Shown: positions 1-64,000 of the stretch, one piece after another
Position numbering within the stretch: the first letter of the stretch is position 1
Layout of the letters: the number at the start of each line of letters is the position of its first letter
Position numbers and translations under genes: made by a program
Assembly: GCA_019635715.1 (NCBI GenBank)
Contig: JAHBYY010000008.1
Span: 1-64,000 of the forward strand
Length of the DNA: 64,000 bases
Reading direction: 5' to 3'
Source: Rhizobiaceae bacterium
GTDB taxonomy: Bacteria; Pseudomonadota; Alphaproteobacteria; Rhizobiales; Rhizobiaceae
The notes under the pieces: generated by a model
What the model saw: the letters and a program-made list of their open reading frames with translations, nothing else
Told to the model about the DNA's origin: nothing
The model's database searches: none

Positions 1-1420
<1,420 letters not shown>

Positions 1421-1739
1421 GTCTTGTCCTTGTGTGCGGGAACGTTGGGATGCACCGTGCAGCCACGTTCCTTCGTGCTTCGTGGGCGAACGAGCCACGG
1501 GCAAGACAGCGGGAGGTCCGGGATTTCATGAGCGGTCGAAGCGCGCTCGCGGGCGTCCTGCAATCCTGCCCCGTGACCTGTCGCGGGGCGTTGCGGCCCT
1601 GCCTCTTCGGCATGTGGGCCAGAATGGGAACCTCGGCGTCGCGTAAGACGTGCCGGCCTTGGAACCCGCCGGCGCCTTTCGGCATGCCGGCAATCGAAAA
1701 CCGGCGGACTTTCGCTGCCGAAAGCCCGCCGGGATCATA
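1421..1739 (-). other. rpsO-pnp intergenic region / pnp leader
   Basis: A 319-bp gene-free stretch. It holds the rpsO terminator hairpin at its rpsO end and a smaller stem (GCCCCG at 1568-1573 pairing with CGGGGC at 1584-1589, 10-nt loop) nearer pnp. In enterobacteria the pnp leader is folded and cut by RNase III to allow PNPase autoregulation. Whether this leader does the same cannot be told from sequence. The reading frames that cross it on both strands look like chance frames. Confidence 0.5.
1697..1732 (-). terminator. Rho-independent terminator after rpsO
   Basis: Inverted repeat CCGGCGG-x-CTTTCG, loop CTGC, CGAAAG-x-CCGCCGG at 1701-1732, followed on the minus strand by TTTT. It starts 8 bp after the rpsO stop. 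It would end or attenuate rpsO transcripts before pnp, so pnp probably has its own promoter or is reached by read-through. Confidence 0.8.
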
Positions 1740-2009
1740 TCAACGGCGCAGACCGAGCTTCTCGATCAGCGTCTGGTAGCGGCCTTCGTCCTTGCCCTTC
1801 AGATAGTCGAGCAGGCGGCGGCGCTGCGAAACGAGAGCGAGCAGGCCACGGCGGGAGTGGTTGTCCTTCTTGTGGTCCTTGAAATGCTCGGTCAGGTTCT
1901 TGATCCGCTCGGAGAGCAGCGCCACCTGGACTTCCGGCGAACCGGTGTCGCCGGACTTGGTGGCGAATTCCTTGAGAAGTTCGGTCTTGCGATCAGCAGT
2001 GATCGACAT
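1740..2009 (-). CDS. rpsO: 30S ribosomal protein S15
   Basis: Primary 16S rRNA-binding protein of the small subunit, in the platform near the central domain. The 89-residue product starts [20 protein letters not shown] and carries the S15 signature with [20 protein letters not shown] and the C-terminal [20 protein letters not shown]. Length is exactly that of the family. The gene lies upstream of pnp on the same strand and is followed at once by a strong terminator. The 181 bp between corA and rpsO contain no gene and presumably the rpsO promoter; I could not pick one with confidence. Confidence 0.98.
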
Positions 2010-2190
2010 CGCGTTTTTCCTTATCTATCCAGAGGAAACGGGACGCCCACGGCCGGGATGTCGTCCAGCGGGGGCCATCTGTCGTCGTGGCCGGAGCCAC
2101 GATGCGGCGCATATAGTGCAATTCCTGCGCAAAAGCCATAGCGCAACTGCAATGCTCCGCCGCGAGGAGCGAATGGCGCGGAACCGGTGT

Positions 2191-3270
2191 TCAGAGCCAC
2201 TTGCGCCAGCGGAAAAACAGCACGAGTCCGAGCGCTATGGCCAGCATGCTGCCCAGCGCGATCGGATAGCCGTAGAAGCTGAGAAGCTCCGGCATGTTCC
2301 AGGGCGAAGTCTGCGGATCGAAATTCATGCCCCAGATGCCGGCGAGGAAGGTGAGGGGGATGAAGATCGCCGAAACGATGGTCAGGAAGCTGATCACATC
2401 GTTGGTGCGCGCCTGGCTCAGCGAAATGTGCATCTCGATCAGGCCGGTCAGCACGTCGCGTTCGGTCTCGACGATCTCGATCAGGCGCACGCAATGGTCC
2501 AGCGTGTCGTTCAGGAAGATGCGCGTCTCGTTGTGCACGAACGGCGCTTCGGCCCGCGCCAGGCCGGCCACCGCGTCGCGCAGCGGCCAGAGCACGCGCT
2601 TCAGGCCGATGATGCTGCGCTTGTGGAAGTGCATCCGGCGCACCTGGCCGCGCTCCGGTCCCTTCAGCATTTCGTCCTCGAGCGTGTCGATGGCCTCGCC
2701 GATCGTGTCGAGCACCGGGAAATAGCTGTCGACGATCGAATCGATCAGCGCATAGGCGAGATAGTCGCCCTGCCGATGCCGGATGCGGTGGCTGACCGGC
2801 GCCGCGATGCGCTTGTGGACCGGGCCGAACGGATCGCCCTCGCGCTCCTGGAAGGTGATGACGAAATCCGCGCCGAAATAGAGCGAGATCTGCTCGTAGC
2901 GCTGCGTCGCCGGCTCGTCGATCATCGACAGCACCACGAAGGCGTGGTCGTCGAAGAAATCCGCCTTCGGCCGTTGCACCGTGTTGAGCGTGTCCTCCAG
3001 CGCCAGCGGATGCAGGCCGAACTCCGCGCCGAGGTCGGCGATCAGCGCGACATCGGCAAGCCCGACGCAGTCTATCCAGATCAGCGGCCAGCGGCCGCGC
3101 GACGCCCGCACATCCAGCAGCGTCGCGCCGTCGATGCGCTCGAAGCCGTTGGGCTCGATCAGGGTCAGCGTCAGGCGGGTCGGCTTGGCCAGCGGATGGG
3201 CGATCAGCGTTCCGGGCGACGCGCCGACCGGAGACCGTTTCGAGCGAGGCGACGCGTCTTGCGGCTGCAT
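2191..3270 (-). CDS. corA: CorA-family magnesium/cobalt transporter
   Basis: Inner-membrane Mg2+ channel of the CorA/MIT family. The 359-residue protein has a long acidic cytoplasmic N-terminal domain and two C-terminal transmembrane helices. The diagnostic G-M-N-F tetrad lies at about residues 314-317 at the end of the first helix, in FLAGIWGMNFDP, and the chain ends in basic RWRKWL. A longer frame runs upstream but overlaps the end of truB. The ATG at 3270 (MQPQDASPRS) is preferred because it falls just after the truB stop at 3290. It lies downstream of truB on the same strand and may be co-transcribed. The MPEL loop is the usual periplasmic acidic loop. Substrate specificity (Mg versus Co/Ni) is from the family, not the sequence. 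Confidence 0.9.
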   Translation of the reverse strand: MQPQDASPRSKRSPVGASPGTLIAHPLAKPTRLTLTLIEPNGFERIDGATLLDVRASRGRWPLIWIDCVGLADVALIADLGAEFGLHPLALEDTLNTVQRPKADFFDDHAFVVLSMIDEPATQRYEQISLYFGADFVITFQEREGDPFGPVHKRIAAPVSHRIRHRQGDYLAYALIDSIVDSYFPVLDTIGEAIDTLEDEMLKGPERGQVRRMHFHKRSIIGLKRVLWPLRDAVAGLARAEAPFVHNETRIFLNDTLDHCVRLIEIVETERDVLTGLIEMHISLSQARTNDVISFLTIVSAIFIPLTFLAGIWGMNFDPQTSPWNMPELLSFYGYPIALGSMLAIALGLVLFFRWRKWL

Positions 3271-3289
3271 GTCCCGCCCCGATCCCGGC

Positions 3290-4243
3290 CTATGCCACGA
3301 AGACGCGCTTCGGCTTGAGCATGCCGGCCTCGACCGCGCCGATGGCGACAAGCCGGCCGCGCGCCGTCGCGCAGACTTCATCGGCATCCAGCGGCGCGTC
3401 GCGGCCGCGCAGGATGACCGAGTTGCCGAGGCGCAGGCGCGTCGCCACGTCGTCCGTCACCGCGACCTGCGGCAGGCAGTCGAGCGCCGCGAGCGTGTCG
3501 ACAAGAAGCGAGTCGAGCGCCTTGAAGCTCGGCGGCGCGTCGTCCTCCGCCGCTTCGCCGCGCCGCGGCGCCGCCGCCTCCAGTTCGCTGAGCGCGACCA
3601 GATCCTCCACCGTGAACGGGTCGACCTCGGTCCGGCGCAGCGTCGCGACATGGCCGTAGCAGCCGAGATCGCGGCCGAAGTCGCGCGCCAGCGACCGCAC
3701 ATAGGTGCCCTTGCCGCACTCGATCTCGAACACCGTATGTCCCTCGGCGGTGGTCTCGACGATCTCCAGCCGGCCGATCTCGACCTCGCGCGCCGGTATC
3801 TCGACCGTCTCGCCCTCGCGGGCGAGATCGTAGGCGCGCTCGCCGGCGATCTTGATCGCCGAGAATTGCGGCGGAGTCTGCATGATCACGCCGGTGTATT
3901 TCGGCAGCAGCGCGCCGATCTCGTCGAGCGAAGGGCGCCTGTCGGACGATTTGGTCACCGGGCCTTCGAGATCGTCGGTCGAGCGCTCCTCGCCCCAGGC
4001 GACCGCGAAGCGATAGACCTTGGCGCCGTCCTGCACATAGGGCACGGTCTTCGTCGCCTCGCCGAGCGCGATCGGCAGCATGCCCGAGGCGAGCGGATCG
4101 AGCGTCCCGGCATGTCCCGCCTTCTCGGCCTGGAACAGCCATTTGATCTTGGAGACGGCTTCCGTCGAGCCCATGCCGACCGGCTTGTCCAGGATCACCC
4201 AGCCGGAAACCGGCCGGCCCTTCTTCTTTCCGCGGCGGCCCAT
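3290..4243 (-). CDS. truB: tRNA pseudouridine(55) synthase
   Basis: Converts U55 in the T-loop of all elongator tRNAs to pseudouridine. The 317-residue protein starts [20 protein letters not shown] and contains the catalytic motif [14 protein letters not shown] with the nucleophile Asp at residue 49, followed by EATKTVPY and the later [15 protein letters not shown] motif. The start codon overlaps the rbfA stop (TGATG), which shows translational coupling and fixes the start. A residue stretch near 240-260 is acidic and Ala-rich, an insertion common in rhizobial versions. The chain ends with the PUA-like region (VILRGRDAP onward). Confidence 0.97.
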
Positions 4244-4650
4244 CAGTCGTCGCTCTCCTTGTCCTTGTCGAGATCGCGCGCCACCTCGGGCGAGCGCAGA
4301 AGCTCGTCGATCTTCGAGAAATTGTCGTAGCTGGTATCGAGCCGGAAACGGAACTCCGGCATCGAGCGCATCTGCCGCAGCGCCCCCGAGACCCTGCCCC
4401 GAATGAACTTCGCGTTTCTCGCCAGGGCCTTGATCACCGCGTCGTTGTCCGCGGCACCGAGCGGCGACACGAAGGCGGTGGCGATCTTGAGGTCCGGCGA
4501 CATCCGCACCTCCGAGATCGAGATCACGGTCGTCTCGATGATGTCGTCGCGCACCTCGCCGCGCGCCAGCACGTCGGACAGCGCATGGCGCACCTGCTCG
4601 CCGACGCGCAGCATGCGCTGGGATGGGCCGGAACCCGCTTGTCTTGACAT
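4243..4650 (-). CDS. rbfA: 30S ribosome-binding factor A
   Basis: Cold-shock associated factor for late maturation of the 30S subunit, binding near the 5' end helix of 16S rRNA. The 135-residue product has the KH-like RbfA core: [20 protein letters not shown], then [18 protein letters not shown] and [17 protein letters not shown]-like residues. The start at 4650 ([14 protein letters not shown]) is preceded by an AGGTGG ribosome-binding site; a longer upstream frame is not family-like. It sits 80 bp after infB and overlaps truB by one base, in the standard infB-rbfA-truB order. Confidence 0.96.
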
Positions 4651-4730
4651 AGGTCCACCTGGAAAGCCTGCGGCGCGGGTTGGGACCGCGCCGCATTTCT
4701 CATAACATCGCCGCGATGGCGCCCGTGGCG

Positions 4731-7529
4731 CTACAGCGTCCTGGTCACCATCTCGACGCGGAAGCACTCGATGATGTCGCCGGCCTGGATGTTCTCGTAG
4801 TTCTGGAACGCCATGCCGCATTCCTGACCGACGGGAACTTCCGGCACCTCATCCTTGAAGCGCTTCAGCGTCTTCAGCGTGCCCTCGTGGATCACCACAT
4901 TGTCGCGGATCAGGCGGACGCCTGCGCCACGCTCGACGCGGCCCTCGGTGACGCGGCAACCCGCGACCTTGCCGACCTTGGTGATGTCGAACACTTCGAG
5001 GATCTCTGCATTGCCGAGGAAGGTCTCGCGACGCTCCGGCGACAGCAGGCCCGACATCGCCGCCTTCACGTCATCCACCAGGTTGTAGATGATGTTGTAG
5101 TAGCGGATCTCGATGCCGGCCTGTTCGGCCGCCAGGCGCGCCTGCGGGTTCGCACGCACGTTGAAGCCGATGATCGCCGCGCCCGACGTGACCGCCAGCG
5201 ACACATCGCTCTCGGTGATCGCGCCGGCGCCGCCATGGACGATGCGGGCGCGGACCTCGTCGGTGCCGAGCTTGTCGAGCGCCACCGAGATCGCCTCGAC
5301 CGAACCCTGCACGTCCGCCTTGACGACCAGCGGGAACTCCTTGATCCCGACGGACTGCAACTGCGACATCATCTGTTCCAGCGAGCCGCGCTGGCTGACA
5401 TGCTTGGCGGCTGCCTTGTCGCGTGCCTTGCGCTGGCGATACTCGGTGATCTCGCGGGCGCGCGCCTCGCTCTCGACCACCGCGAAGCGGTCGCCGGCCA
5501 TCGGCGTGCCCTGGAGGCCGAGGATCTCCACCGGCATCGAGGGCAGGGCGCCTTCCAGCGATTCGCCGCGATCGTCGATCAGCGCGCGGACGCGGCCCCA
5601 CTCGCTGCCGGCGACGATGATGTCGCCGACCAGGAGGTCGCCGGTCTGCACCAGCACGGTCGCCACGGCGCCGCGGCCCTTGTCGAGCTTGGCTTCGATG
5701 ACGACGCCTTCGGCGGTGCGGTCCGGATTGGCCCTGAGGTCGAGCACTTCCGACTGCAGCAGGATCGCCTCGAGCAGCTTGTCGATGCCTGTGCCCGTCT
5801 TGGCCGAGACCTCGACGTCGAGCACCTCGCCGCCCATCGATTCGACCTGCACGTCATGGCGCAGCAGCTCGGTGCGGACCTTCTGCGCATTGGCCGACGG
5901 CTTGTCGATCTTGTTGATCGCCACGATGATCGGCACGCCCGCCGCCTTGGCATGGTTGATCGATTCGATCGTCTGCGGCATCACCGCGTCGTCGGCCGCC
6001 ACAACCAGCACCGCGATATCCGTCACCTGCGCGCCGCGGGCACGCATGGCGGTGAATGCCGCGTGGCCCGGCGTGTCGATGAAGGTGATCTTCTGGCCGT
6101 TCTTCTCGACCTGATAGGCGCCGATGTGCTGCGTGATGCCGCCGGCCTCGCCGGAGACGACGTTGGCGTTGCGGATCGCATCGAGCAGCGAGGTCTTGCC
6201 GTGGTCGACGTGGCCCATGATGGTGACCACCGGCGGACGCGCCTGCAGATCCTCCTCCTTGTCCGGACCGCCGAAGAAGCCTTCCTCGATGTCGGACTCA
6301 GCGACGCGCCGCACGGTGTGGCCGAATTCCGAGGCGACCAGTTCGGCCGTGTCGGCATCGAGCACGTCGCCCGGCTTCAGGATCTGGCCCTGCTTCATGA
6401 AATACTTGACCACGTCCACCGCGCGCTCGGACATGCGCTGGGCGAGTTCCTGGATGGTGATGGTCTCGGGAAGCACGACCTCGCGGGAAATCTTCTCGCG
6501 CGGCTCCTGATACATGGCGCGCTTGAACTTCTCCTGGCGCCGGCGCATCGACGACAGCGAGCGGGCGCGGGCATCGTCGTCGCCCGTCGCCGAACTGACG
6601 GTCAGCTTGCCGCGGCGCCGGTCGTCGTCGCCGCGCGTCTTGGCGGGACGCGCCACCTCGGGCGTGGCAAGGCGCCGAACCGGCGCGCCGCGCAGACCGG
6701 CACCCACGCCGCGGGGCCGCGCATCCGAATCGTCATCCGCCTGCTGGCTATCGAGCTGCGGAGCGCGGCGGCGCGCTTCCTCTTCCGAACGCTTGCGGGC
6801 CTCGGCCTCGCGCTGCAGGCGGGATTCCTCCTCGGCCTGGCGGCGTGCCGATGCCTCGCGCTCACGCTTGCGCTGCTCCTCGTCCTCCTGACGGCGGCGC
6901 GCTTCCTCGAGCGCACGCGCGCGATCCTCGACCTCGCGGGCCTGCGAACCTTCGAGGGCGCGGCGGCGCGCGGCGATCTCGCCGCTCGACAGGGTGCTGA
7001 GCACGACGCCGGCGCCGCGATCGCGCGGCGAACGGAACTCCCGCGCCGGCTGCTGGGGCACGGGACGGGCCGATTGCGGCGCCGGGCGAGGCGACTGCGG
7101 GGCCGCGGGCCGCTGGGGCGGCGGCGCTGACCGGGCCGCCTGAGGCGCGGGAGCGGGGGCTGGTGCCGCAGCGCGCGCAACGGCGGGCGTCGGCGCCGGT
7201 GTCGGCTCCGCACGCGGCGGCTGGGGAGCGGGTGCCGGGGCGGCTGCGACGGGCTGCGCGGCCTGCGGCGCCGGAGCCGGCTGGGGCTTCGGCGGGGCCG
7301 CCGGGGCCGGCTGCGGCTTCGGCGCGAGTACCGGCGCGGCGGGCGCTTCCTGGCGCTCGCCCGGCATGTTGAACTTGCGCTTCTTCGTTTCCACGACGAC
7401 CGACTTCGAGCGGCCGTGCGAGAAGTTCTGGCGCACGGTCCCCTGCTCCATGCCGGGGCGCTTGAGCGTGATCGTCTTCTTGGTGTTTACGGTCAACGTG
7501 TTATCGTCGCCGGATTTCGTATCGCTCAT
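4731..7529 (-). CDS. infB: Translation initiation factor IF-2
   Basis: GTPase that brings fMet-tRNA to the 30S subunit and promotes subunit joining. The 932-residue protein has a long, low-complexity N-terminal half: a conserved start ([20 protein letters not shown]), a Pro/Ala-rich stretch at about 58-165 and a charged Arg/Glu coiled-coil-like stretch at about 185-265. The IF2_N domain precedes the GTPase. G1 is GHVDHGKTS near residue 437, G3 is [16 protein letters not shown]4 is NKIDKP. Domains II-IV follow to the C-terminus. Its start overlaps the stop of the upstream YlxR-like gene (7526-7529), so it is coupled to the rimP-nusA operon. Confidence 0.98.
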
Positions 7530-8176
7530 TCCATATCCTCTGCGGCATTCGTATCGTCGGCAATCGCCGCAAGCATTGCCCTGTCTTCCGGAGAACCGCC
7601 CCGGTAGCGGTCGAGGAGAACGACGCGCCTATACGCCATCCTGCCTGCATCCCCCGCAAGGACGGCAGCATGTATCACATTTGCCCCGCCCAATGCCAAA
7701 CCCAATTCGGATTCCGAAAAAAGTTTGAATGCAGGTATTTTCGGCCCGCCCAGAAAGGCGGTCGCCCGTCTGGCTTGCGTCAGCTTGCGGACGCCGTCGT
7801 CCGCCGCTTCGGTGGCGTGCAGCACGGCAAGAACGTTGCCGGACCGAACCTCATTGTCGACCTTTGCGGCGCCGAGCGCAAGGCCACCCGCCTTGCGGGC
7901 AAGGCCGAGCGCGCCCAGCGCGTTGCGCGCCAGCAGCGCATCCAGTTGATCCGCGAGCTGGTCGGGCACGGCGACCTGACGCTTGAAGGCGCGCGAAAAC
8001 AGGTTCTTCGCCGCCGCCTTCTCCACATGTAGGCGGTCGGCGGTCACCCAGCAACCGCGGCCCGGCAGATTCCGCTTCAGATCGGCAACGACCGTCGCGT
8101 CCGGTCCGACGACGAATCGGATCAGTTCATCCGGCTCGCGCCGCTGCCGCGACACGATGCAGGTGCGATCGTTCAT
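7526..8176 (-). CDS. YlxR (DUF448)-L7Ae fusion RNA-binding protein
   Basis: Probable RNA-binding protein of the nusA-infB operon. Residues 1-85 are a YlxR/DUF448 domain ([20 protein letters not shown], then [11 protein letters not shown]). Residues about 95-190 look like an L7Ae/ribosomal-protein fold ([20 protein letters not shown], followed by a [20 protein letters not shown]-type segment). The two are separate neighbouring genes (ylxR and ylxQ) in Bacillus, while fusion is common in alphaproteobacteria. At 216 residues it is of usual size for the fusion. Its ATG at 8176 lies 35 bp after nusA and its stop overlaps the infB start by 4 bp. Function beyond RNA binding is not established here. 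Confidence 0.9.
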
Positions 8177-8211
8177 CTCGTCGGAGGTCGATGGACGGGC
8201 GATGGCTCACC

Positions 8212-9798
8212 TCACGCGTCAGCCGCTTCGGCGTCTTCGGCCGCGGTCTCCTCCTCGGAGATCCAGCCCGCCTTGATGCGTGCGGCCAGCACCATCGCCT
8301 CGGCATCGGCGCGCGACACGCCATGTTCGGCCAGAACGCCCGGGAAGGTCTTGGTCTCGCCGTCGCTGCGCTCCTTCCAGCCGACGAGATCGTCGACGGC
8401 ATAGCCGGCGAAGTCCTCGACCGTCTTCACGCCGTCCTCGCCGAGCGTCACCATCATCGCGGTGGTGACGCCGGGAATGTCGCGCAGCTCGTCCGCGACG
8501 CCGAGCTTGCGGCGCTTCTCGTCGTGCTCGGCTTCGATCTTCTCGAGATAGTCGCGCGCCCGGGACTGGATCTCGGTCGCCGTGTCCTCGTCGAAGCCGT
8601 CGATCGAGGAGATCTCGTCGGCGTCGACATAGGCAACTTCCTCGACCGAGGTGAAGCCTTCGGAGGCGAGCACCTGCGCCACCATCTCGTCGACGTCGAG
8701 GGCTTCCATGAACAGGTTCGACCGGTCGGCGAATTCCTTCTGGCGGCGCTGCGATTCCTCTTCCTCGGTCAGGATGTCGATGTCCCAGCCGGTCAACTGC
8801 GAGGCCAGGCGCACGTTCTGGCCGCGGCGGCCGATGGCCAGCGACAACTGGTCGTCCGGCACCACGACTTCGATCTTCTCGGCGTCCTCGTCGAGAACGA
8901 CCTTGGCGACCTCGGCCGGCTGCAGCGCGTTGACGATGAAGGAGGCCGCGTTCGGCGACCACGGAATGATGTCGATCTTCTCGCCCTGCAGCTCGCCGAC
9001 CACCGCCTGGACGCGGCTGCCGCGCATGCCGACGCAGGCGCCGACCGGATCGATCGACGAATCGCGCGAGATCACCGCGATCTTGGCACGCGAGCCGGGA
9101 TCGCGCGCGACCGACTTGATCTCGATGATGCCGTCGTAGATTTCCGGCACTTCCATGGTGAACAGCTTGGCCATGAACTGCGGATGCGTGCGGCTGAGGA
9201 AGATCTGCGGGCCGCGCTGCTCGCGGCGCACGTCGTAGACATAGGCGCGCACGCGGTCGCCATATTTGTAGTTCTCGCGCGGGATCAGCTCGTCGCGGCG
9301 CACGATCGCCTCGCCGCGGCCGAGATCGACGATGACGTTGCCGTATTCGACGCGCTTGACCGTGCCGTTGACGATCTCGCCGATGCGGTCCTTGTATTCG
9401 TCGTATTGGCGGTCGCGCTCGGCCTCGCGCACCTTCTGGACGATGACCTGCTTGGCCGACTGGGCGGCGATGCGGCCGAAATCCATCGGCGGCAGTTGCT
9501 CGGCGATGAAGTCGCCGATCTCGGCGTCGGGGTTGCGGTCCTGCGCCTGCAGCAGCGAGATCTGCGTCGCATAATCCTCGACGTTGTCGACGACTTCCAT
9601 GAGGCGCTGCAGCTTCATCTCGCCCGTGCTCGGGTTGATGTCGGCGCGGATGTTGGTCTCCTGGCCATAGCGCGAGCGGGCCGCCTTCTGGATGGCGTCC
9701 GCCATGGCGGCGATGACGATCGACTTGTCGATCGACTTCTCGCGCGCCACCGCATCCGCGATCTGCAGCAACTCGAGCCTGTTAGCACTGACTGCCAT
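8212..9798 (-). CDS. nusA: Transcription termination/antitermination factor NusA
   Basis: RNA polymerase-associated factor acting in pausing, termination and antitermination. The 528-residue protein starts [20 protein letters not shown] (RNAP-binding N-terminal domain to about 130), then an S1 domain (about 135-200, with [20 protein letters not shown]), then two KH domains (about 205-345, including [20 protein letters not shown] and [20 protein letters not shown]). The C-terminal 150 residues carry two helix-hairpin-helix-like acidic repeats, ending in an acidic [14 protein letters not shown] tail. It follows rimP by 40 bp. Confidence 0.98.
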
Positions 9799-9838
9799 TT
9801 CTGGTCTCCTCGGGATCAGCCGGTATTCCCGGCCGCTT

Positions 9839-10474
9839 TCAATGCGCCTGGTCGTCCGCCGGCGTCGTTTCGGGTTCGTCGGTCTCGGGCTCGCCGCGAC
9901 GCTTGCGCGCCTCCTTGCGGGCCCGGTTGTCCTTGCTCAGGGCGTCGCGGATGAGGTCGTCGGTCAGGATCAGCCTGGCATCCGAGATGGTCTCGTAGGG
10001 GATGCGCACGGTCGGCTCCTCGCCATAGCCGATCTTGTCGCGCGCCAGCACGAAGCCGTCGCCGTCCGCCCGTTCGATGCGGCCGCGGAACTTCTTGCGG
10101 TCTGCGACCAGAATCGACGTGTCGACCTTCACCAGATGCCCGGTCCAGGCGGTAAAGTCGGAACGCCGCACCAGCGGCCGGTCTATGCCGGGCGACGACA
10201 CTTCGAGATGGTAGGCCTTGTCGATCGGATCGTCGACATCGAGCGCCGGCGAGATCGCGCGGCTCACCGCCTCGCAGTCCTCGACGGTCATGGTGCCGTC
10301 CTCGCGCTCGGCCATGATCTGCAGCGTCAGGCCGTTCTGGCCGGACAGCCGGACACGCACCAGCCTGAATTCGATCGCCTTCAAAACGGGCTCGATGATC
10401 GCAGCCACGCGCGCTTCGGTCCCGGTCTCACGAATGATCCGGTCGTCGGAAGCCTCGCCGGTCTCTGCCGCCAT
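9839..10474 (-). CDS. rimP: Ribosome maturation factor RimP
   Basis: Needed for 30S subunit maturation. The 211-residue protein has the two RimP domains: N-terminal with [15 protein letters not shown] and [19 protein letters not shown], the hallmark [20 protein letters not shown], then the SH3-like C-terminal domain. A charged tail ([20 protein letters not shown]) extends beyond the usual 150-170 residues, as in other rhizobia. It is the first gene of the rimP-nusA-ylxR-infB operon and has a structured leader with a terminator-like hairpin about 100 bp upstream. Confidence 0.96.
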
Positions 10475-10960
10475 CTCTTCTCCTCAGGCGCCCGCCGAAC
10501 ATCGGCTGCGCCACTGCCTGCCTTCTTCCGGAACCGCGGGCAATCGCCGCCCCGGCGCCGTCCGGCCTCGCGGTAACAAAAAAGAGCGGGACCCGGAGGA
10601 CCCACTCTTCGCCATACCGACCAAGAATTTGCACCCTAGATAGCCCATGCGCGGCCGCATTTCAAGCGCCGGATCCCGGCGCAATCCTGCCCGGAAGCGG
10701 TAGCGAACCGCGACGAGAGAAAATTTGTATCCTCCATGAAACCGAAACCGTCATGCAAACGTAGTGGTTTCGATACATGATGCATGTACGCTTGTATGTC
10801 TTTGTAGCATTTCGATCGCTTTTTCAGGTCGCCGGGCGCGACCAACACTTTCGGAGACCAATGCCGCCGGCTGCGATGCCGGTGACCCGGAATGACAAAA
10901 AAGGCCGGCAGCTACCGCAGCGCGGTACCTGGAACGGGCCGACCCTGGAGGAAGTGCTTG
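10475..10960. other. Intergenic region between divergent rimP and a small unknown gene
   Basis: A 486-bp stretch with no convincing gene. It holds the rimP leader hairpin (10575-10610) and, nearer the plus-strand gene, a perfect palindrome ACATG-ATG-CATGT at 10775-10787 next to another half-site (TGTATGT, 10793-10799). The palindrome is a possible regulator site. Small reading frames here have no family resemblance. Confidence 0.4.
10575..10610 (-). promoter_or_regulatory. Terminator-like hairpin in the rimP leader (possible attenuator)
   Basis: On the minus strand AAGAG-x-GGG-x-CC, tetraloop-like TCCG region, GG-x-CCC-x-CTCTT is followed directly by TTTTTTG. It lies about 100 nt upstream of the rimP start and nothing recognisable lies upstream of it on that strand for at least 240 bp. 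It is therefore either an attenuator of the rimP-nusA-infB operon or the 3' end of a small RNA. Attenuated leaders before this operon are known in other proteobacteria; I could not check a match. Confidence 0.6.
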
Positions 10961-11251
10961 ATGGAAGTCGAGGCCTACATCGAGAGTTGGATCGAACTCA
11001 ACATCTCGGAGGGCGACACGCTCGCCGAGCTGGAGGCGCGCAACGGGGAACTGTTGAGCGAACTGGCGGAGGCCGGGCTGTACACCGACGACATGGCGTC
11101 AGAGGTCGAAGAGCTGAGCCGCTCCATGGTCGCCGCCCGGCTGCGGACCCAGTCCGCCGACGGCGACTACGCCACCTACTTCAATCCCGACGCGTCTTCC
11201 GCATCCGGGAAGGACGGTGGGGATGAGGACGAGCCGATCCGCGAGGACTGA
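10961..11251 (+). CDS. Small acidic protein of unknown function
   Basis: 96-residue product starting MEVEAYIESWIELNISEGDT. The ATG at 10961 is chosen because CTGGAGGAAG, a good ribosome-binding site, lies just before it; the longer upstream frame has no such site. The N-terminal half is predicted helical (AELEARNGELLSELAEAG, then MASEVEELSRSMVAARL) and the last 25 residues are acidic and disordered. The first 60 residues faintly resemble DUF768-type small proteins of Mesorhizobium (pattern F/Y-hydrophobic-x-W-I, then a helix pair), but I am not sure. No signal peptide or membrane segment. Confidence 0.65.
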   Translation: MEVEAYIESWIELNISEGDTLAELEARNGELLSELAEAGLYTDDMASEVEELSRSMVAARLRTQSADGDYATYFNPDASSASGKDGGDEDEPIRED

Positions 11252-11420
11252 CCGGTCCGTCTCGCGGCGCGGCGCGGAATTGCCCGTCGCCCGCGGCCGA
11301 ACTTTCGGCGTGCCCAGCCCGCCCTGCGCCTGCGGCATGGCTGGGATGCGGCTTCCTCCATAACACGCGTCGGGCGGCGATCCTATATTGTGCGCTGCAA
11401 CATAGAAATGGAGTGCTTCC

Positions 11421-11582
11421 ATGTTCAAGCGCACAGGTCTTGCAATCGCCGGCCTCGCCGGGGTGTTTGGCAATGCGGTGGCCGCCGCCGCCGCGGTGAA
11501 TGGCGGGCGGCAGCCCAGGTCGCGCGATCTGCGCGCGCTCGGCATCGATCCGCAGGCCTTCCGGGACATCAAGAGCTTCTGA
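11421..11582 (+). CDS. Small protein of 53 residues with hydrophobic N-terminus
   Basis: Starts MFKRTGLAIAGLAGVFGNAV and ends in RDLRALGIDPQAFRDIKSF. The start codon is preceded by GGAG at 11411-11414, and TATATT at 11384-11389 could be a -10 element. The N-terminus could be a signal peptide or a single membrane segment. The C-terminal motif (DLRALGI-D-x-x-x-F-R-D-I) recalls the end of DUF1127/YjiS-like small proteins common in rhizobia, but the Arg-rich middle of that family is missing. A real gene is likely but not certain. Confidence 0.5.
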   Translation: MFKRTGLAIAGLAGVFGNAVAAAAAVNGGRQPRSRDLRALGIDPQAFRDIKSF

Positions 11583-11612
11583 AGCGCCGGCCGGCCGTCG
11601 GGTGCGGCCTGC

Positions 11613-13157
11613 TCAATCCTCGTCCGTGCCGAACTGCGAGAGCATTTTTCCGCGGCCGCGCCAGCGCAGGTAGAGCGGCAGCAGCACGGCCGTCAGCGCC
11701 AGCACCCACAGGACGACCGCCACCCAGGAATGGAACAGCGTGGCCGGATTGCCCTGGCTGATCTGCAACGCCTGCCTCAGGCTCTTTTCGGCCATCGGCC
11801 CGAGGATGAGGCCGACGACGACGGGCGCGATCGGATAGCCGAACCTGCGCAGCACGTAGCCCAGCACGCCGAAGGCCAGCAGCAGCCCGAGCCCGAAGGA
11901 AATCGGGATGGGGCCGAGCATGTAGGTGGAGCCGTCCGCGCCGATGGTCCCCAGCGTGGCGAAGACCAGGATGCCGGCATAGAGCCACGGCCGCGGGATG
12001 GTGAGGAGCTTCACCCAGAGCCCGATCAGCGGCAGGTTGAGGATCAGCAGCATCAGATTGGCGACCAGCAGGCTGGCGATGAGGCCCCAGACCAGCGGGG
12101 CGTTGGTGACGAACAGCAGCGGTCCGGGCTGCAGGCCGAACTGCTGAAAGCCGGCGAGCATGATCGCCGCCGTCGCCGTCGTCGGCAGCCCGAGCGTCAG
12201 CAGCGGCACGAGCGTGCCGGCCGCCGAAGCATTGTTGGCGGCCTCCGGCCCGGCGACGCCCTCGATCGCCCCCTTGCCGAACTCTTCCGGGTGCCGCGAG
12301 AAATTGCGCTCGGCCGAGTAGGAGAGGAAGCTCGACACGTCCGCGCCGCCCGCCGGCATCGCGCCGATCGGGAAACCGATCAGCGTGCCGCGCAGCCAGG
12401 GCGCCCATGAGCGCTTCCAGTCCTCGAGCGTCATCATCACCGAGCCCTTGACGGCCTCGACCTTTTCCGCGCCGAAACTGTGGGTGGCCACCACGGCGAG
12501 CGTCTCGCCGATCGCGAAGAGCGCCACGGCGAGCGTCGTCACGGAAATCCCGTCGAACAGATTCGGCAATCCGGCCGTCAGTCGCGCCTGGCCGGTCAAC
12601 TGGTCGATGCCGATCAGGCCGAGCGCCAGGCCGATGACCAGCGACGTCAGGCCGCGCAGGGTCGAATCGCCGAAGGCCGCCGAGACCGTCATGAAGGCGA
12701 GCAGCATCAGCGCGAAATATTCGGAAGGCCCGAACGACAGCGCGAACTTCACCACGGTCGGCGCGATGAAGGCCAGGCCCAGCGTCGCCAGCAGGCCGGC
12801 GACGAAGGAGCCGATCGCCGCCGTCGCCAGTGCCGGTCCGCCGCGGCCGGCGCGCGCCATCTTGTTGCCCTCCAGCGCCGTGACGATCGACGCGCTCTCG
12901 CCGGGCGTGTTCAGCAGGATCGAGGTCGTCGACCCGCCATACATGCCGCCATAGTAGATGCCGGCGAACATGATCAGCGAGCCCGCCGGGTCGAGCTTGT
13001 AGGTGACCGGCAGCAGCAGGGCGACGGTGAGCGCCGGACCTATTCCCGGCAGCACACCCACCGCGGTCCCCAGCGTCACGCCGATCAGTGCGTAGAGGAG
13101 GTTGACCGGCTGCATGGCGATCAGCAGGCCCTGGCCGAGCAGCGAGAAGGTGTCCAT
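11613..13157 (-). CDS. tctA: Tripartite tricarboxylate transporter, large membrane subunit TctA
   Basis: Large permease of a TTT-family secondary importer for citrate-like carboxylates. The 514-residue protein has 10-12 predicted helices and the family signatures [19 protein letters not shown] near the start and [21 protein letters not shown]. The start is [17 protein letters not shown] at 13157; a longer frame upstream is out of phase with tctB and not family-like. It lies 8 bp after tctB in a tctC-tctB-tctA operon. The actual substrate cannot be told. The chain ends in a basic/acidic cytoplasmic tail ([17 protein letters not shown]). Confidence 0.93.
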
Positions 13158-13165
13158 GACGGTCT

Positions 13166-13651
13166 CTAGAAAAGCCGTTCGAGCGGGCCGGCCGGCAGGC
13201 TGAGCTGCAGGCCCTTGGCGAACACGATCCAGACGATGAAGGAAAAGACGATGCCGATCGGGACGGTCTGCCAGAGCGGGCCGCGCCCGAACCCCCTGGC
13301 GGTGGCGGCGAACAGCAGGCCGGTGGCGATCGAGAAGCCGATCGTCTTCATGGTCAGCATCTGCACGGCGAGCCCGCCGACGATCCAGACCATGGGCGGA
13401 ATGTCCTGCTTCTCCCGTGCCGGGAAGTCGCCGCGGAAACCGGCCACGGCGGTCAGCACGCCGAGGATCACCAGGGCGCCGGCGATGATGAACGGGACGG
13501 TCTTCGGGCCGACCGGCGTGCTCATGGCGACCGTTCCGGACGACCACGTCGCGATCGCCATCGCCAGTCCTGCCAGCAGCAGGATGGCCGCGATGACGAG
13601 GGCCGCACGATCGGTGCGGCCCGCTTCGCCTGCTCCGGAGGCGTCGCTCAT
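13166..13651 (-). CDS. tctB: Tripartite tricarboxylate transporter, small membrane subunit TctB
   Basis: 161-residue small permease subunit with four predicted helices (residues about 18-38, 55-75, 90-125 and 130-150). Starts [20 protein letters not shown]. The start overlaps the tctC stop by an ATGA arrangement at 13648-13651, fixing it. TctB proteins are poorly conserved in sequence, so the call rests on size, topology and position between tctC and tct[20 protein letters not shown] is a typical first-loop region. Confidence 0.9.
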
Positions 13652-14592
13652 TTCACCAGGCCGATGTCCTTGAGGATCGCGGCGGTTGCCGCCGTGTCCT
13701 TCTTGAGCTGCTCGGAGAAGGCGTCGCCCGCCAGGTAGGTGTTCGCCCAACCCTTGTCGGCCAGCGTCTTCTTCCAGCTCTCGGAGCCGTTGAGCTTGTC
13801 GAAGTCGGCGAGGATGGCGGCCTTCTGGTCGGCGGTGATGCCGGGCGCGGCTGCGACCATCCGCCAGTTCTGGATCGACACGTCGACGCCGCCGTCCTTG
13901 AGGGTCGGCGCATCGATGCCGTCGATCCTGGCGTCGCTGGAGATGCCGATGATGCGCAGGGTGCCGGCCTGGATCTGCGAGGCGAACTCGCCGTAGCCGG
14001 AGATGCCGACCGTGACCTGGCCGCCCAGGATCGCCGCCAGCGCCTCGCCGCCGCCCGAGAACGCGATGTAGTTGACCTTGGTCGGATCGACCCCGACCGC
14101 CTTGGCGATCAGGCCGGCGGTGATGTGGTCGGTGCCGCCGGCGGAGCCGCCGCCCCACGAAACCGAGCCGGGATCCGCCTTGAGCTTTTCGACCAGGCCC
14201 GCCATGTCCTTGATCTCGGAGGCCGCCGGCACCACGATCGCCTCGTACTCGCCGGTCAGACGCGCGATCGGCGTGATCTGATCGAGCGTCACGGGGGAGG
14301 CGTTGGTCAGGATGGCGCCGACCATGACGTATCCGCCGACGATCAACTGGGTGGGATCGCCGGAGGCCTGGTTGACGAACTGCGCCAGGCCGATCGTTCC
14401 TCCCGCGCCCGGCACGTTCGTCACCTGCACGCTTGACGAAATGCCCTCATCCTGAAGCGCCGCCTGCATGGACCGCGCCGTCTGGTCCCAGCCGCCGCCG
14501 GGAGCCGCGGGTGCGAGGATCTTGTAGTCGGCCGCCTGTGCCGACAAAGCCATCAGCCCGCTCAGCATCGCGGCATAGATGAAATGTTTCAC
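13648..14592 (-). CDS. tctC: Tripartite tricarboxylate transporter substrate-binding protein TctC
   Basis: Periplasmic solute-binding protein of the TTT system (Bug/TctC family). Starts with GTG at 14592 after a GGAGGAG ribosome-binding site. The 314 residues begin with a signal peptide ([19 protein letters not shown], cleavage before ADYK). The mature N-terminus [15 protein letters not shown] is the TctC signature region, followed by [17 protein letters not shown]. First gene of the tctCBA operon; divergent to an anti-sigma-like gene across a 302-bp region. The bound carboxylate is unknown. Confidence 0.93.
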
Positions 14593-14894
14593 GCGCTCTC
14601 CTCCGATGGAAATCCATGTCGGCCGCACCTCGCCGCAGCGATGGGCCGGCCCGGTTCGACAGAGATGCGGCGAAGCGTTCGGCCCCTCTCCGGAAAACCT
14701 GTCGGCGGGCGACCTGCGCCACGCCGGCGATTTTCCCGCTCGCACCTTCCTCTCCGTCGCCGATGCTGCGACATCTTGTCAGGTCGGCGCGGCAGCCGCA
14801 AGCAGGCGCAAATTTACCAACAGGGAGTATGGGCGGCCTCGCACTGTACAGCCGGCCCGAGATCGGCGAATGATCGGGCGGGAGCGAGGCCTAT
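14593..14894. other. Divergent intergenic region, tctC / anti-sigma-like gene
   Basis: 302 bp between divergent genes, presumably holding both promoters. A short inverted repeat GACA-TCT-TGTC (14770-14780) is the only symmetric site I noticed. No convincing gene: reading frames across it on both strands are Arg/Pro-rich chance frames. Confidence 0.4.
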
Positions 14895-15329
14895 ATGAGC
14901 GATACCGACCGCCTGGTACGTGCGGGGAATTTCGTCTTCGGCCTGATGGACGAGGCGGAGCGGCGAAGGGCGGAGCGCGACCTGGAAGTCGACGCGGCCT
15001 TCCGGGCGGCGGTCAACGCCCTTTCGGCACGCATCCGCGAGGCCGATACGACGATGGCGCAGGCCAGGCGCAGCCAGCCGAGCTGGGAGGCGGTGTCGGC
15101 GCGACTTGCCGAGCTGCCCCATCTGCGGGCCTCCGGCAGGTCCGGCGCTCAGTCTCCCGGTCCGGGCGTTGCGGCTGGGGTTCAACCGCCCGCCGCCCGG
15201 CAAAGCGTGTGGATGGTGGTTCTGCTGGCCGCGGCGCTCGGCTTGATCGCCGGCTTCTGCGCCGGCTATGCGCTCGGCACCGGCAGGCCGATCGCCGCCG
15301 GCCCGACCCAATCGGCCGAGCCGGGCTAG
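14895..15329 (+). CDS. Anti-sigma factor-like single-pass membrane protein (orphan)
   Basis: 144 residues. The N-terminal 50 residues (NFVFGLMDEAERRRAERDLE, then VDAAFRAAVNALSARI) follow the pattern at the start of RskA/anti-sigma-K type proteins, where a short helical domain binds an ECF sigma factor. A Pro-rich linker (about 80-103) leads to one transmembrane segment at about 105-127 and a short tail; the large periplasmic domain of RskA is absent. No ECF sigma factor gene is adjacent, which is unusual. Function is inferred from pattern only. Confidence 0.6.
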   Translation: MSDTDRLVRAGNFVFGLMDEAERRRAERDLEVDAAFRAAVNALSARIREADTTMAQARRSQPSWEAVSARLAELPHLRASGRSGAQSPGPGVAAGVQPPAARQSVWMVVLLAAALGLIAGFCAGYALGTGRPIAAGPTQSAEPG

Positions 15330-15343
15330 AGCACGATGCTCTA
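15327..15343. terminator. Palindrome shared by two convergent stop codons
   Basis: TAGAGCA-CGA-TGCTCTA is a perfect 7-bp stem. Its left end is the TAG stop of the anti-sigma-like gene and its right end is the stop (TAG on the minus strand) of the MFS gene, so the two convergent genes end within one hairpin. It may act as a bidirectional terminator, though there is no long U tract on either side. Confidence 0.45.
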
Positions 15344-16516
15344 ATCGGCCTGCGCGGTCTCCAGGCTGCGCGGCACCAGCAGCGGCGACAGCACCAGCAG
15401 TCCGGCAAGGGCGGTTGCAGCCATGAAGCTGCCAAAACCATGCCATCCGCCGACCTCGATGAAATAGGCTGCGAGCGGCGGCCCCAGCAGGGTTCCGATG
15501 CCACCCGACTGGCAGATCAGTCCGATCGCCACGGCGACTGAACCCTGCGCCGGGACGACGGGCGGCAGGCCGGCGAACAGCGCCGAGGCGGTCACGCCGC
15601 CCGAAATCGCCAAGGCGACGATCGCCGTCGTCGCGACCAGCGGCGTGGTCGCCAGATAGGCCGGAATTGCCGAGACGGCCGTGCAGACGAAGCCGGCGGC
15701 GGCGAGCCTGAGCGCCGGCCGCACGTCGCTGCTTCTCACCACCAGGCCGGCCAGCAGATTGCCGAGCGGGGTCGACAGCGAGATCACGCCGGCGCTGAGC
15801 AGGATCCGGTCGGCGGATCCGGAGACGAAGGCAGGCAGGAAAGCGAAATAGCCGACCGACAATATGACGTAGATGCCGAAGGCCAGCGTGAGGAGGATCA
15901 CCGGGCGGCCGAAGGTGCGGGCAAATCTCCCCGCGGCGGGTACTGCCGCCGCCACGCTGTCGATCGGCCCGATGCGCCACAGCAGCAGAGTGGCCGGCAG
16001 GGCAAAGGCAGCGAACAGCAGGACGGCCGTCATCAGGAAGGTCTGCGGGTTCTGCGTGGCATTCGTGGCGCTCGCAAGGAAATCTCCGACCGCGAAGCCG
16101 ATCGCCACGAAGCCGCCCCAGATCGCCAGCGCGGCCGGCCGCCAGCGTGGCGTCGGAACGGCGTTGAGCAGGGCGGGGATGGCGATGACCAGGACGAGGT
16201 AGCCCAGTCCTTCGACGAGCCGCGCAACGAGGATTTCCGTCGGATCCGACAGCAAGGCGAGCCCGATGCCGCCGGCCGTCAGGACGACAGCCGAGGCCGC
16301 GAAGGATATGCGCAGCCCGACGCGCTCGACCGCCCACCCGGCAGGCAGCGCGGCAGCCGCGACGAACAGGCCGATCATCGCGGTGAACCAGCCGGTCAGG
16401 ACGAGCGAGAAGCCCACTTCCGATTGGTACCAGCCAACCAGAGGCGCGATCTTGCCGAGCTGCGTTCCGGCCAGGATGCCGGCGGCGAGCAGCACGATGA
16501 CCGTCACGAGACGCAT
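15341..16516 (-). CDS. MFS transporter (CynX/NimT-like)
   Basis: Membrane transporter with about 12 predicted helices over 391 residues, starting MRLVTVIVLLAAGILAGTQL. A GTG 12 bp further upstream (16528) is an alternative start; the ATG at 16516 is preferred because of its spacing from GGAG. The region after helix 2-3 (PAGWAVERVGLRIS) fits the MFS loop 2-3 motif. The last genes upstream code for a BMP-type binding protein, separated by a strong hairpin, so they are probably separate transcripts. Substrate unknown. Confidence 0.8.
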   Translation of the reverse strand: MRLVTVIVLLAAGILAGTQLGKIAPLVGWYQSEVGFSLVLTGWFTAMIGLFVAAAALPAGWAVERVGLRISFAASAVVLTAGGIGLALLSDPTEILVARLVEGLGYLVLVIAIPALLNAVPTPRWRPAALAIWGGFVAIGFAVGDFLASATNATQNPQTFLMTAVLLFAAFALPATLLLWRIGPIDSVAAAVPAAGRFARTFGRPVILLTLAFGIYVILSVGYFAFLPAFVSGSADRILLSAGVISLSTPLGNLLAGLVVRSSDVRPALRLAAAGFVCTAVSAIPAYLATTPLVATTAIVALAISGGVTASALFAGLPPVVPAQGSVAVAIGLICQSGGIGTLLGPPLAAYFIEVGGWHGFGSFMAATALAGLLVLSPLLVPRSLETAQAD

Positions 16517-16546
16517 CGCGGACGACACTCCGGCGCTGGAAACAAG

Positions 16547-16572
16547 GGGGCCGCCGGCTGACCGGCGGCCCC
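16547..16572 (-). terminator. Strong hairpin downstream of the BMP-family gene
   Basis: Perfect 11-bp stem GGGGCCGCCGG-CTGA-CCGGCGGCCCC, 18 bp after the stop of the minus-strand BMP gene and followed on that strand by CTTGTTTCC. It probably ends or protects the BMP mRNA; the U-tract is weak. Confidence 0.65.
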
Positions 16573-16590
16573 GGGATCACGCTGACCGGC

Positions 16591-17580
16591 TCAGTAGGGG
16601 CAGGCGTTGTCCGACATGTAGTCGTGGACCTGGATGGTGCCGGCGATGATGTCGGCCTTGGCCTTCTCGGCGGCCGCCGCCATGTCCGGCGTGACGAGCG
16701 CCTTGTTGTTGTCGTCCATGGCGTAGTCGACGCCGCCTTCCTTCAGGCCGAGATCGTTGATGCCGGAGGTGAACTTGCCGTCCTTGGCGTCCGTGAAGGC
16801 GTTGTAGACCGCGACGTCGACGCGCTTGACCATGGAGGTCAGGATCTTGCCGGGCTGCAGGCCGTTCTGGTTGGAGTCGACGCCGATGCCGAGCTTGCCG
16901 GCGTCGGCCGCCGCCTGCAGCACGCCCACGCCCGTGCCGCCCGCCGCGGCGTAGACGACGTCGGCGCCCTGGTCGATCTGCGACTTGGCGATCTCGCCGC
17001 CCTTCGTCGGATCGTTCCAGGCGGCCGGCGTGTCGCCGGTCATGTTCTGGATCACGTCGGTGGCGCCGGCGGCCTTCGCGCCGCCCACATAGCCGCAGCC
17101 GAAGCGACGGATCAGCGGAATGTCCATGCCGCCGACGAAGCCGACCTTCTTGCTCTGCGAAGCCATCGCCGCGAGCACGCCGACGACGTAGGAGCCTTCC
17201 TGCTCCTTGTAGACGACCGAGCGGACATTGGGCTTGTCGACGACCATGTCGATGATCGCGAACTTGGTGTCGGGGAAGTCGACCGAGACCTTCTCGAGCG
17301 CCGCGGCCCATGAGAAGCCGGCCATGACGATCGGGTTGTTGCCGTCCTCGGCGAACTTGCGCAGCGCCTGCTCGCGCTGCGCGTCGTTCTGGATCTCGAA
17401 ATCGCGATAGGCGATGCCGGTCTCCGTCTTGAACTTCTCGGCGCCGTTGAAAGCTGATTCATTGAAGGATTTGTCGAACTTGCCGCCGAGGTCGTAGATG
17501 ATCGCCGGCTTGATGTCGTCCGCGAGGGCCGGAACGGCCATTGCAGTTGCGGCCAGGAGGCCGAGAACGAAACGCTTCAT
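16591..17580 (-). CDS. BMP-family ABC transporter substrate-binding protein
   Basis: Periplasmic binding protein of the Bmp/PnrA (basic membrane protein, nucleoside-binding) family. 329 residues starting MKRFVLGLLAATAMAVPALA, a signal peptide without a lipobox cysteine. Family signatures: IIYDLGGKFDKSFNESAFNG at the mature N-terminus, then GFVGGMDIPLIRRFGCGYVG and a C-terminal half with IGVDSNQNG. The start at 17580 is the last in-frame Met before the signal peptide. Its ABC ATPase and permease partners, normally adjacent, are not in this window; the next gene is an MFS transporter. Ligand probably a purine nucleoside by family. Confidence 0.9.
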   Translation of the reverse strand: MKRFVLGLLAATAMAVPALADDIKPAIIYDLGGKFDKSFNESAFNGAEKFKTETGIAYRDFEIQNDAQREQALRKFAEDGNNPIVMAGFSWAAALEKVSVDFPDTKFAIIDMVVDKPNVRSVVYKEQEGSYVVGVLAAMASQSKKVGFVGGMDIPLIRRFGCGYVGGAKAAGATDVIQNMTGDTPAAWNDPTKGGEIAKSQIDQGADVVYAAAGGTGVGVLQAAADAGKLGIGVDSNQNGLQPGKILTSMVKRVDVAVYNAFTDAKDGKFTSGINDLGLKEGGVDYAMDDNNKALVTPDMAAAAEKAKADIIAGTIQVHDYMSDNACPY

Positions 17581-17754
17581 TGGATCCACACCCTGTAGGT
17601 TTTCTTTGTTGTCGGCGCCCGCGGCCTGAGGCAGCCGCTCGCGCGGCGTGCGGATCATGCCGCCCGCTCGGACCACACCTTGGCATGGCGATGCGCAAAG
17701 TTCACGCGGAATTTTGAGCGATTCGAACGCCGTAGGGGCAGGGCGCCGGCGTCG

Positions 17755-18420
17755 CTATTGCGCCGCCGGCTGCGGCATCGGACACGATACGCCGGTGCCG
17801 CGCAGGTTGCAGTAGCCGTAGGGGTTCTTGGCCAGATATTGCTGATGGTCCTCCTCGGCGAAGTAGAAGGTCGGCGCCTCGCGGATCTCGGTGGTGATGC
17901 GGTCGCGGCCGGCGGCGCGCAGCGATGCCTGGTAGGCGTCGCGCGAGGCGAGGGCCGCCTCGTGCTGCGACGGGCTGGTGGTGTAGATCGCCGACCGGTA
18001 GGTCGTGCCGACATCGTTGCCCTGGCGCATGCCCTGCGTCGGGTCATGGTTCTCCCAGAACGCCTTGAGCAGATCGGCATAGCCCACGAGCTTCGGATCA
18101 AAGACGACGAGCACCACCTCGGTGTGGCCGGTCAGGCCGGTGCAGGTCTCCTGATAGGTCGGGTTGGGCGTCGTGCCGCCGGCGTAGCCGACGGCGGTCA
18201 CCCAGACCCCGTCCATCTGCCAGAACATGCGCTCGGCGCCCCAGAAGCATCCGAGGCCGAACATCGCCGTCTCGTACCCGTCGGGATAGGGACCTTTCAG
18301 CGGACGCTTGGAGACGAAGTGCTTGGCGGCGGTCGGGATCGCGCGCGGGCGCCCCGGCAGGGCCTCCTCGGGCTTGGGCAGGTTCAGCTTCTTGTTCAGC
18401 ATGTCGCTCAGGAAGAACAT
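17755..18420 (-). CDS. msrA: Peptide-methionine (S)-S-oxide reductase
   Basis: Reduces methionine-S-sulfoxide in proteins and free Met. 221 residues starting [20 protein letters not shown]. Catalytic motif [11 protein letters not shown] with Cys at residue 58; [20 protein letters not shown] and [10 protein letters not shown] follow, and a C-terminal [12 protein letters not shown] supplies possible resolving cysteines. The N-terminal extension of about 45 residues before the core is common in rhizobial MsrA. The start at 18420 is preferred over a longer frame at 18465. Confidence 0.95.
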
Positions 18421-18461
18421 TTCGGGCACTCTCTCGCGGATTGGGGGTGGGTCCGGGATCG

Positions 18462-18782
18462 TCAATGCATGAAGCCGTCGGCATGTCGGGCAGGCCGGTG
18501 GCCGAGCGCGTGGAACAGGAATGCCAGCGCGCCGAACACGACGAAGCCGGGCAGGTGGAGGATCGCCAGGAGCAGCGGATCCCAGGCCAGCGGATGGACG
18601 TCGGCGGTCACCGCGTCGCGCAGCCAGTCGATCGTGCGGGGCGAGGCGGCGGTCCAGCTATCCAGCAGCGGCGTCGTCTGCAGCGACGATTCGCCGACCG
18701 TGCGCGTCGCATCGAGCACGGCCATGATGACCGAAACCGACAATGCCGCGAGCGACAGCAATCTGAAGAGCAGCCTGACCAT
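18462..18782 (-). CDS. Small membrane protein of unknown function
   Basis: 106 residues with two predicted membrane segments: residues about 6-24 ([20 protein letters not shown]) and about 70-92 ([20 protein letters not shown]). The loop between them ([15 protein letters not shown]...) is predicted periplasmic. Similar small proteins, sometimes labelled PetM-like, are widespread in Rhizobiales, but no function is known to me. It ends 41 bp before msrA on the same strand and may be co-transcribed with it. Confidence 0.7.
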
Positions 18783-18888
18783 GCGATCCCGTTCCGTGTC
18801 CAGACATAGGATCTGGCGAGCCCGCCCGCAATCGATGCACCGGAAATTGAGATGCCGTGCCGATTGACGAATCTGCGACCGGAACGGC

Positions 18889-18917
18889 TTGGCATGCAGC
18901 TCCAGATCGACTAGATG
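18889..18917 (+). promoter_or_regulatory. Likely sigma-70 promoter for tRNA-Ser
   Basis: TTGGCA at 18889-18894, a 17-bp spacer, then TAGATG at 18912-18917, placing a start about 30 bp before the tRNA. Spacing is ideal and both boxes are near consensus for a rhizobial housekeeping promoter. Confidence 0.5.
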
Positions 18918-18951
18918 AGCCCCGCACCCGACCGGTTCGCCGGTCCGGCGC

Positions 18952-19041
18952 GGAGAGGTGGCCGAGTGGTTGAAGGCGCACGCCTGGAAAGTGTGTTTAC
19001 GGGAGACCGTAACGCGGGTTCGAATCCCGCTCTCTCCGCCA
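18952..19041 (+). tRNA. tRNA-Ser (anticodon GGA)
   Basis: 90-nt class II tRNA with encoded CCA. The 5' end GGAGAGG pairs with TCTCTCC at the 3' end; the D-arm is GCCGAGTGG-TTGAAGGC; the anticodon loop reads CTGGAAA with anticodon GGA, decoding UCC/UCU. A long variable arm (TTTACGGGAGACCGTAA) is typical of tRNA-Ser, and the T-arm is GCGGGTTCGAATCCCGC. A decayed gene fragment lies directly 3', as at tRNA integration sites. Confidence 0.97.
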
Positions 19042-19433
19042 GTTCAGTCAATATTGATGAGCGCATTGAATAGATTAAGAGTTCTTCAATCGTGGTGAAC
19101 TGACGGTGCCCCAGATTGGTGCCCCAGACCTCCTTCCAGTTCGACGCTTCAAGCCTTGCGCTCCGCCGGAATCACCTGCCCAGCGATGTTGAGCGAAGCC
19201 TTCTCCATCGCCTCTTTCGCCACCTCCGCCTTCGACTTCGCCACCATATGCCCGTCGTGCATCGGCAGCGCAGTGACGCCATGGCCTATCGAGTCCCGCA
19301 GCGCGGCGACCACTATGCGGCTCTCGGTGAAAATTGGATCCATTGGACCGCAGCCGGTCTTTCGGACACCAGGCCAAGTCAACATGGCTTTCGCCCGCGC
19401 CGCGAGGCCGGCCGGGGCGGGCCCGTTCTCAGA
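19042..19433. other. Region 3' of tRNA-Ser with element-like remnants
   Basis: 392 bp with no intact gene. It contains a tandem 10-bp repeat GGTGCCCCAG-ATT-GGTGCCCCAG (19107-19129), AT-richer sequence just after the tRNA, and a C-terminal gene fragment on the minus strand. The composition and position suggest what is left of an integrated element, but no second copy of the tRNA 3' end is visible in the window. Confidence 0.45.
19149..19385 (-). pseudogene. C-terminal fragment of a possible element-borne protein
   Basis: The reading frame encodes about 65 coherent residues: FTESRIVVAALRDSIGHGVT, ALPMHDGHMVAKSKAEVAKE, and AMEKASLNIAGQVIPAERKA before the stop. The ALPMHDGHMV pattern followed by a helix resembles the C-terminus of large proteins found on rhizobial mobile elements, and loosely recalls the VHDE motif C of family A polymerases, which I would not press. 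No upstream part of such a protein exists on this strand, so it is a remnant. It lies next to tRNA-Ser. Confidence 0.4.
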
Positions 19434-20225
19434 TCAGGAGATCCCTAGGATTTCGGTCAGTTCCTCGAAGGCGCTGGGCTTGCCGGCGACGAGATGGTTG
19501 CCCTTGCGCAAGGCATCGCCGGCGAGGAAATCGCTGGTCGCCAGCCCGGCGGCGCGGATTACCGCGATGGCGCCGAGGCAGTCCCACGAATTGATGTGCG
19601 GCTCGATGTAGCCGATGAGCCGGCCGCAGGCGACGTAGCACAGCGACAGCGCCCCCGATCCGTCGCGATAGAACATGCCGCCGGCCTTCAGCAGGCGCTC
19701 GAACACCGGGAGATAGTTTTCGGGAGCCACGCGCGGCGAATATCCGGCGCCGACCAGTCCGTCGCGAACCGAGCTTCCGGGATGAACCTCCACCGGCTCT
19801 CCGTTGAGGGTCGCCGCAAAGCCCTCGCCGCCGGCGAACAGTTCGTCGCGGGCCGGCGCGTAGACCATTCCGAACTTCAGCTCGCCGTCGGCCATGAAGG
19901 CGATCGATACGCACCAGCTCGACATGCCCGAGACGAAGGGCTGCGTCCCGTCGATCGGATCGACCACCCAGATTCCCTGGCCCGGCGCATAGGCCGAAAG
20001 CCCCGTTTCCTCGCCGAGGAAGGCGTCGTCGGGAAAGCTCGACGACAGCCGCTCACGGATCAGCAGCTCGGTGTTGAGGTCGGCTTCGCTGACCACGTCC
20101 TGCGGCCCTTTGGACTTGACCGAAAGCGATCCGCGCGCCTTGAAATAGCCGTGTGCCAGGTCTCCGGCATCACGGATGAGCGCACGTGCGAAGTCGAAGC
20201 GCGCTGCGATCTGGTCTTGGGTCAT
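19434..20225 (-). CDS. Inositol monophosphatase-family phosphatase (HisN-like)
   Basis: Mg2+-dependent, Li-sensitive type phosphomonoesterase. 263 residues with metal-binding GEET (71-74), WVVDPIDGTQPFVSG (86-100; Asp89 and Asp92) and a C-terminal NSWDCLGAIAVIRAAG. The DPIDGT-x-x-F-V-S-G form is closer to histidinol-phosphatase (HisN) of this superfamily than to true inositol monophosphatase. It is the last gene of a polyol operon, 24 bp after a ROK kinase, so it may act on a sugar phosphate of that pathway rather than in histidine synthesis. The substrate cannot be settled from sequence. Confidence 0.85.
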   Translation of the reverse strand: MTQDQIAARFDFARALIRDAGDLAHGYFKARGSLSVKSKGPQDVVSEADLNTELLIRERLSSSFPDDAFLGEETGLSAYAPGQGIWVVDPIDGTQPFVSGMSSWCVSIAFMADGELKFGMVYAPARDELFAGGEGFAATLNGEPVEVHPGSSVRDGLVGAGYSPRVAPENYLPVFERLLKAGGMFYRDGSGALSLCYVACGRLIGYIEPHINSWDCLGAIAVIRAAGLATSDFLAGDALRKGNHLVAGKPSAFEELTEILGIS

Positions 20226-20249
20226 GGACGGCCTTTCGAAGGGGACGGA

Positions 20250-21179
20250 TCAGCGCCAGAGCCAGGCGGCGCCGCGGACGCCGCTGGCATCGCCGTGCAC
20301 GGCGCGCAGCACCGGGGTATTGAAGACGGTCGAGAAGGTGCGCTTGGCCAGTTGCGGCGGCAGGTCGTCATAGAGTTCGTCGACATTCGACATGCCGCCG
20401 CCCATCACCAGCACGTCCGGGTCGAGCGTGTTGACGACGGTCGCCAGGCCGCGCGCCACGCGGTCGACGTAGCGGTCCCACAGCAGCCCGCACAGCCTGT
20501 CGCCGGCGCGCTTGCGCTGCATGATTTCGCCGGCCTTCAAGACCTCGCCGGTGTGGGCCTCGTATTGCGCCTCGAAGGCGCGGCCGGAGACCCAGGTCTC
20601 CATGCAGCCGTGCCGTCCGCAATAGCAGGTCTTTCCGGGCAGCTCGGTGATGTCGGGAAAGGGCAGGGGATTGTGCCCCCATTCGCCGCCGCTGTTGTTG
20701 GGTCCATGATGCGCCCTGCCGCCGACCGCGATTCCGGCTCCCGCGCCGGAGCCGAGAATGACCGCGAACACCACGTTGTGGCCGCGGCCGGCGCCGTCCA
20801 CCGCTTCGGAGGCGGCGAAGCAGTCGGCGTCGTTCTCGACGCGGATCTCCCGGCCGATCGCGGCGCGCAGATCCCGCTCGACCGGCTGGCCGAGCAGCCA
20901 GGTGGAGCTTGCGCCCTTGCCCAGCCGGCTGTGCGGTTCCAGCGAACCGGGGATGCCGATGCCGATGCTGCCGCTCCTGCCGGTCTGCGCCTCGAGCCCG
21001 TCGATCATCGCCTTCACCTCGGCGATGCAGCCGTGATAATCGTGCCGCGGCGTCACCTGCCGCAGCCGCAGCAGTTCGCTGCCGTCGCGTTCCATGGCGA
21101 CGCCCTCGATCTTGGTGCCGCCCCAGTCGATCCCGATCAGCATATCCGCATTGCCCGCAGCCATCATTGTCCGCGCCAT
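20250..21179 (-). CDS. ROK-family sugar kinase
   Basis: ATP-dependent sugar kinase, cytoplasmic. 309 residues: phosphate motif MLIGIDWGGTKIEGVAM near the start, GIGIPGSLEPHSRLGKG, active-site ENDADCFAASEA with the catalytic Asp, and the ROK zinc-binding motif CYCGRHGCMETWVSG. Start at 21179 lies 2 bp after the stop of the upstream dehydrogenase; MMAAGNADML further in could also serve. Unlike ROK repressors it has no HTH domain. In the operon it could phosphorylate fructose or a related hexose; fructokinase-type activity would fit a galactitol or sorbitol pathway that yields D-fructose. That is inference. Confidence 0.88.
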   Translation of the reverse strand: MARTMMAAGNADMLIGIDWGGTKIEGVAMERDGSELLRLRQVTPRHDYHGCIAEVKAMIDGLEAQTGRSGSIGIGIPGSLEPHSRLGKGASSTWLLGQPVERDLRAAIGREIRVENDADCFAASEAVDGAGRGHNVVFAVILGSGAGAGIAVGGRAHHGPNNSGGEWGHNPLPFPDITELPGKTCYCGRHGCMETWVSGRAFEAQYEAHTGEVLKAGEIMQRKRAGDRLCGLLWDRYVDRVARGLATVVNTLDPDVLVMGGGMSNVDELYDDLPPQLAKRTFSTVFNTPVLRAVHGDASGVRGAAWLWR

Positions 21180-21181
21180 CG

Positions 21182-21955
21182 CTACCAGCAGATGTAGCCG
21201 CCGTCGACCGGCATGACGGCGCCGGTCATCAGGCTGGCGGCGTCCGAGGCGAGGAAGAGGATCGCGCTCGCCACCTCGTGCACCTGTCCCATGCGCCCCA
21301 TCGGCGTGTCGGCGAGCCAGCCCGGAATGCGGTCCTTGTTCAGCGGATTGGCGTGGACCATCGGCGTCTCGATGTAGGTCGGGGCGACGGCGTTGATGCG
21401 GACCTTGTACTGTGCCCACTCGGCCGCCATCGACCGGGTGATGTGATGCACTGCGGCCTTCGAGACGTTGTAGGGCGTCTGCGGCTGCGGCCGGTTGGCG
21501 ATGGTGCCGGACATCGATCCGACATTGACGATGGCGCCGTGCCGGGCCGCCACCATGTGGCGGCCGAAGGCGCGCGAGCACCAGAACACGCCGTTGACGT
21601 TGACGTCCATCATCCGCAGCCACTGCTCGTCGGTGACCGCCTCGGAGGGGACGCCGCTCTCGCCGATGCCGGCATTGTTGACGAGGATCGTCGCCGCCGA
21701 GCCGCGCGCCGCGAGTTCGTCGGCGATCTCGGTCATGCGGGTGGACGACGTCACGTCGCCCTGAAAGAGCTCGACATCGTAGCCCTTCGCCTTGAGGTGG
21801 GCATGGCCCTCCTTGCCGACGGCCTCGTTGGCCTCGATGATCACCAGTCGCGCGCCGGCATCGCCGATCGCCTCCGCCGTGGCGAGGCCGATGCCGCGCC
21901 CGCCGCCGGTGATGACGGCCAAATCCTTGTCCAGTCGAAAGCGGTCGAGATACAT
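21182..21955 (-). CDS. SDR dehydrogenase, galactitol dehydrogenase-like
   Basis: Short-chain NAD(P)-dependent polyol dehydrogenase, 257 residues. Cofactor motif GGGRGIGLATAEA, NNAG at the central strand, active site Ser in VGSMSGTIANRPQ and Tyr-Lys in PYNVSKAAVHH. The chain ends VDGGYICW. The GSMSGTI-NRPQ block and the C-terminal DGGY-x-x-W closely recall Rhodobacter galactitol dehydrogenase, which oxidises galactitol to L-tagatose and binds metal at its C-terminus. This recall is from memory, not a search. Part of the minus-strand operon between a ribitol dehydrogenase-like SDR and the ROK kinase. Confidence 0.85.
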   Translation of the reverse strand: MYLDRFRLDKDLAVITGGGRGIGLATAEAIGDAGARLVIIEANEAVGKEGHAHLKAKGYDVELFQGDVTSSTRMTEIADELAARGSAATILVNNAGIGESGVPSEAVTDEQWLRMMDVNVNGVFWCSRAFGRHMVAARHGAIVNVGSMSGTIANRPQPQTPYNVSKAAVHHITRSMAAEWAQYKVRINAVAPTYIETPMVHANPLNKDRIPGWLADTPMGRMGQVHEVASAILFLASDAASLMTGAVMPVDGGYICW

Positions 21956-21998
21956 CGCGTCTTCCTCCTCGTGAAGCGTTGACCGTGTTTCCAGGATC

Positions 21999-22727
21999 TC
22001 AGATGTCCTGGCTCTGCGGCAGAATGACCAGATCGCGGATGGTCACGTTGCGCGGCCGGGTCAGCATGAACAGCACCGCCTCGGCCACCTCCTTCGGCTC
22101 GATCAGGCTGCCGGCCGCGAGCGCCTTGTCCAGGTTCTCCTTCGGCCAGTCCTTCAGCAGGGCGGTGACCACCGGACCGGGCGAGACCTCGCCGACCCGC
22201 AATCCGTGCTTTGCGACCTGGCGCCGCAGCGTGTGGACGAAAGCCTGAACCGCATGTTTGGAGGCGGTGTAGATCGGTTCCCACGGAACCGGGACATGTC
22301 CGGCGATCGAGCTGGTGACGACGATGTCGCCGGTCTTGCGTCCGATCATATGCGGCAGCACGGCATGGACGGTGCGGAACACCGCGTTGACGTTCAGGGT
22401 GAGCATCCGGTCCCAGGCGTCCGGGTCGCCGTCGGCCACGTCGCCGCCGACATAGGAGCCGGCATTCGCATGGAATGCGTCGAGTTTTCCGGCACGATCG
22501 AGGATCGCCGGCATCATGCCGGCGACGCTGTGCGGGTCGGTCAGGTCGACGACCAGCGGGATTGCTGATTTGCCGAGGCGCCCGCAGATTTCCCGCAAGG
22601 GTGCTTCCGCGCGGTCGACCAGGAACACCGTCGCGCCGGCCGCCGCGAAGGTCTCGGCGCAGGCCTGGCCGATGCCCGACGCGGCGCCCGTCACGGCGAT
22701 CACCCTGTCCATAAGCTGTGCCGTCAT
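21999..22727 (-). CDS. SDR dehydrogenase, ribitol 2-dehydrogenase-like
   Basis: 242 residues. Cofactor motif [20 protein letters not shown] in place of the usual NNAG, active site in [20 protein letters not shown]. The motifs HANAG, GDPD-x-WDR, WEP-x-YTASK, FVHT-x-[13 protein letters not shown]-x-DWPK and the C-terminal NVT-x-RD-x-VILP match Klebsiella ribitol 2-dehydrogenase very well. The natural substrate here may be another polyol, given the galactitol-type context. ATG at 22727 follows GGAGGGAG. It lies 43 bp upstream of the second SDR. A 115-bp gap separates it from the KbaZ-like gene. Confidence 0.88.
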
Positions 22728-22842
22728 GCTCTCCCTCCTCCTTGCCGTCCCGCAGCCGCGGCGGAGACCGATCCGTCCCGAGGCGCGTCGCGGCGATCGC
22801 TACGACTTCGACGGCAGCCGCCCGGCCGTCGACCGCCCGGTC

Positions 22843-24123
22843 TCAGCCGGGTCCGGTTGCCGTGCCGGCCGAGCCATAACCCTCCAGCACCTTCCCCACC
22901 GCCGCCACGAGAAGCTCTTGCGGGTCGAGCGGCGCGGCTGCGAATTCCGCGAACAGCGGCAGATGCTGGCTGACCAGCGGCGCCGGCACGATCTTTTCGT
23001 GCAAGGCTGAGATGAGCCGGCCGACCGCGGCCTCGGCCTCTGGCCGGTTCCAATAGTAGCGGATGCGATCCGAATAGGAGTAGTGCCGCTGCAGGCGCTG
23101 ATCCGCCGCGTCGCCGCGATAGTGGCCTTGCCACTGGCCCGGATCGGCGAGCATCAGTCCTTCCATCGCCTGGTAGAGCGGCCGCTCGCCGTAGCCCGGC
23201 AGCAAGTCGCTGGCGATGAGATCGAGACCGTAAAGCGCTTCACGCAGCGCAAAGGTCAGTTGCGGGCCGACCTTGAGGATGGGATAGCCGTCCTCGACCA
23301 GGGCGCGCAGCGCGGCGGGCGTCTGATAGTCGGTGGAGTGTGCCTCGAAGACCAGCCCGGGTTCCTCGTCGAGCAGGCGCGACAGGCCGCGCGCCTTTTC
23401 GCGATCATAGGCCACGACGTTCTCGTTGCCGAACTCTACGCCCGGCTGCACCACCAGCGCGATGACGCGGTCGAAGGCGCCGGAGAGGCCTTGGTCCGCG
23501 AAGACGCGGCGGTGGACGGCGATGGTCTGGAGGGCTGCCGCCGGCGCGGTCGGCTCGATCGCCGAGAGCGCGTGGTCGGCGCCGCCCGGCGGCGGCACCT
23601 CGGTGCCGATGACATAGACCGGCATTTCGCCGCCCGCCGCCCTTGCCGCCCGCTCGGCTGCCTTCGCCAGAGCCGCGGCGCGCTGCGCGACGGTTGCGTC
23701 GTCGAGCGCCGCCGGCTCGCCGGCACAGCCCATCGACGCGTCGAGATGGATCTTGCGGAAACCCGCCGCGACATAGGCCTCGACCATGTCCGCCGCCTTG
23801 GCAAGGGCGACATCGGCGGGCTCGCCGCGCCAGGGGTTCGGGCCGAGATGGTCGCCGCCGAGGATGATGCTGCCTGCGTCGAGCTTCTCGCTGGCGGCGA
23901 TGCCGGCGACGAGATCGACGAAGTCGGCGGGCCGCATGCCCGTGTAGCCGCCGAACTGGTTGACCTGGTTGCAGGTGGCCTCGACGAGCATGGCGCCGCC
24001 ATGCTTTGCGGCGTGACGCGCCGCGGCGCGGATCACCAGCGGATGCGCCGAGCAGACGGAGGTGATGCCTTCCGGAGTTCCGGCCCGGCGCGCCGCAGCC
24101 AGTCGCGAGAGTATGTCGCTCAT
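22843..24123 (-). CDS. KbaZ/GatZ-family protein, probable D-tagatose 6-phosphate 4-epimerase
   Basis: 426-residue TIM-barrel protein of the GatZ/KbaZ family (ITSVCSAHPLVIRAAARHA, EATCNQVNQFGGYTGMRPAD, IILGGDHLGPNPWR, HLDASMGCAG, then FEAHSTDYQTP and ILKVGPQLTFALREALYGL). In enterobacteria such proteins are called non-catalytic subunits of tagatose-bisphosphate aldolase, but the Agrobacterium member is a D-tagatose 6-phosphate 4-epimerase that makes fructose 6-phosphate. No GatY/KbaY aldolase is in the window and the partner kinase is adjacent, so the epimerase role is favoured. The start overlaps the stop of the kinase gene (TGATG). Confidence 0.85.
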   Translation of the reverse strand: MSDILSRLAAARRAGTPEGITSVCSAHPLVIRAAARHAAKHGGAMLVEATCNQVNQFGGYTGMRPADFVDLVAGIAASEKLDAGSIILGGDHLGPNPWRGEPADVALAKAADMVEAYVAAGFRKIHLDASMGCAGEPAALDDATVAQRAAALAKAAERAARAAGGEMPVYVIGTEVPPPGGADHALSAIEPTAPAAALQTIAVHRRVFADQGLSGAFDRVIALVVQPGVEFGNENVVAYDREKARGLSRLLDEEPGLVFEAHSTDYQTPAALRALVEDGYPILKVGPQLTFALREALYGLDLIASDLLPGYGERPLYQAMEGLMLADPGQWQGHYRGDAADQRLQRHYSYSDRIRYYWNRPEAEAAVGRLISALHEKIVPAPLVSQHLPLFAEFAAAPLDPQELLVAAVGKVLEGYGSAGTATGPG

Positions 24124-25106
24124 CACGATGCCCGGGGTGTGGCGGCGATGAAGGCGTCGAGCTCGGCGCGTGATCCGGCGCCTTCCATCGGGCCCCGGAC
24201 GGTGACGTTGCGCGCCCCGGCCGCGTTGGCATATTCCAGCGCCCGTTGCGCCGGCATGCCGAGGCGCCGGCATGCCACATAGGCGCCGCCGAAACAGTCG
24301 CCGGCACCGGTCGGGTCGACCTCGTCGACACGAAAGGCCGGGCAGTCGACACGCACCCCGTCAGCCGAGAAGAAGGTCGAGCCGCGCTCGCCGCGCTTCA
24401 GCGCGATTTCGGAAACGCCCCGCGAGAACAGCTCGGCCACGGCCGCCGTCTCTCCGTCAACGCCGGCCGCGACGAACAGCTCGTCGCCGGACGGCAGCAG
24501 TAGGTCGGCGACCGAGACGAGCCTGGCGAAGCGCTCCTTCGTCTGGCCTTGCGCCAGCAGCTCCTTGCGCAGGTTCGGGTCGAGAGAGACGCTGCCGCCG
24601 CGCCCCTTGATGACGGCGATGGCGTGTTCCATCATTTCCCAGACGCCCGGAATGGCAAACGCCGTACCCATGACGTGCAGGTGCCCGGCGCGGGCGAACA
24701 GCGCCTTGGCAGTATCGGTCAGGCTGATCAGCGAGGCCGCCGACTTCGAGATGTTGTAGACGAAGTCGCGCGACCCGTCCTGGCGGTAGCGGACGAAGGC
24801 GCTGCCTGTCGGAAAGTCATGACTTACCGATATCGCCGAGACGTCCGCGCCGTCGCGGCGCAGCCGCTCGACGTTGATGCGGCCGAAATCGTCGTCGCCG
24901 ACCGCCGCGACGATGCCGGCGGACCCGCCGATCTTGGCGCATTGGTCGATGAAGATGGCGGGCGCGCCGCTGGGGTAGGGGCCCAGGAGCTCGATCGGCT
25001 CCAGGAAACCGTTGCCCAGGGTGGTCGCCATGATCTCGACGAGGATCTCGCCGATGGTGACCGTCGGTCCGAGCGCGTCGGGGGCGAGACTAGCCACGGG
25101 CAGCAC
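24123..25106 (-). CDS. PfkB-family sugar kinase, probable D-tagatose 6-kinase
   Basis: 327-residue ribokinase-fold kinase: [10 protein letters not shown] near the start, [16 protein letters not shown], and the PfkB signature [20 protein letters not shown] with catalytic Asp and the anion hole. The start is not ATG: a GTG at 25106 directly follows an in-frame TAG, and another GTG at 25097 is possible; neither has a strong ribosome-binding site. It overlaps the KbaZ-like gene by one base, so kinase and epimerase are translated together, which suits D-tagatose to tagatose 6-phosphate to fructose 6-phosphate. Substrate is inferred from context. Confidence 0.85.
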
Positions 25107-25262
25107 CTATGGCGCAGGGAAGCGGGTCCCGCATCGACGACATCTCCTCCGGATGATCACCCGGTGTCTCGCGCACCGGTTGCAGCGTCCGACTCCGGTC
25201 CATCGCCGGCGGCGCCGAGCCCGGACGTCCGAGGCGGACGGGAACTCTCATATTATGGATTG

Positions 25263-25279
25263 TATGTTTGTGCAACATA
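25263..25279. promoter_or_regulatory. Perfect palindrome in the kinase operon promoter region
   Basis: TATGTT-TGTGC-AACATA, a 17-bp inverted repeat with perfect 6-bp arms, in the 216-bp gap between the ROK repressor and the PfkB gene. The octamer CAACATAT within it recurs (either orientation) in the promoter region of the epimerase gene and before araC. A good candidate operator for the ROK repressor or the AraC regulator of the locus. Confidence 0.5.
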
Positions 25280-25322
25280 TCGGAATGACTTTCACCCGTG
25301 GAACGGCCCGGTCCCGGGCCGA

Positions 25323-26537
25323 TCAGCCGGCAGATGTGGCTGCGTCGTCGGAAAAGCGGTGGCTCTCCAGGGAGAGGTAACGCTGGTGGAGCATGCATGC
25401 GGCACCGAAGGCCGAGCCGAAGCTCGTGTTGTCGTGCAGGGAAATCGCCGGAACCGGAAAGCCCGGCTCCTGGATCATCTGGATATGCGCCGTCACGCGG
25501 GCGGCGACGAGCGGATAGAGAGCCGATACCGACCCGCCCAGCACGACACGGTCCGCGTCGATGATTCGGCACGTCTGCGCGAGCGCATAGGCCAGGCAGC
25601 GCGCCCAGTCCTCGGCGATCGAGACGGCTGCCGGCACCCGGTCCTGGACATCCGCCAGGAAGAGGTCCAGCCGGGCCTCGCGCCCTGCACTCACGGCGGC
25701 ATAGGCCGCCATCAGCGGTTCGAGGCCGACCAGTTGCTCCAGGGTGCGCGACGGGCCCGACTCCGTCGGCAGATGGAGATGGCCGATCTCGCCGGCGAGA
25801 CCGCTGGCGCCGCGAAACAGCCGCCCGTCGATGACGATGCCGCCTCCGACGCCGGTCTCCATGACCAGGAAGAGGGTGACGCCGGCATGCGCGGCGCCGA
25901 TGCCATAGGTCGCGCCGAAGGCGAGCGCATTGGCGTCGTTTTCGGCCATGACCGGGATCTGCGACGGCAATCGGCTGCGAACCAGGTCGGCGAGCGGCAC
26001 GTCGCGCCAGCCGAGCAGCGGCGCGAGGCGCACCGAGCCGTTGCGGTCCATGTGCGACGGCGTCGAGATGCCGAATCCTTCGCAGCGCGTCCGGCGGTCC
26101 TCGGAGAGATGATCGAAGGCGAGCCCGATGGCGCGCGCTACCGCGGTCGAGACGTCCGCCGCCCGGCCGTCGAACGGCTCCGTCACCGAGCTGACGATCC
26201 TCGCCTTCAGGTCGATCTCGACGGCGCTGATGTGCTCGACGCCGATTTCGACGCCCAGAAACGTCACCGCCTCCGGAACCAGTTCCAGCATGATGCCGGG
26301 CCTGCCGGCGCGCACCTGCCCCGGCGCCACGGCTGGATTGTCCACGACCTCCCGCACCAGGCCGTCCTCGGTCAGCCCGGCCACGATATGGCCGGACGAC
26401 GAACGGTTGAGCCTGAGGCGGCGCGCAAGGTCGGCGCGGCTCAGCCGCCCGTCCTGATAGAGTGCCCAGAGCGCCGCCACCTCGTTGGTCTGGCGGATTC
26501 GGCGTGGCGAACTGGCGATCGAGGCAGGGGCGTTCAA
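25323..26537 (-). CDS. ROK-family transcriptional repressor (NagC/XylR type)
   Basis: 404 residues: an N-terminal winged helix (RRIRQTNEVAALWALYQDGR, LSRADLARRLRLNRSSSGHI) joined to a ROK sugar-binding domain (about 95-390) with ETGVGGGIVIDGRLFRGASG and GEIGHLHLP. The ROK zinc motif is lost, as in many repressors, so it probably senses a sugar without phosphorylating it. The start is a TTG at 26537 preceded by GGAGG; a further TTG at 26564 is possible. It lies between the kinase-operon and the epimerase gene, all on the minus strand, and likely controls the polyol genes through palindromes such as the one at 25263. Confidence 0.88.
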   Translation of the reverse strand: MNAPASIASSPRRIRQTNEVAALWALYQDGRLSRADLARRLRLNRSSSGHIVAGLTEDGLVREVVDNPAVAPGQVRAGRPGIMLELVPEAVTFLGVEIGVEHISAVEIDLKARIVSSVTEPFDGRAADVSTAVARAIGLAFDHLSEDRRTRCEGFGISTPSHMDRNGSVRLAPLLGWRDVPLADLVRSRLPSQIPVMAENDANALAFGATYGIGAAHAGVTLFLVMETGVGGGIVIDGRLFRGASGLAGEIGHLHLPTESGPSRTLEQLVGLEPLMAAYAAVSAGREARLDLFLADVQDRVPAAVSIAEDWARCLAYALAQTCRIIDADRVVLGGSVSALYPLVAARVTAHIQMIQEPGFPVPAISLHDNTSFGSAFGAACMLHQRYLSLESHRFSDDAATSAG

Positions 26538-26632
26538 GGGCGGCCTCCGGCTGGCGGTTGGCAAAGGTCGCGCCTGCGCAGCGCCGCGTCAATCGACGAC
26601 AGCATCGCGTCGGCCGCCTTCCGCCGGCCTGA

Positions 26633-27517
26633 TCAGGGTCTGGCGTTGGTCGCCCTGCGCCGAGCCGCCTCCTGCATGCGCATTTCGATGAACGCCTTGG
26701 CGTGCAGCGCCAGCGGCTGGTTGTCGGTCCAGGTGTCGCGCCAGATGCCGCAGGCCAGCGACAGCGCCTCGTCGACGATCGCCGTCGAGAAGGACTCGAA
26801 GGTGATGTCGCGGCTGTAGCCGATGTCGAGCAGCGCGTCGAAGGTCAGGTCGAAATCGATGACACCGTCGCCGAGATAGCCGCGGTTGCTTTCGCCGATA
26901 TGGAAATAGCCGATCTTGTCGCCGGCCAGCCGGATCGCGGCGGCCGGGTTGGCTTCCTCGATATTCATGTGGAAGGTGTCGAGGTGCAGGCGGACGTGGT
27001 CGGAGCCGGTCTCCCTGATGAAATCCAGGCCCTGCGCCGTGGTGTTCAGCAAGTTGGATTCGAAGCGGTTGACGATCTCCAGCACCAGGTCGACGCCCGC
27101 CGCCTTGGCGATGTCGCCGGTCCGGGCGATCGCCGCGATGGAATTCTTGCGGCCGCGCTCCGTCGGCAGGGTGGAGTATTTGGTATGGGCCGAGTAGAGA
27201 ATGCCGCCGAGCTTGCCGCCGCCGATGTCGCGCACCGCCTTGACGGCATTGGCCAGCATTTCCTCGCCGGCCTTGACGACGGCCGGATCCTCGCTCGATA
27301 CGTCGGCCGTCAGGGGCAGGCCCATCGTCACGGCGATCTCGACGTCGAGCGCCTGAGATTTCCTGGCGAGCCGGTCGAGGTCGAACTTCTCGGGGCGCAG
27401 ATAGGCGAATTCGATCAGCCGGTAGCCCGCCGCCGCCGATTTCTCGAGCGCCTCCTCCAGACCTTCCTGCGTCTGGCCGCCGGTCCACACGAATGAGTGA
27501 ATGCCGAGTTTGCGCAT
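26633..27517 (-). CDS. Ketose 3-epimerase-like TIM-barrel protein (tagatose 3-epimerase family)
   Basis: 294 residues of the AP-endonuclease-2 TIM-barrel superfamily. Metal-binding residues expected in D-tagatose/L-ribulose 3-epimerases are all present: Glu147 in LEIVNRFE, Asp180 in HLDTFHMN, His206 in FHIGESNRGYLG and Glu241 in TFESF. The HMNIEE and HIGESNRGYLG blocks are typical of that family. A role in the pathway would be L-tagatose to L-sorbose interconversion. ATG at 27517 follows a GGAGG site. It runs divergently from the AraC gene, with candidate operators in between. Confidence 0.85.
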   Translation of the reverse strand: MRKLGIHSFVWTGGQTQEGLEEALEKSAAAGYRLIEFAYLRPEKFDLDRLARKSQALDVEIAVTMGLPLTADVSSEDPAVVKAGEEMLANAVKAVRDIGGGKLGGILYSAHTKYSTLPTERGRKNSIAAIARTGDIAKAAGVDLVLEIVNRFESNLLNTTAQGLDFIRETGSDHVRLHLDTFHMNIEEANPAAAIRLAGDKIGYFHIGESNRGYLGDGVIDFDLTFDALLDIGYSRDITFESFSTAIVDEALSLACGIWRDTWTDNQPLALHAKAFIEMRMQEAARRRATNARP

Positions 27518-28005
27518 CGAAACCTCCCGAATATATATGTTGATTTAGACAACAAATATGGAAGCGAGGGCGAAGTCAAGACGTCACGTGTGGTCGCTGC
27601 CGGCGTTTTGTCGACGAGATCGACGCTTTTCGTGGCGGCCTGCGGAATTCGGCGACCCGGGCCGGCAGCGGCGGCTCAACGCCGAATTGACACCGATCTC
27701 CAAACCGTTAATTTGTCATGAAAAGCAACATATGTAGTGCGCAATTTTGGCATGAGGGACGCCATGCTGGCGGTGTTGCCGGGCCAACGACCGACCGGTC
27801 ACGCCCGCGTCCATAACCATCTTGCCTGGATGCCGGCCTAGGCGGCACAATCGGGCGGAACAGGAGACTAGTCGTCCGGTCACGAAGCCGGGATTGGAAG
27901 TGCATACGCAGCTACCGGGGAGGGAGGCCCTGGTTGGATGGAGACGGGATGCTGGAACCGTACCAACCGACGGTGACGGTGTCGCCTGCGTGGAGGAGGC
28001 ATTCC
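27518..28005. other. Divergent regulatory region, epimerase / AraC
   Basis: 488 bp without a gene. It has an inverted repeat TGTTG-N7-CAACA at 27538-27554, flanked by an ATATATATG tract just upstream of the epimerase start, and the octamer CAACATAT with palindrome ACATATGT at 27726-27735. Its AT content is well above that of the flanking genes. It probably holds promoters and operators for both directions. Confidence 0.5.
27538..27554. promoter_or_regulatory. Inverted repeat near the epimerase start (candidate operator)
   Basis: TGTTG-ATTTAGA-CAACA, 21 bp upstream of the epimerase start codon, where a bound repressor would block transcription. The left arm belongs to ATATGTTG, the same octamer found at 25273-25280 and 27726-27733 in reverse orientation, although arm spacing differs between sites. 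Confidence 0.45.
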
Positions 28006-28962
28006 ATGAAAGCCGATCTCAAGATCGTACCCGATTTCGAGATGATCATCTGTCCGCCCGCGGAGTCATTCCGCTGGAACGTCCACGACTACCCCTATTT
28101 CGGCGCCAAATGGCACTACCATCCGGAATATGAGCTTCATCTGACGCGTTCGACCTCCGGCGTCATGATGGTCGGCGACTATATCGGCGATTTCGCGCCG
28201 GGCTGCCTGGTGCTTGCCGGCCCCAACGTCCCGCACAATTGGGTTAGCGACATCGAACCGGGAAAGCTGGTTCGCGACCGCGACATGCTGGTGCAGTTCA
28301 GCGCGGAATGGGCGGACCGGGTGAAGGGCCTGTGCCCCGAACTCGGGACCATCGGGGCGCTCTACGAGGACGCGGTCTACGGCGTCGAGTTTTCCGGAGC
28401 GACGGCCGCCGCCGGGCGCCGGTTGCTGGCGCAGATCGGGCCCGCGCACGGCGCCGAGCGTGTCGTGTTGTTCCTGCAGATGATGGTCGCGCTGGCCCGC
28501 GACCCGCGCGACCGCCGCCGCCTGTCGCGCCTTGCGCCGGCCAACGCCGTGGTCGAACTGCCGCGTCAGCTCGACATCGCCATGCGCTACGTTCTGGAGC
28601 ATTACAGCGAAGAGGTCGACTTTGCCTCGGTGGCACGCCGATGCGGAATGGAGCCCCAGGCCTTCTCGCGCATGTTCAAGCGCCAGACCGGCCATACCTT
28701 CGCCCGCTACGTGATCCTGGCCCGCATCTATGCGGCGTGTTCGCTGCTGACCCAGACCTACCGGCCGGTGACGGACATCTGTTTCGAGGTCGGTTTCAAC
28801 AACATAGCGAATTTCAACCGCCAGTTCTTCAAGGTCTGCGGCCGCACGCCTTCCGACTACCGGCGCAACGCCCACAAGATCGGCACGGAGGCGCGTCCGG
28901 ACCCGTTCCGCGAGATCCGCGCCTATTCCGCAGGGTTCGCCGCGGTCGGCGAAAAAGTATAG
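28006..28962 (+). CDS. AraC-family transcriptional regulator
   Basis: 318 residues. N-terminal cupin-like sensing domain (about 15-150; YHPEYELHLTRSTSGVMMVG, then GCLVLAGPNVPHNWVSD) and a C-terminal double HTH (about 195-295; FASVARRCGMEPQAFSRMFK and ICFEVGFNNIANFNRQFFKV). Start at ATG 28006 (MKADLKIVPDF), preceded by GGAGGAGG; upstream Met codons at 27934 and 27949 have no such site. Likely activator of the adjacent ABC transporter and dehydrogenase genes in response to the sugar or polyol. Confidence 0.92.
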   Translation: MKADLKIVPDFEMIICPPAESFRWNVHDYPYFGAKWHYHPEYELHLTRSTSGVMMVGDYIGDFAPGCLVLAGPNVPHNWVSDIEPGKLVRDRDMLVQFSAEWADRVKGLCPELGTIGALYEDAVYGVEFSGATAAAGRRLLAQIGPAHGAERVVLFLQMMVALARDPRDRRRLSRLAPANAVVELPRQLDIAMRYVLEHYSEEVDFASVARRCGMEPQAFSRMFKRQTGHTFARYVILARIYAACSLLTQTYRPVTDICFEVGFNNIANFNRQFFKVCGRTPSDYRRNAHKIGTEARPDPFREIRAYSAGFAAVGEKV

Positions 28963-28980
28963 GTCGGCGGCAAAACACGC

Positions 28981-29004
28981 GTGGCGGGTCGATTTTCCCG
29001 CCAC
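28981..29004 (+). terminator. Hairpin downstream of araC
   Basis: Perfect 8-bp stem GTGGCGGG-TCGATTTT-CCCGCCAC starting 18 bp after the AraC stop. No U-tract follows, so termination is weak or Rho-assisted. Confidence 0.45.
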
Positions 29005-29182
29005 TAGTGTCGACCGACGTTCACGGGACAAGGCAGAGCCGCAGGCTCGATGAACGCGGGAATGACGCCTGTACGCCGGGAGGAGCCGCGTGGCCGGGCA
29101 TTCATAAAGTTCCAACAACAGCGCCTGGGAAGACGCCCGCCGGCTGCCGCCGTGGGCGTGGCGACAATTCATGGAGGAGCGC

Positions 29183-30613
29183 ATGTTTATGAAGAATGGA
29201 CTGATTGCCGCGATGGCGATCGGCCTGCTGACGACGGTCGCACCGGCGAGAGCCGATTTCTGGTCGGATGCCGGCGCCAAGTTCCAGGGCGTGACCCTGC
29301 ACGGCGTGACGGAGAGCACCCCGCCCTCGAACTACATCAAGGACGTCCTGGCGCCCGAGTTCGAGAAGAAGACCGGCATCAAGGTCGAGATCGAGACCAC
29401 CTCCTGGGATCAGATGTACGACAAGGCCATCAAGGATATGGAGGCCAAGACCGGCATCTACGACATGGTCTATATCGAGCAAGACATCATCTACGCCTAT
29501 CTCGCGCGCAACTTCCTCGTCGACATCACCAAGTCGCTCAAGGATGATCCGTCGCTCAAGGCCCCGGACTTTGACGAGACGCACTTCACCACCTTCGCCA
29601 ACTACTTCAAGAATGCCGAAGGCGACCTGTTCGGCATCCCGATGGAAGCCTTCATCAAGCTCTATCTCTACCGGACGGACCTGTTCAACGATCCGGCGAT
29701 CAAGGAAGCCTTCAAGGCGGAGACCGGCAAGGACCTTGTGCCCGCCAAGACGCATGAGGAATACACCCAGATCGCCGAGTTCTTCACCAAATGGGGCAAG
29801 GACAACGGGAAGGAGCTGTGGGGCACGACCGCGCAGGCCCACACCGGCCATCCGGCCTCGTGGTACGAATTCTTCGAGTCCATCGCGCCGACCTTCGGCG
29901 TCTACAACTGGGGCATCGACGCGTCCAAGAATTATGCCGCGTCGGTGGCCAATGGCGGCACGATGAACAGCGACAAGGCGAAGGCCGCGCTGAAGTACTG
30001 GCTGCATCTGCGCGACATCGCCCCGCCGGAATCGCCGGCCTCGACCTGGACGGAAGTCGGCACGACCTTCGCCGCCGGCCGCGCCGCGCAGGGCCTGGTA
30101 TATGGCGAGAACGCCGCGTGGATCGCCTCCGACGCCGAGAAGTCGAAGGTGGTCGGCAATGTCGGCGTCGCCCTGCCGCCGCTCGAGCCCGGCGTGATGG
30201 AGGAGGCCGAGGCCGGCAAGGGCTATATCGGCTACTATGACGGCGGTGCCTTCGGCCTGCCGGTCACGTCGAAGAACCAGCAGGCGGCCCTGCTCTTCCT
30301 GCAGTATATCGGCCAGGATTCCGTGCAGTCCGGCTGGGCCGTCGCCGCGCCGCGCATCACCAACACCTCGACCTACGACGATCCGCAGGTCATCGAGATG
30401 GATAAGAAGCTCGGCGGCTACTACACCATGCTCAAGGACCAGGGTAAGCTGTTCGCCGGCGCTCCCCCCTATCCGTTCCACGCCCAGGTGCGTGAGGCGA
30501 CCGCGCCGATCTTCTACAAGATCCTCACCGGCGAAGTCGGATCGGACGAAGGGCTGGACCAGATGGCGGCGGCCGCCGAGGCCGAGCTGACCAACCTCGG
30601 CTATCGCAAGTAG
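29183..30613 (+). CDS. ABC transporter substrate-binding protein (polyol/sugar, family 1)
   Basis: Periplasmic binding protein of a carbohydrate ABC importer. 476 residues with a signal peptide ([22 protein letters not shown], cleavage before DFWSD), then a family 1 extracellular solute-binding fold ([29 protein letters not shown], then [20 protein letters not shown]). Start at 29183 (MFMKNG) follows GGAGGAG; ATG 29171 or 29189 are less well placed. First gene of the transporter operon. Ligand is probably galactitol, altritol or a related polyol, from the catabolic genes around it. Confidence 0.92.
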
Positions 30614-30624
30614 CCGTTCCGCTC

Positions 30625-30662
30625 GCGGATATCCCGCCGATCCCTTCGGCTGGATATCCCGC
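30625..30662 (+). promoter_or_regulatory. Stem-loop between binding protein and permease genes
   Basis: GCGGATATCC-x-GCCGA pairs with TCGGC-x-GGATATCC-CGC, with one bulge and one mismatch and the loop TCCCT. It sits 12 bp after the binding-protein stop. Such hairpins commonly stabilise the binding-protein mRNA and reduce permease expression. Confidence 0.55.
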
Positions 30663-30715
30663 ATCGGTGCCCGCGGGGTGTCCTGCGGGCGCCGGCCTAT
30701 CTGGAGGTCTGGTTC

Positions 30716-31597
30716 ATGCGATCGAATGCGGTGGGCTGGCTGCTGCTCGCCCCGACCATCGTCATCCTGGCGATCTTCGGCATCATGCCGTTCGTCTACG
30801 TGCTCTACGTGGCGTTCCATCAGTGGAACCCGTTCGGCGCCAATCCCCTGATGATCTACAATAACGGGGACAATTTCCGCCGCCTGGTGTTCGACCAGGA
30901 ATTCCTCACCTCCATCGCCTTCACCCTGAAATTCGCTTTCTTCGCCGTCGCCAGCGAGATCGTGCTCGGCTATCTGCTCGCCCAACTCTTCATGAAGGAG
31001 TTTCCGGGCAAGGGCTTCTTCCGCACCATCCATACGCTGCCGCTGATCGTCGCGCCGATCGTCGTGGGCTCCGTGTGGCGCCTGATGACCACTCCGTCGA
31101 TCGGCATCATCCCCTACCTGCTGAAATCCTGGTTCGGCATCGACATGAACATCGGCCGCGATGCCAACGTCGCCTTCGCGCTGACCGTCATCATGGACAT
31201 CTGGCACTGGACGCCGCTGGTCACGCTGACCCTACTCGCGGCGCTGGTGTCGCTGCCGAAGGAACCGTTCGAGCAGGCGCAGATCGACGGTGCGAACCGC
31301 TGGCAGATCTTCTGGCACATCACCTTGCCGATGATCCGGCCGGCGATCCTGGCCACGGTGTTCATCCGCCTGATGGATGCGCTGCGCACCGTCGACGAAG
31401 TCTGGATGCTGACGGGCGGCGGGCCGGGCGCGGCGACGCGCTATGTCGGCCTGCACATCTGGAAGCTGGTCTTTCCCAAGACCGACTATGGATACGGCTC
31501 GGCCGTCTCCGTCATCGTGCTCTATCTCACGCTGGTCATGTGCTGGCTGCTCTACGTGGGCCTCGTGGCGCGCCGCGACCAGAAAAGGACGGCCTGA
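30716..31597 (+). CDS. Sugar ABC transporter permease 1
   Basis: Inner-membrane permease of the MalF/UgpA type, 293 residues with six predicted helices. Starts [20 protein letters not shown] after a CTGGAGG site. The coupling EAA-type loop is present as [20 protein letters not shown] followed by [16 protein letters not shown], where it contacts the ATPase. Its stop overlaps the start of permease 2 (TGATG). Works with the binding protein at 29183 and the ATPase at 33764. Confidence 0.94.
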
Positions 31598-32433
31598 TGC
31601 CCAACGAACGCCCCTGGTTGACCGTCCTGCTCTGGGTGGTGCTCAGCATCGCCACGCTGTTCCCGATCTACTGGCTCTTCGTCATCTCGGTGAAGCCGGC
31701 GGTCGAGCTGTTCAGCACGCCCAGCCTGTTCCTCGACACGATCTACTGGAAGAACTACGTCAAGGTGATCGGCGACGACACGCTGCGCCGCTACATGATG
31801 AACTCGATCATCATCTCCAGCGGCAACGCCGTTCTGGTCACCGTGCTGGCGTTCATGGCCTGCTATGCGCTGTCGCGCTACGACCTCGCCGGCAAGGAGA
31901 ACATCTTCTTCTGGACGATCACCAACCGCATGGCGCCGGCGGCGGTGTTCCTGCTGCCGTTCTTCCTGCTGTTCACGCAGGTCTTCGCCATCGGCGACTG
32001 GAAGCTCTACGACACGCGCATCGGCATGATCCTGCTCTACTGCACCTTCAACCTGCCGTTCGCCATCTGGACGCTGCGACCGACGATCGACGGCATCCCG
32101 AAGGAACTCGACGAGGCGGCGACGGTGGACGGGGCGACGACCTGGCAGGTGATCACCGAGGTGATTTTTCCGCTGGCGCGCCCGGGCCTGGCCGTCACGC
32201 TCATCCTGACATGGGTGTTTGCCTGGAACGAATTCCTGCTGGCCGCGACGCTGACCAGCTTCAACGCCCGCACGATCACCACCGGCCTGTCAGAATATGT
32301 GACGACCACCGGCACCGAATGGGGAACGATGGCGTCGATCTCGATCATCACACTGATCCCGGCGCTCATCATCTTTTCCGTCGTGCAGCGTCACATCGTG
32401 GCGGGCCTCACCTTCGGCGCGGTCAAGGAGTAG
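31597..32433 (+). CDS. Sugar ABC transporter permease 2
   Basis: MalG/UgpE-type permease, 278 residues, six predicted helices, starting [20 protein letters not shown]. The EAA-type loop is [20 protein letters not shown] followed by [14 protein letters not shown]. It overlaps permease 1 by one base, so the two are made together. A typical ending ([12 protein letters not shown]) matches this family. Confidence 0.94.
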
Positions 32434-32437
32434 CGCC

Positions 32438-32677
32438 ATGGATCGACAGATCGACCTCGACGAAGCCGACGAGGAGGCCGCGGCGGTCGCCGCCCGGCCG
32501 GCCAGGCAGGGCTTTCTGCCGATCGTCACCAACTGGTTCGACCGGGTATTCGTCGGCATCTACCTGTTCGTCGCGCTCGAACTGCTCTGGATGCGCTTCC
32601 TCGAACAGTCCATACCGCTCACGGTCTGTCACGTTCTGGCGCTGGCGCTGGGCGTGCTGATCGTCTGGAAAGGTTAG
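32438..32677 (+). CDS. 79-residue membrane protein within the transporter operon
   Basis: Small protein with an acidic N-terminus (DLDEADEEAAAVAARP), then two hydrophobic segments at about 36-53 and 58-77 separated by RFLEQSIP. ATG at 32438 lies 4 bp after the permease 2 stop and the gene fits tightly before the dehydrogenase. No family I can name; small extra membrane proteins occur in a few rhizobial sugar and glycerol ABC operons. It may stabilise the permease pair. Function unknown. Confidence 0.75.
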   Translation: MDRQIDLDEADEEAAAVAARPARQGFLPIVTNWFDRVFVGIYLFVALELLWMRFLEQSIPLTVCHVLALALGVLIVWKG

Positions 32678-32710
32678 GGCCCGTCGCGGCGGGCCGAAAG
32701 GGATACGGAT

Positions 32711-33754
32711 ATGAAGGCGCTCGTACTCGAAGAGAAAATGAAGCTGTCGCTGCGCGATTTCCCGATCGAGCGCGAGGAGGCGATGGGGCCGCGCGACGTG
32801 CGCATCAAGCTGCATACGGTCGGCATCTGCGGATCGGACGTCCACTACTATACCCATGGCGGGGCCGGCATCTTCCAGGTCAAGGCGCCGATGATCCTCG
32901 GCCACGAGGCGTCGGGCATCGTCGTCGAGACCGGCGCCGAGGTCACCACCCTCAAGGCGGGCGACCGCGTCTGCATGGAGCCCGGCATTCCCGATCCGAA
33001 CAGCCGCGCGACCCGGCTCGGGATGTACAATGTCGACCCGGCGGTGCGCTTCTGGGCGACCCCGCCGATCCACGGCGTGCTGCGGCCGACGGTGGTGCAT
33101 CCGGAGAATTTCACCTTCAAGTTGCCCGACAACGTCTCCTTCGCCGAGGCCGCGATGGTGGAACCGCTGGCCGTCGGGGTGCACGCCGCCACCAAGGCGC
33201 AGGTCAAGCCGGGCGACATCGCGCTGGTGATCGGGGCAGGGCCGATCGGTCTGGTGACGGCGCTGGCCGCCGTGGCCGCCGGATGCGCCCGCGTCTTCGT
33301 CTCCGACGTCGACGAGACCAAGCTGGAACTCGCGGCGCGGCTCGGGCCGATCACGCCGGTCAATGTGGCGAAGCAGGATCTGACCGCCGAGATTCTGGCG
33401 GCGACCGACGGCTGGGGCGTCGAGATCGTCTTTGAATGTTCGGGCAGCCCGAAGGCGGCTGCGGCCGTGTTCGATCCGCTCTGTCCGGCCGGCCGCGTCG
33501 TGTTCATCGGCGTGCAGATGCACGACATCGCCTACGACGTCGGCAAGGCGATGGTGCGCGAGGCGCGCGTCGAGCACGTGTTCCGCTATGCTCATGTCTT
33601 CCCGCGCTGCGTGTCGATGCTGTCCTCCGGGGCGATCGACGTGAAACCGCTGATCACCCGCAAATTCGAGTTCGCCGACAGCGTGCGCGCCTTCGAGATC
33701 GCCGCCTCGGCACCGAAGGGCGAGGTCAAGATGCAGATCGAACTGCCGCAATAG
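32711..33754 (+). CDS. Zinc-dependent polyol dehydrogenase (sorbitol/xylitol/altritol type)
   Basis: 347-residue medium-chain dehydrogenase of the sorbitol dehydrogenase group. Catalytic zinc ligands Cys40 (GICGSD), His65 and Glu66 (GHEASG); Rossmann motif [10 protein letters not shown]. The four structural-zinc cysteines are absent; the corresponding segment reads [20 protein letters not shown], as in other sorbitol dehydrogenases of this type. In the Agrobacterium pathway an enzyme of this kind oxidises D-altritol to D-tagatose, and others make D-fructose from sorbitol. The substrate is inferred. It sits between the transporter permeases and the ATPase. Confidence 0.9.
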
Positions 33755-33763
33755 GGGATCGCA

Positions 33764-34825
33764 ATGGCCGAAGTCACAGTCCGCAAGGTCGAGAAGCGCT
33801 ACGGCAACGTGCCGGTCATCCACGGCGTGGATGTCGATATCGCCGACGGCGAGTTCGTGGTGCTCGTCGGCCCGTCGGGCTGCGGCAAGTCCACCCTGCT
33901 GCGCATGATCGCCGGACTGGAGGCGATCTCCGGCGGCACGGTCAGCATCGGCGGCCGGGTGGTCAACGAGATCCCGCCCAAGGACCGCGACATCGCCATG
34001 GTGTTCCAGAGCTATGCGCTCTATCCGCACAAGACGGTGGCGGAGAACATGGGCTTTTCGCTGAAGATCAAGGGACGGCCGAAGGCCGAGATCGAGGCGA
34101 AGGTGAAGAGAGCCGCCGACATTCTCGATCTCGGCAAGCTTCTCGGCCGCTATCCGCGGCAGTTGTCCGGCGGCCAGCGCCAGCGCGTCGCCATGGGCCG
34201 GGCCATCGTGCGCGATCCGCAGGTCTTCCTGTTCGACGAACCTCTGTCCAATCTCGACGCCAAGCTGCGCGTCGCCATGCGCGTCGAGATCAAGGAACTC
34301 CATCAGCGGCTGGGCACCACCATCGTCTACGTCACCCACGACCAGATCGAGGCGATGACCATGGCCGACAAGATCGTGGTGATGAAGGACGGCCGCGTCG
34401 AGCAGGTCGGCAAGCCGCTCGATCTCTACGACAATCCCGGCAACGTCTTCGTGGCCGGCTTCATCGGGTCGCCGGCCATGAACTTCATCAAGGGCAAGAT
34501 CGACACCAGGGACGGCCAGCAGATTTTCGTGTCGAACAGCGGTTCGGTGCTTCCCCTGGCTGGTGCCAGGGCGCAGCCGGGACAGCCGGTGATCTACGGC
34601 ATACGGCCCGAACATATCGATATCGGCCCGGGCGGCCTGCCGGCGCGGGTTTCCGTGCTGGAGCCGACGGGGTCGGAGACGCAGGTCTTCGCCAAGCTCG
34701 GCGAGGATTCGATCGATGCCATCGTCAAGGACCGGCTGACGGTGCGGCCCGGCGAGGATCTGATGCTCAGGATCGACCCGCGGCACGCCCACATCTTCGA
34801 CGCGAAGACCAGTGCCAGGGTGTGA
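33764..34825 (+). CDS. Sugar ABC transporter ATP-binding protein (UgpC/SmoK type)
   Basis: 353-residue ATPase energising the importer. Walker A GPSGCGKST at 36-44, Q-loop in FQSYALYPHKTV, signature LSGGQRQRVAMGRAI, Walker B VFLFDEPLSNLD, switch His in VYVTHDQ. The C-terminal 110 residues form the regulatory OB-type domain (TOBE) typical of MalK-like proteins. Last gene of the plus-strand operon, 9 bp after the dehydrogenase. Confidence 0.95.
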   Translation: MAEVTVRKVEKRYGNVPVIHGVDVDIADGEFVVLVGPSGCGKSTLLRMIAGLEAISGGTVSIGGRVVNEIPPKDRDIAMVFQSYALYPHKTVAENMGFSLKIKGRPKAEIEAKVKRAADILDLGKLLGRYPRQLSGGQRQRVAMGRAIVRDPQVFLFDEPLSNLDAKLRVAMRVEIKELHQRLGTTIVYVTHDQIEAMTMADKIVVMKDGRVEQVGKPLDLYDNPGNVFVAGFIGSPAMNFIKGKIDTRDGQQIFVSNSGSVLPLAGARAQPGQPVIYGIRPEHIDIGPGGLPARVSVLEPTGSETQVFAKLGEDSIDAIVKDRLTVRPGEDLMLRIDPRHAHIFDAKTSARV

Positions 34826-34930
34826 TCCGGACCTCCATCATGCCGACGGCCCAGACCTCGGACGGTCGAGGCGCCAGGCGGGGAGGAGCCTCACCCTGCC
34901 GACGACGGGCGATCTTTCAGGCCGTAGGCA

Positions 34931-36148
34931 TCAGAAGAGGTCCGGCCGCAGCAGCAGCACGGTGCACGGTTCGCCGATTTCCGCGGCCGGAGCGTGGGGC
35001 GTGCGAACGATCAGGCATTCGGCCTCGGCAAGCAGGCGCAGCATCGAGGAATCCTGAAGCTTGAAGGGTGTCGCGCGCAGCCCGGTTGCATCGGCGGCGA
35101 GGCGCGCGCGGACATAGTCCTCGCGCAGATCGTTGGCGGCCATCGGCGCGGCCAGAGTGGCCTGGCGCAGATCCTGACGGAAGCCGCGTCCGCCGAGGCG
35201 CGCCAGCAGCGGCTTGAGGAAGAGGTGCGAACAGACGAGGCTCGCCACCGGGTTGCCGGGCAGGCCGAGGAAACGCGTCGTGCCGCGCCGGCCGAACATC
35301 AGCGGCTTGCCCGGACGCATGGCGATCTTCCAGAAATCCATGACGACGCCGGCGTCGCGCATCACCGTCTGGACCAGATCGTGGTCGCCGACCGAGGCGC
35401 CGCCAAGCGTCACCACCACGTCGGCGCCGGCGGCGTCGGCGCGCGCCAGATGGGCCGCGATCTCGGCAGGGTCGTCACGCGCGATGCCGAGGTCGAGCAC
35501 GTCGGCGCCGGCGCCCCGGGCGATCGCCGCGACGCCGTAGCCGTTGGAGGCGATGATCTGGCTTGGGCCGGGAACCGAACCGGGCGGCAGAAGCTCGTCG
35601 CCGGTGGCGATGACGGCGACGAGGGGCCGCCGCACGACGTCCAGTTCAGCATGGTTGGCGGCGGCGGCCAGCGACAGGGCGGCGGCGTCGAGCACGCGTC
35701 CCGCCGGCAGAAGGGGGTCGCCTTCCGCGAAATCCAGTCCGCGCCGCCTGATGTGGCGGCCGCCTATGGCGACTTCCGTCATTTCCACGCGGCCGCCATC
35801 GGCGACGCGCGCATCTTCCTGGATCACCACCGAGTCGGCGCCGGCCGGCATCGGTGCGCCGGTAAAGATACGCACGGCCTCGCCGCTGCCCAGGCTGCCG
35901 CCGAACCCATGTCCGGCGGCGGACGTGCCGACGACCGCGAGTTTCGCCGGCACCGCCGAGACGTCGGCGGCGCGTACCGCATAGCCGTCCATCGCCGAGG
36001 TGTCGAAGGGCGGCTGGGTGCGCAGCGCCGCGATCGGGCGGGCCAGAATGCGTCCCGCGGCCTCCGACAACGGAACCCGCACCGCCGGCAGGCAGTCGGC
36101 GCCATCGAGCAGCAGGCGATGCGCCTCCGCGACCGGCAGCAGCGCCAT
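34931..36148 (-). CDS. moeA: Molybdopterin molybdenumtransferase
   Basis: Inserts molybdate into adenylylated molybdopterin to form the molybdenum cofactor. 405 residues with the N-terminal MoeA domain (LPLSEAAGRILA-like start, then PPFDTSAMDGYAVRAADVS), the central FTGAPMPAGADSVVIQED, and the MoCF-binding domain with TGDELLPPGS, VTLGGASVGDHD and GLPGNPVASLV. Start overlaps the moaC stop by one base. Last of a trpD-trpC-moaC-moeA run. Confidence 0.96.
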   Translation of the reverse strand: MALLPVAEAHRLLLDGADCLPAVRVPLSEAAGRILARPIAALRTQPPFDTSAMDGYAVRAADVSAVPAKLAVVGTSAAGHGFGGSLGSGEAVRIFTGAPMPAGADSVVIQEDARVADGGRVEMTEVAIGGRHIRRRGLDFAEGDPLLPAGRVLDAAALSLAAAANHAELDVVRRPLVAVIATGDELLPPGSVPGPSQIIASNGYGVAAIARGAGADVLDLGIARDDPAEIAAHLARADAAGADVVVTLGGASVGDHDLVQTVMRDAGVVMDFWKIAMRPGKPLMFGRRGTTRFLGLPGNPVASLVCSHLFLKPLLARLGGRGFRQDLRQATLAAPMAANDLREDYVRARLAADATGLRATPFKLQDSSMLRLLAEAECLIVRTPHAPAAEIGEPCTVLLLRPDLF

Positions 36149-36639
36149 CAGCCGGACACCGAATAGTCGCCGGACTTGCCCCCGGTCTTGGCGGTCAGCC
36201 GGATACCGGAGATCACCATGCCGCGGTCGACAGCCTTGGCCATGTCGTAGATGGTCAGGCAGGCGACCGAGGCGGCGGTGAGCGCCTCCATCTCGACGCC
36301 GGTGCGCCCGGTGACGCGCGCCAGCGCGGTGACGCGCAGGCCGGGCAGCGATTCGTCGGGCTCGATGTCGACCGATACCTTGGTGAGCAGCAGCGGGTGG
36401 CAGAGCGGAATGAGTTCGTGCGTGCGCTTGGCGGCCATGATGCCGGCGAGCCGCGCCGTGCCGATCACGTCGCCCTTCTTGGCATTGCCCTCGACGATCA
36501 TCGCCAGCGTTTCAGGCTGCATGGCGACGCTGCCTTGCGCGACCGCCGTGCGGGTGGTCTCCTCCTTGCCGCCCACGTCGACCATGTTGGCCGAGCCGTC
36601 GGATCCAAGATGCGTCAGGCCGAAGGGTTGTGCCGACAT
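36148..36639 (-). CDS. moaC: Cyclic pyranopterin monophosphate synthase
   Basis: Second step of molybdenum cofactor synthesis. 163 residues starting [20 protein letters not shown]; conserved [56 protein letters not shown] and KTGGKSG near the C-terminus. Its start overlaps the trpC stop (TGATG at 36641-36637) and its stop overlaps moeA, so all three are translationally coupled; the linkage of tryptophan and Moco genes is common in rhizobia. Confidence 0.97.
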
Positions 36640-37457
36640 CAGCCGAGTGCCGCCGCGAGCGTGCCGCCGCCCGACAGAAGCGCGCGCGTCGCCTGCGCCA
36701 CGTCGGGACGGCGCATCAGGCTTTCGCCGACCAGGAAGGTCTCGATGCCCGCGGCCGCCAGGCGCCGGCAGTCGTCATGGGTGAAGATGCCGCTCTCGCC
36801 GACCAGCAGCCGATCCTGCGGGACAAGGTCCGCCAGGCGCTCCGAAACCGCCAGGTCGACGGTGAAGGTACGCAGGTCGCGATTGTTGATGCCGATCAGC
36901 GGCGAGGCCATGTCGAGCGCCCGCGCCATCTCCGCCTCGTCGTGGACCTCGAGCAGTACGTCCATGCCGAGTTCCAGCGCCGCATCCTCGATGGCACGTG
37001 CCTCGTCGTCGTCGACCGCCGCGAGCACGATCAGCACCGCGTCGGCGCCCCAGGCCCGCGCTTCGAGCACCTGATAGGGATCGAACATGAAATCCTTGCG
37101 CAGCGCAGGCAAACGCGTCGCTTCACGGGCCGCGGTCAGGAATTCCGGAGCGCCCTGGAAGGAGGGGGCGTCGGTCAGGACGGACAGGCAGGCGGCGCCG
37201 CCGGCCTCGTAGGCCCTGGCCAGCATGGGCGGATCGAAATCCGCGCGGATCAGACCCTTCGACGGACTTGCCTTCTTGATCTCGGCGATCAGCCCGAACT
37301 GGCCGGCGGCGAGCTTCGCCCGCAGCGCATCGGCGAAACCGCGCGGCCTGTCCGCGTCCCGTGCCGCCGCGATCAGCTCGCGGACGGGAACGCGCAGCTT
37401 GGCGTCGGCGATCTCGACGCGCTTGTATTTTTCGATCTTCTCGAGGATATCAGCCAC
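36639..37457 (-). CDS. trpC: Indole-3-glycerol phosphate synthase
   Basis: Fourth step of tryptophan synthesis. 272-residue TIM barrel: [20 protein letters not shown] (active-site Lys), [28 protein letters not shown], then [12 protein letters not shown] and [12 protein letters not shown]. The start is GTG at 37457, directly before [15 protein letters not shown]-like sequence, 3 bp after trpD. Confidence 0.97.
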
Positions 37458-37460
37458 AGG

Positions 37461-38471
37461 TCACCCGTTCGACACGGCGGCGAGCTTGTCCAGCACGGCG
37501 ACCGCGCGTCCATCGTCGATCGCGGTCGCTGCCATCCGCACGCCGTCGGCGAGATCGCCGGCCCGGCCCGCTACGACCAGCCCGGCACCGGCATTCATCA
37601 GCACCGTGTCGCGATAGGCGCCGCCCTTGCCGCCCAGCGTGGCCCGAAGCGCCTGCGCGTTGAAGGCGGCGTCGCCGCCGCGCAAGGCCTCCCGATCATG
37701 CCGCGACAGGCCGACGTCTTCGGGCGTGACGGTGAACTCCTCGACCAGGCCATCGGCCAAGGTCGCGATCTTCGTCTCGCCGGTCGTGGTGATCTCGTCG
37801 AGCCCGTCGCCATGCGCGACCCAGGCGCGTTCGGCGCCCAGCGCCTGCAGGGCCAGGGCCACCGGGCGCACCCATTGCGGCGCGAACACGCCGACCATCT
37901 GCCGCCTGACCCGCGCCGGGTTGGAGAGGGGGCCGAGCAGGTTGAAGATGGTGCGGGTGCCGAGTTCCGCGCGGATCGGGCCGACATGGCGCATCGCCGG
38001 ATGATGGGCCGGCGCGAACATGAAGCCGATGCCGGCCTCTCGGATGCAGGTGGCGATCGCCTCCGGCGCGAGGTCGATCTTGACGCCCAGCGCCATCAGC
38101 ACGTCGGCCGCGCCGGTCAGCGAGGACAGGCCGCGATTGCCGTGCTTGGCGACGGGCACGCCGCAGGCGGCGATGACGAAGGCCGAAGCCGTCGAGATGT
38201 TGACGCTGTGGGAATTGTCACCGCCCGTGCCGACGATGTCGATCGCGTCGGCGGGGGCCTCGACGGTCAGCATCTTGGCGCGCATCGTCGCCACCGCGCC
38301 CGAGATCTCATCGACCTGTTCGCCGCGGACCCTGAGCGCCATCAGGAAGGCGCCGATCTGACCGGGCGTGGCCTCCCCCGACATGATGATGTCGAATGCG
38401 TCCCTGGCTTCGTCGAAGCTGAGCGGCACGCCACCGGCGACTTTCGCGATATGGGTCTTGAGACTGCTCAC
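37461..38471 (-). CDS. trpD: Anthranilate phosphoribosyltransferase
   Basis: Transfers phosphoribose from PRPP to anthranilate. 336 residues: [19 protein letters not shown] (PRPP loop), [20 protein letters not shown] and [18 protein letters not shown]. The usual GNRSVSS is GNRGLSS here. The start is GTG at 38471 after CGGAGC. It is separated from ppiD by 194 bp that contain no gene and probably the trpDC promoter; no feature there stood out. Confidence 0.97.
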
Positions 38472-38665
38472 GCAATGCTCCGATCGATGGCTGTCCGCGC
38501 GGCCCAGAGCGAGACGCGGTTAGATTTTGACATTCTGCCGGGCCGGTGTGGGCCAAGTCCACCGGTCCTCCGCATTGGACGCACCGCCGGTACGATCGCG
38601 CGCAAGCCCTCGACCTTGTCCCGAACCATCGCCGGCCGAATGTATCAATCCAACCTCATCCCGAT

Positions 38666-40555
38666 CTAGAAGCTCAGCGCGCGTGCGACTGCGGCCTGGT
38701 CCACATAGACGTCGTACTGGGTCTGCAACTGCGCCACCAACTGGTCAAGCAGGTCGTCGGCGAGACCGGAGGCGAAGGCGTTCTGCTCGCCTTCGGGAAC
38801 GGCAGCGGGGTCCGATGCCGCCGGCTCGAAAACCTCCGTGACCTTGAACAGCACCGTCGCATCGCCGGCCGGAGCCGGAAACGTGCCCGTCCCGCCTTCC
38901 ACCGTCGCAAAGATCGCCGTGACGCCGTCCTTGCCGAGGTCGGCGTCGTCGGCCCCGCGCTTCAGGCCGCGCTTGGTCTGCTTTTCCAGGCCGAGCTCGG
39001 TCGCCAGCGCGTCGATCGTCGTGCCGTCCTTGAGGCGCTTGTCGAGTTCGGCGGCCTTGTCGGACAGCTTCTTCGTCGTGTCCGCGGCGATCCAGTCGGC
39101 GGTGACCTTCTCCTTCACCTCGTCGAGGGTGCGGTCCCGGGCCGGCGTAATGGCCTCGACCTCGAAGAAGACGTAGCCGTCGTTGCCGATGGTCACCGCG
39201 TCGTTCTCGACACCGGTCTCGGTCTCGAAGGCCGCCTTGAGAAGCGCGGCCGAGGCCGGCAGGTCGTTGATGATGGTGCCGTCGGGGCGCTGGCTGGAAC
39301 GGTCGACGGCGTCGACCCGCACGACCTTCAGCTTCAGCTTGTCGGCGGCCTCGGTCAGCGTGTCTCCCCCGGCACGCGCATCCTCGTAGGAATCGTGGAC
39401 GTCGAGCAGGACGCGATGCGCCTCGTTGAGGGCGAGGTCGCGGCGGATCTCTCCGGCCACGTCCTCGTAGGATTTCACCACTTCCGGGTTGATCGCCGTG
39501 ACGCGCACCAGCACCGGGCCGAATGCGCCGTCGACGATCTCGCTGACGGCACCCGGCTGGAGCGCGAAGGCCGCCTCGGCCACCTTGGGATCGGTGACCT
39601 TGTCCTTGCCCAGCGTGCCGATCTGGACGTCGGAGAGCGTCTTGCCTTCCGCCTCGACGATCTTGTCGAAGGTCGTGCCCGACTTCAGCGAGGCCAGCGC
39701 GGTTTCGGCGGCCTCCCTGGAGGCGAAGACCAGTTGTTCGATGGTGCGCGTCTCCGGCGTGGTGTAGCGTGCCTTGTTCGTCTCGTAGTCCGCCCGCACC
39801 TGGTCGTCGGAAACCGCGGCCTCGTCCAGAATGTCCTCGGGCTCGAGCTTCACATAGGCGATCTTGCGGTATTCCGGCGCCGAATAGGTCTTCTTGTGCT
39901 CGTCGAACCAGCTCGAAAGCACGGCGTCGCTCGGCGGCGCGACCGGCCCGGCGAGCGATTTCGGCAGCATCAGATAGTCGGCGGTGCGGTCCTCGCCGCG
40001 GTAGAGCGCGACGGCGCGCAGGAATGTATCGGGTGCCTTCATGCCGTCCGAGACCGCCTCGACGATCTGCTGGCGGATCGCCACCTGCGCGCGGTTGTTG
40101 AAATAGTCTTCGGGGCGCATGCCGATCTGGCGCAGCACATATTCGAACTGCTGCCGGCTGAAGCGCCCGTCCGATCCCTTGAACGCCGGGTCGGTGGCCG
40201 TCAGATCGGCGATCTTGTCCTTGGACAGGCCGAGGCCCATCAGGCGGGCCTGCTCGTCCAGCACCGCGCCGGCGATGAGCTGCGACAGCACCTGCTGGTC
40301 GACGCCGAGCGCCTGCGCCATTTCGCGGGTGACGCGCTGGCCGAAGCGCTGCGAAAGCACGCTTAGCTGACGGTCGTAGGCCAGGCGATATTCGTTGACC
40401 GACACTTCGGTCCCGCCTGCCGTGAGAACGGAATTTCCGCCGTGGATGCCGCTCAACTGGCCCGAGACGCCCCACACTGCGAAGCTCAGGACGAGCAGCA
40501 TCAGAAGCAGCTTTGCGACCCAGGTTCCTGCGGCGGTTCTAAGCGTATCGAGCAT
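38666..40555 (-). CDS. PpiD-like periplasmic folding factor (SurA_N/parvulin domains)
   Basis: Membrane-anchored periplasmic chaperone and peptidyl-prolyl isomerase. 629 residues: one N-terminal membrane anchor at about 14-33 (AKLLLMLLVLSFAVWGVSGQ), a SurA-N-like helical domain (to about 230), a parvulin domain at about 265-355 (GTTFDKIVEAEGKTLSDVQIG, then EAAFALQPGAVSEIVDGAFG), and a C-terminal region of about 240 residues with a further degenerate repeat. ATG at 40555. Divergent from tpiA. Called ppiD by analogy with E. coli; many rhizobial copies are so named. Confidence 0.88.
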   Translation of the reverse strand: MLDTLRTAAGTWVAKLLLMLLVLSFAVWGVSGQLSGIHGGNSVLTAGGTEVSVNEYRLAYDRQLSVLSQRFGQRVTREMAQALGVDQQVLSQLIAGAVLDEQARLMGLGLSKDKIADLTATDPAFKGSDGRFSRQQFEYVLRQIGMRPEDYFNNRAQVAIRQQIVEAVSDGMKAPDTFLRAVALYRGEDRTADYLMLPKSLAGPVAPPSDAVLSSWFDEHKKTYSAPEYRKIAYVKLEPEDILDEAAVSDDQVRADYETNKARYTTPETRTIEQLVFASREAAETALASLKSGTTFDKIVEAEGKTLSDVQIGTLGKDKVTDPKVAEAAFALQPGAVSEIVDGAFGPVLVRVTAINPEVVKSYEDVAGEIRRDLALNEAHRVLLDVHDSYEDARAGGDTLTEAADKLKLKVVRVDAVDRSSQRPDGTIINDLPASAALLKAAFETETGVENDAVTIGNDGYVFFEVEAITPARDRTLDEVKEKVTADWIAADTTKKLSDKAAELDKRLKDGTTIDALATELGLEKQTKRGLKRGADDADLGKDGVTAIFATVEGGTGTFPAPAGDATVLFKVTEVFEPAASDPAAVPEGEQNAFASGLADDLLDQLVAQLQTQYDVYVDQAAVARALSF

Positions 40556-40787
40556 TCAGCCAATCCGTTCGCGCGCGAAAATGCGGCGCCTTCGACGATA
40601 GGACGGGCAATAGCGCCCTTGCCTGCATGTGTCGATTGCTTTGTGGTCTGATTTTGGTACGGAGGCGAATGTCGGGCGCCTCCGCCGGAGGCCGACGGCT
40701 GCCGGGGAGTGGATCGCGAGGCCGGGCCGCCCGCGTCGCATGCGCATCGGCCCGACGGCCTCGGGACGCGCACCAGGAGAGATTGAA

Positions 40788-41552
40788 ATGACACCGAATG
40801 TACGCCCGCTGGTAGCCGGGAACTGGAAGATGAACGGCTCGGGCGACCAGCTCGCCGAGCTCCGCTCGATCGCCCAGGGTTTCCTGGGCAGTCTCGAAGC
40901 CGAGACCGACGCATTGGTGTGCGTGCCCGCGACATTGCTCGAGCGCGCCTCGAAGATCGTCTCGTCCACGCCGGTGAAGGTCGGCGGCCAGGATTGCCAC
41001 CGCAACGCCAGCGGCGCACATACCGGAGACGTTTCGGCCGAAATGCTCAAGGATGCCGGAGCGTCCCACGTCATCGTCGGGCACTCCGAGCGTCGCACCG
41101 ACCACGGGGAGAGCGACGCGGATGTCCGTGCCAAGGCCGAGGCCGCCTGGCGTGCCGGGCTCGTCGCCATCATCTGCATCGGCGAGACGCGGACCGAGCG
41201 CGAGTCCGGCGAGACGCTCGCCGTCCTGTCGCGCCAGATCGCCGGTTCGGTTCCGGAGGTGGCGACGGCGTCGAACGCGGTGGTCGCCTACGAGCCGGTC
41301 TGGGCCATCGGCACGGGCCTGACGCCGACCGCCGACGACGTGGCCCGGGCGCACGCGCATATCCGCGCCGAGCTGGGCGGCAAGATCGGTGCCGAGGCGG
41401 CACGCATCCGCATCCTCTACGGCGGCTCGGTCAAGCCCGCCAACGCGGTGGAGCTTATGGGCGTCGCCAATGTCGACGGGGCCCTCGTCGGTGGCGCAAG
41501 CCTGAAGGCCAAGGATTTCCTCGGCATCGCGGAAGCCTATCTTTCGCTGTGA
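40788..41552 (+). CDS. tpiA: Triosephosphate isomerase
   Basis: Interconverts dihydroxyacetone phosphate and glyceraldehyde 3-phosphate. 254 residues: [10 protein letters not shown] (Lys), [15 protein letters not shown] (His), [15 protein letters not shown] (Glu) and [14 protein letters not shown]. The ATG at 40788 ([11 protein letters not shown]) follows AGGAGA at 40775; a longer frame upstream is not family-like. Divergent from ppiD across 232 bp. Confidence 0.98.
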
Positions 41553-41651
41553 GGGCCGCCGCGGTTCGGTCAGCGGTGGATCTCAAGCCCGGACCCGCGA
41601 GACTGGTGCGAACGCGCCGGTCTCGGGGACGGCGGTGGGCTGGATGTCCTG

Positions 41652-41666
41652 GAACAAAAAGTGTAC
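41652..41666 (+). promoter_or_regulatory. Candidate LexA (SOS) site before ssb
   Basis: GAAC-AAAAAGT-GTAC, one mismatch from the alphaproteobacterial SOS box GAAC-N7-GAAC, 113 bp upstream of ssb. ssb is a frequent SOS gene in this class, but with one mismatch the site is only a candidate. Confidence 0.4.
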
Positions 41667-41778
41667 AAACTTGCTGTGGACAGGATGACGAGCCATTCGG
41701 TCGGTCGCTGCGCGTGCCGCCGGATGGTATAAGGTCCGCGGCGATTGAACCGGTTTCGGATGAGCGTGGAGAAGAGCG

Positions 41779-42303
41779 ATGGCTGGCAGCGTCAACAAGG
41801 TGATCCTGGTGGGAAATCTGGGGGCAGATCCGGAAATCCGGCGGCTGAACTCCGGAGAGCCTGTCGTCAACATCCGTATCGCCACGTCCGAGTCCTGGCG
41901 CGACAAGAACAGCGGCGAGCGCAAGGAAAAGACCGAATGGCACAATGTCGTGATCTTCAACGACAACCTCGCCAAGGTGGCCGAGCAGTACCTCAAGAAG
42001 GGAATGAAGGTCTATGTCGAGGGTCAGCTTCAGACCCGCAAATGGCAGGACCAGAGCGGCCAGGACCGCTACACGACCGAGGTGGTCCTGCAGAAATTCC
42101 GCGGTGAGCTGCAAATGCTCGATGCCCGTGGCGGCGGCGGCGGCGACGGACAGGTGTCGTCCTATGGCGGCGGCGGGCAGAGCCGCGGCGGCTCCGATTT
42201 CGGCCGCTCGGGTTCCGACGATTACGGCCGTGGCGGCGGCGGTGGCGGCGGATCTCGGGGCGGCGGTTCGGCGCGCGATCTCGACGACGAGATTCCGTTC
42301 TGA
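41779..42303 (+). CDS. ssb: Single-stranded DNA-binding protein
   Basis: Coats single-stranded DNA during replication and repair. 174 residues: OB-fold at 1-112 ([60 protein letters not shown]), a Gly-rich disordered linker (about 120-165) and the C-terminal partner-binding tail DLDDEIPF. Length is usual. Upstream neighbour is tpiA rather than the divergent uvrA found in many relatives. Confidence 0.98.
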
Positions 42304-42344
42304 TTGCTCGAATCTGGGCGAAGAGGACCAAGGTGCGACGTGCT

Positions 42345-43631
42345 TCAGCGGCCGCAGAGCCTCAATATGTGATCCGCGGCGCGGTCGCGCCCCGTCGCGG
42401 GCGTCATCACCGCGGCGTTCGCCACAAGTCTGTCGCGCATGACGTGGTCGTGAAGCAGATCGACGATCGCCGTGGCAAGCTCGCCTGGCGTCCAGGTGCT
42501 GCGCGGCAGGCGGCGGCCGGTGCCGGTCTCCTCGGCGCGCCGCGCATTGTCGTGGCCGTCCCAGCAATAGGGCATGATCAGCGACGGAACGCCGAAGGCC
42601 AGCGCTTCGCAGAAGCTGTTGTTGCCGCCGTGGTGGATGAACAGGTCCGACTTGGCCACGACCGAAGGCTGCGGAAACCACGAGTCGAGATGGACGTTGT
42701 CCGGCACCGCCCGGTAGGTCTCCCGAAAACTGCCGGCATTGACCAGGAAGCGCGCCGGCAGGCTTGAGAACACCGCGAGCATGCGCTCGATCAGGCTGGC
42801 ATCCATCGCGCCGAGGCTGCCGAAGCTGACATAGACCAGCGGTCCGCCGTTGCGCGGCAGGGCAGGGACGTCGAAGGGCGCTTCCTCCCTGATGCACCCT
42901 TCCAGATAGACGTGGGTGCGGGGATCGAGTTTTCTGGTCCGCCGGCGGCGGACGATCGTCGGCGTCAGCAGCAGGTTGAGGTGGGGCGAGGGCTCGAGGA
43001 ACAGCGTGCGGTCGAGCGCCGGCAGGCCGCGGCTGACGCGGAAGGCGTTGTAGCGCGTCTGGACCGGTCCGACGCCAGCCGCGTAGCGGGCTTCGAAGGC
43101 CGCCCGTGCCGCATCGTCGGCGGCCAGTCCCGACAGGTAGGGCGGGACGCCGGGGTCGGGAAGCTCCGTCTCGGCGCAGGAGACGACGCGGACCCACGGG
43201 CAGTCGGCGGTCGCGATCGCCGGAAACATGATGACATTGTCGAGCACGGCGACGTCGGGTTTCAGGCGGGCGAGCAACGCCTTCAGCGGCGCCTCGGCCT
43301 TGATCGCGGTGTCGACGATCGCCTCCCAGGTCGGCGCGACATAGGTCTCGATCTGCTCTTCGGCCGGCAGGCGGAAATGCGGGACATGGCGGTTGACGAA
43401 GGCCTGCCAGTAGTTCTCGCTGGCGGCGTGGCTCTCCTCGCGGGGCAGGACATATTCCTGGAATCCGTAGTCGCCGAACATGCCGGCGAAGCCGGGATGG
43501 CAGATGAAGACCGGGCGGGCGCCGCGCTCGCGCAGCGACTGGGCGATGCCGACGCAGTTGAGCGCCGCGCCGAAGCTCGCCTCGGGAAAGAAGGCGACGG
43601 TCGGCCGCCCATTGGCCTTCCGTTCATTCAT
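42345..43631 (-). CDS. GT1-type (UGT/MGT-like) glycosyltransferase A
   Basis: 428-residue GT-B fold glycosyltransferase of the UDP-glycosyltransferase/macrolide type. N-terminal acceptor domain starts with VAFFPEASFGAALNCVGIAQ; C-terminal donor domain contains LVYVSFGSLGAMD and the donor motif HHGGNNSFCEALAFGVPSLI followed by PYCWDGHDNARRAEETG. The family PSPG motif HCGWNS appears here as HHGGNN. No signal peptide or membrane segment, so it acts in the cytoplasm. It overlaps the end of the GntR gene by 8 bp (43624-43631) and is co-transcribed with it. A paralog lies at 49047 in the opposite orientation. Acceptor and sugar donor are unknown. Confidence 0.88.
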   Translation of the reverse strand: MNERKANGRPTVAFFPEASFGAALNCVGIAQSLRERGARPVFICHPGFAGMFGDYGFQEYVLPREESHAASENYWQAFVNRHVPHFRLPAEEQIETYVAPTWEAIVDTAIKAEAPLKALLARLKPDVAVLDNVIMFPAIATADCPWVRVVSCAETELPDPGVPPYLSGLAADDAARAAFEARYAAGVGPVQTRYNAFRVSRGLPALDRTLFLEPSPHLNLLLTPTIVRRRRTRKLDPRTHVYLEGCIREEAPFDVPALPRNGGPLVYVSFGSLGAMDASLIERMLAVFSSLPARFLVNAGSFRETYRAVPDNVHLDSWFPQPSVVAKSDLFIHHGGNNSFCEALAFGVPSLIMPYCWDGHDNARRAEETGTGRRLPRSTWTPGELATAIVDLLHDHVMRDRLVANAAVMTPATGRDRAADHILRLCGR

Positions 43632-44571
43632 GGGAAGCGGGGCGCCGTATGGTGCCGGTCAGGGCGGGCGCGCCGCGATTTGCCGCATGCGGCCGCTGCG
43701 CGTGCGACAGCCTCAGATGGACCCGCATCAGGTCGGCGGCGATCTCCTCCTGGCGGCTTTCGAGCTGATCGAGGATCGCCAGGTGCTCGCGCGTCGACTG
43801 CCGCAGCCGATAGACCGAGACGCCGGGCATCGCGCCGGGCACCCGGCGCAGGCGATGATGCGCGCCCAGCGCGTCGGCCAGGAAGCGGTTGGCGCAACCC
43901 GACGCGACCATCGCATGAAACTCCCGGTCGAGGCGCTGGCACTCGCGGATGTCGAAGGCTGAGTCCGGCATGGCGAGCAGGACCTCGGTGCCGGCGCGCA
44001 GCGTCGCGGCCTTGGCCCCATCCAGCCTGAATCCGGGCGCCAGGATCGCCGCGGGTTCGGTCAGCAGCCGGAACTCGTAGCTGTCGGCGATCGCGTCCGG
44101 GCCGTCGGGGGCCGGACGAAAGAGCCAGGCCTGACCCGAGGCGCGCTCGACGAACCCGTCTTCGGACAGTCTTTTCAGTGCCTTTAGTACCGTCTGCCGC
44201 GCCACTCCGTAGCGCCGCGCCAGATCGCCGGCGGCCACGCTGGCGTCCAGTCTTCGGGCGGCGCGGTCCCGCAGGATGGACTCGCCCAGATCGTCCTCCT
44301 CGGCGACGGGCAGGCTGGCGGCGCCGGCGTCGCTCGCGGCCGGGTCGGCGGCGAGGCGGTAGCCGCCGTCCAGGTCGACCGCGATCAGGCCTCTCTCCGC
44401 GAGAAGGCGGAACGCCGCCCGCACGGGGGTGCGCGAGACGTTGCACAGCGAAGCGATCTGCTGTTCCGGCAGGCGGGCGCCGAGCTGCAGGCCCCGCTCC
44501 GTGGCGATGTCGAGGATTTTCTGGGCGAGATCGATGTGGTTGGTGCGGGGCTTGCGGACGGCAGCTTGCAT
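43624..44571 (-). CDS. GntR-family regulator with two winged-helix domains and FCD-like domain
   Basis: 315 residues. First GntR wHTH at about 10-65 (LAQKILDIATERGLQLGARL, SLCNVSRTPVRAAFRLLAER). A second, separate wHTH-like unit at about 95-150 (DLGESILRDRAARRLDASVA, LARRYGVARQTVLKALKRLS, DGFVERASG). Then an FCD-like ligand-binding domain (about 160-300; AFDIRECQRLDREFHAMVAS, ANRFLADALGAHHRLRRVPG, TREHLAILDQLESRQEEIAA). Tandem GntR HTH units in one chain are unusual. Start ATG 44571 (MQAAVRKPRTNH). It is divergent from the transporter operon, which it probably represses. Confidence 0.88.
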   Translation of the reverse strand: MQAAVRKPRTNHIDLAQKILDIATERGLQLGARLPEQQIASLCNVSRTPVRAAFRLLAERGLIAVDLDGGYRLAADPAASDAGAASLPVAEEDDLGESILRDRAARRLDASVAAGDLARRYGVARQTVLKALKRLSEDGFVERASGQAWLFRPAPDGPDAIADSYEFRLLTEPAAILAPGFRLDGAKAATLRAGTEVLLAMPDSAFDIRECQRLDREFHAMVASGCANRFLADALGAHHRLRRVPGAMPGVSVYRLRQSTREHLAILDQLESRQEEIAADLMRVHLRLSHAQRPHAANRGAPALTGTIRRPASHE

Positions 44572-44757
44572 GGTTCGATCGCCGGGCGGCGGTTCCGGTT
44601 GCGGCCGACAATTCCCGGCCATCCGTAAATTATGGATTGACGTATTTTTTTCCGCAATAGTACTGTCAGGAGAATAACGACCGGAACAGGTCGGGGACCA
44701 TCGGACGGTTCGTCAGCGGACCGGACGCATCTGCTGATCAACGAATGGGAGTTCGTC
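44572..44757. promoter_or_regulatory. Divergent promoter region of the GntR/transporter cluster
   Basis: 186 bp, AT-richer in its middle. A possible -35 TTGACG lies at 44637-44642 followed by a T-run and TAGTAC at a short spacing of about 15 bp. GntR operators would be expected here, but I saw no clear palindrome. Confidence 0.4.
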
Positions 44758-45825
44758 ATGACTGCGCCGATTTCGTCCGGGCATTTCGCCTGGGCCGCAC
44801 GCTCCGCCATTTTCGGGATCGCACTGGCGCTGGCAGGGCCGGCCGCCGCCCAGAACCTGGTGATCTCCAACTGGGACGGCTACATGGCGCCCGACGCGAT
44901 GGAGGCCTTGAAGGCGGCCACCGGCGTCTCGGGCGAGGTGGTGGTCCATGCCACCAACGAAGAGATCATGGGCAAGCTGATCGCCTCCGGCGGCAAGGGC
45001 TACGACGTGGTCTTCGTCTCGTCGCCGTTCGCCGAGGTGCTGAACAAGCTCGGACTGATCGAGCCGGTCGATCACGCCAAGGTCCCGAACCTGGCCAACC
45101 TCTACCCGGAGGCGACGACGCTCGCCTACGATCCCGGCAACACGTTTTCGGTGCCCTATACCTGGGGCACGACCGGGCTCTGCTACCGCTCCGATCTGGT
45201 GAAGGCGGAGCCGGCCTCCTGGAACGACCTGCTGAAGCCCTCCGACGACATCAAGGGCAAGACCACGATGCTGGCCACCGATCGCTGGCTTCTGGCGGCC
45301 GGCCAACTGGCGCTCGGCTATTCGGTCAACGAGACCGATCCGGCCAAGATGGAGGAGGTGAAGAACCTGCTGATCTCGGCCAAGAAGACACTGCTCGCCT
45401 ATGACGACACGACCTTCTACTCCAAGCTCGTCTCCGGCGAAGCGCTGCTCGTCCAGGCCTGGGACGGCTGGTGCAACTACGGCATCACCGACAACAAGGA
45501 CATCAAATATTTGATCCCGAAGGAGGGGTCCGATCTCTGGCTCGACACCATGGTCGTGATGAAGGCCTCCGAGCACAAGGACGAGGCGTTCAAGTTCGTG
45601 AACTTCATCCTCGAAGCCAAGAACCACGCCTGGGCGGCCGAGAACATCCTGTACAAGGTGCCGAACAAGGCGGCGATGGACAGCCTGCCGGCGGAACTCG
45701 GCCAGACCTATCCGAACATGGCGATGCCGGTCGCCGATATGGTCAAGTTCGAAGTGTTGCGCGACGTCGGCGAAGCGCAGCGCGCCTATTCGAAGATCGT
45801 CAGCGAGATCAAGGCGGCGCAGTAG
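44758..45825 (+). CDS. Polyamine/opine-type ABC transporter substrate-binding protein
   Basis: 355 residues of the PotD/PotF-like family. Signal peptide ends near GPAAAQ; mature N-terminus NLVISNWDGYMAPDAMEALK is the characteristic strand-loop of PotD-like proteins, followed by TNEEIMGKLIASGGKGYDVV and VPYTWGTTGLCYRSDLVKAE. Trp-rich substrate site features (ISNWDGY, QAWDGWCNYG) suggest an amine ligand by family. First gene of the plus-strand operon, followed by a perfect 45-bp inverted repeat and then the permeases. The true ligand is unknown. Confidence 0.9.
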   Translation: MTAPISSGHFAWAARSAIFGIALALAGPAAAQNLVISNWDGYMAPDAMEALKAATGVSGEVVVHATNEEIMGKLIASGGKGYDVVFVSSPFAEVLNKLGLIEPVDHAKVPNLANLYPEATTLAYDPGNTFSVPYTWGTTGLCYRSDLVKAEPASWNDLLKPSDDIKGKTTMLATDRWLLAAGQLALGYSVNETDPAKMEEVKNLLISAKKTLLAYDDTTFYSKLVSGEALLVQAWDGWCNYGITDNKDIKYLIPKEGSDLWLDTMVVMKASEHKDEAFKFVNFILEAKNHAWAAENILYKVPNKAAMDSLPAELGQTYPNMAMPVADMVKFEVLRDVGEAQRAYSKIVSEIKAAQ

Positions 45826-45874
45826 AGTTGGCGACGCGAACGCAGTTTATCCGCGTGCGGCGCGCCGCCCTATC

Positions 45875-46031
45875 ACCCCCCTCTGGCCTGCCGGCCATCT
45901 CCCCCTCAAGGGGGGAGATTACCTTCTTACGAGCACATCGTTCAATCACTGCGATGGCGGAACCGGATGAGACGTCAACGCGAATGATCTCCCCCCTTGA
46001 GGGGGAGATGGCCGGCAGGCCAGAGGGGGGT
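45875..46031. repeat. Palindromic intergenic repeat, perfect 45-bp arms (element A)
   Basis: Left arm 45875-45919 and right arm 45987-46031 are exact reverse complements over 45 bp, separated by 67 bp. Each arm begins with CCCCCCTCTGGCCTGCCGGC and ends in an inner hairpin CCCCCTCAAGGGGG. It fills the gap between the binding-protein gene and permease 1 and ends 18 bp before the permease start. Related copies are at 50365-50440 and 51554-51746. It resembles RIME-type mosaic repeats of Rhizobiales. In RNA it would fold into a very stable stem-loop that may set the ratio of binding protein to permease. Confidence 0.95.
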
Positions 46032-46048
46032 GTATTGGGGAGGCTCGC

Positions 46049-46909
46049 ATGACCTCCCGCTCCGCCCTGCTGATGGCGCCCGCGCTGGCCTGGCTCACCG
46101 GGCTGATGGTGGTGCCGTGCGCCCTGGTGCTGGCGCTGGCCTTCTTCCGGCGCGGCATCTACGGCGGCATCGAGTACACCTTCACGCTCGAAAATTTCGG
46201 CATGGTGCTGAACCCGCTCTATGCGGGCATCTTCCTCAATTCGGCGCGGATCGCCGGCACCGCGACGGTTATCGCGGTGATCATCGGCTATGCCGCGGCC
46301 TACGCCATCGCCGCGTCGCCGCGCCGCCTTCAGCCGGTTTTCCTGTTCTTCGCGGTGCTGCCCTTCTGGTCGAACTACCTGATCCGCACCTATGCCTGGA
46401 TCGTGCTGCTCAACCGCGAGGGCCTGGTGACGCAGCTTCTGCGCTGGCTCGGCTACGAGGGCGAACCGCCTGCCTTGCTGTATACGGAAGGCGCGGTGAT
46501 CACCGGACTGGTCTACAACTACCTGCCCTTCGTCGTGCTTGCCTGCTACGCGCCGCTGTCGCGGCTCAATCCCGAGCTTGCCGAGGCGTCGCGCGATCTC
46601 GGGGCTACGGCGCTCACCACCTTCCGGCGCATCGTGTTGCCGCTGACGCTGCCCGGCATAGCCGCCGGCGCGGTGTTCGTCTTCGTGCTGTCGATCGGCA
46701 ACTTCGTCACCCCGGCGCTGCTCGGCGGCGGGCGGTTCCAGATGATCGGCAATCTGGTCTACGACCAGTTCCTCACCGCCAACGACTGGCCGTTCGGCGC
46801 GGCGCTGTCGATGGCGCTGATCGCGATCATGCTGCTGCTGCTGACGCTGCAGGCCTTCGCCGCCGAGCGCGCGTCGAGCCGTGTCGTGGTGCGGGAGGAC
46901 GCGACGTGA
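46049..46909 (+). CDS. Polyamine-type ABC transporter permease 1 (PotB-like)
   Basis: 286 residues, six predicted helices, start MTSRSALLMAPALAWLTGLM. EAA-type loop SRLNPELAEASRDLGATALT then TFRRIVLPLTLPGIAA, and the PotB-like ending ALLGGGRFQMIGNLVYDQFL. ATG at 46049 follows GGGGAGG. Its stop overlaps the GTG start of the second permease. Confidence 0.93.
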   Translation: MTSRSALLMAPALAWLTGLMVVPCALVLALAFFRRGIYGGIEYTFTLENFGMVLNPLYAGIFLNSARIAGTATVIAVIIGYAAAYAIAASPRRLQPVFLFFAVLPFWSNYLIRTYAWIVLLNREGLVTQLLRWLGYEGEPPALLYTEGAVITGLVYNYLPFVVLACYAPLSRLNPELAEASRDLGATALTTFRRIVLPLTLPGIAAGAVFVFVLSIGNFVTPALLGGGRFQMIGNLVYDQFLTANDWPFGAALSMALIAIMLLLLTLQAFAAERASSRVVVREDAT

Positions 46910-47676
46910 TCGCCCGCCGCATCGTCCTCGTCCTCACCTTCGCCTTCCTCTACATCCCGATCGGGGTGCTGGTGGCGCTGTCCTTCAACGAAGGCGGCCT
47001 GCCGACCGCGTGGTCCGGCTTCTCGTTCAAGTGGTACGCGTCGCTCGCCGGCAATCGTCCCATCCTGTCGGCGGCGCTGAATACGCTGATCGTCGCCGTG
47101 GTCTCGACGGCGATCGCCACGCTGCTCGGCACCCTGCTCGCCATCGGCGTCGAGATCCGTCGCCGGCGCGGCGCGGCGCTGGAAGCGCTGATCTTCGCGC
47201 CGATGATCATTCCCGACATCGTGCTGGCGATCGCGCTGCTGTCCTTCTTCTCGATGATCAACCTGACGATGGGCCTGCATACGATCGTTCTGGCTCACGT
47301 CGTCTTCAACATCGCCTTCGTCTGCTCCGTCGTCCGCGCCAGGCTGAAGACCTTCGACTGGTCGATCACCGAGGCCTCCGCCGATCTCGGAGCCTCGGCC
47401 TTCACGACGTTCCGGCGTGTCACCTTGCCGGTGATCCTGCCGGCGGTGGTGGCCGGCGCGCTGCTCGCCTTCACCCTGTCGGTCGACGAGTTCATCATCG
47501 CCTATTTCACCGCCGGCGCCGGCCGCGCCTCCACGACGCTGCCGATGCAGATCTATTCGATGATCCGCTTCGGCATCACGCCGGAGATCAATGCGCTGGC
47601 GACGATCGTCATGGCGGTCAGCGTCACCGCGCTGGCGTTGTCGCAGCGTCTCAACCGCGGGGTGGTCGGGCAATGA
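46906..47676 (+). CDS. Polyamine-type ABC transporter permease 2 (PotC-like)
   Basis: 256 residues, six predicted helices, starting with GTG at 46906 (IARRIVLVLTFAFLYIPIGV) overlapping the stop of permease 1 (GTGA). EAA-type loop ITEASADLGASAFTTFRRVT then LPVILPAVVAGALL; the later DEFIIAYFTAGAG is typical of PotC. It is followed by palindromic element D and then the ATPase. Confidence 0.93.
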   Translation: MIARRIVLVLTFAFLYIPIGVLVALSFNEGGLPTAWSGFSFKWYASLAGNRPILSAALNTLIVAVVSTAIATLLGTLLAIGVEIRRRRGAALEALIFAPMIIPDIVLAIALLSFFSMINLTMGLHTIVLAHVVFNIAFVCSVVRARLKTFDWSITEASADLGASAFTTFRRVTLPVILPAVVAGALLAFTLSVDEFIIAYFTAGAGRASTTLPMQIYSMIRFGITPEINALATIVMAVSVTALALSQRLNRGVVGQ

Positions 47677-47736
47677 CCTGTCGGCTTGCCTTTGCAAATG
47701 ATCCTGCGCCCTTCGCCTTTGGCGAGATGCCGAGGC

Positions 47737-47887
47737 ATCACCCCCTCACCGGCCCTTCGGGCCACCTCTCCCCCTGCCCGGGGGAGAGGAAATGCACTGC
47801 CGCGAAGCCGGCGTTTTTCCAGCTTCGGCACCTCTCCCCCGGACAGGGGGAGAGGTGCCGAGCGAAGCGAGGTGGTGAGGGGGTGAT
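47737..47887. repeat. Palindromic intergenic repeat, different family (element D)
   Basis: Outer arms ATCACCCCCTCACC (47737-47750) and its complement (47874-47887). Inside are two independent hairpins: CCTCTCCCCC-TGCC-GGGGGAGAGG (from about 47764) and GGCACCTCTCCCCC-GGAC-AGGGGGAGAGGTGCC (47827-47859). It fills the 289-bp gap between permease 2 and the ATPase. It is built from GAGAGGTGCC-type units and shares no arm with elements A-C. Confidence 0.85.
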
Positions 47888-47965
47888 ACCTCTACAAGCG
47901 GGAGAAACCGGCTCGGAGAGGATAGGAACCTCTCGCGACTGCGGTTGCCTGCGAAGGACGGAACG

Positions 47966-49030
47966 ATGAAGACCTTGCTCTCCATCGATGCCGTCTCGAA
48001 AAACTTCGGCCGCGTCGTGGCGATCGACGACGTATCGCTGGCGATCCGCGAGAACGAGTTTTTTGCGCTGCTCGGCCCGTCCGGATGCGGAAAGACCACG
48101 CTGCTCAGGATGCTGGCCGGCTTCGAGACGCCGAGCGGCGGAAAGATCCTGCTCGACGGCAAGGACATTTCGAACGTTCCGCCGAACCGGCGTCCGGTGA
48201 ACCTGATGTTTCAGTCCTACGCGCTGTTCCCGCACATGACCGTGCGGGCCAACATCGCCTACGGGCTGGAGATGGAGCGCCTGCCGGCGGAAAAGATCCG
48301 CGGGCGCGTCGACGAGATGCTGGCGACGACGCAGCTCGCAGCACTCGCGGACCGCAAGCCGGAGCAGCTTTCCGGCGGGCAGCGGCAGCGCGTGGCGCTG
48401 GCGCGCGCCCTGGTCAAGCGGCCGCGCCTGCTTCTGCTCGACGAACCGCTCGGGGCGCTCGACAAGAAGCTGCGTGCCACCATGCAGATCGAGCTGAAGC
48501 GGCTGCAGCATGAAGTCGGCATCACCTTCGTCATCGTCACGCACGACCAGGAGGAAGCGCTGGTCATGGCCGACCGCATGGCGGTGCTGCGCGACGGCAG
48601 GCTGCTGCAATGCGACACGCCGCACGAGGTCTATGAGCGGCCGGCGGATCGCTTCGTCGCCGACTTCATCGGCGTCATGAATTTCTGCCAGGGCCGGCTC
48701 GACGCCTCGGGGGTCGGCATGCCGGACGGCTCGTGCATTCGCGGTCGGTTGCCGGAGGGCGCCGCGGCCGGAGCCTCGGCGACCGCCGCCGTGCGCCCCG
48801 AGCGCATCCTGCTGCGGCCTACCGGCGACGTCGACAACCGCGCGGCGGGCACCGTCGAGGCGCTCGCCTATCACGGGCTCGACCTGCAGCTTCACCTGCG
48901 CACCGACCTTTCCGAACGACCGTTCCTCGTCCGCGTCACGGCCGACGCTGCCGACCGGCAGCCGCTCGCCGTCGGCGACCGGGTCGAGATCGGCTGGAGC
49001 GCGGCCGATACACGCATCTTCAAGGACTGA
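47966..49030 (+). CDS. Polyamine-type ABC transporter ATP-binding protein (PotA-like)
   Basis: 354-residue ATPase: Walker A GPSGCGKTT at 37-45, FQSYALFPHMTV, signature LSGGQRQRVALARAL, Walker B LLLLDEPLGALD, switch VTHDQEEA; TOBE domain at about 280-350. Start ATG 47966 (MKTLLSIDAVS) after AAGGACGG; a GTG/ATG 21 bp upstream is less likely. Followed after 16 bp by glycosyltransferase B, so the glycosyltransferase belongs to the transport operon. Confidence 0.94.
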   Translation: MKTLLSIDAVSKNFGRVVAIDDVSLAIRENEFFALLGPSGCGKTTLLRMLAGFETPSGGKILLDGKDISNVPPNRRPVNLMFQSYALFPHMTVRANIAYGLEMERLPAEKIRGRVDEMLATTQLAALADRKPEQLSGGQRQRVALARALVKRPRLLLLDEPLGALDKKLRATMQIELKRLQHEVGITFVIVTHDQEEALVMADRMAVLRDGRLLQCDTPHEVYERPADRFVADFIGVMNFCQGRLDASGVGMPDGSCIRGRLPEGAAAGASATAAVRPERILLRPTGDVDNRAAGTVEALAYHGLDLQLHLRTDLSERPFLVRVTADAADRQPLAVGDRVEIGWSAADTRIFKD

Positions 49031-49046
49031 ATTCCGGAGGCTGACA

Positions 49047-50321
49047 ATGGCACAGAAGACGATCGCATTCTTTCCCGAGGCGGCTTTCGGACCGGCGCTC
49101 AACTCGGTCGGCATCGCCCAGGCGGTCGAGGCGAGGGGGCACAAGGCGGTGTTCCTGTCCGATCCGGGTTTCGTCGGCGTCTATCAGGGCTACGGCTTCG
49201 AGGCGCATCCGGTGAACCTCTCGGCGCCGATGCCGCCCGAGCAGATGGCGAAGTTCTGGGAGGACTTCATCAACGGCCATATTCCGAACTTCGCCAAGTC
49301 GCCCCACGACCAGGTCGACAATTACGTGAAGGATTGCTGGACGGCGATCGTCGACAGCGCCAAATGGGCGCAGAAGGATTTGCCGGGCGTGCTGGCCCGG
49401 ATCAGGCCGGATATCATCTGCGTCGACAACGTCATCCTGTTTCCGGCGATCAAGCAGTTCGGCAAGCCCTGGGTGCGCATCATCTCGTGCTCGGAGAACG
49501 AGATCGAGGATGAGGGCATCCCGCCGCATCTCTCGGGCTGCGGCGAGAACGACCACGCCTGCCACAAGGCCTATCGCGATCATTTCAACGCGGTCATCAG
49601 GCCGATCCATGACGACTTCAATGCCTTCCTGGCGACAACCGGCGAAGCGGCCTATCCGATCGGGCAGTTCTTCGAGGCCTCGCCCTACCTCAACCTGCTG
49701 CTCTATCCGGAGGCAGTGAAGTTCGCGCGCAAAGTGCCGCTCGACCCCAAGCAGTTCCAGTACCTGGAGGGATGCGTCCGCAAGGAGGCGCCGTACACGG
49801 TGCCGACCTTCGCCCGGAACGAAGACGGACCGCTGATCTACGTGTCGTTCGGATCACTCGGCGCCGGCGACACGGCGCTGCTGAAGCGCATCATCGCGGC
49901 CATCGGCAATTCGCCCTACCGGGCGCTGGTCAATGTCGGCGACTACAAGGGCGAGTATGCCGATCTTCCCGGCAATGTGATCGTGGACGGCTGGTTCCCC
50001 CAGCCGTCGGTGATCCCGCAGGTCGACGCCGTGATCCATCACGGCGGCAACAACTCGTTCACCGAGTGCCTCTATTTCGGCAAGCCGGCGATCATCATGC
50101 CCTATGTGTGGGACGGCCACGACAACGCAACGCGCGTCCAGGAGACCGGACACGGTTTCAAGATGCCGCGCTACGAGTGGAGCGACGCCGACCTTCTGGG
50201 CAAGATCGAGACCTGCCTGACCGACCCGGCGATGAAGGCCAGGCTCGCCGCGACTTCGAAGCACATGCAGGCACAGAACGGCCCGGAAAAGGCCGCCGGT
50301 CTGCTGGAGACGTTGCTGTAG
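49047..50321 (+). CDS. GT1-type (UGT/MGT-like) glycosyltransferase B
   Basis: 424-residue paralog of the protein at 42345. Same blocks in the same order: IAFFPEAAFGPALNSVGIAQ, LIYVSFGSLGAGD, WFPQPSVIPQVDAVIHHGGN, then FGKPAIIMPYVWDGHDNATR and ETGHGFKMPRYEW. By eye the two share roughly 45% identity over the donor domain. ATG at 49047 follows CCGGAGG, 16 bp after the ATPase gene. No signal peptide. Acceptor unknown; a link to the imported compound is inferred from the operon. Confidence 0.88.
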   Translation: MAQKTIAFFPEAAFGPALNSVGIAQAVEARGHKAVFLSDPGFVGVYQGYGFEAHPVNLSAPMPPEQMAKFWEDFINGHIPNFAKSPHDQVDNYVKDCWTAIVDSAKWAQKDLPGVLARIRPDIICVDNVILFPAIKQFGKPWVRIISCSENEIEDEGIPPHLSGCGENDHACHKAYRDHFNAVIRPIHDDFNAFLATTGEAAYPIGQFFEASPYLNLLLYPEAVKFARKVPLDPKQFQYLEGCVRKEAPYTVPTFARNEDGPLIYVSFGSLGAGDTALLKRIIAAIGNSPYRALVNVGDYKGEYADLPGNVIVDGWFPQPSVIPQVDAVIHHGGNNSFTECLYFGKPAIIMPYVWDGHDNATRVQETGHGFKMPRYEWSDADLLGKIETCLTDPAMKARLAATSKHMQAQNGPEKAAGLLETLL

Positions 50322-50364
50322 ATCGCGAGATCGGGATTGCTAGATATGATTGTTCCCTACGTCG

Positions 50365-50440
50365 CCCCCCTCTGGCCTGCCGGCCGCCCTGGCCCGAGAC
50401 CAGTGGCTCGGGCCAGGGCGGCCGGCAGGCCAGAGCGGGG
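50365..50440. repeat. Palindromic intergenic repeat with 34-bp arms (element B)
   Basis: Left arm 50365-50398 and right arm 50407-50440 pair over 34 bp with one mismatch and an 8-nt loop ACCAGTGG. Outer part matches element A (CTCTGGCCTGCCGGCC); the inner GCCCTGGCCCGAG is shared with element C. The right end abuts cupin 1, whose start codon is 10 bp further on. Confidence 0.95.
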
Positions 50441-50449
50441 TGGGTGCGC

Positions 50450-50812
50450 ATGACCTCCTCCGCCCCGCACCTCCACGACGCCTCCACCCGCATCGACCTT
50501 GTCGACTGGGGCATCCAGCCGGATGCGCTGGAGGGAACGTCGCATTCCACCGGCCGGCTCGTCCACAAGGGGCCGGGAAACCGCCCCGAAAGCGGCATAT
50601 GGGTCTGCACGCCCGGCCGCTGGCGCCTGGCGATCCCGCGCGACGAGTTCTGCCACTTCGTCACCGGCCGCGCGACCTATCGGTCGGACGACGGCGAGGT
50701 GATCGAGGTCGAGGCCGGAAGCGTCGTGATGTTCCCGGCCGGCTGGAGCGGCGACTGCACCGTCCACGAGACGATGCGCAACGTCTACTACCTGACCGAC
50801 AGGGAGAGCTGA
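50450..50812 (+). CDS. Cupin_3 (DUF861) protein 1
   Basis: 120-residue single cupin: LVDWGIQPDALEGTSHSTGR, then WVCTPGRWRLAIPRDEFCHF and AGSVVMFPAGWSGDCTVHET. The usual cupin metal motif HxH is absent; the position reads DEFCHFVTG, as in the DUF861/EutQ-like family. ATG at 50450 lies 10 bp after palindromic element B, and its only SD-like sequence (GGGGTGGG) is made of the end of the repeat. First of three tandem paralogs. Function unknown; this fold includes ureidoglycine and ethanolamine-related enzymes and binding proteins. Confidence 0.85.
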   Translation: MTSSAPHLHDASTRIDLVDWGIQPDALEGTSHSTGRLVHKGPGNRPESGIWVCTPGRWRLAIPRDEFCHFVTGRATYRSDDGEVIEVEAGSVVMFPAGWSGDCTVHETMRNVYYLTDRES

Positions 50813-50815
50813 GAC

Positions 50816-51157
50816 ATGCCGACGCCGAACTGGAGCGATGCCGCGGCAGTGGCGCTCGACGATTGGGGCCCCGGCGCCAACACGCTTGAGGGGCAGCCGC
50901 AGGCATCGGGAAAGATCCTCTCCGTCAATGCCGACGGTTCCAGCGAATGCGGCCTGTGGTCCTGTACGCCGGGCAAGCGGCGGGTGGCGTTCGCTGCCGA
51001 CGAGTTCTGCTACTTCACCGGCGGCCGCGGAACCTATGTCCACGAGTCCGGCGAAGAGATCCCCGTATCGGCCGGAACCGTCATCTTCTTTCCCGCCGGC
51101 TGGAGCGGAATTTCGATCATCACCGAGACGCTCAGCAAGGCGTTCATGTGCCGCTAG
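50816..51157 (+). CDS. Cupin_3 (DUF861) protein 2
   Basis: 113 residues starting MPTPNWSDAAAVALDDWGPG, with LEGQPQASGKILS, LWSCTPGKRRVAFAADEFCY and VIFFPAGWSGISIITETLSK. Paralogous to cupins 1 and 3 and the most diverged of the three (Tyr instead of His after DEFC, and no VHET). Starts 3 bp after cupin 1. Confidence 0.85.
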   Translation: MPTPNWSDAAAVALDDWGPGANTLEGQPQASGKILSVNADGSSECGLWSCTPGKRRVAFAADEFCYFTGGRGTYVHESGEEIPVSAGTVIFFPAGWSGISIITETLSKAFMCR

Positions 51158-51180
51158 GCACCCATCCAAGGAATTGTCCG

Positions 51181-51525
51181 ATGACCACCCCTGTCATGAA
51201 AAGCCCCCTCGCCATCACCGACCTGGTCGATTGGGGCGTCATTCCGACAATGATCGAAGGCGAGAGCCGCACCTCCGGAAAGCTCCTCCACAAGGGCCCG
51301 GAAGGCCGCTCCGAATGCGGCCTGTGGGTCTGCACGCCCGGCAAATGGGAATGCCACGTGACGCGCGACGAGTTCTGCCACTTCCTCGAAGGGCGCTGCA
51401 CCTATGTCCACGAGAGCGGCGAGGTCATCGAGATCGTGCCGGACACCGCCGCCTTCTTCCCGCAGGACTGGAAGGGCGTCTGCACGGTCCATGAGACGAT
51501 CAAGAAGGTTTACATGATCCGGTGA
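51181..51525 (+). CDS. Cupin_3 (DUF861) protein 3
   Basis: 114 residues starting MTTPVMKSPLAITDLVDWGV, with LHKGPEGRSECGLWVCTPGK, RDEFCHFLEG and VCTVHETIKKVYMIR. Start ATG 51181 is 23 bp after cupin 2, preceded by CAAGGAATTG. Close to cupin 1 over its whole length, so the three arose by tandem duplication. Followed by element C and the aldehyde dehydrogenase. Confidence 0.85.
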   Translation: MTTPVMKSPLAITDLVDWGVIPTMIEGESRTSGKLLHKGPEGRSECGLWVCTPGKWECHVTRDEFCHFLEGRCTYVHESGEVIEIVPDTAAFFPQDWKGVCTVHETIKKVYMIR

Positions 51526-51553
51526 GGGTGGCGGGAATGATATTTCGCGGAAG

Positions 51554-51746
51554 ACCCCCCTCTGGCCTGCCGGCCGCCCTGGCCCGAGCCACTGGTCTCG
51601 GCCCGTCCTTCGGACCCCCCTCAAGGGGGGAGATCAGCCATTGCAACGACCGCGCCACATCTCCATCGCTGATGGTTTGCGAAAGCAACGCGGCAGCGGT
51701 GATCTCCCCCCTTAAGGGGAAGATGGCCGGCAGGCCAGAGGGGGGT
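51554..51746. repeat. Mosaic palindromic intergenic repeat (element C)
   Basis: Outer arms 51554-51575 and 51725-51746 are exact complements over 22 bp (CCCCCCTCTGGCCTGCCGGC and so on). The left half then continues with GCCCTGGCCCGAG as in element B, and an inner CCCCCTCAAGGGGGGAGAT unit as in element A pairs with CTCCCCCCTTAAGGGG-type sequence on the right. It looks like recombination of units from A and B. It ends 17 bp before the aldehyde dehydrogenase start. Confidence 0.9.
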
Positions 51747-51763
51747 CTTGAAGGCTGCGGACC

Positions 51764-53272
51764 ATGACGCTTTCCCAATATGAGCCCACGCTTTTTCTCA
51801 ATCCGCGTTTCCTGCCGATGGCCGGAGCGACGAAATCCGTCATCGACCCGGCGACCCTCGAAACGGTCGGCGCCATCGCCGCCGCGACCGATGCCGAGAT
51901 TGCCACGGTGCTCGACGCCGCGACCGCCGCGCAGTCGCAGTGGAAGCGCCTCGATGCCAAGTCGCGCGCCAGGGCGCTGCATGCCGTCGCCAACGCCATC
52001 GAGGCAGCCGATTTCACGCGCTGCGCCGAACTCATGGTGCGCGAGATGGGCAAGCCCTATCCCGAGGCGATCGGCGAGATCGCCAATTGCGCACCGGTGT
52101 TCCGCTATTATGCCGAGATGGCGCGCGACGAGGCGGGCAAGATCGCCGGCACGACCCAGGCGGGCTCGTTCCAGTATGCGCGCTACGAGCCCTACGGCGT
52201 CTCGGTGCACATCATGCCGTACAACTTTCCGATCCTGCTGATGTGCTGGACGGTCGCCGCCTCGCTCGCCGCCGGCAATGCCTGCATCATCAAGCCGGCG
52301 GAGGCGACGACGCTGTCGACGCTCGACTACATGCAGGTTTTCCGCAGCCTTCCTGCGGGACTGGTCTCCTGCCTTCCGGGAGGCTCCGATACCGCACAAA
52401 CTCTGATCCGCTCCGAGCGCACCCATGCGGTGGCGTTCACCGGCTCGGTCGCGGCGGGCAGGGCGGTGGCGATCGCCTGCGCCGAGCGCATGAAGCCATG
52501 CGTCATCGAGGCCGGCGGCTCCGATCCGATGATCGTGTCGAAACATGCGCCGCTGGAGGTCGCGGCGGCCGGCGCGGTGACGGCCGCATTCCACCTCTCC
52601 GGGCAGGTCTGCACCTCGGCGGAGCGCTTCTTCGTCGTCGACGAGATCCACGAGCGCTTCGTCGAGCTGTTCGCCGCGCAGACGCGGCGCCTGCGCATCG
52701 GCAATGGCCTGGAAAAATCCGAGATCGGGCCGCTGGTCAGCGAGGCGGCGCGGGCCAAGGTGATGCGTCTTGTCGACGAGGCGATCGCGCAGGGTGCCAT
52801 CGCGGTCACTGGAGGGCGCATTCCGCCTGCGCACAAAATCGGCTGGTTCTACGAGCCGACGATCCTGACCGGGGTGACGCCCGACATGGCGATCTGCCGC
52901 GAGGAGTGTTTCGGGCCGGTCGCCGCGATCTGCCGGGTCCGGGATTTCGACGAGGCCATCCGCCTTGCCAACGATACGCCCTTCGGACTGGGCGCATCGA
53001 TCTTCACCACGGATCTCGCCGAAGCGCACGAGGCGGCCGAGCGGCTGGAGGCCGGAATGGTGTGGGTCAACAATCCGCTGATCGACAATGATGCGCTGCC
53101 TTTCGGCGGCTGGAAGGCCTCCGGGCTCGGCCGAGAACTGGGGCGCCAGGGTCTGGATGCGTTCCGCCGCTCCAAGATGGTCATCATCGACCACAAGCCG
53201 GTGGTGCAGGACTGGTGGTATCCCTACCCGGACGAATGGTTCCGCGCCGCCGGAGGCCGCAGGCACGTCTGA
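51764..53272 (+). CDS. NAD(P)-dependent aldehyde dehydrogenase
   Basis: 502 residues of the succinate-semialdehyde/lactaldehyde group of ALDHs. Catalytic Cys283 in SGQVCTSAERFF, general base Glu249 in EAGGSDPMIV, cofactor region PYNFPILLMCWTVAASLAAG and AFTGSVAAGRAVA. Glu-Leu-Gly-Gly of most ALDHs is Glu-Ala-Gly-Gly here. C-terminal PFGGWKASGLGRELG is canonical. Last gene of the transporter-glycosyltransferase-cupin run. It would oxidise the aldehyde left after loss of an amino group; the amine oxidase or transaminase that this needs is not in the cluster. Substrate unknown. Confidence 0.92.
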   Translation: MTLSQYEPTLFLNPRFLPMAGATKSVIDPATLETVGAIAAATDAEIATVLDAATAAQSQWKRLDAKSRARALHAVANAIEAADFTRCAELMVREMGKPYPEAIGEIANCAPVFRYYAEMARDEAGKIAGTTQAGSFQYARYEPYGVSVHIMPYNFPILLMCWTVAASLAAGNACIIKPAEATTLSTLDYMQVFRSLPAGLVSCLPGGSDTAQTLIRSERTHAVAFTGSVAAGRAVAIACAERMKPCVIEAGGSDPMIVSKHAPLEVAAAGAVTAAFHLSGQVCTSAERFFVVDEIHERFVELFAAQTRRLRIGNGLEKSEIGPLVSEAARAKVMRLVDEAIAQGAIAVTGGRIPPAHKIGWFYEPTILTGVTPDMAICREECFGPVAAICRVRDFDEAIRLANDTPFGLGASIFTTDLAEAHEAAERLEAGMVWVNNPLIDNDALPFGGWKASGLGRELGRQGLDAFRRSKMVIIDHKPVVQDWWYPYPDEWFRAAGGRRHV

Positions 53273-53282
53273 TCCGCAAGGC

Positions 53283-54602
53283 TCAGTCGCGGTCCACATC
53301 GTCGCGCGGATGCGCGTTGCGGCCCTTGCCGAAGGTGTAGCCGGTCTCCACCGCGGCGCGCCCGAATTTTTCGCGCAGCACGTCCATCGCGCCCTCGGCC
53401 ATCGCCCGCTTGCGCGACCCCTCGTCGACGAGGTCCGGCGGATCGGCCCGGCCGTCATCTGACAGATCGCCGACGCCGATGCCGAGCAGGCGATAGCGTG
53501 TCCCGTCGGTTTCCCTGGCGAGCAGTTGCAGCCCGGTCTGGAAGATGCGGTCGGCAAGCCGCGTCGGATCGGCCAACTGGCGGTTGCGCGTGCGGAGCTT
53601 GAAATCCTGCGTCTTCAGTTTCAGCACGACCGTCCGCCCGGCGATATGGGCGCGCTTGAGCCGCGCCGACACCTTCTCCGAAAGCGCGCGCAGCACCGGA
53701 ACGAGATCGTCCATCGTCGCGAGATCGCTATCGAACGTGGTCTCGGCCGAGACGCTCTTGGCGTCATGGTCGGGATGCACCTGCCGCACGTCGTCGCCGC
53801 GCGACAGCCGGTAGAGCCGCGTGCCCATCGTGCCGTAGCGCCGCAGCAGGTCGGCCTCGTCCATCTTCTGGATCTGGCCGATGGTGCGGATGCCGTCCCT
53901 TTCCAGTGTCGCGGCGAACGCCTTGCCGACGCCCCAGATCAGCGTGACCGGCTGCTGCGCCAGGAACCCCACCGCCTCGGCCTGGCCGATGACGGCGAAG
54001 CCGCGCGGCTTGCGCAGGTCGGACGCGACCTTGGCGAGGAACTTGCAGTAGGAGAGGCCGACGGAAACCGTGATGCCGACGTCGCGTTCGACGCGGCGCG
54101 CGAAATCGCCCAGCACCAGCGCCGGCGGGCGTCCGTGCAGGCGCTGCGTGCCGCTAAGGTCGAGGAACGCCTCGTCGATGGAGATCGGCTCGACCAACGG
54201 GGTCAGCGCCTGCATCATGGCGCGGACCTCGCGGCCGACGCGCACGTATTTCTCCATGTCGGGCTTGATCACCACGGCCTCGGGGCAGGCTTCCAGCGCC
54301 TTGAACATCGGCATGGCGGAGCGTACCCCGTGGATGCGGGCGATGTAGCAGGCGGTGGAGACGACGCCGCGCTTGCCGCCGCCGACGATCACCGGACGGT
54401 CTTTCAGCGCCGGGTTGTCGCGCTTCTCGACGGCCGCATAGAACGCGTCGCAGTCGATATGGGCGAGATGAAGCACATAGAGTTCCTCATGCCGGACGAT
54501 CCGCGGACTGCCGCATTTCACGCAGCGCGGGGCGGCCGACGTCTGCACCGATAGACAATCGCGGCAGAACCCGTGCTCGGGATTGTTGACAACTATCGCC
54601 AT
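53283..54602 (-). CDS. dinB: DNA polymerase IV (DinB) with N-terminal zinc ribbon
   Basis: Y-family translesion polymerase, 439 residues. Residues 13-30 form a CxxC-x10-CxxC zinc ribbon (FCRDC and RCVKC) that E. coli DinB lacks but several rhizobial copies have. Polymerase core: [20 protein letters not shown] with Asp50, [31 protein letters not shown] and [20 protein letters not shown]; little-finger domain at about 290-400. Start at 54602 ([11 protein letters not shown]). A perfect SOS box lies 8 bp upstream, so it is LexA-controlled. Confidence 0.94.
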
Positions 54603-54609
54603 GGGATGC

Positions 54610-54624
54610 GAACATAATGAGAAC
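54610..54624 (-). promoter_or_regulatory. LexA (SOS) box of dinB
   Basis: GAAC-ATAATGA-GAAC, an exact match to the alphaproteobacterial SOS box GAAC-N7-GAAC, 8 bp upstream of the dinB start. The divergent acetyltransferase gene starts 56 bp on the other side and might share control. Confidence 0.8.
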
Positions 54625-54679
54625 ATCTTCATGGTAGGACAGTGGCGCCGTGTCGGCAAGGCGCGGCGAGGAGGAATGC

Positions 54680-55258
54680 ATGTGTTCTGCGGTGCTGCCG
54701 CTGACGCCGGAGCTGTGGCCGGCCTTCGAGGACCTCTTCGGCAAGCAGGGCGCCTGCTATGGCTGCTGGTGCACGCATTTCCGGCTGCCGCCGTCGGTGC
54801 GGCGCGACAACGACCGGCAGCGCAACAAGGTGCATATCCGGTCGCGCATCGACGCCGGCCCGCCGCCCGGCCTGCTCGCCTTCGAGGGCGACCGCGCGGT
54901 CGGCTGGATGCAGATCGGTCCGCGCGCCGACGTGCCGCAATGGAACAATCCGGGCCGCGCTTCGGCGCCCCTGGATCCCGGCGACGGCGGCGATCCCGGC
55001 GTCTGGGCCATCTCCTGTTTCTTCATCCGCAACGCCGCTCGGGGCGGCGGCCTGTCGCATCGGCTGGTCGCGGCCGGTGTCGAGTTCGCGCGAAGCCGGG
55101 GCGCGCGGCTGCTGGAGGCCTGCCCGATGGACCAGTCGAAGGATTCGCGCTCGGTCGGGCTGTTCGTCGGCTCGACGCGCGTCTTCGAGAAGGCCGGCTT
55201 CACCCGCGTCGCGGAGCGCAAGCCGGGCAGGCCGCTGGTGCGCCTGCCGCTCGGCTGA
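54680..55258 (+). CDS. GNAT-family acetyltransferase
   Basis: 192 residues. Acetyl-CoA binding segments include [20 protein letters not shown] and a helix with [16 protein letters not shown], then [20 protein letters not shown] near the end. An N-terminal cysteine-rich stretch ([15 protein letters not shown]) is unusual for GNATs but common in a subgroup of this size. ATG at 54680 ([10 protein letters not shown]) follows GAGGAGG. Substrate unknown. Divergent from dinB. Confidence 0.85.
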
Positions 55259-55273
55259 CGCGGCCGCGGTGTT

Positions 55274-55927
55274 TCAGAGGCCGAGCGCGCTGGCGATCCG
55301 TGGTTCGGCCTCCTCCCAGCGGTCGACGATGTGGACCTTTTCGGGCAGGGGCGGCAACAGCGCTCGCAAGGACGGCATGGCCATCAGGTTGAACAGGTGC
55401 GCGTCGCTCACCGCCGCGCCCGCCGAGACGAGGTTGTGCGGGATGTCGTCGACGAAGGCGACCGGCCGCGGCGCTGCGCCCCGCAGCTCGCGGATGGCCG
55501 GTCCCTTGGCGGATTCCGTGGTGAGCAGCGGGTAGGGGAAGCCGAGCCGGTCGAGCAGCAGGCGGCGCGTCGCGCGGTGCCGGTGCGGCATGGCGGTCAG
55601 CATCACGACCTCCGCTCCGGTCGAAAGGCTGGCGATCGCGCCGGTGGCGCCGGCCAGGGGCGTCTGCCAGTCGGCCTGCCCGGCGAAGAAGCCGTCGATC
55701 AGCGAGGAGACCGTGGCGTCGTCGACCGCCGCGCCGCCGGACTTGCGCGTGACGTTGCCGTGCAGCCGGAACGTGTCCAGCCCGAGCGCCATGTCCTGGC
55801 TGTCGAGGTAGCGCATGAACGGGCGCACGAACTCCAGCAGCACATCGTCGACGTCGAGCACGAGCAGCGGGCGGGTATCGGCGGCCAGTTCCGCGATCTG
55901 GCGGGCAGTCTCGGGATCGTCGCTCAT
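55274..55927 (-). CDS. HAD-family hydrolase
   Basis: 217 residues. Motif I LLVLDVDDVLLEFV has the two catalytic aspartates, motif II is VVMLTAMPHRHR, a Lys in TTESAKGPAI may be motif III, and motif IV is VAFVDDIPHNLV. The 5' nucleotidase/deoxyribonucleotidase-like pattern is possible. Start MSDDPETARQ at 55927 overlaps the stop of the DUF3572 gene (ATGA), so the two are coupled. Substrate unknown. Confidence 0.85.
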   Translation of the reverse strand: MSDDPETARQIAELAADTRPLLVLDVDDVLLEFVRPFMRYLDSQDMALGLDTFRLHGNVTRKSGGAAVDDATVSSLIDGFFAGQADWQTPLAGATGAIASLSTGAEVVMLTAMPHRHRATRRLLLDRLGFPYPLLTTESAKGPAIRELRGAAPRPVAFVDDIPHNLVSAGAAVSDAHLFNLMAMPSLRALLPPLPEKVHIVDRWEEAEPRIASALGL

Positions 55928-56226
55928 GTCGAGGCCATGTAGGAATCGCCGCCGCCGGGCAGCGCCCGCATGGCACGCAGCACGGCCTGCGGCGGCGTTC
56001 CGGTCTCCTCGGCGAAGCGCAGCAGGGTCGGCTCGTGCGCCGCGACGAAGCGCAGCACGCCGGCGAGGAAGCCCGGTTCGGAGGCGGCCTGCCGTATCGC
56101 CGACGCCTCGATGCCGGTCAGCGCCAGGAAGCGCGGCAGCAATACCGGGTCGGCAGCCACGAATCCCAGCGCCGCGATCGCGATCGTGTCGGCATCGGCG
56201 GAAGGCCTGACGTCTTTCGGCAGCAC
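55924..56226 (-). CDS. DUF3572 protein
   Basis: About 100 residues, all helical: TIAIAALGFVAADPVLLPRF, LALTGIEASAIRQAASEPGF, LAGVLRFVAAHEPTLLRFAE, ending GGDSYMAST. This is a small alphaproteobacterial family of unknown function that usually lies next to divK. The GTG at 56226, preceded by AAGGGGG, is preferred as start over an ATG at 56286. Divergent to divK. Confidence 0.8.
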   Translation of the reverse strand: MLPKDVRPSADADTIAIAALGFVAADPVLLPRFLALTGIEASAIRQAASEPGFLAGVLRFVAAHEPTLLRFAEETGTPPQAVLRAMRALPGGGDSYMAST

Positions 56227-56409
56227 GCTTTCCCCCTTGGGCGAGTCGACTGCGAAACCGGTAGGCCGTGATCGCTGGTCCGGCAAGGGGGCGGGACGGT
56301 TTGCGTTTCGTCAATGTTCTGCTGCTATCGTTCTGGCGCTCCGGTGTTGCCGCCGCGCCCGCGTCGGTCGTGCGGCGTCGTCACCGGTCCGCGCCGCAAT
56401 GGGGTTGGA

Positions 56410-56781
56410 ATGGCCAAGAAAGTCATGATCGTCGAGGACAACGAGCTGAACATGAAGCTCTTCCGCGACCTGATCGAGGCGAGCGGCTACGAGACCGTGC
56501 GCACCCGCAACGGCCTTGAAGCGCTCGATCTGGCGCGGGCGCATCGCCCCGACCTGATCCTGATGGACATCCAACTGCCCGAGGTCTCCGGGCTGGAGGT
56601 CACCAAATGGCTGAAGCAGGACGACGATCTGCATGCCATCCCGGTGATCGCCGTCACCGCCTTCGCCATGAAGGGAGACGAGGAGCGCATCCGCCAGGGA
56701 GGATGCGAGGCCTATATCTCGAAGCCGATCTCGGTGCCCCGCTTCATCGAGACGATCAAGTCCTATCTCGGCGACGCCTGA
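56410..56781 (+). CDS. divK: Cell-cycle response regulator DivK
   Basis: Single-domain receiver that controls CtrA activity and polarity in alphaproteobacteria. 123 residues: [20 protein letters not shown], phosphoacceptor Asp53 in [16 protein letters not shown], conserved Thr in [16 protein letters not shown] and Lys in AYISKPI. ATG at 56410 ([10 protein letters not shown]). It precedes pleD by 37 bp, the standard order. Confidence 0.97.
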
Positions 56782-56818
56782 TGCTTGCGTCTCGACCCAA
56801 CCGGAGACTGTCCAGCCG

Positions 56819-58192
56819 ATGACCGCGCGCATCCTCGTCGTCGACGACATTCCCGCCAACGTGAAGCTGCTTGAGGTGCGGCTGCTTGCCGAATATTTCG
56901 AGGTGCTCACCGCCTCCAGCGGTATCGAGGCGCTGGAAACCTGCGAGAACGGCAAGGTCGACGTCGTGCTGCTCGACGTGATGATGCCCGGAATGGACGG
57001 ATTCGAGGTCTGCCGTCGGCTGAAGGCCGATCCGGCGACCTCGCACATCCCGGTGGTGATGGTGACCGCGCTCGACCAGACATCCGACCGCATCCGCGGC
57101 CTCAACGTCGGCGCCGACGATTTTCTCACCAAGCCGGTCAACGACCTGCAACTGATGACCCGGGTCAAGAGCCTGGTGCGGCTGAAGGCGCTGTCCGACG
57201 AATTGCGGCTCCGCGCCACGACGACGCGCGACATCGGCATCGAGGAACTGCTGGGCAGGAAGCCGAGCGGCGACGACGGACGGGCGCGCGTGCTGCTGAT
57301 CGACGAGCGCGCCTCCTCGGGCGAACGCATCGTCGATCATCTGCGCGACGAGGCCGACGTGGACGTGCAGTCCGATCCGCAGACGGGCCTTTTCGAGGCT
57401 GCCGAGGCACCCTACGAATGCGTCCTGATCTCGACGGCCATGGCGGATTTCGATCCGCTGCGCCTGTGCTCGCAACTGCGCTCGCTCGACCGGACGCGCT
57501 TCCTGCCGATCATGCTGCTTGCCGACCCCGGGGATGACAGCCTGCTGATTCGGGGGCTGGAACTCGGTGTGAACGACTATCTCGTCCGGCCGATCGACCG
57601 GCAGGAGCTGATTGCGCGGCTGCGGACCCAGGTCAAGCGGAAGCGCTACAACGACCGGCTGCGCGCCAGCGTGGCGCAGACCATCGAGATGGCCGTGACC
57701 GACGGCCTCACCGGCCTCCACAACCGGCGCTACCTCGACAGCCATCTGTCGACGCTGTTCGATCGCGCCGTGTCGCGCCGCCGACCGCTGTCGCTGATGA
57801 TCGCCGATCTCGACCGCTTCAAATCGATCAACGACACCTTCGGCCATGATGGCGGCGACGACGTCCTGCGCGAGTTCGCCCGCCGCCTGCGCCAGAACGT
57901 GCGCGGCATCGATCTCGCCTGCCGCTATGGCGGTGAGGAGTTCGTCGTGGTGATGCCCGATACGGACGGCGCCATCGCCGAGAGGGTCGCCGAGCGCATC
58001 CGCACCCAGATCGAGGCGACCCCGTTCAGGCTGTCGCGCGACGGTGCGGAGATCGCCATGACCGTCAGCCTGGGCGTATCGACCCTGCGGCGGCCGAACG
58101 ACACGATCGCCGACCTGATCAAGCGTGCCGACATCGCCCTCTACGAAGCCAAGAGCGGCGGGCGCAACAGGGTTGTCGCCAAAGCCGCCTGA
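56819..58192 (+). CDS. pleD: Diguanylate cyclase response regulator PleD
   Basis: Makes c-di-GMP and localises to a pole in Caulobacter relatives. 457 residues: receiver 1 with acceptor Asp53 (VVLLDVMMPGMDG), an adaptor receiver 2 at about 150-270 without an acceptor Asp, and a GGDEF domain at about 290-455. Active site is GGEEF at 371-375 and the inhibitory I-site RxxD is RGID at 362-365, both intact, so an active, product-inhibited enzyme. ATG at 56819. Confidence 0.97.
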   Translation: MTARILVVDDIPANVKLLEVRLLAEYFEVLTASSGIEALETCENGKVDVVLLDVMMPGMDGFEVCRRLKADPATSHIPVVMVTALDQTSDRIRGLNVGADDFLTKPVNDLQLMTRVKSLVRLKALSDELRLRATTTRDIGIEELLGRKPSGDDGRARVLLIDERASSGERIVDHLRDEADVDVQSDPQTGLFEAAEAPYECVLISTAMADFDPLRLCSQLRSLDRTRFLPIMLLADPGDDSLLIRGLELGVNDYLVRPIDRQELIARLRTQVKRKRYNDRLRASVAQTIEMAVTDGLTGLHNRRYLDSHLSTLFDRAVSRRRPLSLMIADLDRFKSINDTFGHDGGDDVLREFARRLRQNVRGIDLACRYGGEEFVVVMPDTDGAIAERVAERIRTQIEATPFRLSRDGAEIAMTVSLGVSTLRRPNDTIADLIKRADIALYEAKSGGRNRVVAKAA

Positions 58193-58288
58193 CTTGCGAT
58201 CGAATCCTTCGCCGATTCGCCCGGATGCGCTGTCCTGACTGGAAATGCGCTGGTGTGATGACCGGTCTTGCAGGGTCTTGACCGGCTG

Positions 58289-58308
58289 GCATGCCTTGGC
58301 GGGCATGC
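58289..58308 (+). terminator. Possible pleD terminator hairpin
   Basis: GCATGCC, loop TTGGCG, GGCATGC, about 100 bp after the pleD stop and just after a second inverted repeat (58262-58285). No clear U-tract follows, so it is weak or Rho-assisted. Confidence 0.4.
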
Positions 58309-58347
58309 GCCGAATTTACCTTAATGGAGCGCCGCGCCGGCCATAGG

Positions 58348-58362
58348 TTAAGAAATAGTTGA
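58348..58362 (+). promoter_or_regulatory. CtrA-box-like site
   Basis: TTAA-GAAATAG-TTGA, one mismatch from the CtrA consensus TTAA-N7-TTAA. It overlaps a perfect palindrome AGAAAT-AGTTG-ATTTCT (58351-58367). It lies downstream of the CtrA-pathway genes divK-pleD but not in front of any recognised gene. Confidence 0.35.
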
Positions 58363-58494
58363 TTTCTATGCGCTCCCGCGTAAAGTTCGAGTTGTCGGAC
58401 AAGAAATCGCCAAAATTGGAGGTGGAAATCCGATCACGACCTTCAGTTACCCCATGATGCTCAGGTCCGCCGCATCTCCTGGGTCCGTGGGGTC

Positions 58495-58554
58495 GGTCGG
58501 CCGGCACTGGCGCATAGTGGCCTCCTCGTACCGCTGCCAGATTGCCGGCCGACC
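58495..58554. other. Long imperfect hairpin in gene-free DNA
   Basis: A 12-bp perfect stem (58495-58506 with 58543-58554, GGTCGGCCGGCA) continues after a small internal loop into TGGC/GCCA (58508-58511 with 58536-58539) and ends in a 24-nt loop. It could be part of an unannotated small RNA; strand is undetermined. Confidence 0.4.
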
Positions 58555-58690
58555 CCCAATCATCCTTTTGATCTGATGGGTGTTTCCGGTGCGCCGTTGG
58601 AATCGGCGGAGCCGGTCGGCGGCTGACGGCCCATTGCGCCCGGCGGGCGGTTCGCGAGGCTGGCGGCCTGCGGCCGCCGCGACCCGAGTG

Positions 58691-58724
58691 CCTCACAAAA
58701 CCTCACAAAAAAACCTCACAAAAG
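58691..58724. repeat. Three tandem copies of CCTCACAAAA
   Basis: CCTCACAAAA occurs three times in a row with 0-3 bp between copies, just before the rpmG terminator hairpin. On the minus strand the copies read TTTTGTGAGG and supply U-rich sequence after the hairpin. Confidence 0.7.
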
Positions 58725-58750
58725 AAGACGGCCACCCGAAGGTGGCCGTC
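58725..58750 (-). terminator. Rho-independent terminator of rpmG
   Basis: Perfect 10-bp stem GACGGCCACC-CGAA-GGTGGCCGTC at 58727-58750, followed on the minus strand by TTCTTTTGTGAGGTTTTTTT. It begins 30 bp after the rpmG stop. Confidence 0.85.
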
Positions 58751-58780
58751 CGATCGTCGGAAATGCGCCTTAAGCGAAGG

Positions 58781-58948
58781 CTACTTGATCTTGGTTTCCT
58801 TGAACTCGACATGCTTCTTCGCAATCGGATCGTATTTGCGGAAGGAGAACTTGTCGGTCTTGGTGCGGCTGTTCTTGCTCGTCACGTAGAAGAAGCCCGT
58901 GTCGGCCGTCGACAGCAGCTTGATCTTGATGTTTGCGGCTTTTGCCAT
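58781..58948 (-). CDS. rpmG: 50S ribosomal protein L33
   Basis: 55-residue large-subunit protein: [55 protein letters not shown]. This is the zinc-free form: the CxxC pairs of other L33 paralogs are absent. Length is standard. Start ATG at 58948 and stop TAG at 58781-58783, followed by a strong terminator. Confidence 0.97.
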
Positions 58949-59050
58949 GGCGATAGTCCGTTCGTGCGACTGGAGTTCAGACCGGCCCGATGGGGACGGT
59001 GGCCCCGGCGCGGAAAACTAGGCGTCTCCATAAAGACTGGCAGCGGAAAG

Positions 59051-60229
59051 TCAAGCGCGGCGGGTGATGCGAAGAATTCGGCCGAGCGCCAGCACGATGT
59101 AGGCGAGGAAGAACAGCGCCAGCGAGGCGGGAAAGCCGTCATCGCCGAACGCGTCCATGCCGATGCCGATCGCCTGCGGTCCGAGCACCATGCCGATGCC
59201 GTAGCACAGCACGAAGGCCGCATTGGCATTGGCGAGATCGTGGCCCGACAGGCGGGATCCGAGATGCGCCAGGCCGATCGTGTAGAGGGCCGCAACCACG
59301 CCGCCCCAGACGAACAGGACGCATGCCAGCACATACCAGTTCTGGTCGACCGCCGGCAGGACCAGCATGCCGGCCAGGCCGACCGTCGCACAGCCGAGCA
59401 GCAGGTAGCGGCGGTCGCGCACGCGATCGCTGAGCATGCCGATGGGTATCTGAAGCAGGACGTTGCCGAGACCGATCATCGACAGCAGCATCGCCGCATC
59501 CGCCTCGGAATAGCCGATGCGGCTTCCGAATATCGGAAACAGGGCGAAGCCACCGGTCTCGACGGCACCGAACACCAGCACCGCGGCGGTCGCCGTCGGA
59601 ACCAGCCAGATGTAGCGGAGGAAGTTGCGGCCGCCCTCGCCAGGCGCGATGCCCGGGCTTTGCTTCCAGGCGGCGAGCACGGGGATCAGCGCGACCATGA
59701 CGATGACGAACACCGCCCCGAACGGGGCGAAGCCGCTGCTGCCCAGCCTCGCGAACAGCCAGGGGCCAAGCGCGAAGCCGAGCGACAGAACCGTGGCGTA
59801 GAGGCCGAGCACGAAGCCCCGCCTTTTCGGCGGGGCGGACGACGAGATCCAGTATTCGGACAGGATGAACAGCACCGTCAGCGCCAAGTGGAGGACGGCG
59901 CGCAGCGGGAACCACATCCACAGTTCGGTGGCGAAGTAGAAGCCCATGAAGGCGAGGGCGCCGATCAGGATCATCCCGGCCATCGTCCGCACCAGCCCGA
60001 AGCGTACCGCCAGCGGCGTGGCGAGCGGCGCGGCGGCGATCGAGGCGACGCCGGCGACCGCCGTGTTCATGCCGATCAGGCTGGCCGAGTAGCCGCGCGA
60101 CTCGAGGATGACGCTGAGCAGCGGCATGCCGAGGCCGATGGCAATGCCGACCACGCTGATCGACGCGATGGCCGCCAGCGTCGGCAGCCAGCGTACACGG
60201 TCGTCGTCTTGCTCGTGAGGTCCGGTCAT
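59051..60229 (-). CDS. MFS transporter
   Basis: 392 residues with about 12 predicted helices, start MTGPHEQDDDRVRWLPTLAA. Has the loop 2-3-like PLATPLAVRFGLVRTMAGM, YWISSSAPPKRRGFVLGLYA between helices 4 and 5, and the loop 8-9 motif PIGMLSDRVRDRRYLLLG. Similar to the YcaD group of MFS proteins; substrate unknown. Lies 102 bp upstream of rpmG and 101 bp after the NUDIX gene, all minus strand. Confidence 0.85.
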   Translation of the reverse strand: MTGPHEQDDDRVRWLPTLAAIASISVVGIAIGLGMPLLSVILESRGYSASLIGMNTAVAGVASIAAAPLATPLAVRFGLVRTMAGMILIGALAFMGFYFATELWMWFPLRAVLHLALTVLFILSEYWISSSAPPKRRGFVLGLYATVLSLGFALGPWLFARLGSSGFAPFGAVFVIVMVALIPVLAAWKQSPGIAPGEGGRNFLRYIWLVPTATAAVLVFGAVETGGFALFPIFGSRIGYSEADAAMLLSMIGLGNVLLQIPIGMLSDRVRDRRYLLLGCATVGLAGMLVLPAVDQNWYVLACVLFVWGGVVAALYTIGLAHLGSRLSGHDLANANAAFVLCYGIGMVLGPQAIGIGMDAFGDDGFPASLALFFLAYIVLALGRILRITRRA

Positions 60230-60330
60230 GCTGGGGGAAGGATTGAAGCTGGAGGCTGTTCTGAACTCTGGATCGGGATTTGATGGCGTGAAAACCGCCC
60301 GTCTGCTTTGGCGCTTCGCTTGCCGATCCG

Positions 60331-61065
60331 CTAGAGAAGATCGCGTGCGAAGCGATTGCGGACCATGCGGAGGAAGGGAACCGGTCCGCCCGGCCGCAGC
60401 AGCGGATCGAAGGCGAGGCGTGCCTCGAGTTCGCCGAGGATGCTGCGCGTGATCGTCGGGATGTCGGCGGCGCTGGCCTCGTCGAGCGACAGCCAGGCGA
60501 GCTCCTCCAACTCCTGGGTCGGCCCGCCCTCGGCAAGTTCCACGGCCACGCAGTCGCGCCATGCGGCGAAGAAATGCGTGTCGTAGCGGCGGACCCGCCC
60601 CGGCGGCGTGATGGCCCGCGCGACATAGCGCAGGCCGTCCAGCGACGGAGCGACGCCATGCGCTGCGAAGCCTGTCCAGTCGTCGTGCCTCGGCTGGAAC
60701 GGTGCCTTGCTGCCGATCAGCAGACCGGCTTCCTCATAGGTTTCGCGGACCGCCGACAAGGCGACCGCCCGGGCGCGCGAGACGCTGCGGGTGGCCGCTT
60801 CGAGGCGGGACCGGTCTTCCGCTGGCAGTTGCGAAACGACGGCGATGCGGCCGTCGCCGGGGTCGGTGCGGCCGCCGGGGAAGACGAACTTGCCGGGCAT
60901 GAAGGCGTGGCTTCGATGCCTGCGCCCCATCAGCACCCGGACCTGCGCTCCGCTGCGGTCGAGCACGATCATGGTCGCCGCGGCGCGCGGTCGCAGCGGC
61001 CCCTTGCCGAGCACGAAATCCTTCGCTTCGGCCTTGTCCAGATCGGCGCGGGAAATACCCTCCAT
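60331..61065 (-). CDS. NUDIX hydrolase
   Basis: 244 residues. The NUDIX box is split: GGRTDPGD, a 40-residue insertion, then AVRETYEEAGLLIG with the catalytic REx2EE. This arrangement is typical of the larger NUDT19/CoA-type pyrophosphohydrolases, so the substrate may be a CoA or nucleotide diphosphate derivative. Start MEGISRADLDKAEAKDF at 61065. Follows the DUF983 gene by 67 bp. Confidence 0.88.
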   Translation of the reverse strand: MEGISRADLDKAEAKDFVLGKGPLRPRAAATMIVLDRSGAQVRVLMGRRHRSHAFMPGKFVFPGGRTDPGDGRIAVVSQLPAEDRSRLEAATRSVSRARAVALSAVRETYEEAGLLIGSKAPFQPRHDDWTGFAAHGVAPSLDGLRYVARAITPPGRVRRYDTHFFAAWRDCVAVELAEGGPTQELEELAWLSLDEASAADIPTITRSILGELEARLAFDPLLRPGGPVPFLRMVRNRFARDLL

Positions 61066-61132
61066 GCGGCTGTCCTTAGCGGAGCGCCGCCTGCAAGGGA
61101 ACCCCGGCCTCCATGACGTGATCCGGTGCCGC

Positions 61133-61573
61133 TCAGGCCGACTGTTCGGGGTGCGACTCGATCTCTTCGGACGTGCCGCCGAAGCCGTGCATGTAGAGCG
61201 CCCATTGCAGCCCCACGACGGCCCCCTTGATCGGGCGGAGCAGGGTGAGCGACATGATGATCGTCAACGGCACCCAGATCGCCAGGTGCTGCCAGGTCGA
61301 CAGCGTGCTGGTGGCCTCAAAGCCCATGAATGCGCCGACGATCACATGGCCGACGATGACGACCACCAGATAGGCCGGCAGGTCGTCCGCGCGGTGATGG
61401 TGGATTTCCTCGTGGCAGACTTCGCAGGCGTTGACGGTCTTGACGAAGGATTTGAACAGCCGCCCCTTGCCGCAATGCGGGCACCGCCCGAGTGCGCCGC
61501 GCTGCATCGCCTGCATCAGCGAGCGAGCCCGCCTGCCCGAATGATGCTCGCCGCCGAATACCTGCTGTTCCAT
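61133..61573 (-). CDS. DUF983 membrane protein
   Basis: 146 residues: a zinc-ribbon-like N-terminus RCPHCGKGRLFKSFVKTVNA then CEVCHEEIHHHRADD, followed by two predicted helices (LPAYLVVVIVGHVIVGAFMG and HLAIWVPLTIIMSLTLLRPI). The family is common in alphaproteobacteria downstream of rnr; its function is not established. ATG at 61573, 2 bp after the rnr stop, so it is co-transcribed with rnr. Confidence 0.88.
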   Translation of the reverse strand: MEQQVFGGEHHSGRRARSLMQAMQRGALGRCPHCGKGRLFKSFVKTVNACEVCHEEIHHHRADDLPAYLVVVIVGHVIVGAFMGFEATSTLSTWQHLAIWVPLTIIMSLTLLRPIKGAVVGLQWALYMHGFGGTSEEIESHPEQSA

Positions 61574-61575
61574 TC

Positions 61576-63897
61576 CTACCTCCTGCCGGGTCCGTATCCC
61601 GGCCGCCTTCCGCCGCGCAGCGTCTTCTGGCGGCTCTTCGCCTTGTGGAAGGAGCGACGCCCGCCCGGCAGCGGCCTCGGTTCGGTCAGCATCTCGAAGC
61701 GGAGCGCCCCCGCCAGGGGCGCGACTTCGAGCAGCTTCACCTGCACGCTGTCGGCCAGTTGATAGCCCTTGCCGGTCCGTTCCCCGACGAGCGTGCGCGC
61801 CGTTTCGTCATACAGATAGTAATCGTCGCCCAGACTTCCTATGGGCACAAAGCCATCGGCGCCGAACTGCGGCAATGAGACAAAAAGTCCGGATTTGGTG
61901 ACGCCGGAGATACGTCCGTCGAACTCGCCGTTGACGCGCTCGGCCAGATAGCCGGCGATGAGGCGGTCGACGGTGTCGCGCTCCGCTGCCATGGCGCGGC
62001 GTTCCGACACGGAAATCTGCTCGGCGATCCCTTCAAGCTGCGATTCCTGGCCATCGGTCAGTCCATTCTTACCGAGCGACAGAGCGGAGATCAGCGCCCT
62101 GTGGACGATCAGGTCGGCATAGCGGCGGATCGGCGAGGTGAAATGGGCATAACGCCGCAGGTTCAACCCGAAATGGCCGAGATTGTCCGGCGAGTAGACG
62201 GCCTGGCTCTGCGTGCGCAGCACGACCTCGTTGACCAGCGCCTCGTTCTCGGCGCCCTTCACGCGTTCGAGGATCGCGTTGAACTGGCGGGTCCTGAGCT
62301 CGGCGCCGCGCGCCAGCGAAATGCCGACCGACTGCAGGAATTCGCGCAGCGATTCCTGCTTGACCAGCGACGGCGCGTCGTGGACGCGATAGATCAGCTT
62401 CTGGCGCTTGCCCTCCAAAGTCTCCGCCGCCGCGACGTTCGCCTGGATCATGAACTCCTCGATCAGTCGATGGGCGTCCAGCCGCTCCGGCACGATGACG
62501 CGATCGACCGTGCCGTCCGGCGTGAGCAGGATCTTGCGCTCCGGCAGATCGAGATCGAGCGGCTGGCGCTTGTCGCGCTCGATCTTCAGCGCCGCATAGG
62601 CGGCCCAGAGCGGCTTGAGCACGGTGTCGAGGATCGGGCCGGTCTTGTTGTCGGGGCGACCGTCGATCGCCGCCTGCGCCTGCGGATAGGCCAGCTTGGC
62701 GACCGAGCGCATCATGATGCGGTGGAAGGAATGCCGGATCTTGCGTCCGTCGGCCGTGTAGATCATGCGCACCGCCAGCGCCGGCCGGTCGGTGCCTTCC
62801 TTCAGCGAGCAGAGGTCGTTGGAGATGCGCTCCGGCAGCATCGGTACGACGCGGTCCGGAAAATACACCGAATTGCCGCGATTGAGCGCCTCGCGATCCA
62901 GTGCCGAGCCGGTCACCACATAGGCGGCGACATCGGCGATCGCCACGGTGACGACGAAGCCGCCTTCATTGGCGGAATCGGCATCGGGCGCGGCGTGGAC
63001 CGCATCGTCGTGATCCTTGGCATCGGCCGGGTCGATCGTCACCAGCGGCAGCTCCCGCCAGTCCTCCCGCCGCTCCATCGTCGCGGGACGGGCCGCGTCC
63101 GCCTCGGCAAGCACGTCGGCGGGGAAGATATGCGGGATGCCGTGGGCGTGAATGGCGATCATCGAGACCGCCTTCTCGCTGGCCAGCGATCCGACGACGG
63201 CCAGGACCTTGGCGCGCGGCAGTCCGTAGCGCACGGCGCGCGCCGGCTCGACCTCGACCAGATCGCCCCGTTGGGCGCCGTTGCGGAATTCCGCGTCGAC
63301 GATCAGCTCGGGCTTGCCGCGCTCGACCGGGTCGACGCGGAAGCTGCCGTCGTCGAGCACGCGGAACACGCCGAGTTCCGCCTGGGTCCGCTTGTCGAAG
63401 ACTTTCATCACCCGCGCGGTGTAGGCGGCTCCCGAGCCGCCCTCGTCACGAAAGGTCTTGGCCAGCACGCGGTCGCCGACGCCGGCGGCGGTGCCGCGTC
63501 CCGAGCGCGACGGGCGGATCGAGACGACCACGCCGGCGGCCGCGTCACGGTCGGTCGGACGCGCCAGCAGCGATCCGTCGGCATCGCGCGCGTAGATGTC
63601 CAGCACCGTGACGTGGGGCAGCGAGCCGGGCCGCTTCAGGCTCTTGCGCGAGACTTCGAGCAGGCCCTCGTCCTGCAGCTCGACCAGCGTGTCCTTCAGC
63701 CAGATGCGATCTTCGCCCTTGAGGCTGAACGCCTTGGCGAGGTCGCGCTTGCCGCTCTTGTCCGGATTCTCGTCGATGTAGCGCAGCAGTTCGTCACGGC
63801 TCGGGCGGAAATCGCCGGCCGAGCGTTTGCGCACGCCGGCGCCGAAGACCGGCGCGGTGCCGCTCAGTTCGCCGCCGGGTGATTTCCGCTTCGCCAA
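61576..63897 (-). CDS. rnr: Ribonuclease R
   Basis: Processive 3'-5' exoribonuclease able to degrade structured RNA. 773 residues: N-terminal wHTH/CSD region (DELLRYIDENPDKSGKRDLA), RNB catalytic domain at about 265-600 with TIDPADAKDHDDAVHA and RNSVYFPDRV/ERISNDLCSLKEG, and an S1 domain at about 640-720 with DGRISGVTKSGLFVSLPQFG. The start is TTG at 63897: an in-frame TGA (the topA stop) lies 9 bp upstream and no ATG or GTG occurs between, and AAGGA precedes it. Lys/Arg-rich C-terminal tail. Co-transcribed with topA. Confidence 0.96.
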   Translation of the reverse strand: MAKRKSPGGELSGTAPVFGAGVRKRSAGDFRPSRDELLRYIDENPDKSGKRDLAKAFSLKGEDRIWLKDTLVELQDEGLLEVSRKSLKRPGSLPHVTVLDIYARDADGSLLARPTDRDAAAGVVVSIRPSRSGRGTAAGVGDRVLAKTFRDEGGSGAAYTARVMKVFDKRTQAELGVFRVLDDGSFRVDPVERGKPELIVDAEFRNGAQRGDLVEVEPARAVRYGLPRAKVLAVVGSLASEKAVSMIAIHAHGIPHIFPADVLAEADAARPATMERREDWRELPLVTIDPADAKDHDDAVHAAPDADSANEGGFVVTVAIADVAAYVVTGSALDREALNRGNSVYFPDRVVPMLPERISNDLCSLKEGTDRPALAVRMIYTADGRKIRHSFHRIMMRSVAKLAYPQAQAAIDGRPDNKTGPILDTVLKPLWAAYAALKIERDKRQPLDLDLPERKILLTPDGTVDRVIVPERLDAHRLIEEFMIQANVAAAETLEGKRQKLIYRVHDAPSLVKQESLREFLQSVGISLARGAELRTRQFNAILERVKGAENEALVNEVVLRTQSQAVYSPDNLGHFGLNLRRYAHFTSPIRRYADLIVHRALISALSLGKNGLTDGQESQLEGIAEQISVSERRAMAAERDTVDRLIAGYLAERVNGEFDGRISGVTKSGLFVSLPQFGADGFVPIGSLGDDYYLYDETARTLVGERTGKGYQLADSVQVKLLEVAPLAGALRFEMLTEPRPLPGGRRSFHKAKSRQKTLRGGRRPGYGPGRR

Positions 63898-63903
63898 ATG
63901 GCG

Positions 63904-64000
63904 TCAGTCCTTCTTCTTGGCGGCCGTCTTCCGTGCCGCCGGCTTGGCGGCGGAAGCCTTTTTCGCCGGGGCGCTCTTTTTCGCGGGACGCGCCGCCTTG
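63904..64000 (-). CDS. topA: DNA topoisomerase I, C-terminal tail only
   Basis: Only the last 31 codons are present, an Ala/Lys-rich tail (KAARPAKKSAPAKKASAAKP, then AARKTAAKKKD) ending at the TGA 6 bp before the rnr start. Such tails end topoisomerase I in rhizobia, and the topA-rnr order is common there. The rest lies beyond position 64000, so the call rests on tail composition and gene order. Confidence 0.7.
   Translation of the reverse strand, partial: KAARPAKKSAPAKKASAAKPAARKTAAKKKD

What the first reader, a model, noticed from the sequence alone, without database searches (positions are those of the whole stretch)
42345..53272. Candidate undescribed system: amine-type ABC importer with paired glycosyltransferases, triple cupin and aldehyde dehydrogenase
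Seen: a GntR regulator and glycosyltransferase A run minus; binding protein, two permeases, ATPase, glycosyltransferase B, three cupins and an ALDH run plus, with tight spacing, so they act as one regulon. Known: PotD-type importers take up polyamines, opines or related amines; DUF861 cupins occur near amine and ureide catabolism; UGT-type transferases glycosylate small molecules. Inference: the cell imports an amine or amino-sugar type compound, with glycosyl transfer and aldehyde oxidation as steps. No oxidase, transaminase or deaminase is present, so the chemistry is not explained by a standard putrescine pathway. I do not recognise this gene set from any described pathway.
Basis: partly seen in the sequence, partly recalled or inferred. 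Interest (0 to 1): 0.75.

Follow-up and report, generated by a model that had tools for sequence, protein, structure and literature searches.

The report
Conserved amine-import, sugar-transfer, oxidation operon
This is a real gene set, shared by many soil and water microbes, in which a cell seems to import an amine-like molecule, attach a sugar with unusual sugar-transfer enzymes and oxidise an aldehyde; why a sugar is needed is unknown and can now be tested.

Summary
The gene set is real. Window 42345-53272 holds GT-A and GntR (minus) and a PotD-type SBP, two permeases, ATPase, GT-B, three EutQ/DUF861 cupins and ALDH (plus). It is not a chance neighbourhood: of 397 genomes of the order, 21 have GT-B and this SBP, 2 GT-B only, 1 SBP only (Fisher p 1e-31). 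In one genome the two lie on different large contigs and still co-occur. Close cupin relatives occur in the same genomes. Relatives also occur in Rhodobacterales, another class of the phylum, haloarchaea and actinobacteria. Best reading: an amine catabolic route with an obligatory glycosyl-transfer step, perhaps a sugar tag that is removed and recycled, like the gamma-glutamyl tag of the Puu pathway. Substrate, sugar, step order and cupin role are inferred. Six paper searches aimed at the gene set (open-licence PMC) listed no description.

The parts
42345..43631 (-). GT-A, GT1-type glycosyltransferase paralogue, 428 aa; catalytic His position is Ala (FGAALN), DG instead of DQ
   Evidence: (46% identical to GT-B)
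43624..44622 (-). GntR/FCD regulator with two winged-helix stretches; start may be 44571
44636..44664 (+). ATTGACGTATTTTTT...CAATAGTACT element in the divergent GntR/SBP region; core TTGACGTA in 79 of 84 such intergenic regions (window included)
44758..45825 (+). PotD-family solute-binding protein; diamine acids D168/E171 replaced by T/W, W34 Y37 W229 W255 D257 Y293 kept
45874..46032 (.). palindromic repeat element between SBP and permease 1 (46-nt perfect arms)
46049..46909 (+). permease 1 (PotB-like)
46906..47676 (+). permease 2 (family PermC)
47732..47892 (.). another palindromic element between permease 2 and ATPase
47966..49030 (+). ABC ATPase (PotA-like)
49047..50321 (+). GT-B, GT1-type glycosyltransferase, 424 aa; catalytic His position is Pro16, D127 kept, HHGG and E340 kept, DG357 instead of DQ
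50365..50441 (.). palindromic repeat element between GT-B and cupin 1
50450..50812 (+). cupin 1 (Cupin_3/DUF861)
50816..51157 (+). cupin 2 (Cupin_3/DUF861), the variable one
51181..51525 (+). cupin 3 (Cupin_3/DUF861)
51551..51749 (.). palindromic repeat element between cupin 3 and ALDH
51764..53272 (+). aldehyde dehydrogenase; catalytic Cys283, Glu249, Asn154 invariant in 102 of 102 aligned members, window included

Best explanation
A dedicated catabolic operon for a small cationic amine with one main amino group. The PotD-type importer brings it in. GT-B (with GT-A where present) transfers a sugar from a nucleotide sugar to the imported amine or to an intermediate made from it, as an obligatory step. 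An amine-to-aldehyde enzyme (not in this operon; beside the core in relatives) makes an aldehyde, which the ALDH oxidises to an acid. A later step frees the sugar, perhaps helped by the cupins, and some relatives re-phosphorylate it with a dedicated sugar kinase. By function this is like the Puu pathway, with a sugar tag in place of gamma-glutamate. Shown: gene content, conservation, co-inheritance, loss of the GT catalytic His, change of the SBP pocket, intact ALDH active site, linked oxidases and sugar kinases. Inferred: substrate class, sugar, order of steps, tag and recycling, cupin role.
For: GT-B and SBP both present in 21 of the 24 genomes that have either, out of 397. Cupin 3 at E<=1e-50 in 18 genomes of a 259-genome sample, each a GT-B genome. 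In G228 GT-B with cupins and SBP with permeases are on different contigs of 149 and 62 kb and both kept. Distances of GT-B, SBP and ALDH correlate at r 0.87-0.94 over 97 loci, largest of 200 permutations 0.25 (no housekeeping control was run). R144, E150, E152, D155 and aromatic W71, F74, F82, Y93, W98 are nearly invariant in GT-A and GT-B, parallel to the aromatic-plus-Asp SBP pocket. Alternative amine-to-aldehyde genes adjoin the core in relatives, median gaps 2-38 nt. Sugar kinases in three lineages: AmgK-like between cupins and ALDH in 8 of 121 loci, and a second AmgK homologue elsewhere in each of 5 such genomes tested; ROK plus phosphoglucosamine-mutase-like in 2 haloarchaea; glucosamine-kinase-like plus SIS in Nonomuraea. 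In one relative (L145) an alpha-amylase-family glycosidase gene lies 73 nt upstream of GT-B on its strand.
Against: The window genome gave no match to AmgK-like or saccharopine-DH-like queries (genome 85% complete, and the tool warns that an empty answer shows little), and AmgK-like is in 8 of 121 loci, so recycling is not general. Kinase, mutase, PuuA-like and DAO scores lie below the curated cut-offs. The one glycosidase seen (L145) is a single case; other loci were not searched for glycosidases family by family. In both haloarchaea the Pot SBP is of another family and not beside GT-B. In the actinobacterial GTs E150 and D155 are Pro and Gly and DQ is kept. Some loci have GT-B and a cupin without the Pot importer (e.g. 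L154). Nothing shows which sugar or acceptor is used.
Confidence: 0.4

Rival explanations
1. Salvage of an amino sugar or glucosaminide: the SBP binds an amino sugar (aromatic residues stack on the ring, Asp binds the amine), the GT works in reverse or on salvage products, kinases and SIS or mutase feed the sugar into metabolism, and the aglycone is oxidised by the ALDH.
For: Kinases and isomerase of the amino-sugar kind near the GT in actinobacteria, proteobacteria and haloarchaea; aromatic-rich SBP pocket with one Asp; in G228 the SBP stands near a ROK-type regulator (tblastn match) and SDR-like and ThuA-like ORFs named by eye; a glycosidase beside GT-B in L145; Manso 2019 (PMC6520443, passages read) reports tight association of actinobacterial glucosamine kinase with a SIS gene and a GT1.
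Against: AmgK-like kinase in 8 of 121 loci only; PuuA-like and DAO genes are commoner; family scores lie below cut-off.
Confidence: 0.22
2. Conjugation as an end point: the GT inactivates a toxic imported amine, or builds a glycosylated amine (osmolyte, signal, secondary metabolite) whose precursor is made with the ALDH.
For: Nearest solved relatives are mite UGTs, detoxifying by general knowledge, and macrolide GTs score next; Manso 2019 places the actinobacterial GlcN kinase in predicted biosynthetic clusters (passages).
Against: An importer for a toxin is unlikely; PuuA-like, oxidase and ALDH genes point to breakdown; no exporter was seen among the recurring families identified (not every family was scanned).
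Confidence: 0.2
3. The GT esterifies the acid made by the ALDH to a high-energy 1-O-acyl sugar, a stand-in for CoA activation. A carboxylate needs no His base, and later acyl transfer frees the sugar.
For: Catalytic His absent wherever the column has a residue, nucleotide-sugar motif kept, R144 invariant also in the actinobacterial rows; an ALDH downstream of GT-B in 101 of 114 loci with enough flank; sugar kinases in some lineages.
Against: No acyltransferase seen among the recurring families identified (not every family was scanned); acidic residues near R144 favour a cation.
Confidence: 0.1
4. Ordinary polyamine uptake with unrelated neighbours.
For: PotD-family annotation of the importer.
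Against: Co-occurrence, conserved order and co-divergence; loss of two diamine-contact acids.
Confidence: 0.03

Closest known systems
Puu pathway (gamma-glutamylated putrescine catabolism, E. coli; recalled)
   Same: Amine import, ALDH step, regulator; in Mesorhizobium and others PuuA-like and DAO oxidase genes adjoin GT-A.
   Different: Window operon has no PuuA/B/D; the GT pair and cupins are the constant core; the PuuA-like score is far below the equivalog cut-off.
PotABCD spermidine/putrescine importer
   Same: SBP, two permeases and ATPase of the same family.
   Different: PotD D168 and E171 are T and W in 101 of 101 cassette SBPs.
GT1 glycosyltransferases: mite UGT203A2/UGT202A2, MGT/CalG/OleD
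   Different: Catalytic His replaced by Pro or Ala, DQ by DG in GT-A and GT-B.
Actinobacterial glucosamine kinase - SIS - GT1 association (Manso 2019, PMC6520443)
   Same: The Nonomuraea locus has a kinase of that family, a SIS gene and a GT related to GT-B beside an SBP of our family.
   Different: Whether the paper's GT is of the same subfamily was not tested; the passages read mention no such importer or ALDH in the cluster.
DUF861/EutQ cupins (3bcw, EutQ, PpnP)
   Same: Fold (3bcw TM 0.87).
   Different: No invariant or nearly invariant His in 30 aligned cupins of the cassette.

Membership tests
Puu pathway | gamma-glutamyl-amine synthetase, oxidase and hydrolase encoded with the ALDH | tested here: not met
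   None in the window operon; in relatives PuuA-like is in 53 and DAO in 49 of 121 loci; nearest PuuA-like in the own genome is 45% identical on another contig.
Pot polyamine importer | SBP, two permeases, ATPase of the Pot family | tested here: met
Pot polyamine importer | PotD polyamine-contact acids (positions recalled: D168, E171, D257) | tested here: not met
   D257 kept, D168 to T and E171 to W in 101 of 101
GT1 UDP-glycosyltransferase | GT-B fold and nucleotide-sugar motif | tested here: met
GT1 UDP-glycosyltransferase | catalytic His of the N-domain (GHxN/GHxxP; role recalled) | tested here: not met
   Pro in 118 of 119 GT-B rows, Ala in 76 of 82 GT-A rows, the remaining 1 and 6 rows being gaps; His present in 7lvy
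GT1 UDP-glycosyltransferase | sugar-transfer activity | not testable with these tools
   needs an enzyme assay
(S)-ureidoglycine aminohydrolase / metal cupins | conserved metal-binding His set | tested here: not met
   no invariant or nearly invariant His in 30 sequences
ALDH superfamily | catalytic Cys, Glu and Asn | tested here: met
   102 of 102
AmgK/MurU sugar recycling | anomeric sugar kinase in the unit | tested here: not met
   in 8 of 121 relative loci, not in the window operon; no match in the own genome

The most novel reading that the evidence does not exclude
A sugar-tagged amine degradation pathway shared by bacteria and haloarchaea: His-less GT1 enzymes put a sugar on an imported amine (or its product) as a removable protecting or activating group, oxidation proceeds on the tagged molecule, cupins without a classic metal site help remove the tag, and the freed sugar is recycled by a dedicated kinase in some lineages.
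Probability: 0.28. Interest if true: 0.85.

Novelty: new variant of a known kind. Interest (0 to 1): 0.62.

Why it matters
Glycosyltransferases are rarely obligatory parts of small-molecule breakdown. A highly conserved GT pair co-inherited with an importer across phyla, with the usual catalytic base lost in every member that could be read, gives a directly testable new chemistry and a function for many genes now annotated as polyamine transporter, glycosyltransferase and cupin. If the sugar tag is real, it is a second solution to the problem that the gamma-glutamyl tag solves in putrescine breakdown.

Tried and rejected
Rejected: random neighbours; a plain putrescine/spermidine route; ureide enzymes for the cupins; an Rfam RNA in 42000-54000 (no match at gathering score). 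Inconclusive: the promoter scan found no sigma-70 match although TTGACGTA is conserved; the exact long pattern matched 4 of 186 loci, so only its core is conserved. The GT pocket could not be inspected because model coordinates are not given; which residues face the acceptor is general knowledge of GT1 loops. The library holds open-licence PMC papers only. Of papers, passages of PMC6520443 were read; all others were seen as listings. A PpnP-like N-glycoside cleavage by the cupins was considered because PpnP is at rank 9 of the fold search, but the similarity is of the general cupin kind. Singletons not used as evidence: GbcA-like Rieske protein in L156 and allantoinase-like protein in L180, both far below cut-off.

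Bias to note: 80 of the 121 loci are the best of 231 hits of one scan and mostly Mesorhizobium; two pairs (L088/L170, L104/L134) have identical GT-B DNA over the 800 bases compared, so 119 are distinct. The evenly drawn order sample is the fairer count; that searches drew the same 397 genomes is inferred from handles and numbers. Related genomes are not independent, so the Fisher p overstates. One search counts either ALDH family as ALDH, counts low-identity loci without the cassette (L136, L137) as misses, and counts linked families anywhere in the fetched locus; at 50% identity or more PuuA-like is in 50, DAO in 46 and ALDH2 in 21. One search used the 97 loci with exactly one GT-B, SBP and ALDH.
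Full report
Observation. Permease 2 starts at 46906, the ATPase at 47966, and the cupins are 50450-50812, 50816-51157 and 51181-51525. GT-A and GT-B are paralogues, 46% identical, and the only two matches at E<=0.001 in the 4.57 Mb, 85% complete genome. SSB (41779) and an impB/mucB/samB polymerase (53283) flank the unit. SSB was found in no locus of another genome and the polymerase in one, about 5 kb from ALDH.

Conservation. A scan of species genomes with GT-B found 231 relatives, of which 80 loci were kept, at 82-90% identity, in Mesorhizobium, Shinella, Rhizobium, Aquibium and Rhodobacterales such as Defluviimonas, among others. The order GT-A(-) GntR(-) SBP PermB PermC ATPase GT-B cupin(s) ALDH(+) recurs in most of them. 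At the stated cut-offs GT-B relatives are in 23 of 397 genomes of the order, 13 of 385 of the class and 8 of 398 of the phylum, own genome counted each time. The phylum sample includes a genus of another class with 6-7 Mb genomes (unnamed; Pseudomonas is my guess); in its family 12 of 148 have it. Plasmid records add Ruegeria, Natrialba and Natronorubrum (the latter two 58-59% identity) and, at 36-38%, Nonomuraea and Streptomyces. Over 121 long loci, counting only those with enough flank, a cupin lies within 600 nt downstream of GT-B in 110 of 118, an ALDH in 101 of 114, ATPase upstream in 103 of 121, permeases in 102 of 116, SBP in 96 of 108, GT-A on the other strand in 82 of 103, GntR in 83 of 105.

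Co-inheritance. In the 397-genome sample the SBP (E<=1e-90) is in 22 genomes and GT-B (E<=1e-60) in 23; 21 have both, G055 has only an SBP (47% identical), G079 and G331 only GT-B; Fisher p 1.3e-31. In G228 GT-B and cupins lie on contig C4 (149 kb), SBP and permeases on C35 (62 kb), and neither fetched stretch holds the other, so the link looks functional and not only positional. G038 and G114 also have them on different contigs, but those assemblies are broken. In a sample of 259 genomes cupin 3 matches at E<=1e-50 in 18, each a GT-B genome; 10 further genomes have only a 30-36% match and none of these is a GT-B genome. Pairwise distances of GT-B, SBP and ALDH correlate at 0.87-0.94 over 97 loci, largest of 200 permutations 0.25, and GT-A with GT-B at 0.87 over 82; shared descent alone would also give this. 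GT-A forms one branch with full support in a tree of 86 rows.

The importer. The SBP is a PotD relative. Mapped on PotD contact positions (recalled), W229, W255, D257 and Y293 are kept in 101 of 101 cassette SBPs and W34 and Y37 in 97, the other 4 being gaps; D168 is T and E171 is W in all 101, T35 is D in 90. A diamine bound at both ends is therefore unlikely; a compact cation in an aromatic pocket fits. In the two haloarchaea the Pot-type SBPs near the GT cluster are not of this family and not adjacent.

Cupins and ALDH. The cupins are Cupin_3, modelled at pLDDT 97.0, nearest to DUF861 3bcw, EutQ and, lower, PpnP. Among 30 aligned cupins E45, W49, E64, Y75, F93 and W97 are among the invariant columns and no His is, so a classic metal site is unlikely. 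The ALDH keeps Cys, Glu and Asn in 102 of 102 and scores best to betaine-aldehyde and aminobutyraldehyde families, below their cut-offs.

Linked enzymes in relatives. Somewhere in the locus, PuuA-like ligase is in 53 of 121, a DAO oxidase (nearest model pipecolate oxidase) in 49, a second ALDH in 25, a saccharopine-dehydrogenase-like protein in 22, another DAO oxidase in 3. As direct same-strand neighbours: GT-A with PuuA-like 46 (median gap 5 nt), PuuA-like with DAO 46 (2 nt), GT-A with second ALDH 15 (19 nt), ALDH with saccharopine-DH-like 22 (38 nt), ALDH with the other DAO 3 (12 nt). So different lineages bring different candidate amine-to-aldehyde enzymes to one constant core. Sugar kinases recur: AmgK-like between cupins and ALDH in 8 loci, with a second, weaker AmgK homologue elsewhere in each of 5 genomes tested; ROK kinase and a phosphoglucosamine-mutase-like protein in both haloarchaea; glucosamine-kinase-like and SIS proteins beside the importer in Nonomuraea. 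These kinase, mutase and ligase scores are below the curated cut-offs. In L145 an alpha-amylase-family protein is encoded 73 nt upstream of GT-B on the same strand, the one glycosidase noticed. Manso et al. 2019 (PMC6520443, passages read) describe tight association of actinobacterial glucosamine kinase with a SIS and a GT1 gene, and in one species PGM and UDPGP.

Mechanism. The simplest account that uses all parts: import of a cationic amine, sugar transfer as a required step, oxidation to aldehyde and acid, and release of the sugar, which some lineages recycle. It resembles the Puu pathway in logic. Import, oxidation and nucleotide-sugar use are family inferences; tag, release and recycling are hypothesis. 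The window genome gave no AmgK-like or saccharopine-DH-like match, so here the sugar may re-enter central metabolism and the amine-oxidising enzyme, if any, lies elsewhere; a PuuA-like gene 45% identical is on contig C62.

Local peculiarity. Palindromic elements with CTCTGGCCTGCCGGCC arms (69 exact arms in the genome, none of the reversed control) occur three times in this operon; all six exact arms of the 64 kb window lie here. Another palindrome lies at 47732-47892. The PermC-ATPase gap of 289 nt, against -4 in most relatives, is the clearest effect.

Verdict. Real, conserved, and not described in what six aimed searches of open papers listed; function class likely, substrate and sugar unknown.

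Noticed in passing
window 45874-46032, 47732-47892, 50365-50441, 51551-51749: Palindromic mobile-looking repeats between genes of this one operon; 69 exact arm copies genome-wide, and all six exact arms of the window lie here.
   Followed up: partly
window 49047-50321: Closest solved structures to GT-B are spider-mite UGTs, thought (recalled) to come from bacteria by gene transfer; this GT family may be close to the donor lineage.
   Followed up: no
window 43624-44622: GntR regulator carries two winged-helix stretches before the FCD domain, an unusual layout.
   Followed up: no
L185 (G228 C35): SBP and permeases unlinked from GT-B, near a ROK-type regulator, two SDR-like proteins and a ThuA-like protein (the last three named by eye).
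   Followed up: partly
L137 10001-11001: A GT-B-like stretch in three pieces inside a type VI secretion island of a Pseudomonas plasmid, near VgrG and PAAR genes.
   Followed up: no
L148, L150, L154: GT-B-like gene and cupin with an OYE-type flavoprotein (L148, L150), a GcvT-like protein (L148, L154) and a Liv-type importer (L150, L154; binding protein of L154 is Peripla_BP_6) and no Pot SBP in the fetched stretch.
   Followed up: partly
L150 8753-11706; L148: Two convergent GT-B-like genes close together in each locus, a pairing apart from the GT-A/GT-B one.
   Followed up: no
   Followed up: partly
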